Positions 1 to 64,000 of a stretch of DNA of 64,000 nt are shown piece after piece. This stretch comes from Ilyonectria destructans (taxonomy: Eukaryota > Ascomycota > Sordariomycetes > Hypocreales > Nectriaceae). The position numbers were made by a program, and so were the translations under genes. The stretch covers positions 1,116,001 to 1,180,000 of the forward strand of contig JAHEWK010000016.1 of the NCBI GenBank assembly GCA_020740775.1, written 5' to 3'. A model generated the notes under the pieces. It saw only the letters and a list, made by a program, of their open reading frames with translations. It was not told where the DNA came from and did not search any database. Each line of letters opens with the position of its first letter. The stretch's first letter is position 1.

Positions 1-1
1 G

Positions 2-412
2 TCAGACGACGAGGGCTCTCTCACCTCAAGCGGATCTACCATCGACGACCTTGACGACGATGATTTCCTCCAGGACCAGCACCAGGACTACACGCACACT
101 TACGACCCAGAGGAACCCCGGGAACAACTCAACTACCACAGCCAGGAATTCGTGCCGCAGAACTACTCCGGACCCGTTCCTGTCCCCGTGGCCATGGTGG
201 TTCCTACCCAACCCATGCACTGTTCCCAGGTTCCCGTACCGGTCCAAATCCAAGTTCAGGCGCCCATTCCTGTCCAGGCTCCATGCCACCCCAAATCCTA
301 CTTCCCTATCTGGGATATGGTAAAATACGTTCAACAGGTGCCGATGCTTCAGCACCATGTTCCCTTCCACCAACAGGTTCCCTTCATGCCAGCGTTCCAA
401 GGCTGCTATTAG
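2..412 (+). CDS. 3' end of an unknown protein (partial)
   Basis: The frame starting at base 2 is open from the window edge to a TAG at 410-412, giving the last 136 residues of a protein whose start lies upstream. The first third is acidic and serine-rich, with a run of aspartates around residues 14-19. The rest is rich in Val, Pro and Gln (repeated VPVPV, QVP and QAP motifs), ending in FQGCY. This looks like a disordered or adaptor-type tail rather than an enzyme domain. I recognise no family. The 5' neighbour is missing, so an upstream intron or domain cannot be judged. Confidence 0.55.
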   Translation, partial: SDDEGSLTSSGSTIDDLDDDDFLQDQHQDYTHTYDPEEPREQLNYHSQEFVPQNYSGPVPVPVAMVVPTQPMHCSQVPVPVQIQVQAPIPVQAPCHPKSYFPIWDMVKYVQQVPMLQHHVPFHQQVPFMPAFQGCY

Positions 413-3400
413 AGCCCCATCTACAATATCATTCATGTCTTGAAGGAGATATCGTCTGTTTGTTCTTGAGTCTCGGCGCATCCCGGAATCTTTTTTTACC
501 TGGATGAAACTACCCCTACCCAAGGCAAACACCAAAAAGCCGAGGACCACCCTTGGATTCTTCATCACTTCTTTGGACACACTACTCGACGTTTTTAATC
601 ATCTCGACCCTTGGGCACATATTACCCGACCCAAGGATACCATACCACACAACATCTGGATGCCACCCCCAAAAAAAGGCCGTGCCAGGATCACGCCAAA
701 CACTTTACGAACCACGAAATGAAAGTCCGGGACTAAGGTTCACTTCGACCCTGTGTATCTATTCACGCCAACCTGCCTTTTTTGGATTGGATGTCTGATT
801 TTTATTCCTTTTGCTTTGTCATTGTTTTTCTTCTTTTTAAAAGCGCGGAGTTTTGCCAGGATTATGAGGAAGGGGCAAGAACCAGTTCTTGTAGAAGCAT
901 GAAGTATGGCGCAGTTGAAACTGGGGAGACTTTTCGCAAAGATTCTGGAGACGGAGTTGTTTTTTATTTTACCCCTCTACACACCCTCGAAACCTCTGGC
1001 TTTCTGCTTCTATTCTTCGCTCCCCTGTTGGGGTTCACATGAGCTTGGGATGGAAACCCTTGAGACGAAAAAACAAAACATGTTTTAATCATACCACCCT
1101 TTGTGGAGGCAAACCTCTTTCAAATAGACGGAGGAATTTGGCCGAGACGTTCGCTTGGTCAGGAGCAAAGATACCTACCCTTTTTCTCTCCTTTATTACC
1201 CTTTTTACGACGAACAGGAAATGGTCTCTGTGGAAAATGGACCTGGATAGTTGGTGTTGAGAAGATTAGAGCGAGAGGATGGCTCGATAGCCAACGCGCT
1301 GAAGAATGCGCACCCCCCCAATACGTTTAGGAAAGACGGCAGCTGGCCTTGAGCCGCTCTAGCCGATCAATGAATGACAAGAATCGACAACCGTTTCAAC
1401 GTGCTCTATACTATGTGCTTGCTACTCTCTTGCTCCATTCCACTTACTCCCTGCTACTTACTACTGTTCCATTTCGCACCAAGTGTTGTCCTAGGCTGTT
1501 ACATACACTCTTGGCTGCAGCATCTACTCTAGCTCATTTGTGACAGTAGTATAGCGGTACTTGGTACTGTACTGCCAGTCGGAGGTGGACCAGACGTCCC
1601 CGGAATGGCCGGCCGTGGGAATGGAGCCCTTCCCAAAAGGCCCGGATACAGTCCAACGCTGCAGTCTCCTGAACTAGCTTCCTCAATGGCCATCGAAGCT
1701 ACCTAGCGAGGCGCCGAGAAAGAAAACAAGGACTACTGCACAACCCGCGCACCCGATAGCGCCGATAGTTTTCTCTTGGCTCTCTCTCCCCACTCTGGCT
1801 CCCGCGGCGAGATTGGCCACAGACTCCACTCCGCTCAATGCGACGCTGCGGGTGCTCGAGGGAAAAAAGAAAAACAGGGCGAGCAGTGGCGCTGCGCCGC
1901 GAGGCCAATGGGGCGCGGCCTTGAACGGGGACAGGGCGGACGGCATGCGTTAGCGGGGAGCGATGGGCTGCCTTGGGGCCGGGGGCTGGAATGGGCTTTG
2001 GGAAGGTGGGTGGAGAGGAGGAGGGTGCTTGCGAGAGAGTTGGTGTTGGTGGTGATGTGATTGTGGTGGTGGTGGGAGCGGTAGTGGTGATGGTGATGGT
2101 GGGAGCAAATTAACTGGTACACGGCGAGGGGAAAGAAGGGTAGCGTGATGGGACCGAGCCTTGGGAAAAGGATCTTTGGGGAGCAGAAGCACCGGCAGCC
2201 TGATGGCGGCTTGGCTGATCTGTTGATCCCGTCGGTCGTCGTCTTTGATGACGGATGGTGTTGAAAGCGGAACTCGCAGCTGATACACATTTCACCATGG
2301 CGATGCATCTTTGGCGTATTCTGCCTCCCCAGGCTGGCTACCGACTGGTCAAAGATACCGGGGAGATGGGCTGGTGGCCCTCCTTACATGACGATGCCTG
2401 TCGGGAGAGAGTCAGAAACAAGAAGAGAGACAGACACACTCGGATACGACTGTCTGCTGCATGGCGGACCCCCTCATCCGCGGTGATATGCAAGCACTTT
2501 CTGGCGGACAAGGAAGAAACAAGGACGGCTTGGCCTTCACCGCAACAACAATCCCAGCGCGTGTTTCCCATGTCTCAGCCCTTCCCACGTTTCTCCTTGG
2601 GCTGGCCCTCTCACTGTGCCGTCCTATGCACGAGGCACGAAGTAGAAACTTGGGCTTGAAAGCGGATCACGCCTCACACAAGTCCTCATCCATCACTAGG
2701 CCCCCCCCCCCGGCTGGCTGAGATGAGAGTGGAGAGGGCGGAGCAGGGCAACTCACTCGCAGAGCAGGGCGAGCACATGGCTTGCGGTGATTTCGGCTCG
2801 TTGCTTCTTAGTGACTTAGTGAGTGGCTTGGCGGCCGTGCGGGAAGCTTGGTTGACGTTATCCGGGAGGCAGAATGCGTAGCAGAAGAGTGTAGCATCGT
2901 TTGTTCGTAAGCGGGCTTCCTTTCCGCATTCCTGACTACACCAAACAAGCCACGAGCCCATCTGCCCGCCCAGAGAGAGTTCCCTTGAGAGACGTAGCGA
3001 GCGCTACCAATCTTACCCAACCCAAACCTGTCAAGCCCACCAGGCCGTCGCCACGTATGGCCCCCATGCACCACCATCCCACCGCGGAGGCATCCCGCTA
3101 CTGCACTACACCTACTGCACTGAGTCTTCTGATTCCTCAGGTCCTTAGTCACCACCGTGGCTGAGGGCCCGCTTGCGCCCGCGGGCGATGCGGGAAGAAT
3201 AGTGGCCAACCAACTGGGCTTCGTCTTTAACCATCCGTTTGACAACTCCACCCCACTCCACTCACACACGCTCACCACCACGGCAGAGTCATCAATCCTC
3301 ATCGGCCTCTAGTGCCGTCGAGGAGTCTGGATCGCGGCCCAGGGCTGGGCGCTGCGTCTGTGCGCGCCGCCTAGAGACGCCAGGCTGCCGATCACAGTTC

Positions 3401-5003
3401 GGGGCGAGGGCATGTGGGCTTGCGGCACAGCGTGGCCCGGATGGCGGCGATCCAGACTCGTGATCCGACGGACGACGGAGGTGGGTTGGGGGAGTAGGGG
3501 AGGAGGACGGAGAATGGGCCAAACTGGAATGTTGGCTGTCAAAAGGCATCATCTTCTCACATGCTTTCTCGCTTCCAGATAGGACGCGTGGCGACCCAGA
3601 TTGCACTCCCAAGATTGGACAATATCCCACGATAGAGTTGCAACTTGATCTGTCACATCTTCAGCCAACCGCGTGGGATTCATGGCAACATGGCACCCCC
3701 AACCTTCTTCCCTGGAGCTTGGAGCCTGTTGCCTGTTGCCTGTTGCCAAAGCCAATCCCGTCAGCAGCCACATATCGACAAGTCAGTTGTCAGTGACCAC
3801 AGCACAGTAGCCTCTGGGAAAGCCAGGTAGGTTAGACTTTCTGCCCAGGCTCTCAGACTCGGTCCGAGCAATAGTTCGTGGGCAGAGGTTCATCGGATGG
3901 CGCCGCGAATGCTGAAGCCACCACGCGGTGTCACTTCGAAGCGAAACCTTGCCAATGCCATTTGTCACTTGTTTCTAGAAACGGCGTGGGATGCGTGAGT
4001 TTCGGCGGCTGACGGAACTCTCTGACCTCTGAAACAAGCCTGCATCCGACCAAATATGCTGATGCATTTTTCGCGCCTCAGACTGTCACACGCCTTGGCT
4101 GACGTCGGTGGCTATGACGTGTCCTAGCTTCACATAAAGGCCCCGGTGGATTGGGAATGGGAATGGATCTGGGTCTGGACCGCATGGCCGCGCAGAATAA
4201 CAGTCGATGGGGCCTTACCCGTCCGTCGCTGGCGCTAGGAGAGTTTTTGGACCCGCGAGACACAATGGATGAAAGTCGATAGTTTAGCTGGTGGGGTTGC
4301 GAATGGGTCCGAGGACGTGATAACTGAGATCTCTCATATTGGGCTGATTGCATTGCCGGGTGGGCATCGCCTACTGAGACATGGGCGGATGCCATCCACA
4401 TGCACTAAAATTTAGAAGTTTCGGGATGGATCGAGACGAGGCTATCGAGGCGGCAAAGGTTTTCCATTCTTTCTCTGATGGAGCGAGTCAAGTCAACGTG
4501 TTTGCGCCAGAGTGACATATGCTATTAGTAAAACGCAATCTCAGGTGTTGCGATGGAGGCAGACGCCATGTCAACCTTGTCTTGGCACCGTCGCCATGTA
4601 ACATGCAGAAAGCGCTTCTCGGTATCGAGGAAACTCTAACCTGACCTCGGCGAAAATCACGTCACTGGGTTCGGGGATCTGGGTTGGCGTGATATACTTT
4701 TTGTGATGTCACCTAGTTTTCGTGACTCATGTGCGAGTCCAGTTCTTCGAGATTTCTGCGTCAGTGATACTTGCCGGTGGCTCTATGAACAAATCCCGAG
4801 CAGGAATATCATTAAGCCGTGTATCCGTATGGTAAAAGAAGGTTGTAGTGACAGTTGAGAACCGTGGATGTTTGGGCTGCTGACTGAAACCACTCTGCTT
4901 AAGTCGAAGGCAAGTATGTAAAATAGTATTCTCCAAGCGCGTAGAATATTGATCAATACAATGCATCCAACTCAAACACCAACCGTAGTCATGATTACTG
5001 GCC
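413..5003. other. gene-free stretch, 4.6 kb
   Basis: No frame here reads like a conserved protein and I could not chain exons. It holds low-complexity patches only: GGT/GAT-rich sequence at about 2040-2105 (which makes a false poly-His frame on the minus strand), a C10 run near 2701, and three tandem copies of the 7-mer GCCTGTT near 3725-3748. It probably contains the 3' UTR of the first gene. Confidence 0.5.
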
Positions 5004-6869
5004 CTATGCAAGACTCACTATCATATTCCCCAAGTACTGCATAACGGCCAGAAACACTTCCACTTGCCCGCTCGGAACTTCCTCATGGGATCTAGTATCG
5101 TCCTGACCAAGATATCCTAAACACCTGTTGACAGCATCCCGATACCTTGGCCCAAACGTGGATCTCTGTGCAGCTTTTCGAACCCCTACCAAGTCATCCG
5201 GCTCAAATTTCGTCCAGTGGTCGATGGAGACGAGGAAAACACCAAGGCTGTACAACCCCACGTCTCCAACCCCGTGGTATAGCAGCTCGTCTTCGCTTGC
5301 CCCAAGTAATTTGGGGTCGTCGGGCTTAGGAATAGGCTCCATTTTCCGGTGGTGCACTTCGCTCTGCATGAACTTGGCTTCCAGATGCAGAGTCTTAAGC
5401 CAAGATTTTAAATCCTCCCTGGTCGACAGGATTGCGAAATCGTCAATCCGCCAACATTTCTTCAGCCAGGGTGTGCACTGAAATATAAAGGCTGCTTCTG
5501 CTACACTTAGAGCCAAACTGAGGCGTTCCACCACAGAGAAATGGGTTCCAGGTGAATTGTCGAATAAGTCCTTCAGAGAGAGAGATGTCTTTGAGCGCCC
5601 AGGCGCAAGGTATCCAGAGGACTCAATGAATGTATGCCGCCATCTTGAGTCGGATTTCGTATCCAAGTATCCTAGGTAGCCGGAGTATCGGCCTTTGAAA
5701 GAGGGCTTAAGGTCGAGACAGATCCTGTTGCAGGCTTCGCTATTATGTGTACTGGAAGATGAGGTCTGTCCTGGAGTCAATGGAAAGTCTCTGGATGTGG
5801 CGGACGACAGTGTGTTTGATGTTGAGTGGCTATGCTTGGCGCGCTTCATCTGAGGCTGTATTAATCCATCACCATCCTCTGGAGATTCCGATGGTGTTAA
5901 GTAGGAATCCTCCTCTTGATACTCTCTTTGAGAGTCCACTTCGAGACTCTGTAGAGATATGCCAACGTCAGTTTTGCGGAGGATGTTTAAGCTAAGTCGT
6001 GTGTAACATGCACCCGGGATTTCCAGGGAGATTGGGCGCCTTGGGAATCTTGGGAGTCTTGGGAATCCTACAAGACTAGAGCTTCCCAATCGTGCTAGGT
6101 CGAGCACGCCCAGGGAACCCATGAAGAGGTGTGCAGCGTGCTGGATGTGGTCTTGTTGGTGGCATTGCCAAGCCCCGCAAATGCCGTGATATAGATCACT
6201 AGATACAGATCTGATTGTTGGTATCTTGATCAGAAGCTCCTGCACTTTGACCCTATCGACCGTTACATCTCTGAGCGAAGCCGGCTTGTCGAGCCCCTGA
6301 ATCTTTTCGCGGAGAGATGTGAGGTCTTGGATGAGTCTTCGAAGCTTCTTGTGGGTATCTTCCCACTCAATCTCGATAAGCGTCAACTTTCCCCGTCTTT
6401 TGAGCCTGCGCATGGCGTCTTTGAGTCGCTCGCCCTGAAGCGGCTGGTTGGTAGTGCTTCTCATTCGCTTGGGTATAACTCGTACCTCATTTGTTTCGGT
6501 GCAACGATCAATTGCTTCGCTTAGAACCCCTAAGAGGTCGCCCACATCTTCCACAAGGCCCATGTAGCCCTCATAGTTGGCTCCCAACCCACGTTGCACC
6601 TGGTCTTCGAACACGGTGTCCTCCCACTCCTTCCGATCCCCATCAGCTTTCATCAGCAGGATTATTTCGTCGTCGAAGGCGAAGCGCAGGAGGTAGTGAC
6701 ACTCTAACTCGAACATCGACCTATTCAGATTGAGCCTCTTTCGCATCTGTTTCAAGGCTTTTGAATAGTGAACAAAAGTCTTGAGTTTCGAGTGGACTTG
6801 TCGGTAGGACTTGACAGCCAGCCCTATCAAGGGGACTACGCCCGCGACTCCCAGAGCAAGTTCGGCCAT
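5004..6869 (-). CDS. DUF7580-type fungal protein with N-terminal helical domain
   Basis: Single-exon gene of 621 aa. The start is placed at the ATG giving MAELALGVAGVVPLIGLAVK; an in-frame ATG 63 nt upstream is possible but less family-like. The first ~120 residues (hydrophobic N-terminal segment, then a helical stretch with the KALKQMRKRLNLNRSMFELE motif) resemble the leader of fungal proteins that end in DUF7580, a region distantly like a protein kinase C-lobe. The C-terminal part matches that layout: a LSLALSVAEAAFIFQCTPWL helix, a GLYSLGVFLVSI core, and FGPRYRDAVNRCLGYL near the end. The middle (about 330-400) is disordered and Ser-rich. Codons around 6030-6062 contain an 11-bp quasi-repeat (GFPRLPRFPRRP). 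Families like this sit near NLR/heterokaryon-incompatibility loci in fungi; the function is unproven. It is divergent from the zinc-finger gene. Confidence 0.8.
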   Translation of the reverse strand: MAELALGVAGVVPLIGLAVKSYRQVHSKLKTFVHYSKALKQMRKRLNLNRSMFELECHYLLRFAFDDEIILLMKADGDRKEWEDTVFEDQVQRGLGANYEGYMGLVEDVGDLLGVLSEAIDRCTETNEVRVIPKRMRSTTNQPLQGERLKDAMRRLKRRGKLTLIEIEWEDTHKKLRRLIQDLTSLREKIQGLDKPASLRDVTVDRVKVQELLIKIPTIRSVSSDLYHGICGAWQCHQQDHIQHAAHLFMGSLGVLDLARLGSSSLVGFPRLPRFPRRPISLEIPGACYTRLSLNILRKTDVGISLQSLEVDSQREYQEEDSYLTPSESPEDGDGLIQPQMKRAKHSHSTSNTLSSATSRDFPLTPGQTSSSSTHNSEACNRICLDLKPSFKGRYSGYLGYLDTKSDSRWRHTFIESSGYLAPGRSKTSLSLKDLFDNSPGTHFSVVERLSLALSVAEAAFIFQCTPWLKKCWRIDDFAILSTREDLKSWLKTLHLEAKFMQSEVHHRKMEPIPKPDDPKLLGASEDELLYHGVGDVGLYSLGVFLVSIDHWTKFEPDDLVGVRKAAQRSTFGPRYRDAVNRCLGYLGQDDTRSHEEVPSGQVEVFLAVMQYLGNMIVSLA

Positions 6870-7210
6870 GGCGTGAGAATTGAAACTTGCAAAGGTTGAA
6901 GACGACGGAGCGGCGCTGGATTTGAAAATCAATTTACCTCCTTCAGGGAGCCTGGCGTGGGGGCTTTGATTGGCCTCTGCTGCACAGCCTTGTTTATCAG
7001 CCTGGGCTGGGCGCTTAAGTCAACAGAGATTCCTTGGCGGCATGGGACCGGGGCTGAGGGGAGGCTTAGTCGACTTGCAGCCTGATTGAATCTCGTCTCG
7101 CTTTTCGCAAATTCTTGAGGATCTTTGCTTGCTTAACCTCCTCAAGGATCTTCTCAAAGTCACACTGCATACCAATAACCACACGATCACTCATCTTTGT
7201 CGGGCTGAGA
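6870..7210. promoter_or_regulatory. shared intergenic region of a divergent pair
   Basis: These 341 bp separate the starts of the DUF7580-type gene (minus) and the zinc-finger gene (plus), so both promoters must lie here or overlap the 5' ends. No clear TATA box was seen. Confidence 0.5.
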
Positions 7211-9170
7211 ATGGAGCCAGACGAATCAACCCACCATGACAAAACTCCGCCAGCAGAGCCCGGCACTTCCCAGGAGCCTCGCGCACGCCGTTGGAGGTGT
7301 CCCGTCGCGGACTGCGAAACCATATGGGAGAGCTGGGGCACCGAAATGGACAGGGACCTTCACATCGACATCAAGCATCCAAACGTCTCGCTCACCCCTA
7401 GTGAAAGAGCCCGGTCTTTTAGGCCTGACTATTTTCGGAACACTCCGGGCAATTTTTCGTCTCGTGTCGGCACTGGCAAAGTTGTGAATTCTTCTCCCCC
7501 CCCCATCAGGTCGGCGGCAGTATACAAACCGAAGGCCATGAAACTGAGCATGGCCATGCTCCAGGCTTCGCAGTACAGTTTATTGAGCCGACTCTGTTGG
7601 GGATGCATCTCGACAATGAAGCAAGTGTTGACTGAGCCACTGTTGTGTAGAGGATTATTAGAGACTATCAGGAAGAGACTTGATAAAAGTCGAAGCATAT
7701 TAATCCTCTGGTCGGATGGACATGGTATCGCGGAGGGTAACTTGAATGACGTGGTTGCCAAATTTCCACTTCTTCGCCGGAAATTGTCCGAGTTCTTGAT
7801 TAGCATCGGAACTACCTTGTCTACAAGTATGGACCTATCACGGGGATGGAGTATGAGCAGAATCACTAATTTCTTGCAGAAATATTACCGGCGCTTGGGC
7901 TTGATTGTACAATCCAAGGCAGAGTTCTTCAGGCCCTGGCCGAAGAAGCCAAGGTAGTGGCCTACCAACCCATTGACCAGCTTACCGACAGCGATAATGA
8001 GGACGATGGGAATAGCGACGACGAAAGCGACGACGAAAGTGACGACGACAAGTGTTCAAATTCAGAACCTGATATGGATGGGTATGCTCGTGAGATAGAG
8101 GCAGACATTGAATGTCTCTTAGATCTTCACACCTTCATCCGAACACCAAGACTCGAGCTAAGGACGACGACTGTAGAGGATTTCCTACCGCTGAATTTTG
8201 GAAGCTTAGAAGATCCACATGGCGTCTATCGCCCCATCTTCGTTGACTTAATTCAGCACCGCTTTCCCAAAGCCCCTGGGTACATTGTCGACTACTTGGC
8301 TACTGCCTATACCAGCCGTCTGAGCAAACATCTTCGTTTGAGCCGTGGGAAGTCCCTGAGCAGGCGACGGATGGTCGGTGAAACTGAGGAGGGCATGTTT
8401 GTGTCTGTTAAACTCTATTGTGGTAACGATGAATCCCGACACATTCCACTTATGACCAATTTCAAAGTAAGATCTCTGTGCACGATATGCAATAAAGTTG
8501 CGCCCTGGACTCTGGGCTCTTTTTGGAAGTAGGTTTAATACCGATGACGACCTAGGAATTTGCTAATTAGATGACCAGAGCTCATGCTTTCAATGATATG
8601 AAAGTTTGGATTTGCCATGAGAAGGGTTGTAGCCGTGGTTCATCTTCTTTCGCAACAACAGTGGAGTGGGCAGCGCATCTGGAAACTGAACACGCGTATG
8701 GTACAGAGTGGCCATCAATTACTTGCACTTTCTGCGGTGAAGAAACAAGTAGTGGAAGGTCTTCAATTTTCCAGCACCTTGAACTACACATGAGAGAGGC
8801 ATGTCTAGATGCCACGGAGGCGGTTGTGCGATACAGAGGGTTACCGATTCCATTGCAAGAAGAAGCATCAGGATCGAAGTCCTGGTCTCAGTCTGATGAG
8901 GAGGCTCCATTTAAGAGTGTGAAAGAGGTTGAAGCCAACCAAAAGGGGGGCATAAAGACTGTTGGAATCGAGACGGCGCAGCAAGATGTACGTGAAAGCG
9001 TCCAACTTGGTGTTTCGCACAGGTCTTTCGAAAATGAGGAATCGACAGAAACTGCCGAGAGAAAAGAGACAGGGAAACGGATTGTGAAGGTGGAAGGCGA
9101 TGAAGAATCACCGGAAAGTGGATTGAACCAACTGAGCGACGAGAAAAGAAACGAGAAAAGGATTGAATAG
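7211..9170 (+). CDS. fungal C2H2 zinc-finger protein
   Basis: Model join(7211..7826, 7880..8466, 8571..9170), 600 aa, phases consistent. Intron 1 is 53 nt (GTATGG to TTGCAG); intron 2 is 104 nt (GTAAGA, branch GCTAAT, TTAG). An N-terminal C-x4-C ... H-x4-H finger lies at about residues 30-55. The centre matches a lineage-expanded fungal family: an N-terminal helical region, an acidic DSDNEDD...SDDESDDD linker, then IECLLDLHTFIRTPRLE and HRFPKAPGYIVDYLATAYTSRL. Two C-terminal C2H2-like motifs follow (ICHEKGC...HLETEH and CTFCGEE...HLELH), then a charged tail. The part before the ATG at 7538 could be a separate small gene, because known relatives start near that point; the frame is nevertheless open throughout. 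Divergent neighbour of the DUF7580-type gene. Confidence 0.7.
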
Positions 9171-12100
9171 TCAGCTCAGAGGGGAAGGGGGCTCTGGCAA
9201 GCACGGAAATAGCAAACAAGTTGGTTTGAAGTTAGACATTATTTCGAGCATGGGCGACTGGCCCTTCAACACTAATACTGTCGTTATTACTACCGTTGCC
9301 GCTGCGAGAACGACACATGGTACCATAACAACGCAGGCGCTCAAGATCGCGCCCGAGAGCGAGGTTGACTCTTCTGACACAACCATTAGCAAGATCTTTG
9401 AGGGCGCAAGGACCAAGATCTGTGCCAAGTCCTATTCGCAACCCAACTCGTTCATCCTGACGCGTGACGAGTTTGACGTCTTGATCTACTTCTAGCACTA
9501 GGATACTGTGATAAGACGATGTTGGGCGCCAGGAAATGATAATAAGAAAGCCAAGTCCGAGTTTTACCGCCTACCAGTATCAGCAACTCGCCCGCCAGGC
9601 CTTCCAAGCTCCCGTCTATTTGTCTTAGACGTGTACACGCCGCCCCGAAGCTCGTATACATCAGACGACATAGCATTCTAAGATCATACAGCCGACTAGC
9701 TCGGGCGGCAACTGTACCTCCCGAGGTAGATGGGTATCTACCAGAGAGTCATATCGCATGGCTGGCAATTAGAAATCTAGAGTAACATTGCAGAATGTTT
9801 CGACAGAGTTGCAAGTCTCAAGGGCTTTGTAAAAAAAAACCTAGAACATCCAAGCTAAGTTGCTGTAAAAATAAAGGAACTCAAGTTATCATGCTTTGTA
9901 ACTAATTATGACCAACGACACTGGAGGTATGGGCTGCTTGGGGAAATTGATCAGATTGGGGTCTGCAATGCTTATTTGAACATGAATGACTGTCGGTAGT
10001 AGTATTCTCAAGGATAGTTACATTGTGCAGTTCGCACAAATGCAATTGTGTACATTTAATGCCACCCGCAATGCCAATTCCTACCACCTTCCTGCCTATA
10101 CTAATCTGCATTTTACAATATTCTAATCCCTCGACTTTGGTCATGAAGTCGTGTACGGATAGAATATGTGTTATAGAGTAGCCATAGACTAAGCCACACC
10201 GTCTGACCCAATGCTAATCATCGACAATTGTTCATAGGCTCGGAGGCATAGTACTTGGTTGGTCACATGCCTTCCAAGCCTAAAGATCAATGAATATATA
10301 AAAATAGACTCTAGACGTGTGCTTCCCCAGGATTCATTGGTGGGGACCAACGAATGGTACGGCCAGGATCATGAAACACTCACTCATTACGATACCACCT
10401 ATAAGAGCCCAAACTAGAGGCAGAAGACACCAAAGCTTGAGCATTTCGTTTCACACCCTCTCTTATCTAGGCTAGACCGCATTCTAACCTTCCATTGGGC
10501 ATCCCGTATTCTGAATCCCGTATTCTAAACCTCGTATTCCGGAACTCGGCAGATCGACTCGGCAGTACGGCCATCCTATCAGCTGGCTGGACCCCTGCGG
10601 GCCCCCCGCCCCTGTGAGCGACGCATTAAAAGGGACGAGTTCCTCATGCATCGTATTTGAGAATTCCCTCTCGTCTTTTATTTAAGCTTATTGGGGTTTG
10701 GGCTTATGAGGGAGTGACGACTTGTCACTGGCAGTTGTGGCTACGTATTCGATGTGTGGTGCAATACCAAGCAACAGCCCAACGGAAGAGACATGCTGCG
10801 AGACCGTTAATCCTGTGATGTGTTGCGATGACCAGTAATGCGATGAAACCAACAACTCATATCGAAAGAGGGCCATCTAACATCGGGCGATGGCGAGCAG
10901 CGAAGCTTCAAGAACGACTTAATGGAGACCCAGTGCTTGATCTGAGAGGACGACGAACCGGCATTGATACGACAACAACGGCAACGACGACAACTCTGGC
11001 AATACTACTACTGGATCTAGATCTCTTGACGGCAAAGCGACGCCCTTGTGCCTTAGCCACTGAAGTCGCAGCTTTCAGCGTGCCAGCCGACAACTTAGTG
11101 ACGGTGCCCGGTCCTGACTTCTACGAGAGGAGAGTGAGTTTCCAGCGCCATTCTCGAAGTGACCAACACGTAAACCGACGACAAAAGAGGCCCGAAGCGA
11201 CAGCATTACGATTTTCCACCATAGCAATGAATGAACGCGAGCGACACGATCCGGGAACAGACCGGAGGAGGGGCTCCTTTGAGCGACGAACTGGGATTTC
11301 CTTTATCTTGTCCACGGTTTACGGTTCTGAGGACAGGGACTCCTCAACGGACTCCTCAACCTTGGGTGTCCCTAGAAGTGGTTCCTGTGGCCGTGAGCCC
11401 GCTAATAATTTGGTCTCAACGGCCATGTTTCTCGGTCGGAATCGTATGCATCGAAGATGGCATCGTTCTACTTTCTGACGCTTCAGAAGATGGCTGTGCG
11501 GGTGTCCATAATCATAGTGTTCGTATGTGCCGTGGTGAAACCCGGAAATATGCGAGCTCCATCTCAAGGTGAGAATCTGTGAGCATTTAACGATGTTCTG
11601 ATATCGAGCCGTAGACCTCGACTTCTAGGCCTTTCGTAAACAATGAGAGAAACCACGCAAAACAAGCTCTCTACCCATAAAGAGTAGAATACAGAACCCA
11701 CGGGAACCGTCACAATGCAGCAGTCTCTTTAATACCAGCCCGCCCACCCTACCACATCACCATGGCGCCCGCGCACGTCAACCACAGCTCGATGACGTGA
11801 TGAGGATTCGCCGCCCCAACCCCTGGAACCCAATCTCGGAGCGAAGCGCAAGTGAGCGAAAGAAGCTTTCGCGGCGGTTTCGTCCCCGGATTCTGGCCCC
11901 GAAAGGTTTCCCAGCAAATGCTGCTGCCTGTCGCGTGGGGATGCAAGGCACAGCCGCTGCCGCATGGCCCTAGGGCTGACGGGCAAGGGGGGGTGTGCAG
12001 AAGCTGCGGCATGGGATTGGTGGTGGGGTTTGAGGTTATTGAGACGACCTGTGATGTTGCCCGACGGTGTTTTGACTACTAATGCTAATACTACAGACGC

Positions 12101-13062
12101 CAATTGTGATTTCTAGGCTAATGTCTTTCAAGTTTATGCTTCTAGTTTAGTCTCCATTGTCTGTTACCCGGGTTGACGCCACCGCCAAGCCATCATCCAT
12201 TCTGGTCTTAAGCGAAGCCGCGCACAGTTCGAAATGAGCCCCAACCATCACCAGCTTCGCAAGACCGTCGAGCCTGAACGAATGCCCCGACAACTACTAA
12301 AACATGATTTATTCATCAGCCAAATAACGTGAAAAGGCATTGTACAGCGCCGATAGACATGGCTCAGGGCATGCCTCCAAGGAAATTGAGGTCGGACCCT
12401 TGAAATTTGCAGGCGTCCCATTCCTCGCTAAGTCATTGATCCAACCGCAATTGTCTTAGACATCAGAGAAAAGCGAATCAGATCTGGTTCACATATGCAG
12501 TCGAGCCAAGAAAAACGGAATTGAGGAATCTTATTCAGAAAACAAAGTCGCCAACGCCCACAACACCTCGTGCGCATAGCCAAATCGACTGGCACTTTAT
12601 AGTACAAAACCCCTTTTCCTTGGCAGAAGCCCGACTGGTCGTTTCCCTGCCGATCTGCATTGCTGAAAAATCAGAAAACAAGAAATCTAGTTATAATCGC
12701 GTAGTTCTTATGTTACCCTCGAAACGAATGTCCAATGCCAAGCGACAGACCGACCGGTTCGAGGGCAGCATGACGCTTGCTTCCACAGCCTCCAGCAAGA
12801 ACATTATCCTTGTTCCTTCGATAATCGCTCACGCCCTCCATAAATGTTAGAGCGACACACGATGCATCATACCACTCCAGCGTCGGTCAGCTTTGACCAC
12901 CCCCTAAGCGGAGATTTTCCCCCCAGCTGGATCCCATTGCGTGTCTTGTATTTTTTTCTCCACTGGCCATCGCGCCAGTCGATGATCCACACCCTTGTCT
13001 TGTTTCCCGGGAGAACGCGCGTGTCATGGTGTGGATACGTCACACGCTGCCCCGCGGCGAAA
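9171..13062. other. gene-free stretch, 3.9 kb
   Basis: A frame at 9163-9495 (110 aa) and a Thr/Arg-rich one at 10828-11478 (216 aa) are open, but neither has recognisable domains or splice support, so they are not called. Three tandem 14-bp units related to CCCGTATTCTGAAT lie at 10503-10544. The last ~200 bp would carry the 3' UTR of the minus-strand sulfotransferase-like gene. Confidence 0.45.
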
Positions 13063-13973
13063 TTAAATGAAGCCAAACAGGCTGGAGACAGCGTAGGCCG
13101 TAAGGATGGTGATGATCAAGGTGAGGACGTAGCGGAGAGCGACGTTGTACATCTGGTTGCGGTTGCGGCGGCGCGAGCGGCTCACGAAGTCGGAGTTGTC
13201 GTTGACGTTGGGGAACGAGCAGCCCTTGGGGACGGCATCGCCAAGGAAGTTACACAGGGGCTCCCAGCCGTCCTGGACGCGGTACTCGAGCAGGTTGTCC
13301 TTGGGGACGAGCTCGCGGATCTCGGCGTAGTGGCGCTTGAAGACGTCCTTGCCGCGGTTGGGGAAGTCGCCCTCGAAGAAGGTGTCGAAGAACTTCCTGA
13401 GCATGGGGTAGTACATGCCAGCGGCCCAGTCGAAGTTGGAGAGCCAGCGCAGCTCGTGGTCGGTGACGCGCCAGTAGACGGTCTTCATGGTGGAGGCGTG
13501 CCACGAGTCGACGTCGCGGTTGGTGAGGACGACCTTGGCTTCGGGGTAGGCCTCGATGAGCTCCTTGGCGAAGGCAATGGCGGGCCAGTCACAGACGGCC
13601 TGGGAGCCTCCGAGGAGCTGGTCCCAGTCCTCGCGGGTAAAGGGCTTGCCCTTCTTGTCGTACTTGGCGGTCAGGGCGTCCATCCACATGAGGGCATCGG
13701 GGGGGTTCTCGATGGAGCAGTTCATCATGTGGTAGGTGTCGACGTAGCCGAGCTGCTTCATAGCGGCTCGCATGGCTAGAGAATTGAGGTCAGTTGGGGC
13801 TCCCAGAGGGCGCTATTCGCAGTAGAGCACATACAAGCAGTGCCGGTTCGGCCCACGCCCAGGATGAGGACCTTCATGGGCACGGAGCGGGTGCAGTTGC
13901 GGCGGTTGATGTCGGTGTCGGCAGTGAAGACATCGGTCTTGGGCCGGGGCTTGTAGGTGGCGGAGTAGGCCAT
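13063..13973 (-). CDS. sulfotransferase-like P-loop protein with C-terminal membrane anchor
   Basis: Model complement(join(13063..13775, 13835..13973)), 283 aa. The 59-nt intron (GTATGT, branch CTGAC, CTAG) interrupts the P-loop codon; splicing gives LGVGRTGTAS (residues 38-47), the PAPS-binding loop of the fungal Sulfotransferase_4-type family. Other family marks are MRAAMKQLGY straight after the loop, VCDWPAIAFAKELIEAYPEA, VVLTNRDVDSWHASTMKTVY (the PSB/3'-phosphate loop region) and DGWEPLCNFLGDAVP near the end. Residues ~258-281 (VALRYVLTLIITILTAYAV...) form one hydrophobic segment, so a tail anchor in an internal membrane is likely. A sulfo-group transfer activity is inferred from the fold; many fungal members are uncharacterised. 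Confidence 0.9.
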
Positions 13974-16900
13974 TGTGAAGGTATCGACGTGCGAGGGAAG
14001 ACGGCGGTGGTGTTGTTGCGAAGAGGGACTGGAGGGGTATCAAGAGCAAGCAGGAACCACGCAGGAAAAGGGTAAGACGATGAGGATGTGGAGCGAGAGA
14101 CAGACGCGAGAAGCTGATAGAGAGAGAGGGCCAAGAGAAGACTTGAGGGAGATGTAGAGGCAGGTATATGAATAAAAAGGGTCGAGACGGACGTCATGCT
14201 AGTCTGCTCAGCACCGTACGTACCAGAGTACTGTACGCGTCCCAGTCCCAGTCTCTAGCAACCCCCCGGGCGACAGAGACCCGGCGACAGAGGCGGGAGC
14301 CTCGTCAGCGATCCGGACGTCGTCAGAGACTAGTGTCCATAATTTACATTGCAGCACTTTACCTGGTCTCTCCCGCTCAGCGTCCACCCCGGCCCCGTTC
14401 CCCTGGGCTAAGCTTTTCTCTTGGCTTTTTCTCGCAGCGTGCACCGCGTAGCTTCTGGCGATGTGCGCAGAAAGGGCGTTCGCGCCAGGGGTCAAACTTG
14501 TTCCCCCACCACGCAGCGCTAGAGGCACGCCCCGTCCCCCTGGACCCTGGCCCTTTAGCCCCATCCCAGCAGCCGGTTCCCCCTGGCGGGTATCTGGCTT
14601 CCCACTGGCCGACAGGGTGGCGCCGCGCTGTAACCCCCCGGCCGGTCCAGTCGTCACGCCTGGCCCCAGCGCTCGGCCGTGATACGTACTGCGCACGCAG
14701 ACGGCATACGCAGGCCACTTTGCGCCGCGGCGTCATGGCAAATCTCCAACATTCCAGCTCCATGTTGGCTTTGATACATGTGCAAGCGATGCGGTTGGGA
14801 CACCCGAGTATGAGGGAGGCCTCGACAGCTGCCCGGCCGAGGCGAACTCAAAGGAAAATCGGACCTGCATGAGGTAGGATTGTCTAGAGCCCACAGGCAC
14901 GCTGTAACCCGGGTTCCAGTTTGACATGCGGCGCTTTCTCCCCCGCGTATGAACTAGAGGGTCGTGCTATTATTGCCGTCCGTTATTCCTGTAGTGTCCG
15001 CCCAACCCCAAACTGTCGTAGCCACGCCATTCAACATGATCTACGTTGGCCCCAAGAGCGCTGGCCTTGGCAAGCTTGGCTGAACTTGGTTGAGGACGTT
15101 GAATTCTCCCGAGTCCCACTAGGCCTGTCAGCTTCCCCAAGCCGCCTGCTTGTCTCGAGCTTCTCATGGATGCTCCGTCTGTGAATGTCCCGACAAGGGG
15201 GACCCATCCTCTAGAATGGGTACGACTGGTCTCAAAGATAATTAGCTGAAAAACACACCATGCACCGGCCTCGGTCCCCTTTCTCACATCACAATCACAG
15301 ATAAACTACCCAACTCTACATTTACAGTAAAAGCACATCCACATCCACGCGCACCAACCTTCTATTCATGTTCCATGCAGCGCGCGAAGTACCTGCCCCG
15401 TTGGGTCCGTCCAAATCTCCACCCGCAGGCTGACGCGGCCCCGGCACGAGATCGCCGTCAACCCGTCACGGATATCGTGGTCGGACTCCTTTTTAGCCTG
15501 GCCGCGGTTGTAGCTGCTTCTGCCCTAGGTGTCTCGCGTGGTGGCCCAGCCGCACTGCGTTTTTCGATGCGCCGCGGTTCTCGTTCCGTCTGTGCTTTTT
15601 ATTTACTTCTTCTTGGTGTGTGGGTGAGTGTCTGGCTTTCGTCCACAATCGTCGTCATGTCGTTGAATGGATCTAAATTATACGTTGTATCATATACGTA
15701 CGCACCCTCTACTTTTGGGTTTGGCATGTCAGTCAGCAACGGCTTATCTGAGACGTGCTAGAAAATAACCAAATCAACAACCATAACAGCCCCAATAATA
15801 ACAATAAGCAGCTCATGCAGGTAGCAGTATAGTGCGGCCACGTCCAATGTCTCTCAGCCACCGCCTTTCCCGTGCGCAAACGTCCGGCACCGATATCCAT
15901 GCGGATGTCGGTCTCCCGGACCATCGGCCCCTGACTCCACACATTCCAGAGCCAAGACCGACGATCCTGTCACTTCCCCATATTAATCCATCCACAACCC
16001 GCCGTCATGCTCCAAGGATCCAAGGATCCCAGGGTGCATCGTGCCGGGGCAGGCTAGGCCATGCACGAATCCTAGCTTCTCCAACTCCCGATTCCTCCTC
16101 TTGGTCCCTGGTTCATCTCTCCGTCGCCAGGGTCGTATTGCACATGTATCAACCACGTTTGGCCTTCCTTTGCTCCCGATCTCGAGATGGAATCCTCTGA
16201 TCATCCGTGTGTGCGTTTGATGAATGGCCAGAGAGTATTCATCCACCACTCAGGGGAAATAACAATCGTCCTGATCCTTGGTGAATCCAGCCGAGATGCC
16301 CATCTAAATCAACTTACGACAGCCCGACAACCCGCTCATTGGAAGTCAGGCCAGATGGAGCGCCTCTAGCCTTTACTTACGTACACATGCACGAATTGGG
16401 ACTTTGGTCCAGATGAGCCGTGGACCAAGCCTATCCGGGGCTGAGCTTCACTTGTTTGCTTCTGCATGGTGATTGTCTTAGAGGAACATTGCACAGCATT
16501 CATCTCCCAGTTGTCCTACGCTTTCCTGTGGGTTTTTTGTGCGTGTTAACAATGGACAATCGGAGTCGGAGAGAGTGTCCCGCGTCTGACAAGCCAAATT
16601 TTCGCTCACCTTGCCCTTTTTCAATGTTACAGGAGAGTACAGTACCTGGACATCATGACCAGGGCTCTCTACAACATTGGACCTGCAGATCACGCCCCAT
16701 CATTTGTGATGCTGATGGGCGTTGAGGTGGCGCCCCCTGAGTAATCCCAGTGCCTTTCATCACCCCTCCAATGCGTTATTAGTGCGAATATCTCGCTGGT
16801 CAATGGGCTTTTGATCTTCAGGAGTCGTGGTGTGCATTGGGCGTTAACATTATCCAATCCGACTGAAGAGGCGCCGAAGGATGAATGACATGCAACACTA

Positions 16901-19900
16901 GGTACGTTGTAGTCAATCATTCGCCGCGTAAATGGCCGAGGGTCACAATAATGCTCGGACAACAACCAGCATCAGGGAACTAGATGGCTGATAGAATCTT
17001 TGCGGCTGACCTTCCTCCACGGTTGGCGTTGGCGTTGAAGGATAGGCCTCCCACGGGCCGATGTGTGCAGTTGATCCCAGCATGGCGACAGTCCCATTCT
17101 CAACGACTTCCGAAATTGAGATTGCGCTGGACGCTGACCGGGAATACGCAACTGGGTGTGTACGCGTATGCCTTAAGCGTGCGTCAGCTCAGCCTTACGC
17201 ACGTCCTGTTTCCGACCCAACAGTGGCTAGTTTTGCGTCCGCGATGTCGGGGTGTGCAGGCTCGAAAGGGACGAGGCGCAGTACATAACTTAGGTGGCGG
17301 CTCCGTGCAATCAATGGAACGAGCGGTGGCTGAGGAGGATCTGACGTCTCTCTACTCCGTATCTAGGGCAGATGGATGGATCGAAAGTGGCAGGACGATG
17401 AACCATTCGGCACTTGGGAATGGTGAGACGGGGTTGAACGCATGAAGCGGAAGGGCGTTGGAGATGGCGCGTGGCTGATCATCTCGAGACGAGTCCGTAC
17501 TACGCGGCTAATTACAATGCAGCCCGATGCTACTATGTACTTGCTCGTGACAGCGGGAGGTTTGGCTCGTCGGTGAACTCATCTGCACCTGATGTCTCGG
17601 CTGGTCGCCCACGAGACAGTTCGGGCGGTCGCCCGAACAGGATAGGTTTAGATGATCAAGATAAAATGAGTGATGATGCAGTACACGCAGGAATTGATAT
17701 TGGCTGCACACCACAACGAGATCGGTGGTCGGCGTTCATCGTTCCGATAGTTGAAGGTGGGTGTCGCGTTCCATCCTGCGCCGCAACGATGGACAGGGGA
17801 AGGGATCTAGCGTTTGGGGGCGGATAACCATGGCCCAAAGGAGCGGCGATGATTTTCTCGACTGCCACACCAAACGCGACGACTGTGGATATTCCATCTC
17901 GTCGTGGCGGATGTCGGCGGTGGGGGAAGCGGTTTTGCGTCAACAGCCGTGAATGACGACGCCGACCGCAGCCGGTCCCTGGACGGGAAACACGCACAAC
18001 CAATGGACCCTCAATTCGCATTGGCGGCTGTGGCCTTTTGCGCGTCAGACGCTTAACGTCCAATCCATTCCAGCACTTTGCGCCGTGTATTGAATGTTGC
18101 GGGACGGGAAGCCCAGATGTCACGGATGTCAGTGTGTGAGCCAGCCGTTGGCATGGATTATAGAGTTGCAGAGGAGACGGAGGCGCGACGCCATGGTTCT
18201 CTTAGTACGGTTGTGCTTCCGTACTGTATTGGATTTTATTGGCCTTTATTGAATTGTTGCGTGGCCTTTCTTTGTTGCACGCCTTGCCGAAGCCATGCCA
18301 CGGATGCGGCCGGTGCCGGACTGCCCCGTAGCAAGTTGGTTTCCTTCGAACGCCGCTGACAGTGCCTGTCGAACCAAAGTCCCGATACTTTGCTCAAAGT
18401 CCAAGTCCTGGGGAATAACTGAAAATTCAAGCTTACTGCAGTCTATGCTGCTATGTAGCATGCAATTCCCTTTCTCACTGCTAGTGTCCAGCCGTGCTCC
18501 TCTAAGATGCGTGGCTTGCCCTGAGGCGTCTGCGGAAGTCGCTGATACTGTGGCGGCGCTGGCGGCACTCGCTTCGTCCACCCTGCTGCGGCTTGGTGAG
18601 CGGTGCCTGGGTGGTGTGGCCCGGGGGCGGCTTAGTGGGCCAGTAACGCCTGTGCTCCAGGGCGCACCCCGACGCTAGGGCCCTCCACTCCTACGCACAG
18701 CACAGGTCAGCGCATGTCAGCCCCCCCAGCCGCCCTGTTACCCCCAGCGCCAATTCCTCAGTGGGTGTGTAGGGCCTCGATTAAATCGGTTCCTGGGGGG
18801 TGGTCAGGCTCCGGATCAGGGCTTGCCTCCTTCTGGAAGCTGGCTGTCCCAAGGGCGAAGCACGGGAGTTTTCCATGATTTGGGTCTTTGAGATTCTTCA
18901 GATGCAGGGGGAGCTTAGATCGACGCGTGAATCGACCTCTCGTGGAGTGTGCAATTGAGCAACAGCGTGTTGGAGCAGAGCCCCGGAGTAAGAAGCGTGG
19001 CGTTCCAGACTCATCTCCCGCAAGTACACGCAAATCCGAGATGAAAGAAAAGAAGAAGAAGAAGAAAACACGTTGTACTGTGATGTGCTCCTGTGACGTC
19101 GCAACGGGCCATCGGGGCTTGTTTGTATTACATGGGCCGTCGCCCACTCTTCAGTCCCAGCATCCGACTTTGAATCTCGCAGTGGAGCAGAAAACCGGGG
19201 GTTCTAAAAGGGGGGCGTGTCTCCAAGACATTGCGCCAGGAACAAATCATCCCAGTGAGGAGCGGATACTGTACTGCATCGTTGGCCTCTTCCTCGAGGG
19301 TTCTCGTCAACAATCACTTCCTATTCTCGGGGGGTGTGCCTCAATCCACCAAAGCCCAGGAACTGCTGTCAGTGGCATGCAGGCAAGCGAGCCGCTGGAA
19401 ACCCATCCCCCAATCCCCGACGATGGTATACGCTGGATTGGCCATTTTGGGCGGCTACTGCTGTGTGCCAAGGCAGTCCCCCTGTCCATTTTGCCTCTGT
19501 GTCTTTTTTTCTCTTGGTCTGGTCTCACGCGTACTCCTGGACGTCGGACTGGTTAGTGCGCAGGCGACCTAGGCTTGAAAAGTGGGCTTTTGTAGTGTTC
19601 TGGCCTTTGTTTTTTGCTTATTTTCTCGGTCTTTTGGGAATGGCCAAAGGGGCCAAATGTTACTTTGACTGAGCTGAGTGGTGGGCAAGCAAGGGAATCC
19701 TCATTTCTCTGCCGTTGTTTAGCTTGCGTGGACTGAGGCGAGTTTGTTGCGAACCTGCACATCCACGTCTAAAACCCACATTCGCAATCCACATCCCACA
19801 CGCATCCACACCCATGTGAGCTTCAACTGGGCCCCCGTCCATCAATCCACGCCACGCCATGCCCCCATGTCCCCCATGCCATTTCAAGGTCAGTCTTGTC

Positions 19901-20707
19901 CTGTCCGCTGGACGTCGTGCATGGCCTATCTTCAGGCGGATGGAGACGCACGCAAGGGTTCCTCCCATCGTCCAGCTGCATGAAACTGCTCTGACGCGCT
20001 CCGGCTTTCGCTCGCCGGCCCTCTCTCTGTCCACCGGAACTTGTTCGTCGTCGTCGTCGTCATCCCTCTACTTACTTCTCCTCCTTCCTCCGCGCGTTCC
20101 CCTTGTGTCTTTTTCGCTGTCGCCGGCTTCGTGGAGATTGTCCGCGTATACCACACGCACGATTCCACTCGCTCCCACGCGGCTAATTCTTTTTTGGGCA
20201 CTGGCGGTTTCACTCTCCTTCTCCTTCACCTTCTGTTCCTCGCATTCCTGCGCCGTCCATTATCTGTTATCCTAAGATCCGCGGATCGCTTCCCCAGGTC
20301 TACCAACACACGTCGTACATACCTACCAGCGGCTCACTCGTTTTGCCTGCCTTACGTTGGGTTGCGCGGCCATATCATTCCCATTCCGATCCCCAGTCAT
20401 TCGCTCGTCTGCTGTCGCATCATCTCTCGCCAACGCTGCTTGTCGGTTTCCTACCTTGCCTCCTACCTTGCCCCCGGCACCTCCATTCCCTTCCTGGCCG
20501 TCCCCAGTCTTTTGCCGCAAGATATCCATCCCACTCTTCCTCGTTCCCCTCCTTGCATTGGACCCATCCGGCTTCGGTGGTTGAGTACGCGTAGTCGCTG
20601 CCGGCTCAGCCAGTGTGCAACACCCCGCCGTTCGTCATCCCTTCCGCCTTCCCTTCTCGGGTGTGTTATTTATTATCTCGCTCTGCCTCGAGCTTCCTTG
20701 ATCCACC
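13974..20707. other. gene-free stretch, 6.7 kb
   Basis: This is the longest space in the window. Many frames are open for 60-280 codons, but they are GC-driven, overlap one another on both strands and show no domains. One possible small membrane protein (15375-15761, two hydrophobic segments, 128 aa) is not strong enough to call. The pyrimidine-rich 20.0-20.7 kb portion, including (CGT)n at 20045-20060, looks like the promoter and long 5' leader of the transporter that starts at 20708. Confidence 0.45.
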
Positions 20708-22782
20708 ATGCCTGTCCGGCCTTCCAACAGCGAAGCCGTGTCAGTCCCCCTGGACCCCCGAGGTCACCGGCGCCGAAAATCCCGGAATGTTTTGAGCATC
20801 TCCGAGGGCTATCCCACAGACCCCACCAACAGCATCGCCATGGAAAACTTGGAGGAAAAGGACTTGGACGTCGAGTCTAGGGTTCGCGATGGCTTCATTG
20901 ACGAGCCCCAACCCGCCCCCGTGCAAAAGGGCCCTGTCAGCTGGATGTCGCTGCCCCGGAAAGACCAGCTGCTCGTGTTATTCATCGGACGTCTCGCCGA
21001 CTTCCTCCAGGTCGCTTCATTACAGGCCTACGTTTTCTACCAGCTCAAGCATATGAACAGTGACCTGTCTGATTCCCGCATCTCAGAACGTGCTGGCCTC
21101 TTGCAAGGTTGCTTCACCGGTGCCCAGGTATGCACTGCTATCCTGTGGGGCAACATTGCCGATGCCAGCTGGTGTGGTCGTAAGTGGGCGTTGATTATCG
21201 GTCTCGGAGGCACGGCGCTCTCTTGTGTAGGATATGGGTTCTCGACCACTTTCTTCTGGGCCGCGTTTTGGAGAGTGTTTGGAGGTGCCATCAACGGCAC
21301 TGTTGGTATTATGTAAGTGATGAATATTTCTTTGATTGACAAAGGATGTGAAGCGGCGGACGAATTGATTGAATGGGAGGAGAGAGAGTTGGAGGATGTT
21401 AGGAAACATTTTGCACGTTGTCCACGATACTAACAAGTAATCAGTCGAACTATGATTTCAGAAATCACTGTCGAGAAGCGGTTTCAATCTCGAGCCTTCT
21501 TGCTTCTGCCCCTGAGCTTCAACGCTGCCAGCATGCTCGGCCCAAGTTCGTTATCCTCTCATCACCTCTCCCATTCAGATTGCTAACCTTTGGACTACAG
21601 TCATGGGCGGTCTCCTGGCTGATCCTACTACAACTCTCCCCAACTACTTCAGCGAGGACGCCGTCTTCGGGTTCCAGTGGATCCGTGACTATCCCTTTGC
21701 TCTGCCCAGCATCCTTAACGCCGTCTTCCTCGGCTTCTCTACCCTCATCACCTTCCTATTCCTTGAAGAGGTATGCTCTCTCATGTCCCGGCCTAGCGAG
21801 TGTCGCAAACTAACATCTTGTCTAGACTTCCAAGGATCGACGAAACAAATACGATCCCGGTCTCCATCTCGGCTACCGCCTGAGGCGCAGCGTCGCTGGT
21901 CTCATGGGCCCCAAGTTCATGGGCGGCTACGCCCAAGTCCCGCTCTGGGAGCAGGGCGAAACCGCCACCGAAAAGGCCGCGGCCGCCGCAGCAGCAGCAA
22001 AGTCGGCCAAGAAGATCGGCCGTCTACCCTTCTCCCGCATCTGGACCCGCAACGTCATCTTCACGCTCATCAACAGCGCCTTTTACGACTTCCAGCTCGG
22101 TGCCTTTACCAACATCTGGTCGCTCTTCCTCTCCACGCCGCGTTACGGAACGCCCAGCACCACTGGGGGAACCGAAAAGGTGTATTCTCGATCTCTTCCC
22201 TTGCTCTTTACCGGAGGTCTGGGTATGCCGGCCTCGACTGTTGGCGTGGCGAGCTCGTTTCTTGGTCTCTTGGGCATGATCCTCCAGTTCACCCTCTATC
22301 CCCCGGTCCAGGCCCGTCTCGGCACAATGCGCTCTTTCAGATGGTTCCTCATCCTATTCCCCGTCGCGTACTTCATCGGTCCTTATCTCTCTATTCTGCC
22401 CTCCTCCACACAAGCTCCGGAGGCGGCATCCGGATCCTGGATCTGGGCCGGCATCATCCTTATCCTACTACTACAGGTCATGGCCCGTACCTTTACACTA
22501 CCAGCCACCATTATCCTGCTCAACAACTGCAGCCCGCACCCAAGTGTGCTCGGCACGATCCACGGCCTGGGCCAGAGCGTGTCAGCCGCGTTCCGAACCG
22601 TCGGTCCCGTTGTGGGCGGCTGGTGGTACGGATACGGCCTTGATATTGGAATGGTGGCCTGGGGATGGTGGGGAGTTGCTGCTGTTGCAGTGCTGGGATG
22701 CAGTACGGCCTTGCTGATGCACGAGGGTAATGGACATGAGATTTACCTCGAGGGAGAGCGGGAAGAGATGGATGATCAATGA
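20708..22782 (+). CDS. MFS transporter, YCR023C/ZIF1-like DHA1 group
   Basis: Model join(20708..21312, 21445..21545, 21601..21770, 21826..22782), 610 aa, all phases matching. Introns are 132, 55, 55 nt; the first has GTAAGT and ACTAAC, the second has the weak donor GTTCGT. A ~75-residue soluble N-terminus precedes a typical MFS fold: QLLVLFIGRLADFLQVASLQ (TM1), a loop-2-like GNIADASWCGRKWALIIGLG motif, FWRVFGGAINGTVGIMRTMISEI (TM4-5, the R-T-M-I-S-E signature of this subgroup), an Ala/Lys-rich central loop around residues 315-325, and the C-terminal half ending in an acidic cytoplasmic tail. Length and layout resemble yeast YCR023C and plant ZIF-type vacuolar carriers. The substrate cannot be told from sequence. 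Confidence 0.92.
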
Positions 22783-23187
22783 CACGGCTAAATCATATTC
22801 CCTTGAGTAGGGCGCAAAATACCCACGCATGATACGATACATCAATAGAAATTCCTTTTTGTTCATTTCTATGTGTCTTGAAAGTGCAATCAAAGTCAAA
22901 TTGAGGCTAGGTATAAACTGAATGTTAATATCAAAATAGCCATGCTGGTAATGTAGAACGTCTATCATGATGCCGTAAGGAAATCCATCAAGCCCGAAAC
23001 GCATCAACTGTGAAGAGGGGGCTCCTACTCCACGTAGGTTCCCTCTATCATCCAAACTCAACAACCGTAATGTGACGACGAAATGCTTTCTAAGGTGGTT
23101 TGAAAGTCAACAATCCTATTAGAAAAAGCCGCCTTCTTTCTGAACCAGTAGCAGATAATGGGCGCTCAGCGTACAAGCCACACCGAC
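22783..23187. other. intergenic region between convergent genes
   Basis: These 405 bp carry the 3' ends of the MFS gene (plus) and the TRK gene (minus). They are A/T-richer than the coding flanks and contain no gene. Confidence 0.5.
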
Positions 23188-25820
23188 CTATCGGTTACCA
23201 ATCGCGGAGACTCTAGACCGTGGTCTCTCCAGCTCCAGGGTATCACTATTATCACTCCACACAGAGTTTTCGTTGGGCAGCACAATGGCTCGATCAAGCG
23301 CATAGGGTAGGCCGCGGTGGCGGCCTCGCAGCATCATCGCACAGAGAACGAGCTTGGCAAATGTCGAGAACTGACTGCAAAGCGAGGTTGAGACAGTGGG
23401 ATACCCGAGACTGAGGCCGACATTTCCACTGAGAAAGATCAGTTAGTTATGCGAGAAAAGGAAAGACAATGAGGCGGATGGACTTACTAGGCTGATACGA
23501 CTTCGAATAAAATAGGGAAAACAGTAAAGGCCTGGGAATTATTAGAAACAAAGTAGACCCAGAGCAGCCAGGCGACATACGGGGTCATTGTTATCCATAA
23601 TGCGAGAGGACTCGGCGATGCATATTGCGAAAATGCCCACAAAGATGTACCACAAATCGAAACTCAGCTGGTTTCGTAAATGGGTCATGAGATACGATGT
23701 GCCCTTATTATCCTCCTCAACCGGCCGACTGGGCTGGTAAAGTCCCAGCGACCGCTCTTCGTACGTGTTGGACGAACGGATGGCAATGGCAATTGGGTAC
23801 GCAGAAATGTACATCATCACCAGCAAGCTCAGCTGCACGGCGGGATTCACGGCTGCCAGGTTGAAGCTTGCAGTGCCAGTGTGCCGCGAGCTGACGGACT
23901 GAAAGATGGCGGCGGCAACGCGTGGCCCCGCTGGCAGATTCGCAACGGCGGAATTGTCAAGGTCCAACACGATGATGAGCACGATGTCGACAATGTTGAG
24001 CAGAAGCAGGAGGCCCAGGAGCGCCCACGTTGGCCCGCTTGGGAAGAGCAGCGTGTAGCAGCGGCGCGGGTGGTTGAGCAGGAATGAAAGAGGCTCCTGG
24101 ATGGAAGAGCGGCTGGGCGAGAGCTTCGACATGGTCCAGATGAGGAGGCGGAGGAAGATGGGATAAAAAGTGTGGCCGGCGAGTGCGCTGAAACTCATCA
24201 TGATCATCGGGACTGGGGCGTCGTTGAAGGAGATCATGGAGTCAGGGGTCAGTGTGAAGCCCAGGTTGCTAGTCATTGTCTGTGCCGTGTAGAATGCCCT
24301 GATAGAGTGAGATGATGAACTAGTGGCCGATGCAAGGGATTTACTTACCACCAGTGTTTATTCTGGCCACATTCCTCGATGTAATCGGGATATTTGGGAT
24401 CGGCGTACTGGATCCAGCCAAGGAGGAGGATAAATCCAAATAGATGTAGTCCAAAGAAGTACGCTAACTCATTAGCAAGGTTCGTAGATAGACTACAGCC
24501 AGAACTCACAGAGAACAATCTTGAGCAACAGCTTCAAGCTCCTGTACTCAATCCCGCCCAACTCCTCGCGATCCTCCGATGTCATGTTATGAAACAGCGA
24601 GTTCCGTCCCACCGTAACCTCGCGCGACAGCTGAGGGAAATCGCCCATCGCCAGTGTCGGCTGGGAAACCAGGGACGGACGCCGCTCCTTGCGAGGGTCA
24701 GTATTGCCGAGGATGAACATGGACGAAGCCACGCCGGCAACTCGATCCATGGAGCGAGCCTCGGACAGGAGCGGCCCATCGAGACGGCGGCGGCGGAGGT
24801 TCGGGTGAGTAGCAGTGCTTGAGCTTGGGATTTCTTCGATGCGAAGGTCTATATTGGTTAGCATGAGTTGCGGTCGTTGCAGGTGTGTGTGTACCGTCTC
24901 GGCTTACACGGCCGTCCCTAAGCTCGACAATCGGTTGTCCTGGTTTCGGGTCAGTTTCTGGTGGTGTAGTCCGTTGTGGATTATGGTATTACCCTGATCG
25001 CGATCGCGCGGGCCGGGAATATACAGCGTTGCATCCCTTCTTGGATGGATATTGGTCGAAGGATCAAATGTGATGCGTGGCTCAGGCTCAAACGCTTCAT
25101 TCTTCTCGTCGCCGGGAATGGATGTTTGCTTCTCTATTGAGTCGTTGGGAATTGTCACTTGTCGCGTTTGTGTTTGATCATCTACTGATTCCCTGCGTCC
25201 TGCGAGAACACCATCAATACCGCTCGCAATGGTCGAGTGAGCACGGTCGTCCGGAGTGTCGGTGGGGGAAGACTTGATGCCCTCCTCGAGATCATCGTCC
25301 TGGCCACGACGTGACGCTCGTCGCAAATGAGGTTCTTGAGGCGCAAAAACATCAGTACTTCTGACGGATATTGGGGTGCATGAGTGGGGGCGAACCGGCT
25401 TGGATAAGGTGCTTCCGAAACCACCAGAGCCGCACTACAACAACGAGGATGTTGACGAAGCCGAGGTTGGTGAACATGGGCACAAAGTATAGAAAAAGCT
25501 GCTGGTACGTCTTGAGAAGCTTCAGATCGACCCTATTGGCCGTAGGGAATGGTTAGTTGCCAATGTTGACCCTGGCGAGTACATGCCACTCACGTATTCA
25601 GGCCCGACTCGGTCGAGGCGCTGACTCCAAAGAAGTAACTGTCGACGGCACTGATGTTGCCGTATGGGTAGAGGATGACCAGGCCCAGGAGGCCCATAAC
25701 AACGATGTACACATCTGCAGGCCAGGGTTATTCTCAGCCACATCACCACACTGAGGAGCATCGGGTTTGGACGCTGCACTTACAATGCAGGGTCACAAAG
25801 TTGGGTGAGGGGCGCCACAT
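23188..25820 (-). CDS. trk1: TRK-type potassium transporter
   Basis: Ten exons: complement(join(23188..23428, 23488..23531, 23581..24298, 24349..24463, 24510..24848, 24895..24939, 24993..25334, 25396..25532, 25594..25714, 25784..25820)), total 2139 nt, 712 aa, every phase consistent. Introns are 46-69 nt. TRK hallmarks run in order: PNFVTLHYVYIVVMGLLGLVI at the start, the first pore motif ASTESGLNTVD, KTYQQLFLYFVP...TNLGFVNILVVVVRLWWF, a long hydrophilic loop with TLYIPGPRDRDQG, LSREVTVGRNS...EDREELGGIEYRSLKLLL, YFFGLHLFGFILL, a third pore motif YTAQTMTSNLGFTLTPDSMISF, and the last pore motif SAYGNVGLSLGYP followed by MMLRGRHRGLPYALDRAIVLP. It would mediate K+ uptake at the plasma membrane. 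The start is the first ATG of the open frame, directly before the conserved PNFVTLHY; a longer N-terminus through an upstream exon is possible. Confidence 0.93.
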
Positions 25821-27294
25821 GGTTCGGTGCTCTGGCAGGTAGCGCAGAGTAGTCACCCTGGATTGCCTGTCTGACAGGTTCGCGACGACGCTGGGACGAG
25901 GAAATGGGACGCTTGTGGTGCCGTGTCCCGAGCCTCAGTCTATATCTAAGGGCAATAGGTTAGATACGGAAGACAGGGGGACAGTGCATGCGATGAGCGA
26001 ATTAATGCCAAGCCATCAAAGCGCTGTGCGCAGCCATGATTGCGGCGACAAGGTGGTGCATCATCTAAAGAAGCGGGCCATCTACCACAGGTGCGGTACC
26101 GCAACACTACCACATTCTGACAAGGGAACCGGGCGTTGTCATTGCCGTGTTAAGAGATGACTCGGACGAGTCCATGTGTCCAATGTGCCGAGACCCTGGT
26201 CAGATCGGCATCTGACGTCTCTTGGCCGAGAACAGCCGTCCCTTGGAGACTCAGGTGCCGATTGATTGTAAGCCGGAATGGCGGTGGACGAGTAAAATGG
26301 GAGGCCTCGCCATGCCCGTTGTGGAAATTTGAGAAATGACCGGTCGAGGGGCTACTGACGCCATGTGAGATGACGACACTGGTCGAAACGCCGGATCAAT
26401 GGGATCGTTCCAAAGCACCTGTAGATTAGATGGCTATCACTTGTGGTGGCTGTGCTGGATGGGCCGGAGATATGAGATATGACGATTGGGGTCCTGACGG
26501 CACCAATGCCGAGGCGCGTGTCGGGACAAAGGGTTAGGCATCCTTCGTAACCGTAAAATAAGCTTATTCTCCGTCGTATCGGTCCTTGAAATGATTGCTT
26601 GGCGATTTCATGAACCTAAAGCTATGAAGGGAGCTTGAGTAGTGTTCCACATTTGGTGGCTACCCCCGCTTTCATCTGATTCAGTCCCATCCGCACTTCC
26701 ATATGAGATCGAAGAATCGGGCCTCAGGAACTTGACATAAATGTAGAATTTCTGTCTTTCTCTAATCCTTTTTTCAAATTCCGTCACACTGCTTGCGAGC
26801 ATGACACAATGGAAGAGAGTCGTTGAAGTTGATCTCACGAGTTGTCAGACAAAGAGACTCGGTCCGGCTAGATGACTAAGGAAGCGGGGTTCTTGGAGGC
26901 TGTAGATAGGGGAAATCCCTTACCGGTCAAGATGATCAACAACACAGCCAATCCATCAGAAAAAAGACGTTATTAAGGTCGCAATTATCATCAATTCAAC
27001 CAGCCTAAGTTGGCATCATTTGATCGTACATCTCGCTGTGTGAAAGGCACCCAGCTCAGGCCGTCAGACCCCTATTACGGAGTCACGAGATCTAACACGA
27101 GTCCTCAACACGTGCTGTGGTGTCACATGACCAGGAGCTTGATTGTTTGCGTCCCGCCAAAACGCGGTCGCAAGAGAAGGTAGGTACGTGCTTGCGCCGC
27201 CGACGCGTTCGCACCACAGCTCAACCGTCACCTTCACATCACGCATCACCAGTCGCGACTTTGTTGATCGCACAGGCTACCCCGATCCCGCGCC
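25821..27294. other. intergenic region, divergent promoters
   Basis: These 1.47 kb lie between the starts of the TRK gene (minus) and the AT-hook gene (plus). No coding signal was found; it should hold both promoters and 5' leaders. Confidence 0.5.
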
Positions 27295-29508
27295 ATGAAT
27301 TTCGGGTTTTCAGACGATGCCTCTGGCTCGTCGAATTGGTTAGGCTTCGGCCGCTCCCAGCGCAACGCGAGCGCAACATCACCTGGAGTTGGCGCTGCTG
27401 CTAGCACTGGAGCTGGCGCTGTCGCTACAAGCCCCAACGACCTCAACCCCGATGAAACCTCGTTCGCCGAGTCGTACCGCCCCGAGACTTCCCCCTTGTT
27501 CAATCCCATGTTCCTACCTCGTTCCGACGCCATAGACGCCGCCCCGCCGTCGGCCTTGAGCTCCACCAATGCCCCAGGCTGGGACTGGCAGCGCGATTCG
27601 GCGCCCGTCGAGTCTAACAACTATCAATCGTCGCCCTTGGCTCGTGGCGCGCGTGCCCAAAGTCTCGATTTATCTACAGAAGTTGAGGCCCCAGCGCTTC
27701 TGGAGAAGACCGATGCCCAGGAGCCAGTCGATGCGTCGCGTCGCGAATCTTCGCCTCTTCAAGGATCGGCTGCGCAATCCGCAGATGCCGAGAAAGCAAA
27801 GCAAAATGCAATGAACTCTGGAGGATCGGACAATGTTGAAGTACAGGCACAGGATCAGGGACTTGGTGCTGAGATTACAGAGGAGACCATTGAAGCAACC
27901 AACCATGCTTCCAAAGAGGCAGCAACCACAGAGTCTCTGGGGTCACAATCGCCTGTTTCGACAATCTCCAATGAGATGAACCAGCCTGAAACCGAAGAAA
28001 TGGTTGTCGACTCCGAGCCTCCTGCTCCCAAAGAGACAAAGCACTCTGCCAGCGGAGAAGAGGATGCTGACGAATCCGGCATCCCACCCCCGTCTACAGC
28101 GAAACGAGGCCGACGCAATGCTAGCGAGATGCTGAACGCGGCCGCGAAATCGATCGTCAAGAACATTGATGGACCCCGCAAGCGCCTTTCGTTTATCCCT
28201 TGGTCCCCAGTTGTCAAGCCAACTCCTGTGGCGAAGCGTGGGCGCAAGTCGATGCCAGCTAGAATCGATGCTGAGACTCCCAGAAAGCGAGGCCGTCCGA
28301 GAAAGAGCGAGACTGTCGCTACCCCGGCTACAACTACCAAAAGCCCGGCCAAAAGAGGAAGACCCAGGAAGTCTGATGCGCCGGGAGCGATCATGGCCAG
28401 TGCCACGAAGACACGAGCGGGTCCAACTCCCCGCCGCACCACGAGTATTTTTCAGACTCCGGGAAAGTCGCCCCTCAAAGCTGTTCAGACTGACTCCTCC
28501 GCGGCGACTCCAAACAAGGTTGGCCGTCCCCGCAAGACGCCAGCTAAAGACACACCTGCCGTAACAACAGAACCCCCCAAGCGACGTGGTCGACCTCCCA
28601 AGAATACTCCTCAGCCTTCATCAGTGAAGCCCGTCGCTTCTAGAAGCTCCGGTCGTGGACTCAGATCAACAGATGAGTCCCTGCCTGCTAAGCGCGCTGT
28701 TAAGCCTCGTGCTGTGCCATCTCCTGCGAAGCGAGGACGACCTGCTAGGAAGGCCGCAGCACCAGCTTCAAAGCCTGCGTTAGACAAGCCTGCTGCTACA
28801 CGAGGCCGCCGAGCTGCCGTCAAGGCCGACAACAAGGGCACTGCGGCTGCTGCAGCTCCTAACGACCCGCCCAAGAGACGCGGACGTCCCCCGAAGAACG
28901 CGACTGCATCCAAGGCAGAGGAGCCAACGGCAAAGCCTGAGACGAAGAAACGCGGGCGTGGTGCAACTGTTCCAGAGACCGCTTCCGTCCCAGCCCCGAA
29001 AAAGCGCGGCAGGGCTGCCCAGGCGAAAACTGATGATGCTGCACCAGCGGCAGCCAAACCACGAGGCCGCCCAAAGCGCACTCAGCCGGAGGCCGATGCG
29101 CCTGAACCCCCCGCAAAGAAACAGCGAACTACGCGAGCCGCGGAGAAGCCAACCGCTCCAGCACGACGAACAGGACGCGGCGCAGCAAAGGAAGCCGTGG
29201 AAAAGGATACGACATCATCCACTCGCGCAAAGACGACGCGCTCCAAGCCCGAGGCCGCTCCGGCAGCGGCCGAGCCACCCAAGGCTGCGACTCGTGGCCG
29301 CGGCGCTGCAAAGTTGGCCGCGGACAAGCCAGCACCGAAACCCCGCGGTGTTGCCGCCAAGTCCGGAAAGGGTGAACTCCCCAGCTCCAAGACCGCCACG
29401 GAAGAGAAACCAAAGCGAGCGAGTGGTCGCGGTGCTGGTCCTACAGGTGTGGTGAAAAAGACCGCGGAAAAGGCTGCGCCGCGACGGGCTTTGAGGTCCA
29501 GAGGATAG
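27295..29508 (+). CDS. AT-hook-rich nuclear protein
   Basis: Single exon, 737 aa, ATG in a good context (GCGCCATGA). The first ~250 residues are acidic, Ser/Glu-rich and disordered. From about residue 265 to the end the chain is basic and Ala/Pro/Lys-rich with a ladder of AT-hook cores: KRGRPRKSE, KRGRPRKSD, VGRPRKTP, RRGRPPKNT, KRGRPARK, RRGRPPKNA and PRGRPKRT, plus weaker GRG/GRR/GRK variants. That makes about seven GRP-core hooks and at least as many degenerate ones. AT-hooks insert into the minor groove of A/T tracts, so a role in chromatin architecture or transcription is likely. No catalytic or other folded domain is visible. It may be a fast-evolving HMGA-like or kinetochore/chromatin protein; orthology cannot be settled here. 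Confidence 0.88.
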   Translation: MNFGFSDDASGSSNWLGFGRSQRNASATSPGVGAAASTGAGAVATSPNDLNPDETSFAESYRPETSPLFNPMFLPRSDAIDAAPPSALSSTNAPGWDWQRDSAPVESNNYQSSPLARGARAQSLDLSTEVEAPALLEKTDAQEPVDASRRESSPLQGSAAQSADAEKAKQNAMNSGGSDNVEVQAQDQGLGAEITEETIEATNHASKEAATTESLGSQSPVSTISNEMNQPETEEMVVDSEPPAPKETKHSASGEEDADESGIPPPSTAKRGRRNASEMLNAAAKSIVKNIDGPRKRLSFIPWSPVVKPTPVAKRGRKSMPARIDAETPRKRGRPRKSETVATPATTTKSPAKRGRPRKSDAPGAIMASATKTRAGPTPRRTTSIFQTPGKSPLKAVQTDSSAATPNKVGRPRKTPAKDTPAVTTEPPKRRGRPPKNTPQPSSVKPVASRSSGRGLRSTDESLPAKRAVKPRAVPSPAKRGRPARKAAAPASKPALDKPAATRGRRAAVKADNKGTAAAAAPNDPPKRRGRPPKNATASKAEEPTAKPETKKRGRGATVPETASVPAPKKRGRAAQAKTDDAAPAAAKPRGRPKRTQPEADAPEPPAKKQRTTRAAEKPTAPARRTGRGAAKEAVEKDTTSSTRAKTTRSKPEAAPAAAEPPKAATRGRGAAKLAADKPAPKPRGVAAKSGKGELPSSKTATEEKPKRASGRGAGPTGVVKKTAEKAAPRRALRSRG

Positions 29509-29975
29509 AGTGGTCATGGAATGGTCATGGGAATGGGTGTGGTATATTGAACAAGGCACAACGGCTCAGGAGTTATGATGATTGATCAGAAGTGGTTCGG
29601 CATCGGGGACCTTTTACGAAACGCGGCACTACTGTATTATAAACGCAAGGATTGCTAGGGGATATCTCGATTAAAGAAATGCACGATATGAGGTTTCGCC
29701 TCTAGCTACCTACCTTTCAACCACGATCGTGCAAACACTCAAGCTGACTGGTTGACAGAGACTTCTATCCGGAGGCATAGTTCGGACGTGAAATACAAAG
29801 GAAACCAAGGATGGAATCACCTTATTGAGGGTATCCTAGACGCTACTAAAAACTACACTAACTTTGGACTTGATTATATCAGACTGCAGACATCAAATGC
29901 TGTAATCTCGCAGCGTTTATCTTTTTTTCTTCCATCTCCAAGGGATTAATCCGTCAACAAATGGTACGCATCACA
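29509..29975. other. intergenic region between convergent genes
   Basis: These 467 bp separate the AT-hook gene (plus) and the AAA+ gene (minus). No gene seen; 3' UTRs expected. Confidence 0.5.
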
Positions 29976-32233
29976 TCACTCATACAACTCCTTGTCGACG
30001 TCGCCATCCTTGGACGCATGGGGACTCGTCACCTTGATGCCATTCTCCAGCCGCGAGAGCGTCATGACGTAGCCCTTGTGGTCGCACCAGTTGCGCACCA
30101 TCTTGACGGCGTTCTTGATCTCACGGCCGTTGAGCTGCCACAGCGAGAGCTCGGCAATGTCCTCGTCGTCGAGCGCCTTGTCGGCCGGCTTCGCATGCTC
30201 CTCCTGCTGCTCCTCGTCCCCGTCGGTGACATCCTTGACGCGCGCCGCCTGCTCGGGCAGCCGCTGCAGGAACTTGCGCCAGATGCTCTCGCGGGCGTCC
30301 CGGCTGAGGGCCTGGAAGAGCAGGTGCAGGCTGACGCGGCTGCGGAAGGCGGAGTCGATGGTGTGGTAGAGGTTGGTGGTGAGGAAGATGATGCCGCGGA
30401 AGTACTCGAGCTCGCGCAGGAAGATGCTGACGAGCTCGTTGCGGTGGATGTCGTTGGGGTTGCGCTCGGCCATGAAGACGTCGGCCTCGTCGAGCAGGAT
30501 GACGGCGTTCCACTCCGTCGCCATCTCGAAGACGCGCTTGATGTTGGCCCCCAGCGTCGCCGCGTTGATGCCCAGGTCCTCGGCCTGCAGGTAGAAGAGC
30601 GGCCGGTGCGTGCGATCCGCGACGGCCTCGGCCGTGAGCGTCTTGCCGGTGCCGGGCGGGCCCGACAGCAGGATGATGAGGCCCTGGCCCTTGCCGACGA
30701 TGACGTCCTCCATGACGGCCGAGGAGCCGTTGGTGAGGTTGTGGTTCTCTACAAAGGAGAGGACGAGATCCTTTTGCTGGTCGTCGTAGACGAGGTGGGA
30801 GAAGGCTTGGTCGTTCCAAACCATGGGCTCAATGTCCTCGATGTAGAATTGCACTGGGATCGTCAGTCAGTCACTTGCCATCTAGTCTGTAGGATATACT
30901 CACCCCAAAGCTTGTTCTTGAGTGCATATCCCCCAATCATCTCAGACATGAAGGCGAGTTCCTCGGGCTTCTCGAGCATCTCGTTCTTATTCCTCAGCTG
31001 CTTCTTCTCGCTCAATCGCTTCTTTTGGGTACTTGGGGATTTGGCCTCGCCATCCTCTTCCTCCTCGTCTTCTCGCGGCAGCCGTCGGCGAGCACGGCGA
31101 ACCTGGTTCCGCGCCGTCTCCGGGTCCTTGTTTTCTCGCTTGCCCAGCGCGAGGTGGTACTTGTTGTATCCCACGACGTCGATGAGGACACGGCCCTCGA
31201 CGTTGTGCTTCTCGATGCACTGCTTCTCGCCATCGTGCAGTGCAATTCCGGTGTAGCAGCTATACTTGAGTCCCTGGAGATCGAGAACCTTCTTGCCTCG
31301 GGTGACGAGGTGCTTCATGATGGCGTCCTGTTCTGAGTGGAACTCGAAGGGGTAATGGCGGAGCTCGCGAATAGGGTTGTTGCCGGCGAAGGCGGGGATG
31401 GGGAGTGTCTTGTCCTGCCAGACAAACTCCTCGCCATTGAAAGTCATGATCTTGCCCTTGATCAGGAGGAAGGTCCCCTCGTTTTTCTTGACATACTCGG
31501 TGTCCTCGACCCTGCAAAGGAACTCGGAGTTGAGGCCGTAGCTGTAGACGGTGGAGCCGCGAGGGAAAAGGGTCCACGCCGTCTTGAAGTCAATCAAGCC
31601 ACCGTCCAGGAGATGGCGTCGCTTGGTTCTCATCTCGCCGAACATGTCGTCGAGGATCCTGAGGAACAGTTGCAGGTAGCCCTTGAGAGCGTTGTCGACG
31701 GGGGTCTGGCGGTACAGCTCCTTGATCTCGTCCTGGCAAAACCACAGGCCACGGAACGGCTCCGTAAACTCGGCGGTGTCGTGGACGTCGAGGTAGACAT
31801 TTTCCTTCTTCAGAATGGGCTCGAGGGCGGCCACCAGCATGGGGTTCTGGACCTCGATCTGGTGGTACTTGAGGGGGAAGCGGCCGCCAACACACGGCTT
31901 CTCGCGGTCCTTGACCTTGTAGACCTTGATGGCAACGCGGTCCTGGGCGCGAGCGGCCGACTTGGAGAGCTGCTTGGGCGGGTAGTCGACCCATTCGAAG
32001 TGAGTCGCATTGGAGTTGCGGCCCTCGTACAGCGTCTTGATGGTGGTGTCGGAGCCAAACGTGGGGTCCTTGGAGGGCGTGGCCGTCTTCGGGTTGTCCT
32101 CAGAGGTGGACGACTCGAGGTCGAGGGGCTTGTTGAGGGGAGAGTCCTGGCGGTGGAGGATCTTGCACTTCCATTTCCAGACGAAGTCGGAGACGTCCTC
32201 GCGGTCAATATCGCGAATGTCGCTGAGGCCCAT
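29976..32233 (-). CDS. AAA+ ATPase with fungal N-terminal DUF7025-type region
   Basis: Model complement(join(29976..30853, 30904..32233)), 735 aa, one 50-nt intron (GTGAGT, CTGAC, CCAG) that joins KNKLW to VQFYIEDIEPM. The start is the ATG giving MGLSDIRDIDREDVSDFVWKW; an in-frame ATG 135 nt upstream exists. The N-terminal ~400 residues hold the family's region (PMLVAALEPILK, FRGLWFCQDEIKELY, LIDFKTAWTLFPRGSTVYS, GLKYSCYTGIAL, EGRVLIDVVGYNKYH) followed by an acidic/basic linker. The ATPase follows with Walker A GPPGTGKT (~508-515), Walker B VILLDEAD (~561-568), a sensor-1-like IIFLTTNLY and an arginine-finger FRSR. The family is abundant in filamentous fungi, single-ring AAA+, with unknown clients. 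The antisense strand is open for long distances because of codon bias and is not coding. Confidence 0.92.
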
Positions 32234-33667
32234 GGTGACGAGGCGCAGTGGGTGATGCAATGGGTAATGACGGTTGGCAGCAGAGAGGGTTGAAACAGAG
32301 CGGAGGTGCCGGGAGCCAGCCGAATAAATATCCTCGCGTCTCATGTACCTGGAGAGCTCAAGCCTCAACGGTCAAGCCTCACATTGCAAAGCCTCGACCA
32401 TGACCCAACAGCCTGTTCCCTCGTCCTGCACGACGGCGTGGCAGCCTGAAGGCGCAGGGGGGGCCGACGGGCGACTCAGGACTCGGTGTTGCCTAGCAGC
32501 GTCATAGTTGTATTGTGGCATAGTGGCATAGCGGCATTGTCACATTGTGTCGCCAAGGAACAAGTGCCGAAGTTGAATCGCGAGCTGCAGTTGGCTGTTG
32601 GTGAGGCGTTGGTCCAGCCCAGCCTCGGGCCCGGGAATGACTCAAAACAAGCTATCGCATCAGGCTGGCGGGGGTTGATCTCGTCAATCGCTCAGGCCGC
32701 CTGTCCTTGATACTCGAAGTGGCGCGCTATCGTTTACGACGGAGCAGGATACGGGGCAGGCAGATTCGCGGGCGTTCTCTCAACCGGAGCACGGGAGCTG
32801 TGATTTGCGAGAGATGCTTGTTGTCAGCTTCTTGCAGAAAATAAAGACCAACAAGGCTCTTCAGTGGCCGTTGTAGTTGTGGTATTACTCCCCCCTTGTC
32901 ATGCAGTGAAGTGTACTTCGTACGGATCGCCGCTGAGGTGCGTGCAGCGTGGGTGGCCGCATGTCCCCTTTCGGAAATCCCACTTGGACGTCCTGGAGGA
33001 CTAAGGTTCTCCGCCGGCGCTCCACTGCATCGCCGGGACCTCTCCAGGGCTACGGGCTACAGGGGCCAGTAGCGAGTCGCCAGGGCGTTTTCGGGCCCTG
33101 CGCCCCTCGCGGGGTGGTGGATGCCTCCCGCTAGTGGGCATCTAGCGCCGGCAAGGCGACTCGGAGCTTTGGACGATGTGCCTTGGATACGAAAGAGTTG
33201 GGGCATGGGACATGGCACGATCTCTCTGACAGGGGGAAAACGATTGGCGGACTCCTGCTGAATCAGGCTTCCAGCTTTGAGACGGTGCGGCCAAAATTGC
33301 CTTGTGATCGGCAGTCCGCATCGTCCTTCTCAGGGGACGATACCTAGGTAGTGTAAGTGCACCAGTATTGAGTTGAGGCTCACACTCCCAGGCATCCATT
33401 TCTCGTGTCCAGATATATCCAAGACCTACAGGACACGAGAATTAGGGCATTATGAAAATAGAAACCTGCAAAAACAGTGTAAAGCCCCCCTCATTGGACA
33501 GGATTTAAACTTTGAATCTTTCACATCACAACGCACCAATTATCAGAATGGTGTAGGGTAAGCGATACGCGCACATGAGGCCCACCACCAAAAATGCCCC
33601 ACACATCTCCATTTCCTGCAGTTGACGAGGGCATAAAACCTAACACACGAGACCCTCTCTCAACAGC
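32234..33667. other. intergenic region
   Basis: 1.43 kb upstream of the AAA+ gene (minus strand) and upstream of the tRNA gene. No coding support. It should hold the AAA+ promoter. Confidence 0.5.
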
Positions 33668-33674
33668 GCGGGTT

Positions 33675-33686
33675 TAGCTCAGTTGG
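33675..33686 (+). promoter_or_regulatory. Pol III A box
   Basis: TAGCTCAGTTGG fits the internal A-box consensus and lies wholly upstream of the insert, so the insert does not break it. Confidence 0.75.
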
Positions 33687-33687
33687 G

Positions 33688-33741
33688 GTAAGTTGCAAAA
33701 CTTCTAAAAACTCCAGCACATCAAGTCTAACAATCTCATAG
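33688..33741 (+). other. spliceosomal-type intron inside the tRNA-Phe D-loop
   Basis: 54 nt beginning GTAAGT and ending CATAG, with a CTAAC branch-point match at 33727-33731, about 11 nt before the 3' end. These are the same signals and length range (about 42-132 nt) as protein-gene introns in this window. It contains no T4 run, so Pol III would not be expected to stop in it. Removal restores the D-loop exactly. Confidence 0.8.
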
Positions 33742-33771
33742 AGAGCGTCAGACTGAAGATCTGAAGGTCAT

Positions 33772-33782
33772 GTGTTCGATCC
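33772..33782 (+). promoter_or_regulatory. Pol III B box
   Basis: GTGTTCGATCC matches the B-box consensus (GWTCRANNC core). The insert widens the A-to-B spacing by 54 nt, still within the range tolerated by intron-containing tRNA genes. Confidence 0.75.
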
Positions 33783-33802
33783 ACATAAACCGCAAACGAT
33801 TC

Positions 33803-33808
33803 TTTTTT
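33803..33808 (+). terminator. Pol III T6 terminator
   Basis: Six T residues begin nine bases after the discriminator base of the tRNA, the expected position for RNA polymerase III termination. Confidence 0.75.
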
Positions 33809-33973
33809 GCCGTTTCAGTGTCTGAAGTGGCACCCTGAAGCATCACGCATTTGTGTGCGGTCCTTTTTGTGGGATGAGATGGCGTCTTGACCACCTGCCC
33901 GTGTCGTCTATTTTTACCCATGTTACTGGCAATTAATCCATCCATCCGATTGCTCATATCCTTTCTGGACTTG

Positions 33974-35687
33974 TCACACCCTCTTGTTAAACCGCTGGCT
34001 GGCAATGGCCTCAAGCGAGAGATCCTTGGTCTCCTTGAGAAACAAAAACGCAAGCACACAAATGGCGACATCAAACACCCCCCATACCAGAAATGTGCCC
34101 CATCCCAACCTCTCCATCATATACGGTGTCGTGAGCGAGAACAGTAGATTGAAGAGCCACTGCGAGGCTGCTCCAATTGCTATACCAGGTTCTCGAATTC
34201 TAGCTGGGAAGATCCTGATCGCTCGTTGTTAGCGAGGCCTCTCGGTGCACTAAGAAATGACAACGCTGTGACTTACTCCGACATGTACGGCCACGGCATC
34301 GGACCCCAGCTGATGTTGTAGATGACGACGAAGATGTAGATTAGAGCCACCGTCACGATCCCAGAGGACGTCACCGTACCGTCATCAGGCGCCGGTCTTG
34401 CCCTGACAACAACCGCCGTCGCAATCTGACACACTGCCATGGCCGCCGCGCCGCCGATCAAGACCTGTCGACGCGAGAATTTGTTTGCGAGAAATAGCAC
34501 AAATGCACCGCACGCTGCTACCTTGACCGCCCCAAAGATGGCCGTCAGTAGCAGAGCTCTTCGGCCGGCGCCGACGAGCAGCGTGAAGTATTGCGGGCCA
34601 AAGTACGCAAACGCCGTGGCACCCGTGGCCTGCTGGGCGGCCATGATGCAGAATGCTGCAAATACCCGTCTGAAGTAGTCACCCCGGAGGAGCTCTGCAA
34701 GTTGGTTAGCCCTTGTAATGTATGTAGGGATAGTTTGCTCCTAGCCACCTTTGAACTCGAAGCCTTCTGTCTCTTCAGCCTCGGCCTCTACCCCCAACCG
34801 GATCTCATTCATTTCGTCAATCGTTGACTGCGACGCATCTCCGCGGATCCATGAAAGACTCTCAAAGGCCTCCTGATGCTGTCCTTTCCTGGTAAGCCAC
34901 CGAGCACTCTCCTTGAGAGTGAGCACGCCGCCCCCGAGCAACACCGCCGGAACGAGTTGAAGACCGATGGGGATCTGCCACTGGCTGCTAGGCTCATCTT
35001 TCATGAAGGAGGCCCCGTAGTCAATCCAGTAGGATGTGAAAATCCCCTGCAAGTGTCAGCTCATCGCCCAAGACAGGATGCCTTTGTCCTACCAGTGTGA
35101 AGAATAGCTGGAAGAAGGAGCCAATCTGGCCACGCAGCTCCGTCGGAACCATCTCGCTGCTGAACATGGGCACCACAACGGTTGATGCCCCAAGACCCAG
35201 ACCGGAGACAATCCGCGCACCATAGAAGGCGACTAGTGAGCCGGTGTTGATGGTTTGCATCACGCCTCCGATACAGAAGATGACTGAGAACAGCACCAAA
35301 GGCTTCTTGCGACCACAACGTTCGGCAATGGGCCAAGCCAGAAAGCACCCCAAAAACGCTCCAAGCTGCTGCAACCCGACCGAGAGAGCGTTTGTCCGTG
35401 TCTGGTCTTGCTTTCCGTAACCAAAGTCTCGCCGGAAGGATGCCAGAGTTAGGACTCCCCCGACACTGCAGTCGTGTGAGAATGGCTCCGTGTCGCTTTT
35501 CTTGGCTGACTTACATGCCGCTGTCATATCCGAACAAGAACGCCCCCATACATACGACAGACCCGAGCCAATAGGCGCGTATTCGTCCTCGAGACGTGCC
35601 ATTATCCAGCGCCCGATCGAATGAATAGAGTCTCTCTGGAGCATGTTGGGTTGGAGCCCCGAGAAGGGGCGTGGTGCTGTTGGTCAT
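33974..35687 (-). CDS. MFS sugar/quinate-type transporter
   Basis: Model complement(join(33974..34214, 34277..34694, 34749..35046, 35093..35465, 35515..35687)), 500 aa, phases all consistent, introns 46-62 nt. Sugar-porter signatures: TM1 GSVVCMGAFLFGYDSGIVGG, GRKKPLVLFSV, ARIVSGLGLGASTVVVPMF followed by SSEMVPTELRGQIGSFFQ, GIFTSYWIDYG, a PESPRWL-like but altered KESARWL, QQATGATAFAYFGPQYF, YNISWGPMPWPYMSEIFPARIR and a terminal FLFLKETKDLSLEAI. These place it with fungal sugar/quinate permeases of the Sugar_tr family; the substrate is not determined. Its start faces the sulfatase gene (828 bp apart), and its 3' end lies 179 bp from the tRNA-Phe gene. Confidence 0.92.
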
Positions 35688-38336
<2,649 letters not shown>

Positions 38337-39095
38337 ACCAGGTAGCGGTTTGATGAACATGTTTGTTTGATGTGGGAGACACTTTCTAGAAGGACCTCTA
38401 AGTCAATAGAGATGCTTGGAAACGTTGCTTCCGTCGGCGGGATACCGTGATACTGCCTTTGATGCTCCCTGTTGCCTTCACCACGACAGCCACAACCCGT
38501 CAACCTACATCCCATCAAACTGCATTCTGGATACATAGAGGACTATATAATACAAATGTTTCCAGACTGGTGAAAACAGCCAGTCCATGCAGGCTTCCAT
38601 CTCCAACCAATTCATTAGGGCAATGATCCAGCAAACACACACATCTATCGTCGCTGTTGTGACATGTTTGGCAGCAGCAGCCCGCTTACCATGGTCTTTG
38701 CACTGCATGGCTTCTAGAAGACCGTGAGTTCTTTCATCTCTTCTAGAAGGGTGTGTTTTGAATACGATGTTGTGCAATCCCCCCCAGCCCGCGTCGGCGT
38801 GAGCCGAGGGGAGCGGACTGCAGTGTTAGCCGACGGGGCCTGTTCAGCAAGACGACTGACATGTCCTGGCTGTTTGGGAAACTTGATTGACCATTGTTCA
38901 TGCGGTGTCGCCACCTGGCAGAGAGCTCTATAAATACTGTCCCGTCTTTCGCAACTCAATCCTGTTCATCTCTTCCTCCCACAGCAACTCCCTTTCAACA
39001 CCACTCTTTCTCAACCATTCCCATCTCCAACCAACCCAGAGCCTACTTGATACACTATCAACTCGGATCTGTTGGCGCGGCCACAAGTTGGCAAG
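38337..39095. other. intergenic region
   Basis: 759 bp between the sulfatase and the RRM gene. It contains the sulfatase 3' UTR and, in its C/T-rich last 150 bp, the likely promoter and leader of the RRM gene. No gene seen. Confidence 0.5.
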
Positions 39096-40622
39096 ATGTC
39101 TCGACAAGTCACCCCAGAGAGTCAGAGCCTATCCGCTTACGCCCCTGCTACTCTTGTTCCTTACCCTGGTACTGCTGTAAACCAGACTATGGGTAACGGC
39201 ACTGGACCGGCTACGGAGCAAACCTTTCGCCAAGTTCCAGCCCCATTTCGTTCTGGAGGAGTCTTTGCAAACGAATATCCTTCCTGGCTCACTCATCCAC
39301 TCCAGGGTGGCCAAGCCCGTCCTGTGCTCACACCAGAGCCAGCGGTCTTTCATCACCCGGGCGGCACCCAGTTCTCGCCTATGTGGCCTCATGAGGTCGT
39401 ACGTCCAGTGAACCCCCAGCCGACCATCTATGATGCTTCGAATGGTACTCGTGGCCTTGTTGGTTCTTCCTTCACTGGGGCTTTTCAGCCAGAAGTCTCG
39501 ACTAGGGAGGCAAATGATTCCTATCTCGACTACCTCACGAACGTGTGGGAAAGAGCTCGAGGCTCTTCTGCCTTGTATCCATCCCCCGTCGCTTCTGGCA
39601 AACTGCCCATTACCTATTCGACGGATCGCCTCTCATCGGTTGGAGCTTCGACTCCTCCGCTGCAGAGATCGGACTCTCAGTCTTCGATCATCCGGTATCC
39701 TTCTCAGGCACCACCTAGCCCGGAGATATATACCCCGGTGGAAGCCCTCAAATGGAACGCATTTCATGGCTCAAGCAAAATGCCCCAGTTGATTGGGAAG
39801 ACACCAGAAAACCCCGCAGCTCTCACTCTGGCCCCCATCACAAAGCGGCCTTCTCGGGCTGCATCTCCAGTTTTGCGAAGCGGATTCCGACCCATGGCTG
39901 CTGTGTCTCACAACAGACGAACTACTAGAAATAACACTAGCCAAGCTATTGTCCTTGCTGACGACGCTGCCTTCTCCAACAACTATCGTGGCGAACACAG
40001 CGCTCGGAATGCAAGCGTCCGGAATCTCAAGCCCGAGGAAAATTGCGCTCTTTGGCTGACGAACCTCCCGCCTGATTGCACCTACCATGAACTTCTCGCT
40101 ACGATTCGAAACTACGGTCGAATTTGGTGCGCCGTCATCAACGAGCCCGACTATCTGAGACACACCACCGCTGCAGCCAAGGTCGTTTTCTTCGCCCCCG
40201 GCCCGGCCCAGGCGTTTCTGGCCATGTCGTTGATCCGCGGAGTGACCATTCGTAACCACAGAATCAAGGTCACTGAAAACCGTGTCAAGTACAAGGAGGA
40301 GCCTATGACGGGAAGCGAGTCTCGGGTTCTCATCATCACTGGAAGCTCAAAGTTCGTCAATGAGAAGGCCCTGACCGAGTTCTTTCAAGAGCGGTTTGTT
40401 TTCGAGGTTGACGAAGTCATCACCCTCATCCATGCTGAGCAGCGCACGGTTCTTGAGTACAAATTTGGCAGTTACCGATGCCAGGCGCATATGGGCAAGA
40501 TGGCTCTGGAGAAGGACAAGCCCGAGGGTCTGGAGAAGGTGGAGTATGGAGAAGATCCTTGCGAGGTTGGTGACACTATGTCTTCGTATGGAGTGGCGGG
40601 TTACAGGATTCAGGGCCGTTGA
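39096..40622 (+). CDS. RRM-domain RNA-binding protein
   Basis: Single exon, 508 aa; the ATG at 39096 (GCAAGATGTCTCG) is preferred over an in-frame start 24 nt upstream. Residues 1-310 are disordered, rich in Pro, Ser and Tyr. An RRM-like fold follows at about 315-400: beta1 ALWLTNLPPDCTYHELLATI, RNP1-like region AAAKVVFFAPGPAQAFLAM and beta4 NHRIKVTENRVK. A second alpha/beta segment (~405-475, beginning SRVLIITGSSKFVNEKALTEFF) could be a degenerate second RRM. A cytosolic or nuclear RNA-binding role is likely; targets are unknown. This layout occurs in several fungal proteins without assigned function. Confidence 0.88.
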   Translation: MSRQVTPESQSLSAYAPATLVPYPGTAVNQTMGNGTGPATEQTFRQVPAPFRSGGVFANEYPSWLTHPLQGGQARPVLTPEPAVFHHPGGTQFSPMWPHEVVRPVNPQPTIYDASNGTRGLVGSSFTGAFQPEVSTREANDSYLDYLTNVWERARGSSALYPSPVASGKLPITYSTDRLSSVGASTPPLQRSDSQSSIIRYPSQAPPSPEIYTPVEALKWNAFHGSSKMPQLIGKTPENPAALTLAPITKRPSRAASPVLRSGFRPMAAVSHNRRTTRNNTSQAIVLADDAAFSNNYRGEHSARNASVRNLKPEENCALWLTNLPPDCTYHELLATIRNYGRIWCAVINEPDYLRHTTAAAKVVFFAPGPAQAFLAMSLIRGVTIRNHRIKVTENRVKYKEEPMTGSESRVLIITGSSKFVNEKALTEFFQERFVFEVDEVITLIHAEQRTVLEYKFGSYRCQAHMGKMALEKDKPEGLEKVEYGEDPCEVGDTMSSYGVAGYRIQGR

Positions 40623-41428
40623 AGTGGGCTGGGAGAATGAGAGCGAAACAGCGGAATGTACTCGCGACGTGTAACACTATTCAGAAGTCTGTGAGTTGGA
40701 GGTTCATGTTTTCATAGGCGTTGCTGCCAACATGGTAGAGAATGCGATGGAATGTGGATTGCGCGAAAGATGGCTCGCTCTTAGAACTAGAGAGTATTTA
40801 GGATCCCCGAATGGAGCTTCTTTTTCATAGAAGCCGAGACTGGAAGAAATTCTACTGCAAAGCTGATATTCCCAATGTGGATTGACTGGACGTGATGACA
40901 GAGACTGAGGCCCTGAGATGCAACTCAACGGACGGAAAGTATCCGAAACGCCACGTCACTGGTTGCCTAACCCAAATACATAAGGTAATCAGTCAATCCT
41001 TTGTATCGTCAAAGAATGAACCTGTTGAAAGGAGGTTTCCCTCTGACATGCTCCGCATATATCTCAACTGGTGTTCGATAAACTTACTTCCTCTCAATGA
41101 GACCACGGCCGAAAAATGACTGAAGAATCCAGCGAGACTCCCGAGTTTATTTTTCCAGCTTCAATGCAAATGAAAACTGTTCTGGCCTATTTATTTATGC
41201 ATGGCCTGAACATTCTCGTCACTCATGTGGGCTGCATGGGTGGGGTCATGTGGCGCCGTGACCCCAGCCCATAGCTCCAAGTCTCAACTTGGACACTCAG
41301 GAAAGGACTCATTTCGTTAACCACATCTCCTTTTGACAACTCAACTCAACCCGCGAGACACCGTTCTACCAGTGGTTGAAGCCTGGCAGCTTCCTTTTAC
41401 CCGTTCCAGCACCCGCGGCACCTCGGTA
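40623..41428. other. intergenic region
   Basis: 806 bp between two plus-strand genes; no coding support. A 3' UTR and the promoter of the next gene are expected. Confidence 0.45.
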
Positions 41429-42460
41429 ATGCCCACCTCGGTGGACGAAATTATTCGCCGGCACCCCCGGGAGCGGCTTTTTGTGCAACCCCTGGAATGG
41501 ACAGCGCGACATCTCGAGCTTCTGCAGTGTTCCTTTGAACTGCAAGACGACGAGGTTCCGCGCAGGAAAACCGTCGATGAGGCGGTTCACGATGCCGATC
41601 TGATGGATCGCCGGCCGTTTAGCTACTGGACCCACGAAGCCGAGGTCTTGGCAAACTCGGACACCAAGAACGCCGTCATTCGACGCATTCTCACAGACCG
41701 AAACGGGCCCTTCAAATGCATTCGGTAAGGCTGAAAGATGGGAATGAGAAATAGAGTCCGCTTACTTGCTGACGTTTTCCCATCAAAGGCCTTTTGGCTT
41801 CTTTCATTTTGGTGCCGACCACAAGTTTCGCCTTCACGGCCTAGTTTTTGCTCCCAGCAGCCAACGTCAGGGTCCTGGTCAAGACCAACCACCTCCAGTC
41901 TTCACCTTCATGCAACGCAGTATGGTTAAGATACAAAGAGAGACCGCATTCCCGATGCCTCGTCCTCGTCGCCGCCAACAACTGCCGAATGTACCTGTCG
42001 CAGCTGCCCGCCAGCTTCAGCTGAAGCATCTAGAACCTGCAAACCCATGCCGTGACCCGTACATTCTTGCTGTGCTTCTTGGTCTTGCACAGGCTCAAGC
42101 TGAGACGGTGGTTGTCGGCAGCAGTAGCTCTAAAACCGACCGGAGAAGGCATGAATACAGGGTCAGTTCTCATTTCCGAAGAAACCGTTCGATGCGAACC
42201 CTAATTGTCCATAGGTCTGTGCCATATTTATTGATGAAACGAATACCGAACACATGAATTTCTATTCTGCCAACATCAGCGCGACTTTTCTCGGGAAATT
42301 CGGTTACCCCGAGCATTTGCAAGTGCCTCAATCGCCACCCCTCTCGTCTTCCTTAACCATCAAGCACAGAAAATTCCCTTACAAGCCTTACACGTCATTG
42401 CGTCAGCGTTTGATTGATGCGATTACATCTCAACAACCGGTTTATCAAAATGCGCCCTGA
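41429..42460 (+). CDS. fungal-specific protein of unknown function
   Basis: Model join(41429..41724, 41789..42161, 42215..42460), 304 aa, phases consistent. Introns are 64 nt (GTAAGG, CTGAC, AAAG) and 53 nt (GTCAGT, CCTAAT, ATAG). The recurring core of this family is visible: SYWTHEAEVLANSDTKNAVIRRIL, RPFGFFHFGADHKFRLHG, PPPVFTFMQRSMVKIQ, then NPCRDPYILAVLLGLAQAQAE, VCAIFIDETNTEHMNFYSANI and a final FPYKPYTSLRQRLIDAI. Proteins of this shape occur in many Pezizomycotina as expanded, weakly expressed families without a known biochemical role. No signal peptide or membrane segment. The start is the first ATG of the frame. Confidence 0.8.
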
Positions 42461-42932
42461 TAGGATAGAAATAGGAAAAGTCTCGACTCATAGGTGCTGA
42501 AAAGGAATAATCACCCAAATTGAGTTGTTGATACGGTATTGGTCGGTCATGCACTCTTGCGCAGACTACGCTAGGTGACAAACGAGGGCATCGTCAGATG
42601 TAACGCCGAGAAAAAAAGACGAGGTCAGAATAGGTCAAAGGTTGGAATAATAAATCTGGCACCTGGGAGAACCGAATCTAGCGCTTTTAGGTGTATTCAG
42701 CAAGGAAGAAGGAGACCAGAAAAGCAGTTGCTGCCATGGCTTGGGTTGGGGGAATAGGGCAAAACAAAGATCCTTGAAGCGTCTAATACGTGTAGGATTC
42801 ACAATCTGATTTACAGCTGCAAATATGAGTCCAGACTATACAGAAAAGAAATAAGCAAAAGATGACCGTAGATCTAAAAACAGACTAGGCCGTACTCCCA
42901 ACCCTACCCACTTAAATATAGTTAAGTTTGGC
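42461..42932. other. intergenic region between convergent genes
   Basis: 472 bp without coding support between the unknown plus-strand gene and the Hsp70-like gene; A/T-rich near 42780-42930, consistent with 3' UTR sequence. Confidence 0.45.
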
Positions 42933-45082
42933 TTAATACTTGTACTTAAATGTGACTTGATTAGGGCCTTGGAGTTTGCCCTTATAGTAGAGGGTGAATG
43001 ACACAATAATTCCATCGTAAACCACCCCTAAGTCGAAGGAATCGTCGGACAGGGGGTCCAGCTCTTGTAACCATAACCATGTGACCTTGCAAACCTGGCT
43101 GTCGTAACCGAAATTAGTTGTACTTTTCCATGAGTACAAATCGAGCGTCAGGTATTTATCAGAATTGCGCGACACTGTCTGAAAGTTTTCAAGGCGGATT
43201 CTGAACATGTTCGGTCGCCTGGTTGAAAGAGTCGCGCCCTGACAAACGACATGTATCAGCTTAGAGCCAAAATTTTGGGGCTCGATTTATTCCTTACCTT
43301 TTCCAGAAACCATTTTATGTCCTGGTTAGGCGGTCGAAAGCCATATTTCAGTGGCGAAAGACGGCAGGCGACCATCGTCTGCCCCTGGTCTCTTCGCTCT
43401 GTGTTGATGGCGTGATACAGAGCCCCATGTGCCCCCGATTTCCATCTGATAGATATAAGATATGGTTTGATATAACTGAAAAGAGAGGATTGTACTTACC
43501 CAGTATTGTCATGATATGCGATGACTCCGACAGAACCACCGAAATTACCCTCGACCATTTTGTTGATCTCATTCTGCAAAAACAAGTTTTTGCCGAAACC
43601 TCCAGCAATAATGAGGGCCTGTGAGTTTCAGCCGCGTCAGCTTTATAGAATAAACAAGCCATCGCATATATTGGAACATAATCACCTTTGGGAGTTGGCC
43701 TGTCTTTGCTTTGACTGCTTCAATCTGCGATTTGACGAGCTGCGTGATTCGATCCACGGGCTGGAAGATTTCCTCCAGATCCTCCCTTTCCAACAATTAG
43801 AGTAGTAACAAATGTTAGATTAGAGTAAAATACCTCGTGAATGTCAAGATTTGTTCCAGCGATCCGGTTTGAACTTGTCTTGCCCGAAATCTAATAATGT
43901 CCGGGGGTATTACGATTTGGCGATTTGTATCACTTCCATCGCAACATTCAATAATCCGTTTCCAGTTGAGTGAGATAATTTCCTCCATGGCCGATGCACT
44001 GAGCTGGGCCTTAGGGGAAGATGCGAGGATCCTGGCGATCAATTTCTCTCTGAATACGTCGTTGAGTATCACAGCACCGGAAAAAGTGTACTCGCTGGGA
44101 ACGCATTCTGCAAGGGAAAGGGGTGATAACCCAGAAACCTGAAAACTGACACAATCCTTTGAGACATAAATCAGCGAGCCGCATGAGAAACTAGAGGGGG
44201 TTTAAAAAGCTTACGGCGGTGCCTCCGCCACAATCGCAGACAACGATAGTATCGTTTTCCTGTTATATGTTAGCTAAAGTGCTTGGAAGATTGCAGAACG
44301 TTTGTTGCCCAAGTAAATAAAGTTGGGAAACAAAGAGAATAGACTTGGAAGATGTGGCAATTGAAAGCAGAATTTGGCCATCGTGCCGCACCTTGGGATT
44401 GATCCTTTGTAGCTCGTAGGTGAGGAGGAAGACCGCTGCGGCCTCTGGCTCACAGATGAGGCTGGGGTAACATTGCAACTGGTTGAAGATTCCCGTGGCA
44501 TCGATAGCCTTACGCATACGCTGTTTTGCGTCGTGGGGCCAGTTTGCCGGAACTGTGAAAGTAACGTGTACCTCGCACTGTTCAACGGAAAAGGGAAGAC
44601 CTTTTACAAAAGACGCCCAGAGTCTTTGGAAGTAAATCGTGATCACTGCCAACACGGTTTGACCAACCTCATCGATTTTCTTTTCGGCCTCCACAAACTT
44701 GGGTGAACGTCTAAAATGACTAAGATCGTCTTGGAAGAGAGTCATGAGTTTGAACCATTGAAGAACAGAATGCTCAGAACTCGATGAAGCTGAACTGCCA
44801 TCCTGAAACAGTCGCAACTGAGTGGGGATTTTCTCCGGACAAACGCTGAAACTCGATGATGCGTCAAGGGCGTAGTTGACGTCTGGCCTTAGGTGACCTG
44901 AAACTTCGACCTGATATGTGAGACAGGAATAACTGGTAGCCCAGTGGTTAATTCATAACCCAGTGTCGACCACCAGATTGAACGCAAAGGGGAAGGTAAG
45001 GGAAAGGAGAGGAGACCTACGTGGTTCCAAAATCGATCCCCATATAAATCACGGCCTGGGGGTCAGGCTTGGCTAAAGCCAT
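42933..45082 (-). CDS. fungal Hsp70-like (HSPA12-type) ATPase
   Basis: Eight exons: complement(join(42933..43238, 43298..43445, 43500..43618, 43686..43785, 43834..44138, 44215..44259, 44392..44932, 45021..45082)), 1626 nt, 541 aa, every phase consistent. Actin/Hsp70-fold motifs: phosphate-1 loop YMGIDFGTTYS (residues 13-23), HVTFTVPANWPHDAKQRMRKA, CEPEAAAVFLL (connect region), phosphate-2 loop IVVCDCGGGTA, and the adenosine motif ALIIAGGFGKN. It lacks a canonical substrate-binding domain and instead ends in a short beta-rich tail (ITVSFTLYYKG-like), as in the divergent fungal Hsp70-like expansion related to animal HSPA12. The step from CGGGTA to VSGLSPLS skips residues many homologs have after the DxGGGT motif, so the exon 44215-44259 boundary is the least certain. 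The client and role are unknown. Confidence 0.85.
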
Positions 45083-45810
45083 GATGACAATGTTTGAAGA
45101 AGGGGTGGTTGACCGAAAAAGATAGATCGAAGGTATGGAAGGAGGGAGGGTACCTAAAGGAAAAGATAAAGTTGACGAGAAGAAAATATTTATGAGCGCG
45201 AGGACTATTGACATAACCATCAACTCGGCTAGAACAACTGCCTAATATCTCTGGTGTGAAACTAAGCTAACATCGGCGATAGGTCAAGAAGCTTAGACTT
45301 TGAGTGGTGTGATTAGTAGAGTCACCTCCCTCGGACAACGCCCCTCTAGTCCCTGGGGTGGCCAGGAGCATGTGAGGAGTGCCTCCATCGTGAGGTTTAA
45401 AGACGGTAGTTTGCAGTTGACCCAATTCAAACTGAGGAGCTGATTGGAGGATTCCTTTTAGGTTAGTTGTGGCTTGGAACTATTTGTGCAAGGGGGAGTT
45501 TCTTTGTTCTTGTGTTTATGAGTTGGCAGCATCAGGGCGTCAAACGCGACACGTAGCCATGCCCGCCGTCTCACAACCGGTTTCTATACCAAAAGCGGAG
45601 TGCACGCTCCAGCTGTGGTGCTAATGGTGGCGTGTATTGACACTATTGTACTTGAGGCATGTGATGGCACTTTCGTGTTTATTCATGTCACGGAGCCTCT
45701 GATGGATGCTGCACCCGCTTGTCTTGACCGGATCCTCCCAGCCCCTTTGGAACCGTGTTATCTTGATATGCGCTCCACTTTCTTACTCGCACGTCTCCAT
45801 CCTCGTCACC
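45083..45810. other. intergenic region, divergent promoters
   Basis: 728 bp between the Hsp70-like gene (minus) and the next unknown gene (plus). No coding support; both promoters are expected here. Confidence 0.45.
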
Positions 45811-47220
45811 ATGCCCAAGACACGCCAATGGACCAGCGACCATCCCCAGCCCACTGAATCCCACGACGGCAAGAAAGGAGTGGACTCTTGTACCTCGAAG
45901 CGTCTGCGGAAATCTTCACCTTCGCAAGAAAACTCCAACGCCAGTCCTCCTACCTCTTCAGCGATGGAGTCAAGCTCGAAGATGTCGGAGCCGCATTCAG
46001 ATGAAACCCTCCCCCCACACTCCAAGAAGAAGAAGCCTGGATCCGTAAGTCATCTTAACACAGTGATGGAAGGGACACCAAACTGACAACTATACCTCTA
46101 GACCGAACAACTGCTGCCGACCGTCGAACCCTTCGTTGATTCACCGCAGTTGAATCTGGACATGCCCTCGGTCGACCCAGAAGAGAAACCAACAGTCGAC
46201 CGAATCTCCGAACATGTTAGAATTGAAATGGTAGATAACCTACGGATCCATGATGGGGTCTACACCGGTCGTGACTGGTGTGATGTTCATGGTAGCATCT
46301 GGGATTTTGCGCACCGTCACTTCAAGGACCTTCGGTGGGACCAACTGGATGAATGCACGAAAGAGAAATTCACCACGTGGGCCCCAAATGCTCGTAAGGT
46401 CTTCGAAATGACGGATGGCTCGACTTGTTTCTTTACCTCCTGGATTTGGCGCATCTTAGTCAATTCGGTATTCAATCGGAAGTCCAATCAGATCAAATGG
46501 GTATCACCTTACTTCAAGGCTCAAAATGATATGCTGAACCACCTGCAAGGTATGGCTTCATTCTTTTTATACTATGCATAACTAACTTTAAAGATAGAGC
46601 TGAAGCCAGACGTGGCATCGACCTTCTCATTTCAATGGAACCGTTGGAGAATGGAAACGGTTCGTTTGTTCGAGCTCGCGAGCACGAAATCGGTTGTTAC
46701 CGAACGCACCTTGTACCGCATCGACCAGAGTTGTATTCGTACAATTATCGCTGATGGGCTTGGTTCATACTTCCCTCGCGAGTTTGAAGAGTTCCATTTA
46801 GTGAGTTTAGGATACGCAGTTGTTCAGATGGAGATGCTCTTCGCTAAAAGCCTGGTTGACGTGCAACTTATTTTTTATCACCCTACCTTGGGTGAGATCT
46901 CGGAGTTCGCTTTCCAACCAGAAATCGACGGCTGGGATGGCCATGCTATGACCAATGTGGATTATGTTTCAGCGCGTGAGGGAACTATTGAGGAGAGAGC
47001 CCGGCAGCTTGCTCGGCAATATAAGAAGGGTCACCCTGGTCGCCCTGTCGACTTTGTCGTGGCCCCCATGATGTTGGGTCGCCATTTAAGGGCTTCTTAT
47101 CGGGACCAGTTCATCCGCGAACCGATGGTAGTCTGCGTGGGTTGGGTGGCCGACTTTGATTTGGGGGAGGAGGAGAAGGACGATGGGAAGAAGAAAGAGG
47201 AAGGGAAGAGTGAGGAGTGA
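45811..47220 (+). CDS. fungal-specific protein of unknown function with acidic tail
   Basis: Model join(45811..46044, 46102..46549, 46598..47220), 434 aa. Introns are 57 nt (GTAAGT, ACTGAC, CTAG) and 48 nt (GTATGG, ACTAAC, ATAG). Residues 1-80 are disordered and Ser/Lys-rich, with KRLRK and KKKK basic clusters that could act in nuclear import. The rest is folded, rich in Trp and Phe (SIWDFAHRHFKDLRW, FFTSWIWRILVNSVF, FSFQWNRWRMETVRLFE, RAR QLARQYKKGHPGRPVDFVV), and ends in an acidic/basic tail that runs straight into a GGA repeat after the stop codon. I know of no functional assignment; similar-looking multi-copy proteins occur in Sordariomycetes. It is divergent from the Hsp70-like gene. Confidence 0.8.
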
Positions 47221-47312
47221 GGAGGAGGAGGAGGAGGAGGAGGAGGAGGAGGAGGAGGAGGAGGAGGAGGAGGAGGAGGAGGAGGAGGAGGAGGAGGAGG
47301 AGGAGGAGGAGG
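47221..47312. repeat. (GGA)n trinucleotide microsatellite
   Basis: 92 bp, about 30 uninterrupted GGA units, beginning at the first base after the TGA stop codon of the preceding gene and followed directly by GTAAGTGATG, a canonical splice-donor-like sequence. The tract is pure purine on one strand. The repeat probably grew out of the Glu/Lys codons of the gene's acidic tail. It produces misleading poly-Ser/poly-Pro frames on the minus strand. Confidence 0.95.
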
Positions 47313-48058
47313 TAAGTGATGAAGTGGAGGCATAGCAGATCATGGGTCTTGGTGCATTGCCGTTGCCTCCGAGTTTGTATCGACTGTTTTGTCTTGGTGT
47401 TTGGTAGTCATGTCTTGATTTTCATCGTCAATTTGAACACTATTTTGTTTCTTCTTGAAATCATTCCTCTCTCCTCACGCTGAACCATGAAATTGCCTTC
47501 CAAGCACTCGCCCATCGAAGTCATGGCGGCGACGGCGCCCTTGTGAAGGGACCCGCCGCGTGAATCGCCACGTTTCGACGGGAACGCTTTGGCTTGGCAT
47601 GGAAATTTCGAGTCGGACGAGCTGGACGCACTGAGTATTGAATGGCACTGAGTATTGAATGGTCGGAACTGCAAGGCGCGTCCCACGGGGAGTGAAATTG
47701 CGCCGGCGACTGAAACGAGACACGGCAATGTAATGGCGGCTCGGGGCCGGGTACGGTACGAACGATCCGCGACAGTCACGGGTCACTACTAATTTTACCA
47801 TCCACGATTTCATACGGTGGCAGCTGTGCGTAACGGGATCCTTTCTTTACCGGAGAAGCTCACTATTTAGCAGGCCAGCTATGTCTCGGGCAATCACGGC
47901 GAACCGCGTGTGGTGTTGCGCTATAATTCTCGGAGCAAGGGGGGCACACTCTCGGAGAACGGCGGAAAATACCAAGTCCCCCAGCTTCAAGCTACCTTAC
48001 ACTGCAGTACCGTCTGTATACCCGCCCAGACCGGGCATCTCTTGTGAAACTCAGCTCG
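47313..48058. other. intergenic region
   Basis: 746 bp without supportable genes. Contains a 17-bp tandem duplication (unit GCACTGAGTATTGAATG, then TGG or a new copy) near 47626-47662. Confidence 0.45.
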
Positions 48059-48541
48059 CTACCAAGTCCACGGGTGCGGGTTGGCCGCAATCTGCTCTCT
48101 CTTGGCTGCTAGCACGAGATGTTTCGTTCCCCTGGGCAGGTGAAAAGCAACTTCGAAGAAGCGAAGAAAACCGTACCGGCTCTTGTTGTCCCAGAGCTTG
48201 AAATCTGGGTACGTATTCTGCAGGAAGCGCGTGCAGGTGAGTTCCACCTCGACAAGATCCTTCGCGACTCTAGAACCGGGCATCATACTCAGGAGGCGTC
48301 GTTTGCGTTGAAGCCGTTTGGAGTCGGCGTCTAAGCCTTTCTGTATCCAATCGTCATATTCTTCAAGGTGCAGATCCATAGTGATAGTGGCGATGACCAG
48401 GATGTCGAACATGGCTTCAACCTGTTCTGGTGTGCAGGGGAGGGAATACAGGGACCGAACAGCGAGCGCGGCCTGCCTATTCCACTCGGTGCATGGATCC
48501 GTCCACAATTCTAATTCAAGTTCTGACTCAGTGTCCGACAT
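48059..48541 (-). CDS. small unknown protein
   Basis: Single-exon frame of 160 aa from the ATG giving MSDTESELELELW. The composition looks protein-like: an acidic start, then amphipathic helices (AALAVRSLYSLPCTPEQVEAMFDILVIAT, EVELTCTRFLQNTYPDF, RYGFLRFFEVAF). No signal peptide, membrane segment or known domain was recognised. It could be an orphan gene, or the remnant of a larger unannotated family. Its neighbour on the same strand is the Zn2Cys6 factor 584 bp upstream. Support rests on length, composition and an isolated, non-overlapped frame. Confidence 0.45.
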   Translation of the reverse strand: MSDTESELELELWTDPCTEWNRQAALAVRSLYSLPCTPEQVEAMFDILVIATITMDLHLEEYDDWIQKGLDADSKRLQRKRRLLSMMPGSRVAKDLVEVELTCTRFLQNTYPDFKLWDNKSRYGFLRFFEVAFHLPRGTKHLVLAAKREQIAANPHPWTW

Positions 48542-49124
48542 TATGAATGGTGATTGGAAAAGTTGTGAGGTATAGTGAGGGATTGTGGAAGTTGGTGTTG
48601 TGGCAGCTGGGTGGTCGGGTGGCTAACGCCTACCTTTATCCGCTCGCCGTGTTCGTGCTTCACGATCAAGTACTCTCTTTTTTTGACATGTTCACTGCGA
48701 TACAAAGGGCAATCACAAAGTGTTCGCTATGATTACACCTTGAACCACCGCCTTGGAGCACCGTGTAGGTCAGCATTTGATGCAACGGAGCATGAGTCGC
48801 TGAGCAGGACTGTTTTGATTGCTCGGAACATCATCGAGTCAAGACTCTTATGCAAGAATACTCACTTTCACTCCAACAGGTACCACTTGAGAAAATATCT
48901 TGATTCAACATGCAATACGTTACACTCATTGTCAGTGCGATTTTGAGTATGTAGTGATGCACTCAACTTTTCCGAATTCCATTCGACCTTGGCCTTCGCT
49001 TTTAACAGTTACCACTCGTGCCCGCAAGAGTTGCTCCTCCAGGTTTTGTTACCAGAACGCCATTTTCAAAACCACTCAAGTACCGACCCAAGCTTGGTAC
49101 ATTACTCACGCATATTTCCCGGTA
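48542..49124. other. intergenic region
   Basis: 583 bp between two minus-strand genes, A/T-rich in its central part; no gene seen. Confidence 0.45.
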
Positions 49125-51186
49125 TCAATCTCCCAAATCGCCCCAAAATTCTTTCAAATCATCCGCTCTCCACCGCGTCGACCACCCGCTCTCCCTCTCA
49201 ATCCTGCCCAGAAGCTCCAGGATGGCCTTGTGCTCGCTGGGATGGCTCATGCACCGTCCCGCGATCCACAGCGGCTGTATCCCGTTCGTCCAAGCCCCGT
49301 GATGGTCATTTGAAATGCTGATCCCACACACCTGCCTGGCGTGCCAGAGGATGCTCCGAGGCTTCGAGGCCAGGCGCACCGCAGGCGGTTGATTTTGCAG
49401 CATCAGGATGGATGCTGTGTGGTGCAGCTGATTGCCCGAGATGGCAGCGGGGTTGGAGAAGAGGATGGTTGGAAAGGGGGAGGAGTCGCTCGAGGGAATC
49501 GTCATGGTGGGGATAAACGGCGCCGGTCGGCGATGATGCCAGTCGCAAATGTACTTCCATAGCTTGAGCCAGCGCGCCCGGAACTTGGGATCATTGCGCG
49601 TCGGAGCCTGGATTATTTCCGAGGGCATGGCTAGTAGGTCGAGCACGTGGGCAATCAAGTAGACGGCGTAGTTGGCCCATTGCTCAAACTCCTTGGTGGA
49701 CCGGAAGAGCTCGACGTCGGCCTCAATAGTCCTCTTGGAAGCCCAGTGAGAAATGGGAATGAGCGTCTTGACCGAGGATATAAGTCCACCGCAGACATCC
49801 ATCCGCGCGAAGCACCAGAACAGCGCTCCCTCGATGCCTCCAACGAACCCATTGATTCCCACGGCCTCCATCAGGCTTGCGCAGCCGTCTAGATGTCGTT
49901 GCCACGCCTTGGGCGAGCAACTCAGCATTTCCAACACGCAGAGGATGACACACGTAGCGATGACAGCAGTGCTACGGGTAGGGAGGTCCGGGAGAAGTAG
50001 GTGGATCGCCTCTTGATATAGAGCGAGGCTTCGATCGGTTGGGGTCGTCTCTTTTAGCTCCAGCTGCCGCGCGGAGAGCGCAAGCATCGAGTAGCGGAGA
50101 TAGTCGTGGTTTTTGGTCATTGTGGGAAGGATATGTTGGAATTGTCGATCTTTGTCAAACTTGTCCAACCAGGGAGCAATCTCATCAAAGTAATTCTTCC
50201 ACAAGGCGCATTCTTCACCTTCCGACAACAATGGCAACTGGGTGTGGGCTGAGGTTTGATAGTCTGGAAGTGGAATTGTTTCATCCGCATCCTCGTCGAT
50301 CGTTGTCGATGTGTCGTGTAGACTGTCAGCCTCAAATCTGGGCGTCGTCGACCTCGTCGGAGCATTCGATCTCGTTTCCTGGATGAGGTGGTTCCGCAAC
50401 GTCGAGTGCAGCTCGTGGTATGCCGAGCCAGGAAGGAAGATGCCGTCTTCGGATGCCCCTTCCGGGGTGAAGGCCTGCATCTGCTCTATGTACGAATAGT
50501 CGGTAATCATGTCCATTGCAATGGGATCCATCGCCACCTGCAGCGCGGGGTCGACTTCCACTGGCGACTGCATCTGGCCGCCCTGGCGGAGGTAGAGAAG
50601 GTTCGCGACGGCGCTTTCGGTCTGGCGCTGAGATGCTGGCGACCGGTTTCCCGTGGTCGAGGGCGTCTGGTTGGCGAGGAAGCCATCTGGATGGTGTGCG
50701 ATGCGAGAGGGTCGTCCGTTCGTTCGGGCGGTCGTGGCTTGATTGTGGCCTGCATCATTTGAAATATCAGCGTCCGCGTCCGCCGACAGCGATACTAGAA
50801 CAACGTCACTCACCATTCATGCGCTCCTTAGCCTCGCCTTCATCTTCGTCGGACTCGAGGAGCGGCGAGGGCGCGTTGTAGTCGCGGATAACTTCGGATG
50901 TGATGTCGAGAATCTCAAACTCGCGGGGTGGCCGCTTCCTGGCCATCTTGCGCATCGACGGATGGCGGCCGTCCAGCCCCTGGGCATTCTCGGCCCGGAA
51001 TGTAATCTTGAGACCCCATTCGCAGTGTTCGTTCCGGCGGTAGCACGTCCCGCAGGCCGGGCGGCCCTCGTCGCACTTGCGCTTCTTGCGTCGACAGTTG
51101 AGGCAGCCGGTCCTTGTGCGCGTGCGCTTCCTGGGCGCAGGCTCCAGGCCGGGGCCGGCGTTGCTGCGGCCCAGGGCTCTGTCCAT
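49125..51186 (-). CDS. Zn2Cys6 transcription factor with fungal_trans_2-type domain
   Basis: Model complement(join(49125..50749, 50814..51186)), 665 aa, one 64-nt intron (GTGAGT...GCAG). The binuclear cluster is at residues 28-55: C28-x2-C31-x6-C38-x6-C45-x2-C48-x6-C55, preceded by a basic RKRTRTRT stretch. A disordered Asp/Ser/Thr-rich linker follows. From about residue 330 the helical regulatory domain typical of the fungal_trans_2 group appears: CALWKNYFDEIAPWLDKFD, DYLRYSMLALSARQLE, STAVIATCVILCVLEMLSC, KAWQRHLDGCASLMEAVGINGF, and near the end CMSHPSEHKAILELLGRIE. It is a nuclear DNA-binding regulator. It lies 505 bp downstream of the dihydroxyacetone kinase on the same strand, which suggests, but does not show, a regulatory link. 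An in-frame ATG 135 nt upstream is less likely. Confidence 0.92.
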
Positions 51187-51691
51187 ATTCGTTAGGCGCA
51201 GCCGAAGCGATGGCGATGGGTCGCTACATAGGACCGCGGACGGATGCTGGGGAGTCGTCGGGATGGTGGGTTGTGGAGAGACAAAGTCGAGGTTGTGGCT
51301 CTTCTGGGTTGGGAGGGGCAACTCTAGACGCCCGGATTAGCGTCCACGGCACATGGCGGTGGAGCAAGACAAGTAACGGGTCCCAATGGGCAGAAATAGA
51401 CAAACGTTCATGCACAGCTTCACTTATCGAGTCGTCAAGATGCTGGAGCTGCCGGACTGCTGGTGGAGGCCATCGTCGAGCTACCTGGTTAGTGTGCGGA
51501 ATCGAACCTGGGGGATTGCCAGGATGAACACCGCTTGGAGATGCCGTCGGCAATCCATATGGGGACGACACGTCGGACTTGGTGTGGAAGTTGTGATGCG
51601 GATCCTTGTAATTTCGTCGTTTTTTTCTTTCTCTTGCTATGGCTATTTTCATTACTCAGGGCTTTGCAGCGTCGCATTATGTAGTATTACG
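51187..51691. other. intergenic region between tandem minus-strand genes
   Basis: 505 bp holding the 3' UTR of the dihydroxyacetone kinase gene and the promoter of the Zn2Cys6 gene. No gene seen. Confidence 0.5.
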
Positions 51692-53793
51692 CTACACCTG
51701 CTTCAGCGCCATCTCCACACCCCGCAGAATGCTCACAACCCCCAGCGCCCCCGGATCCGGGATGCCGCCCTCGTCGTCGAAGCGGTCCTGGCCGACGTAG
51801 CTCGCCCGCCCCAGCGCCGCTGCCATCTTCCGCGTGGCCTCGGCGCCCACCCGGGCATCGGCGATGGCGCTGTGCAGTGGCGCGCCGGCCTGCTGGAAGG
51901 CGCTCACGAAGGGCATCAAGGCGTCCATCAGCGTGCGGTGGCCGATGCGCGCCGGCGTGTAGCGGCACAGCTCGTCCAGGCCGCCCTGCAGCGCGGTGCG
52001 GATCAAGGCTGATGCGCCGCCGTGGTCCGGTGACGAGGCCAGGTCCATCAGGCTGTTGGCGACGGCATTGAGGAAGATGGCGTAGATGGCGCCCGACGTG
52101 CCTCCCATGCTGCGCTCGGCCGTCGTGGCGGTTCGGCGAAAGATCTGCCCAATGTCGAGGGCGTCCGCATCGTCCTTCTGGAATTCCTTTACGAGCCCTA
52201 GTCGCACACAGGGTCAGCTGGTCGTTCATCCATACACCGTTCGGTCCCGGGGGCAGGTGAAAGCGCCTTACCATTGACGCCGTTGAGTAGCGTCTCTCCA
52301 CAGTCGCCGTCTCCCGCCAGTGTGTCGTACTCGGTGATCTTCGGCTCGTCCTCAGCGGTGGTCTTGGCCACTGACTCGATGATGGCCTTGACCAGCGAAG
52401 TCGGAACTGTACACCCGGTCAGCATGTAATCCGCGTAGTTGGGACAGTGGACGGACCCGTGACGCCCGTCTCCCGCTTGTTTGGCTCCTCGGCGGCAACC
52501 GTCGTCTCTCGGCTCGCCACCGCCTCCGCATCCATTGCCCAGCCGTGGATGGATCGGGGCCACGCGGGCGCCGTTGTAGGCGCATCCAGCAGTTCCACCA
52601 GCTCGTCGTCGAGCTGCAGCAGCGTCGTCGAGAACCCAGGACCGTCAAGCGACGTGACAAACGTGCCGACCAGGCTGCGGTCGATGGTGATGTCGCGCGC
52701 CACCAGCTGCCGCACAACCTCGTCCGCGATGACGCCCAGCTCGAGCACGCTCAGCCCGCCGAGGTTGTTCACCATCAGCGCCGCGCGCTGGCCGGCCTGC
52801 GGCTGCCACATGTTGGCCTTGGGCGTGAACATCATGTCCAGCGCCTTCTGCACCGTCGTCTCCAGGCTTGGCACCGCCTCGCGCTTGACGCCGGGCTCGT
52901 TGTGGATGCCCATGCCGTACTCGAGCTGGTCGCTGGGGAGCGACTCTTGATGCGCCCGCCCGGGGACGCTACATCGGTCGAGGCTGGCGGCGACGGTTGC
53001 CATTTGCGACGCCGCCTTCTTCGCGACGGCTGTGACTTCGGTGAGGTCGGCCCTGGACAGAAGCTCATGTTAGCAGACGCGCACCATCATGCTTGACGGG
53101 ACTTATATTACCCCTTGGCTGCCTTTGCCCCGGCAATCTTGTGCACAAACACAACACCGGCAAGTCCTCGCTGTCCAACCAATGCGTTGCCCTCTACCGA
53201 GACGTCGTCGCCGACAATGACCATGTTGACATTCTGTCCATCGGCCTTGGCCTTCTCAGCCGCCAACCCGAAGTTGAGCTTGTCGCCGGTGTAGTTCTTT
53301 ACAATCATCAAGGACCTGTCCTACACGTCAGCCCTTCGACCACGCACGCTTCACTCGTTCGCCTACCCCTTGGACGATTTCACAGTCTTCAGTCCCGTCA
53401 GGATCTGCGAAGCCGACGGCGACGCAAAGATCTCGCCCGCAACTACGGCGTCGAGCGCTCCCTCGCCCAAGTACCCTGCGTGGGCGGGCTCGTGGCCGGA
53501 GCCGCCGCCGGACAGCAGCACGACCTTGTCGGCATCTTTTGAGGCGCGTCGGCGATAGAGGACTTTGTTTCAGCGACGCAAGTCAGCCCATGTTTGACGT
53601 TTAGTATTCTCAGCCGTGCTCATACTTTTCTCTGAGGCAATGAGGCTCAATGATGGGTCGTTGAGTATACAACTTCGCAGGGTCCGCTGGACGGGGTTGT
53701 CGACCCCACTGATGAAGCTCTTCCCTGTTTACCGTCTCAGCTATGCCGATCATCCCAGAGGGTTGCTCGATGCGCCCGCCTACCTAGAGTCAT
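51692..53793 (-). CDS. dak1: dihydroxyacetone kinase (DhaK-DhaL fusion)
   Basis: Seven exons: complement(join(51692..52197, 52272..52406, 52457..53052, 53112..53315, 53367..53562, 53626..53724, 53784..53793)), 1746 nt, 581 aa, all phases consistent. The first coding exon is only 10 nt (Met-Thr-Leu plus one base). The enzyme phosphorylates dihydroxyacetone with ATP. N-terminal Dha[34 protein letters not shown] (His60 region), [16 protein letters not shown] (substrate Asp), [14 protein letters not shown] and the covalent-substrate His in [14 protein letters not shown]-terminal Dha[16 protein letters not shown] (Mg-ADP aspartates), [15 protein letters not shown] and [14 protein letters not shown]. 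The linker intron at 52407-52456 has a GTCCGT donor and is the weakest junction. It works in cytosolic glycerol and dihydroxyacetone catabolism. Confidence 0.95.
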
Positions 53794-54132
53794 GGTTGCT
53801 GTGCTTGGGTGTTTTTGCTGGGGCGAAAGACTTCACAGCCGACGGTCAATTCGTAAAATCACAGAGTCCTCGGGGGCATCACACCTCAACCACATAGCAT
53901 TGCGGCATCCTCAACACCTTATGCCTCGCCGTGGGCGTTCCCACATGCCCTTTTCGACAGGCAACGGGGCTGGCTTTTTCCAGGCGCGTGGCTTGTCTTT
54001 CCAAGTCCGCGGTCCCGCGGGACGGTCAGGAACCACGCCCCCGCGGCGTCGAGAGCCACCCCTCTTTGGCGTCGATTGACCGGCTGTCGGCGTTGTCTTT
54101 TTCGGCCGTGGTTTGCATCGCAACAGGCATTT

Positions 54133-54232
54133 GCAAGCGGCCTTCGCCTGGACATTCCAGTTCGCCGATGGCGCATGAAATTGCCTGATCGACAGCCCAG
54201 TTGCTACATACCACCTCCACCCCGACGAGCTC
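54133..54232 (+). repeat. dispersed repeat copy R1 (decayed coding fragment)
   Basis: Shares the segment CCAGTTCGCCGATGGCGCAT and long stretches on either side, including CCTGATCGACAGCCCAGTTG, with the copy at 56511-56671. Relative to that copy it lacks a base near TTCGCC(C)TGGAC and has a TGA after GCGCA, so its reading frame is broken. Confidence 0.75.
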
Positions 54233-54599
54233 CACCTAGACTAGCTCCGGCCGAAGTATCGGACATGAACTGTTAGTGGCCTTGAATGTTTCAGAGCTCC
54301 GATCTTGGCGGTGGAGAGGACGGCGTTGCTGGATTGCCACAATCATTAGAGACATGACAATTCCATGGTTGTCAGTTCTTAGTTAGCACACAATGATCAC
54401 AGCGCCCAAGGCAATTTGTCGCGAACACACCTAAAACAATCGCTGTCCAAAACTCTATCATTAATAACCCCACATTTTCCGCTGCAGCCGACACTACAGC
54501 GCCCGTCACACTAAAATTACAGAGATGCGCCCTGAACTACAGAGCCAAATGCCCTATAGCTAGCTAGTCTTTAGGTACAGTAGGCATGTGAAGTCCCAA

Positions 54600-54835
54600 C
54601 AATATGCCTGATTGATACTAAAAGTGTTGATTTAAAAGTTAATAAAAGCTTATCTATTAACAGAATTTATAATTTATAAAATAAAATCTTTATATTTATA
54701 AATTTCAAAATAAATTTAATAAGATAAATTTAATAAGATAAATTTAATAAAATAAATTTAATAAACTAAAATTATACAGTAAAGTAACTCTACAGTTATT
54801 GATTTTAAAGTTGTCAGAACTTTTGCATGTAACTG
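54600..54835. other. AT-rich island
   Basis: About 235 bp of strongly A/T-biased sequence in an otherwise GC-balanced region. Repeat-induced point mutation, an old insertion or a structural spacer are all possible. Confidence 0.7.
54710..54766. repeat. four tandem 14-bp AT-rich units
   Basis: Four consecutive copies of ATAAATTTAATAAG or its close variants at 54710, 54724, 54738 and 54752. Confidence 0.85.
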
Positions 54836-54843
54836 TAGGTAAG

Positions 54844-54863
54844 GTAGGTACCTAGGTACCTAC
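54844..54863. repeat. perfect 20-bp palindrome
   Basis: GTAGGTACCTAGGTACCTAC equals its own reverse complement and sits directly after the AT-rich island. Such GGTACC-type palindromes are common simple sequence in ascomycete genomes. Confidence 0.9.
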
Positions 54864-55391
54864 TGTGCTCACTAACGCCCACTAGCACCCACAAACGGAC
54901 AGGCTGGGAGATATTAAATGCGGGGCAGGAAACGCAGAGTCACGTGATGAAGATTGTACGAATAGCAACACTCTTCTCACCTCCATAAGTGTGACAACTC
55001 ACCTGCCGAATGCACTCGCCCTGAAAATGGATGGCGCTCAAGCGTCTCACCCATACGTTTCTCGCCGGCAACTCATTTCATGACAACTGGAGTGTTGATT
55101 GGGACATCACCAGCACCCCAATCTCCAAGAACCGAGTTTACTCAGATTCTACAACCTCTGGATCCCATTTCCCACTTAATTTCCTTTTGTTCACTGAGAC
55201 GGCGGTTCCGCCTCGCCTCCCTAGGTGTGCGGCCTTGGAGAAGACTCGGAGATCGTCCTTGTTTCAAGAACCACCACAGCATTAGCGAGCAGCCTGGAAA
55301 CTTTCCCAGCATCGCTTCAATGTAAGCTCTTGGACCTATCGCCACCTGTATTACTTGCATCTAACTCCACATCTTCTAGAGCTTTGCCGAG

Positions 55392-56238
55392 ATGGCTGAC
55401 GGAGAGCCATTCTCCTGATGGGGGGGATTTCGCGTCATCCAGAACGTGGCCGACAACTCGGCGGAGCTCGTCGCCAGCGACGACGAGGTTCTAAACAAGA
55501 CAGTTGGAAATATCCGTGGGACTGGATACTTCGAGAGAGCCCTGCCTGGAGCGTCTGGACGCCAGCTCAGCGGCGACTGGGTTGTTACGGAGGTCTTGGC
55601 TCGTGGGACCAACCTCTGGGAACGCGAGCTCTACAATCCCGCTGGTGGCTTCGGTGGAAAAATGCAGGCCACCATAAACAACGACTACGACCTTCAGTTT
55701 CTTTGTTGGATATTCGCCGTACACCTGGGAGTTTGTCTTTGGGAAGCGACCCCAGACCAACACAGCCATCACCAATGCTGCACTCAACGACGACAGACTT
55801 TCGCTTTTGCAGTTCAGAAAGCACCCTGGAGAGAAGATCGTTGGATCAAACACAATCCTCCACCACGACTTGGCGATCCCGGGAAACATGGCCGCTCTCA
55901 AAAAAATCATCATCCATACGAACTGGGACCAGGCACTCCACGGCGGTGATGTCAACGCCACAATAGCTAGGGACCTTACTGCTACATCATGTCGATCACT
56001 ATATGAAGGACATGTTCCACTTGATGACAGACTTTCCCTTCTGCAGTTCAGAAAGAACCCCGGACAGACGATCGTCGGATCAAACACCATTTTCCACTAC
56101 GACCTCGCGATCCTGGAAAACATGCCAAATGACTCGGCCAAAAGTCTGCGTTTATGGACCTCGACAATCCCTCTTATATGTCATTGCTCGGAACAAGGTT
56201 ATTGTCTCAAGGTCGTTGACTGCAGACAGCAGGGTTGA
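55392..56238 (+). pseudogene. broken unknown gene with internal duplication
   Basis: From the ATG at 55392 the frame reads MADGEPFS, meets a TGA, then continues in the same frame as FRVIQNVADNSAELVASDDE...GTGYFERALPGASG...DWVVTEVLARGTNLWE up to about 55690. There the protein-like reading shifts to another frame (FSFFVGYSPYTWEFVFGKRPQTNTAITNAALNDD) and runs to 56238. The second part contains two related blocks (about 55792-55892 and 56026-56127), each encoding DDRLSLLQFRKxPG and IVGSNTIxHxDLAI. I do not recognise the family. The nonsense codon and frameshift argue for a decayed gene; a spliced model that removes both was not found. Confidence 0.5.
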
Positions 56239-56510
56239 AGTCAGAAGGGTTGAATTGAAGCTTAAGGCAAAGATCACTGTGCAACAACTTATTGTTCAGC
56301 TACTGTCTCTTCAAGTGCTGGGTGTGCCACTAAATGTTTGTCTCTATTATTTGAAAATACTGTATGGCTTCAATCTATCTGATGATATTGAGTAAAGCTA
56401 TAAAAAAAAGTTAAAAAGAATTGGACCTCGACAAACCTATGTTTAGCAGCGTGCCTCTGTGTTTGGTAGTCGTCAATAACTGTGCGGTGAACAACACGAT
56501 AAATAAACCA

Positions 56511-56671
56511 TCTGGAAGCGCCCTTCGCCCTGGACCTTCCAGTTCGCCGATGGCGCATGCAACTGCCTGATCGACAGCCCAGTTGCTGCATACCACCCCA
56601 ACCACCGCTCTGACGACGGGCTCCACTCGGACTGGCACCAGTCGTACGAAAGGCTGGCGCAGGAAGTTTGA
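56511..56671 (+). repeat. dispersed repeat copy R2 (C-terminal coding fragment)
   Basis: One frame from 56513 to a TGA at 56669-56671 reads WKRPSPWTFQFADGACNCLI then DSPVAAYHPNHRSDDGLHSD and WHQSYERLAQEV, which looks like the true C-terminus of a lost gene. A TAA blocks the frame just upstream (56507-56509). It is related to the copies at 54133-54232 and 59662-59691. Confidence 0.65.
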
Positions 56672-56678
56672 CAACTTC
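56645..56678 (+). repeat. inverted-repeat arm A
   Basis: The reverse complement of this 34-bp segment, which covers the end of repeat R2, matches 56964-56996 with two substitutions and one indel. The arms enclose about 285 bp of A/T-rich DNA. Confidence 0.75.
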
Positions 56679-56963
56679 AGAAGTATCTAGACCGCCTCCA
56701 CACAGTACAATCTGCGACCGATTACTGCCCAAGTTATGTAGGTAAGTGATAGCAGTAGAGCTTCAATTAAAATATATCCAATATTGTGTACTAAAGTATA
56801 TCTAAGGCTAGTAGTAAACCCTCACTTTTAGAAGTAAAACCTCAACTTTAGTTATTAGCTGAATACTAAATAATAAAGCTCTAAGAAGTGTATTAGGTAA
56901 GTACTGAAAGACACTGCCCATACACTGCACTGTACAGCCAGTATGTAGGTACCTCTACCTGGA

Positions 56964-56996
56964 GAAGTTGTCAAGTTTCCTGCGCCAGCCTTCGTA
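56964..56996 (-). repeat. inverted-repeat arm B
   Basis: Partner of the arm at 56645-56678, in opposite orientation. It reads GAAGTTGTCAAGTTTCCTGC and onward. It may be the tip of another, inverted copy of the R2 gene fragment. Confidence 0.75.
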
Positions 56997-57729
56997 GTAT
57001 CAGACGTAAATGTTTCAGAGCTCCGACACAGACTTTTGGTCGAGTCATTCACTGTGCGCTACAAGCCTGGCCCTGGAAACCCACGCCATGATTGCCCTGT
57101 GCCGGCGCCCAAAGTGGATTGCCGCCGCACCACGCAGTAGCAGAGGTGGGCCCCCAGTTGGTGCGGGTTTAACCAGCATAATGCCATCGGCCGAGGATAG
57201 GGACATTTGGTGATTTGAGCATCCAGACGGAATCCTGCTGCCTGCTCACTAACGTCGTAGTCGCGATCCCAAAAGGGTCCAAGGTTCCATCTTCACCCGA
57301 CTCTCGGACCACATGGTCCCCCTCGTCTCGCGGACCTCCGCTTGGGAATGCCTTCACGGCGCCCGAAACCGCAAGGGATCGCCCAAGTGCCTCCATCGCG
57401 CTAATGGCCCCCGGCGCGACCCCAGAAAATTTCCTTCCGAAGTTGCGTGATGTAATTCCCGTCTACACGGGTCCGCCCATGGGGCTTTCGCCTCTGGGGA
57501 ACCGGTTTTGCGGGTGCCCCAGTTTCTGCCACACGAGGACAGCCAAGCTCTGATTTTTTCGACGTCTCTGGGGTCGACTGGGGAAACTTCAGCCGGGGTG
57601 CAGTCGCATACAGTAGTATATGAACATGGCCGTGTCCCCCCGCGAATACCTTCAATTCTCCAGACCATCTCAAGCTTCCAGGGAGCAACTCTCATTCTGC
57701 TGCTCTAATTTGTTCGTCATCAGCCCACC
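56997..57729. other. promoter-side region of the sugar transporter
   Basis: No gene seen. A TATA-like GTATATGA lies near 57616-57623, about 110 bp before the transporter start codon, and CTGGGG motifs cluster at 57494-57583. Confidence 0.45.
57494..57583. promoter_or_regulatory. cluster of CreA-type CTGGGG sites
   Basis: CTGGGG (fits the SYGGRG carbon-repressor consensus) occurs at 57494-57499, 57568-57573 and 57578-57583, and in reverse orientation at 57517-57522. The last pair is a 10-bp-spaced direct repeat. The cluster lies 147-236 bp upstream of a sugar transporter, a fitting place for glucose repression. The match is by eye only. Confidence 0.4.
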
Positions 57730-59502
57730 ATGACCCACCTCGTCGGAAAGCCCCTTGACTGGGCAATTACTGCTACGGCCGGCTCTGGCTTCCTCCTGTT
57801 CGGCTACGACCAGGGCGTCATGTCGGGCCTGTTGACCGGCGATGCGTTCACCAACATGTTCCCCGAGATCGACACCACCAACGGCGGCGGCGGCAGCTCC
57901 TCGCTGCAGGGCACCGTCGTTGCCATTTACGAGATCGGTTGCTTTTTCGGTGCCATTTTCTGTCTGGTGTGGGGCGAGTATCTCGGCCGTCGAAAGTGCA
58001 TCATGCTTGGTTGTGTGGTGTTGAGCATCGGTGCTGCCCTCCAAGCCTCTGCGTACGGCATCCCCCAGATGATTGTCGGCCGTATCGTGGCTGGCCTCGG
58101 AAACGGAATGAACACGAGCACTATTCGTAAGTATTTGGTTTTTTTTTAGCTTTACTCTCAATGTCAACAGATGGATCAAAGCCATGCAGTATCCGTACGC
58201 CGAGGAATCACTAACAAGTCTATAGCTGTGTGGCACTCCGAATTGATGAACGCCAAAGACCGCGGCCGTGGTCTTGCTATCGAATTGGCAATTAATATAT
58301 TCGGCGTAATGACTGCATACTGGATCGATTACGGGATGTCATTCGTACTCAGCGAATCCCAATTCCGCTTCCCTCTTGCGCTGCAAATCCTGTTTGCCGT
58401 CGTCACCCTCGCCGGGATCCTCTTCCTCCCTGAGTCCCCTCGATGGCTCGTCGCCCACGACCGCCACGACGAGGCCCGCGAAATCCTATGGGCTGTTAGC
58501 AAAAATGCCAAGCAGATTGACAAGGACGACCCTGCCATCAGCCGCAACCTGGCTGAGATTCAGCATGCCATTCGAGAGGAGCGTGAGGCCGCTCAGACCA
58601 GCAGCTTCAAGGCTATGTTCAAGAACGGTGACCAGAAGTTCCTTTACCGAACTCTCCTCGGCATTGGAGGCCAATTTATGCAGCAGCTGTCGGGTATCAA
58701 CTTGATCACTTACGTATGTATTCCCATTTTCCCTGATTTTTGGCGATTTTTGGCCGTCTAACATGCTGCGTTTAGTACGCCCCCGTTATTTTCCAGAAAT
58801 CCGTCGGCATGACGCAACGCATGTCCCTCCTCCTGGCCGGATTCAACGGCGTCGCCTACTTCTTCTCATCTCTGATTCCCATCTGGATCATTGACCGCCT
58901 TGGACGCCGAAAGCTGATGCTGTTCGCTGCTGCGGGCCAGTGTGCTTGCATGGCCATCCTCGCCGGCACCGTCTCAGACGGAGGCACCGCAGCCGGTATT
59001 GTCGCCATTGTCATGCTCTTCCTCTTCAACTTCTTCTTTGCTGTTGGGCTTTTGGCCATTCCTTGGCTTTGTAAGTCGTCCTGTTTGGTCTACATCCAAG
59101 TCAACGTCCCGTCTAACATCCAACCCAGTGCCCGCCGAGTATGCCCCCTTAGCCATCCGCACCCGCGCCGCCGCGCTTGCAACCGCTTCCAACTGGATTT
59201 TTACTTTCTTGGTCGTAGAGATAACTCCCGTCTCTATTGATAGCATTGGCTGGAAGACATACGTGTATTTCGGTGTCTTCAACTTCTGTTTCATCCCCAT
59301 GATCTACTTCCTCTATCCTGAGACTCGCTTCCTGTCCCTGGAGCAAATCGACAAGCTTTTCACCGGCGACAAGATTAAGCTCCACTGGGACAACAGCATG
59401 GGAATTCCTGGTGAGGCTCCCGCTAAGGAGTCGGACGCCGAGACTGCTGGCGCGGAGCATGAAGAGAAGACGCTGGGCGAGCGCAAGTCGGACTCTTTGT
59501 AA
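57730..59502 (+). CDS. MFS sugar transporter
   Basis: Model join(57730..58126, 58226..58713, 58776..59070, 59129..59502), 517 aa, phases consistent, introns 99, 62 and 58 nt. Sugar-porter signatures: TM1 GSGFLLFGYDQGVMSGLLTG, GEYLGRRKCIMLG, GRIVAGLGNGMNTSTIPVWHSEL, AINIFGVMTAYWIDYG, LFLPESPRWLVAH (PESPR intact), GIGGQFMQQLSGINLITYYA, IDRLGRRKLMLF, WLLPAEYAPLAIRTRAAALAT, and FLYPETRFLSLEQIDKLF near the end, then an acidic cytoplasmic tail. It would be a plasma-membrane proton symporter or facilitator for a hexose, disaccharide or polyol. It lies 3.9 kb from the dihydroxyacetone kinase, separated by repeats. Confidence 0.94.
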
Positions 59503-59912
59503 ATGCGATGGAGCTGCGCGAAAAGGGGAGCACGCTTGAGTGCGCTTGTGGAGGGAAGACATGATGTTGAAAGGATACCCGTTAATTAGCCATTGGCCCA
59601 AACTTGCAATGGGCGAGTTGGGCAAAACTAGTCTCAATATATTTGTCAAATGCCCCAGAACTACATTCCAGTCCGCCGATGGCGCATGCAATCCTCGGTT
59701 CAGTGGCAGCTATCTTGAGCCTTAATAGCAGCGGCGGGTTCTTGGGCCTTAGACTAACACCCGTTGGGATACTCGCACAACAAGACAAGAGGAAGAAAAA
59801 AGAAGACCCATGCTAGAGAAATCTACCAACCAGAGGCACGTCGCATCTGTTCAAGCCGTTGTTCACCAGCCCGTTGTCCCCCTCGCCGGTATCCTCCTCG
59901 CTGGAATCTCCC
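59503..59912. other. intergenic region between convergent genes
   Basis: 410 bp with the 3' UTRs of the transporter and the RRM gene. It holds a short repeat copy (R3). Confidence 0.5.
59662..59691 (+). repeat. short dispersed repeat copy R3
   Basis: About 30 bp matching the core of R1/R2 (ATTCCAGTCCGCCGATGGCG and the next bases), with one substitution. It lies downstream of the transporter gene. Confidence 0.6.
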
Positions 59913-61385
59913 TCACTGGTTGACCTCCTGAGATGCATGCATTTGTGGGTTCAGCTTCTGAAACAGAGTGTCGGGCTGAACAGTAGCGTTTGCTTTGAAG
60001 ATCTCTGGATCTACCGTAACCACCACTCTCTGACATCCAGGGAGCGAGTCGGAGGCAGGGTTGAATGTAACGGATGGTCCATCGACCAATCTCCACTCCT
60101 TTTCCTTGACAAGCGTTCTTTTAACCTCTCTCCCATGAAGCTGCCATTCGTGGAAGATGTCAAAATCACCCCAACCGGCGCCCACTTGTGCTGGGCGTGG
60201 AAACTTGGGCAGGTGACCACGTGAGGTCGCTGATGGCAGATTGGTGGCTACCTGGGCGGGGGACAAGAATGTTGAAGAATGAGAAATTGGGGCTCGCGCC
60301 TCCGGGTCATCCCCGAGTAGTTGGCCCGGTTGCCACTCTAGGCCGTCGCATTGACGTGACAAAGCGATACCTGTTGCAAACATGTGCCTTGTGTCCTCGA
60401 ATGGAGCGTCATTCTCACATACATCTTCGATTTCCGGAATCTTTCGGGGATCTTCGTCGGTTCCCTTGTCTGTAGGCCTGCCAAGATAATGCCACTCACT
60501 CTAGTCGTCGGCCTCATACTCAGCTAGGTGCTCCAGATCGATTCTTTTGAATTGAATGCTTTTACCGTGGCCCTTTTTTATGTGCACCCACGTCTTGGTA
60601 CCATGGGTATGGTTATGTCGAGCTGGGCTGGGGAACTCTTGAGAGCGGAGAACCTCTTTGCCTTCTTTGTTCTTTGTAGTCAAAGGCCGCCTAACGACCC
60701 CTGCATTCTCGTAGGCGATTTCCAGCCGCTTCATTCTGGACATGAACAAAGAATGAGCGAGGTCTGGATTTTCGTCGTCGTAAGACCAGTTCTGAGGAAT
60801 CTTGGTCAGGGCCGCTGCCTTGAGAACTTTCGCTGCCTCCGAAAAGGTGGCTGGCGCGGGAGTTGCAGTGGGAGTTGGAGCGGGAAGTTGGATGGCTCGC
60901 GCCGAATGAGAAGGTGGAAGGGGAGAGACATGCTGCGCTGACGAAATCGTGATCGCACTCGTAGGCGTAATGATAGACTCTGAAAAGACAGAGGGTACTG
61001 GCTGTCTTGTCGGCGCTCGAGAAGCAGCCTTCATGGCGTCAGTAAGATGAACCACCTGCATGGGCTTTGGTAGACTCACGACCGAACTGGGGATTGATCC
61101 AATCTTTACGCGTCTTCCTTTGAGAGAGGCATCAAGTAACGCGTGTTTGGCACGCTCCGTCGTTTCCTTGTCCACAAACTGGACGCGGCACCAGCCCTTG
61201 TGTTCTTTCGCGTCGCCGGCCGGAACGTCAGGCCAGTAAAAGATGCACTGGTTGAACCCAAGGCCCTTGAGCAACTGTTCGAGATCCGATTTCGTTGCCT
61301 GGAAGTTAAGATCGAATAGGTGGATGACCAAACCACTCTGAAGGTCGGGTTGCCGCAGATGTCGAATGCCCTTGTGAGTTGACAT
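59913..61385 (-). CDS. RRM-domain protein; stop codon inside a small intron
   Basis: Preferred model complement(join(59913..60477, 60520..61385)), 476 aa. The N-terminal RRM is at about residues 17-95: VIHLFDLNFQATKSDLEQLL, GWCRVQFVDKETTERAKHALL and GRRVKIG. Ala/Pro/Thr-rich linkers and a conserved-looking WSYDDENPDLAHSLFMSRMKRL block follow. Without splicing the protein stops after 294 aa (TAG at 60501-60503), but the same frame stays open for another ~190 protein-like codons. A 42-nt intron (GTATGA...GGCAG, 60478-60519) removes the TAG and keeps the frame. Its length is a multiple of three, so splicing chooses between a 294-aa and a 476-aa product. The intron is short and its branch site weak, so both forms remain possible. 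Confidence 0.75.
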
Positions 61386-62309
61386 GGCTGTTCTCTGTGA
61401 GCATAGATATTTGACTGTAGCGATGATGGAATTTCTTACCGATGGCAGTAGTAGTGGTGGTAGTGACTGCAGAATTTGGTGAGTGTTGTAAGGATTGAGA
61501 GAGAAACTGAGTGAGCTGCTGCCTGCTAATGTTTTGTGTCTGAATTTAGGGCGCTGTGACTGGCTCCAAAAGAGGTATTGCTAATTCATGGAGGTGCATC
61601 AGGTCCCTGTGCCGCTCGCAGCTGTTGGCGGCCGTTGAAAGAGACTTCATTGGTTGGCATGGTGAACCAGGGATCTTGTGTCCTCTCACATCCCTCGCTG
61701 TTCAGGCCAGAGCATGAGCGCGACCTCCAAGGAGACGCTCTAAACAATAGGCCACCTGTAGTCCATCCCGCTAGATCAAGTTTAGTGAAGAGAAAACGCA
61801 AGCATGACAATACACAACACCGATCAGTGTTCATTCCTGGTTAGCGCAGCTCAGCGCAGCCATTAAGGATACAGAAAATCCGGGTCATTGTGAATAACAA
61901 ACCTGTTAGAAATAGGATTCTCGTTGACAATTTATCTCACCATCAATATTGTCAATGCTGTTTTGTCTTGATGATTGAAGCAAAGTTGCAAATTCTTCTA
62001 GGCAATCTGTGCTGAGACGTCGGACCTTGTGAGAAGAGAGATTGGTTGGGATTGGTGATTCCAGTTTGGACCTACTTGATTTATGCCAACTAACCAACCA
62101 ACCAACCATAGGTACCTTACCTACCAGGTAAGGGCCTTCATACCTACTCAACCATGTGTCACGTGTGATTACGCGATTTTGCGAAAGCATCTCAAAGAAA
62201 CAAAGAAACAAAGAAACAGAAAAACCCGCAGGTGTCTCCGTCACCACCGCCACTACCATTATCACCACCAACACCACCACCACGGTTACCACGACGGCGT
62301 GCATTGAGC
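61386..62309. other. intergenic region
   Basis: 924 bp upstream of the RRM gene (minus strand) and of the helicase pseudogene (plus). Near 62190-62300 there are AAAGAAAC and CAC/CCA-type simple repeats. No gene seen. Confidence 0.5.
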
Positions 62310-62591
62310 ATGCAGGCACTCGTACGCAACAAGACGACGGCCGAACAGGCTATGGCCCTTGAGGATGGAAACGCCCATCCCTTTCGGGCTGAACTGCACA
62401 CAGGCAAGTATTTTGAGATTCTGAAAGCGCGTCGCCAGCTTCCCGTTTCTGGGATGCGTCAGTCCTTTCTGAACGTCTATCACCAAAATCAAGTGGCTAT
62501 TTCCTCATTTTTCCTCCCCAATCTTTTTGGCGCAAGCGCGCTGACACTCGACAGGTAATTGTGTTGTCTAGCGACACCGGGTCGGGAAAGA

Positions 62592-62672
62592 TGTCAGATG
62601 GAGATATGGACTACAATAACGCTACCGGCAAGAGGAGTGATCATTCCCTTTTGCCGTAGCGGGATTGCGACA
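62592..62672 (+). mobile_element. 81-bp palindromic MITE-like element, copy 1
   Basis: Begins TGTCAGATGG and ends ATTGCGACA (TGTC/GACA inverted ends). It is flanked by the direct 5-bp repeat AAAGA (62587-62591 and 62673-62677) and inserted within helicase motif I codons. The interior forms an imperfect hairpin: CGCTACCGGCAA pairs with TTGCCGTAGCG around a GGAGTGATCATTCC centre. It encodes nothing. Confidence 0.9.
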
Positions 62673-62741
62673 AAAGACTACCCAAATCCCATAGTTACGC
62701 TAGCGGAAAGGTCATCGCATGTACTCAGCCACGAAGACTAG

Positions 62742-62930
<189 letters not shown>

Positions 62931-63190
62931 TAAATTTAACCCGAGAAGTGCTGATTATCATAATAGAGTTGCGTTATCATCGACGAGGCCCATGAACGAC
63001 ATATGGCTACGGACAACCTTATGGCTCTGCGTCGGATTTCGGTAACGAGAGCTACGACATCAACATTCGCAAGGCTCTAGCACGGAGCTTCTTCTATCAC
63101 TCGGCGCTCCATTGCGAGAAGAGAGGCGATGATATCTACACGACTGTGCACGGCAACCATCCGGCTGGTATCCACCCCGACAGCTCTCTT

Positions 63191-63271
63191 TGTCAGACGG
63201 AGATATAGACTACAATAACGCTACCGACAAGAGGAGTGATCATTCCCTTTTGCCGTAACGGGATTGCGACA
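63191..63271 (+). mobile_element. 81-bp palindromic MITE-like element, copy 2
   Basis: Same length and ends as copy 1, with a few substitutions (for example CTACCGACAA and GCCGTAACGG in the stem). Flanked by the direct repeat CTCTT (63186-63190 and 63272-63276). It interrupts the DSSL/VGINHEW codons of the helicase pseudogene. Confidence 0.9.
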
Positions 63272-63517
63272 CTCTTGTTGGAATCAACCATGAGTGGGTC
63301 ATCTACGACACGTTCATCTACACAGGCAGGCAGTACATGCAGATAGTGACTGCGATCAACCCTGAATGGATTGTTGTGAGTATTCATTACTTTGCCTTCA
63401 ATCGCGGCGATTAACACTGTTTAGGACCTTGATCACTTCCAGGACAACAAACTGTCGCGGAAGCGCAATGGAGAACTCAGAGAGCCCAATGTCAAAGCCT
63501 CGCTCGACAAGGCTTGA

Positions 63518-64000
63518 GCTACGAGACAACAGGCTACCCCTAGGTTATCCTAAGGCCGATGGTCCTTTTGAGGTTATTCTTGTTAGAGGAATTACAGGCG
63601 TGGACCTCCTTTTCTTTGTTTCTTCTTGCGCGAATTCGTACGGTATGGGCCATATCGATTTCAATGCTTGGCATTGATGACACTCTCGGGGGACGTCGTG
63701 GTTGAAGAAGAAAATTCCGAAGGTGCAGATGGTTGAGATTCATAGCTGTCAGATGGAGATATGGACTGCAATAACGCTACCGACAAGAGGAGTGATCATT
63801 CCCTTTTGCCGTAACGGCATTACGACAATAGCTATGCTCCAACTCATGGACAGGAACCGCCATTGAACTTTTTTTTCTTTCCTTCTCTTTCTAACATTTG
63901 CGAAGGATAAGTAATGTCAGAATCAAGTTTTCACACATTCTTCTAGTGTTTTTGAGTTGCGTCGAAAGAGGTCCTTGTCATGCCACGCTTCTTTCTCCCA
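63518..64000. other. downstream flank of the helicase pseudogene
   Basis: No gene seen apart from element copy 3. A/T-rich after 63860. Confidence 0.45.
63747..63827 (+). mobile_element. 81-bp palindromic MITE-like element, copy 3
   Basis: Same length and ends, flanked by the direct repeat ATAGC (63742-63746 and 63828-63832). It lies 230 bp downstream of the pseudogene in the same orientation. It has GACTGCAATAACG in the left arm, giving a longer outer stem than copy 1, and GGCATTACGACA at the right end. Confidence 0.9.

What the first reader, a model, noticed from the sequence alone, without database searches (positions are those of the whole stretch)
33668..33794. tRNA-Phe gene interrupted in the D-loop by a spliceosome-type intron
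Seen: a complete tRNA-Phe(GAA) body is split between nucleotides 20 and 21 by 54 nt that start GTAAGT, contain CTAAC 11 nt before the end and finish ATAG, exactly like protein-gene introns nearby. Exact removal restores the D-loop AGTTGGGA and a 73-nt tRNA. The anticodon loop has no insert. Known: eukaryotic nuclear tRNA introns sit one base 3' of the anticodon and are cut by the SEN endonuclease, and tRNA-Phe genes of yeast and Neurospora carry such an intron. Inference: either a Pol III transcript is processed by the spliceosome, or a Pol II transcript feeds the tRNA pool, or an unusual enzyme removes it. This could be a recent intron gain in a tRNA gene, coupled with loss of the canonical intron.
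Basis: partly seen in the sequence, partly recalled or inferred. Interest (0 to 1): 0.93.

Follow-up and report, generated by a model that had tools for sequence, protein, structure and literature searches.

The report
Spliceosome-type intron inside tRNA-Phe genes
In this mould genome most of the genes found for the phenylalanine transfer RNA are cut in two by a short intron that looks like those of protein genes, which suggests that the messenger-RNA splicing machine helps to make a basic part of the protein-synthesis apparatus.

Summary
Window 33668-33794 is a tRNA-Phe(GAA) gene split after nucleotide 20 by 54 nt (33688-33741), GTAAGT...CTAAC...TAG. Of 8 tRNA-Phe genes found in the genome, 7 carry a 54-55 nt insert at this site and one is intact. 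All 7 inserts have GTANGT, CTAAC and YAG, while the window insert's interior has drifted to near the shuffled level (47-58% identity); exons are identical in 6 of 7. Leaving the insert out gives tRNA-Phe in 7 of 7; with it, 0 of 7. No bulge-helix-bulge fits. SEN-type genes and anticodon-loop introns of other tRNAs exist. A U6 gene of the same genome has a GT-AG insert too. Host: a nectriaceous mould near Ilyonectria. Best reading: a Pol III pre-tRNA-Phe spliced by the major spliceosome; an old intron, not a recent gain. No RNA data were at hand, so splicing is inferred. The ten paper searches listed no report of a spliceosomal intron in a tRNA gene; U6 and U3 are the nearest precedents.

The parts
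33668..33687 (+). tRNA-Phe(GAA) 5' exon, nucleotides 1-20 (acceptor 5' strand, D-stem 5' strand, D-loop to G20)
33675..33686 (+). A box (TAGCTCAGTTGG), internal Pol III promoter element, wholly upstream of the insert
   Evidence: sequence; consensus recalled
33688..33741 (+). 54-nt spliceosome-type intron, GT...AG
   Evidence: same site in 7 of the 8 tRNA-Phe genes found
33688..33693 (+). 5' splice site GTAAGT
   Evidence: GTANGT in 7 of 7 inserts
33727..33731 (+). branch-site motif CTAAC; predicted branch A at 33730, 11 nt from the 3' end
   Evidence: CTAAC in 7 of 7 inserts, branch A to 3' end 11-13 nt
33739..33741 (+). 3' splice site TAG
   Evidence: YAG in 7 of 7 inserts
33742..33794 (+). 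tRNA-Phe 3' exon, nucleotides 21-73 (D-stem 3' strand, anticodon arm GAA without insert, T arm, acceptor 3' strand, A73)
33774..33782 (+). B box (GTTCGATCC)
   Evidence: sequence; consensus recalled
33803..33808 (+). T6 run, likely Pol III terminator; a run of 5-7 T starts at +9 or +10 in all 8 copies

Best explanation
The gene is one of seven tRNA-Phe(GAA) genes found here that carry a U2-type (GT-AG) spliceosomal intron of 54-55 nt between nucleotides 20 and 21. Pol III reads the gene from its internal A and B boxes to the T-run. The spliceosome recognises GUANGU, CUAAC and YAG in the precursor, excises the intron as a lariat and joins the exons, restoring the D-loop; end trimming, CCA addition and modification follow (order unknown). 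These seven genes supply most of the cell's tRNA-Phe. Shown: gene anatomy, copy number found, conserved signals, near-complete drift of the window insert's interior, restored tRNA. Inferred: transcription by Pol III, splicing by the spliceosome, lariat, contribution to the tRNA pool.
For: 7 of 8 tRNA-Phe genes found, on five contigs, have the insert at one site. All 7 meet GTRNGT + CTRAC 6-36 nt from the end + YAG. Window copy versus the other six: interior identity 0.47-0.58 against shuffle means of 0.48-0.52, but the signals are kept. Exons identical in 6 of 7; the split class differs from the intact copy by a double change at T-stem pair 49:65 (G-C / A-U). ARAGORN: 7 of 7 spliced, 0 of 7 unspliced are tRNA-Phe(GAA). 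Protein-gene introns placed here have like size and motifs; four Fusarium species: median 57 nt, CTRAY 91%, YAG|R 94% (PMC5677156, passages). A run of 5-7 T starts 9 or 10 nt downstream in 8 of 8. A U6 gene of the same genome has GTAAGC...ACTAACCCCTTCACAG at GAAGAT|TAGCATGG, so splicing of a Pol III RNA is to be expected there. No bulge-helix-bulge: 0-2 of 4 central pairs in 7 of 7, both registers.
Against: No RNA reads were available; nothing here shows excision. The one intact gene could in principle feed the pool alone. The computed cloverleaf of the spliced body is less stable than that of the intact copy (-16.3, for C34 -18.9, against -21.3 kcal/mol), and the spliced minimum-energy fold is not the cloverleaf. 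Insert GC (0.35-0.44) is below that of the protein introns compared (mean 0.51). The U6 insert's donor is GTAAGC and does not meet GTRNGT. The inserts are related to each other, so the seven are not independent witnesses; the main contrast is the window copy against the rest, and one of its six comparisons (C3b) is reached by only 4% of shuffles. Gene conversion could keep exons alike without selection. TTTT is absent from the 17 protein introns too, so its absence from the split genes is no special sign of Pol III.
Confidence: 0.8

Rival explanations
1. The split copies are dead or non-translational (pseudogenes or mere Pol III/TFIIIC sites); the single intact gene makes all tRNA-Phe.
For: One intact copy exists. 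A review holds that D- and T-arm inserts in eukaryotic tRNA genes, mostly found in one of many synonymous copies, are supposed to be pseudogenes (PMC4090602, section 5). The spliced split genes fold less well in silico than the intact one.
Against: Here it is the other way round, 7 of the 8 copies found. Exons identical in 6 of 7, double change kept in a T-stem pair, boxes and T-runs in place, splice signals kept while the rest of the window insert drifted.
Confidence: 0.1
2. The insert is removed by the tRNA splicing endonuclease (SEN) or another cleavage-ligation enzyme, as for D-arm introns of red algae and nucleomorphs.
For: Two SEN-type (tRNA_int_endo) matches are present and some other tRNAs have anticodon-loop introns; non-canonical tRNA introns of C. 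merolae and nucleomorphs are known (PMC4090602, section 5).
Against: No bulge-helix-bulge in either register in 7 of 7; SEN would not explain why GTANGT, CTAAC and YAG are the parts that stay.
Confidence: 0.05
3. A Pol II transcript across the locus is spliced and then processed to tRNA; the Pol III precursor is not.
For: Spliceosomes usually work on Pol II RNAs; no ORF of 200 aa or more lies between 32368 and 35021, which leaves room for such a transcript.
Against: A T-run stands 9-10 nt after 8 of 8 genes, the A and B boxes are in place, and the window copy's flanks show no clear likeness to the others that a shared Pol II unit would predict (C3b, C67 and C34 do share upstream stretches). 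A GT-AG insert in U6 makes splicing of a Pol III RNA plausible in this genome.
Confidence: 0.05

Closest known systems
mRNA-type introns of fungal U6 snRNA genes (S. pombe and others)
   Same: GT-AG spliceosomal intron inside a short structured Pol III RNA; such an insert is in a U6 gene of this genome too
   Different: Host RNA is a snRNA of the spliceosome, for which reverse splicing near the catalytic nucleotides has been proposed (PMC10484740, passages); a tRNA is not part of the spliceosome
Spliceosomal introns of fungal U3 snoRNA genes
   Same: Small structured RNA; GTRWGT, RCTRAC, YAG; paralogues with and without intron in one genome (PMC5832005, section 3.2)
   Different: Not a tRNA; the paper calls U3 and U6 the only small structured RNAs known to be often interrupted by an intron (passage)
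Canonical nuclear tRNA introns (SEN, position 37/38)
   Same: Interrupt tRNA genes; present in some other tRNA genes here
   Different: Position and signals differ; none of the eight tRNA-Phe genes found has an insert there
Non-canonical tRNA introns of C. merolae, nucleomorphs and archaea
   Same: D-arm position occurs
   Different: Described with bulge-helix-bulge motifs (C. merolae) or as 3-24 nt inserts (G. theta nucleomorph), not GT-AG with a branch site (PMC4090602, section 5); no such motif here
Spliceosomal introns in nuclear rDNA of ascomycetes
   Same: mRNA-type intron in a structural RNA gene not read by Pol II (one listed in PMC11782384, passages)
   Different: rRNA, not tRNA

Membership tests
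U2-type spliceosomal intron | GT...AG ends with a GTRNGT-like donor | tested here: met
   7 of 7 inserts
U2-type spliceosomal intron | branch motif CTRAC 6-36 nt before YAG | tested here: met
   7 of 7
U2-type spliceosomal intron | size within that of the genome's protein introns | tested here: met
   54-55 nt against 46-87 nt in 17 introns placed by me
U2-type spliceosomal intron | excision as a lariat by the spliceosome | not testable with these tools
   needs RNA
Functional nuclear tRNA gene (Pol III) | cloverleaf with anticodon after removal of the insert | tested here: met
   ARAGORN 7 of 7; one acceptor mismatch at 5:68, also in the intact copy; computed minimum-energy fold of the spliced form is not the cloverleaf
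Functional nuclear tRNA gene (Pol III) | A box, B box and T-run terminator | tested here: met
Functional nuclear tRNA gene (Pol III) | mature tRNA in the cell | not testable with these tools
   needs tRNA-seq
Canonical SEN tRNA intron | insert one base 3' of the anticodon | tested here: not met
   insert is between 20 and 21; anticodon loop uninterrupted
Bulge-helix-bulge tRNA intron | 4-bp central helix between the two cut sites | tested here: not met
   0-2 of 4 pairs in 7 of 7, two registers
Introner-like element | near-identical copies as introns of many genes | tested here: inconclusive
   two insert queries hit only tRNA-Phe genes (4 of 4 places, 1 of 1); diverged copies would be missed by this search

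The most novel reading that the evidence does not exclude
A whole tRNA isoacceptor family depends on the spliceosome: in this fungus (and perhaps its relatives) nearly all tRNA-Phe is made from Pol III precursors with an old GT-AG intron, so that decoding of Phe codons is tied to splicing capacity. This would be a further route of nuclear tRNA splicing, easily overlooked because tRNA finders do not look for such inserts in eukaryotes.
Probability: 0.6. Interest if true: 0.93.

Novelty: new variant of a known kind. Interest (0 to 1): 0.88.

Why it matters
tRNA splicing and pre-mRNA splicing are treated as separate pathways. A tRNA gene family with spliceosomal introns would show the spliceosome at work on Pol III tRNA precursors, would give a natural case to study how introns enter and persist in structural RNA genes, and would mean that fungal tRNA annotation misses genes: ARAGORN with introns allowed found 0 of the 7 unspliced genes, Rfam's tRNA model gave none of them at its cut-off and only a partial 28.2-bit match to one of them below its cut-off of 29, and the tRNAscan-SE 2.0 paper describes its non-canonical intron search for the archaeal mode (PMC8450103, passages).

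Tried and rejected
Considered and rejected: assembly artefact (seven copies on five contigs); chance motif (with the caveat); bulge-helix-bulge intron; recent gain; self-splicing (54-55 nt is too short for group I or II introns; recalled, not tested). An introner family is not supported but not excluded. Absence of TTTT in the inserts was dropped as evidence because 0 of 17 protein introns have it either. The SRP RNA and RNase P RNA matches showed no GTRNGT...CTRAC...YAG candidate.

Led nowhere: pattern scans of viral and prokaryote contigs for the split gene gave 0 hits, which says nothing about fungi. No collection of fungal DNA was on hand, so relatives could not be compared. Whether other isotypes have D-loop inserts stays open: the genome search scored 63 of 2006 tRNA candidates, the tRNA model misses such genes, and I looked at 37 of the 53 tRNA places it listed. 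Paper searches: (all 10 allowed); several showed only part of their hits (25 of 1,439; 10 of 5,358; 20 of 35; 15 of 17). The primary U6 survey (Canzler 2016) is not held. Passages of PMC9518982 and PMC6461891 added nothing on tRNA introns.

Limits: the protein introns came from 18 pairs of peptide anchors that I picked; one pair gave no intron; the script ranked candidates partly by splice motifs, so motif frequencies there are biased upwards. ARAGORN's tRNA-Phe(aaa) at L047 looks to me like a miscalled tRNA-Ser with an anticodon-loop intron and was not counted as Phe. 'Eight tRNA-Phe genes' is what the DNA searches found; diverged copies could be missed. Flank likeness was judged from local alignment scores without a shuffle control. 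In one search the printed split of two tandem copies (C3b, C3m) was wrong because the script matched a neighbouring copy; searches give them correctly.

Full report
What is there. Window 33668-33794 reads as a tRNA-Phe(GAA) gene whose D-loop is interrupted between nucleotides 20 and 21 by 54 nt, GTAAGT...CTAAC...TAG. ARAGORN and Rfam at its cut-off find no tRNA in the window; ARAGORN with introns allowed also finds none at the locus, but calls tRNA-Phe(GAA) when the 54 nt are left out. The window lies in a 71.67 Mb, 74-contig genome. The N-terminal part (501-aa ORF) of the AAA-ATPase gene near the tRNA is 96% identical over 90% of its length to a protein of Ilyonectria sp. MPI-CAGE-AT-0026 (Ilyonectria is in Nectriaceae, Hypocreales), so the host is that genus or a near relative; this rests on one protein and the species was not identified.

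It is a family. A search of the genome with the window gene gave 8 places: 7 split genes (contig C8, three in tandem within 562 bp on C3, one each on C12, C34, C67) and one copy without insert on C12. A second search with the intact gene found the same 8 genes. Inserts are 54 nt (4 genes) or 55 nt (3 genes). Six of 7 split genes have identical 73-nt exons; the C34 copy differs at two bases.

The inserts look like spliceosomal introns. GTANGT, CTAAC with the branch A 11-13 nt from the end, and YAG occur in 7 of 7, and all 7 satisfy GTRNGT + CTRAC + YAG, as does 1 of 127,890 54-mers of the window, namely this one. The loose motif without fixed length is close to chance (17 against a shuffle mean of 11.7, maximum 18), so the argument rests on the exact tRNA fit and on conservation among copies. 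Between the window insert and the other six, the stretch from donor to branch site is 47-58% identical, against shuffle means of 48-52%; one of the six comparisons (C3b, reached by 4% of shuffles) hints at residual likeness. The window copy's flanks give local alignment scores of 8-13 (upstream) and 9-17 (downstream) to the others, about what unrelated pairs give; the two highest (16, 17) are downstream, perhaps from the shared T-run; no shuffle control was run. So in the window copy the signals, and little else, have been kept. The other six inserts are more alike (56-94% in the interior) and share CTAACCTTCACTGRCAG, so they are not independent.

Comparison with protein introns. From 18 anchor pairs in tubulin and actin-family genes of this genome I placed 17 introns, 46-87 nt long; 12 of 17 have CTRAC in range, 13 of 17 YAG, 6 of 17 GTRNGT, 2 of 17 all three. 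The tRNA inserts are thus typical in size and closer to consensus than these. In four Fusarium species the median is 57 nt, CTRAY 91% and YAG|R 94% (PMC5677156, passages read). The insert GC content (0.35-0.44) is lower than that of the 17 introns (mean 0.51).

Signs of function. The A box lies before the insert, the B box after it, and a run of 5-7 T starts 9 or 10 nt after all 8 genes. Against the intact gene the common split gene differs at 49, 57, 65 and 68; 49 and 65 are partners in the T stem and differ together, G-C against A-U. All 8 genes have one acceptor mismatch at 5:68 (G-A or G-G), so that is not a mark of decay in the split ones. Against: computed cloverleaf energies are weaker for spliced split genes (-16.3, C34 -18.9) than for the intact one (-21.3), and their computed minimum is not the cloverleaf.

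Other routes tested. Two SEN-type endonuclease matches are present. I examined 37 of the 53 tRNA places; ARAGORN flagged anticodon-loop introns in six of these loci (Ala-TGC, Arg-TCG, Val-TAC, two Leu, and one that it miscalls Phe-AAA), and two Ile genes have an extra stretch there by my reading, so the ordinary pathway probably exists. The D-loop insert does not fit it: it is at another place and no bulge-helix-bulge forms in either of the two possible registers in any of the 7. Two of the insert sequences were used as queries and were found nowhere but in tRNA-Phe genes.

A precedent in the same genome. One of three U6 matches (C1) is interrupted at GAAGAT|TAGCATGG by GTAAGC...TTTACTAACCCCTTCACAG, with a B-box-like GGGTTCGAACCC inside. 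U6 introns in fungi are known; [quoted passage not shown] Hence the spliceosome of this fungus probably handles at least one other Pol III transcript. Four U3 matches also begin with or just after a CTAAC...CAG acceptor-like stretch, though a full intron with donor was not located; [quoted passage not shown]

Mechanism. Most likely a Pol III precursor is spliced by the major spliceosome and then matures as tRNA-Phe; seven genes would supply the bulk. Transcription, excision, lariat and contribution to the pool are inferred. Because the site is shared and the window insert has drifted so far, the intron is old rather than recently gained; independent gains at one site are less likely but not excluded.

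Known or new. A review of tRNA introns describes, for eukaryotes, canonical introns and the D- and T-arm inserts of nucleomorphs and C. merolae, and supposes that inserts in one of many synonymous copies mark pseudogenes (PMC4090602, section 5 read in full; the stem 'spliceosom' does not occur in its main text). A 2017 paper calls U3 and U6 the only small structured RNAs known to be often interrupted by an intron (PMC5832005, passage). Ten paper searches listed no paper whose title or shown start of abstract reports a spliceosomal intron in a tRNA gene; some lists were cut and the library lacks most subscription papers, so this is not proof of absence. I rate it a new variant of a known kind: a spliceosomal intron in a Pol III RNA, in a class of RNA where I know of none.

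Noticed in passing
G000:C1:6743874-6744043 (-), locus L019: U6 snRNA gene with a 66-nt GT-AG insert at GAAGAT|TAGCATGG that carries a B-box-like GGGTTCGAACCC inside the insert.
   Followed up: partly
G000:C15:490901-491001 and G000:C2:321379-321479, loci L017, L018: Two further U6 matches, identical to each other, without insert and with a different 5' end (GTCCCTAGGGAC) from the split U6; role unknown.
   Followed up: no
loci L101-L104: Four U3 snoRNA matches start at or just after a CTAAC...CAG stretch, as expected if each has a spliceosomal intron near its 5' end; the donor was not located.
   Followed up: partly
L012 and L011 (contigs C3 and C12): Two split tRNA-Phe genes have inserts with 94% alike interiors although their flanks score no higher than unrelated pairs, which suggests gene conversion or copying of the gene alone.
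   Followed up: partly
the 8 tRNA-Phe genes found (L009-L016): Acceptor pair 5:68 is G-A or G-G in every copy, the intact one included.
   Followed up: no
G000:C16, C18, C33, loci L059-L061: Tubulin-like matches with equal or nearly equal scores on three contigs (L059 and L060 read as near-identical divergent beta-tubulin-like genes; L061 not read), perhaps duplicated or accessory segments.
   Followed up: no
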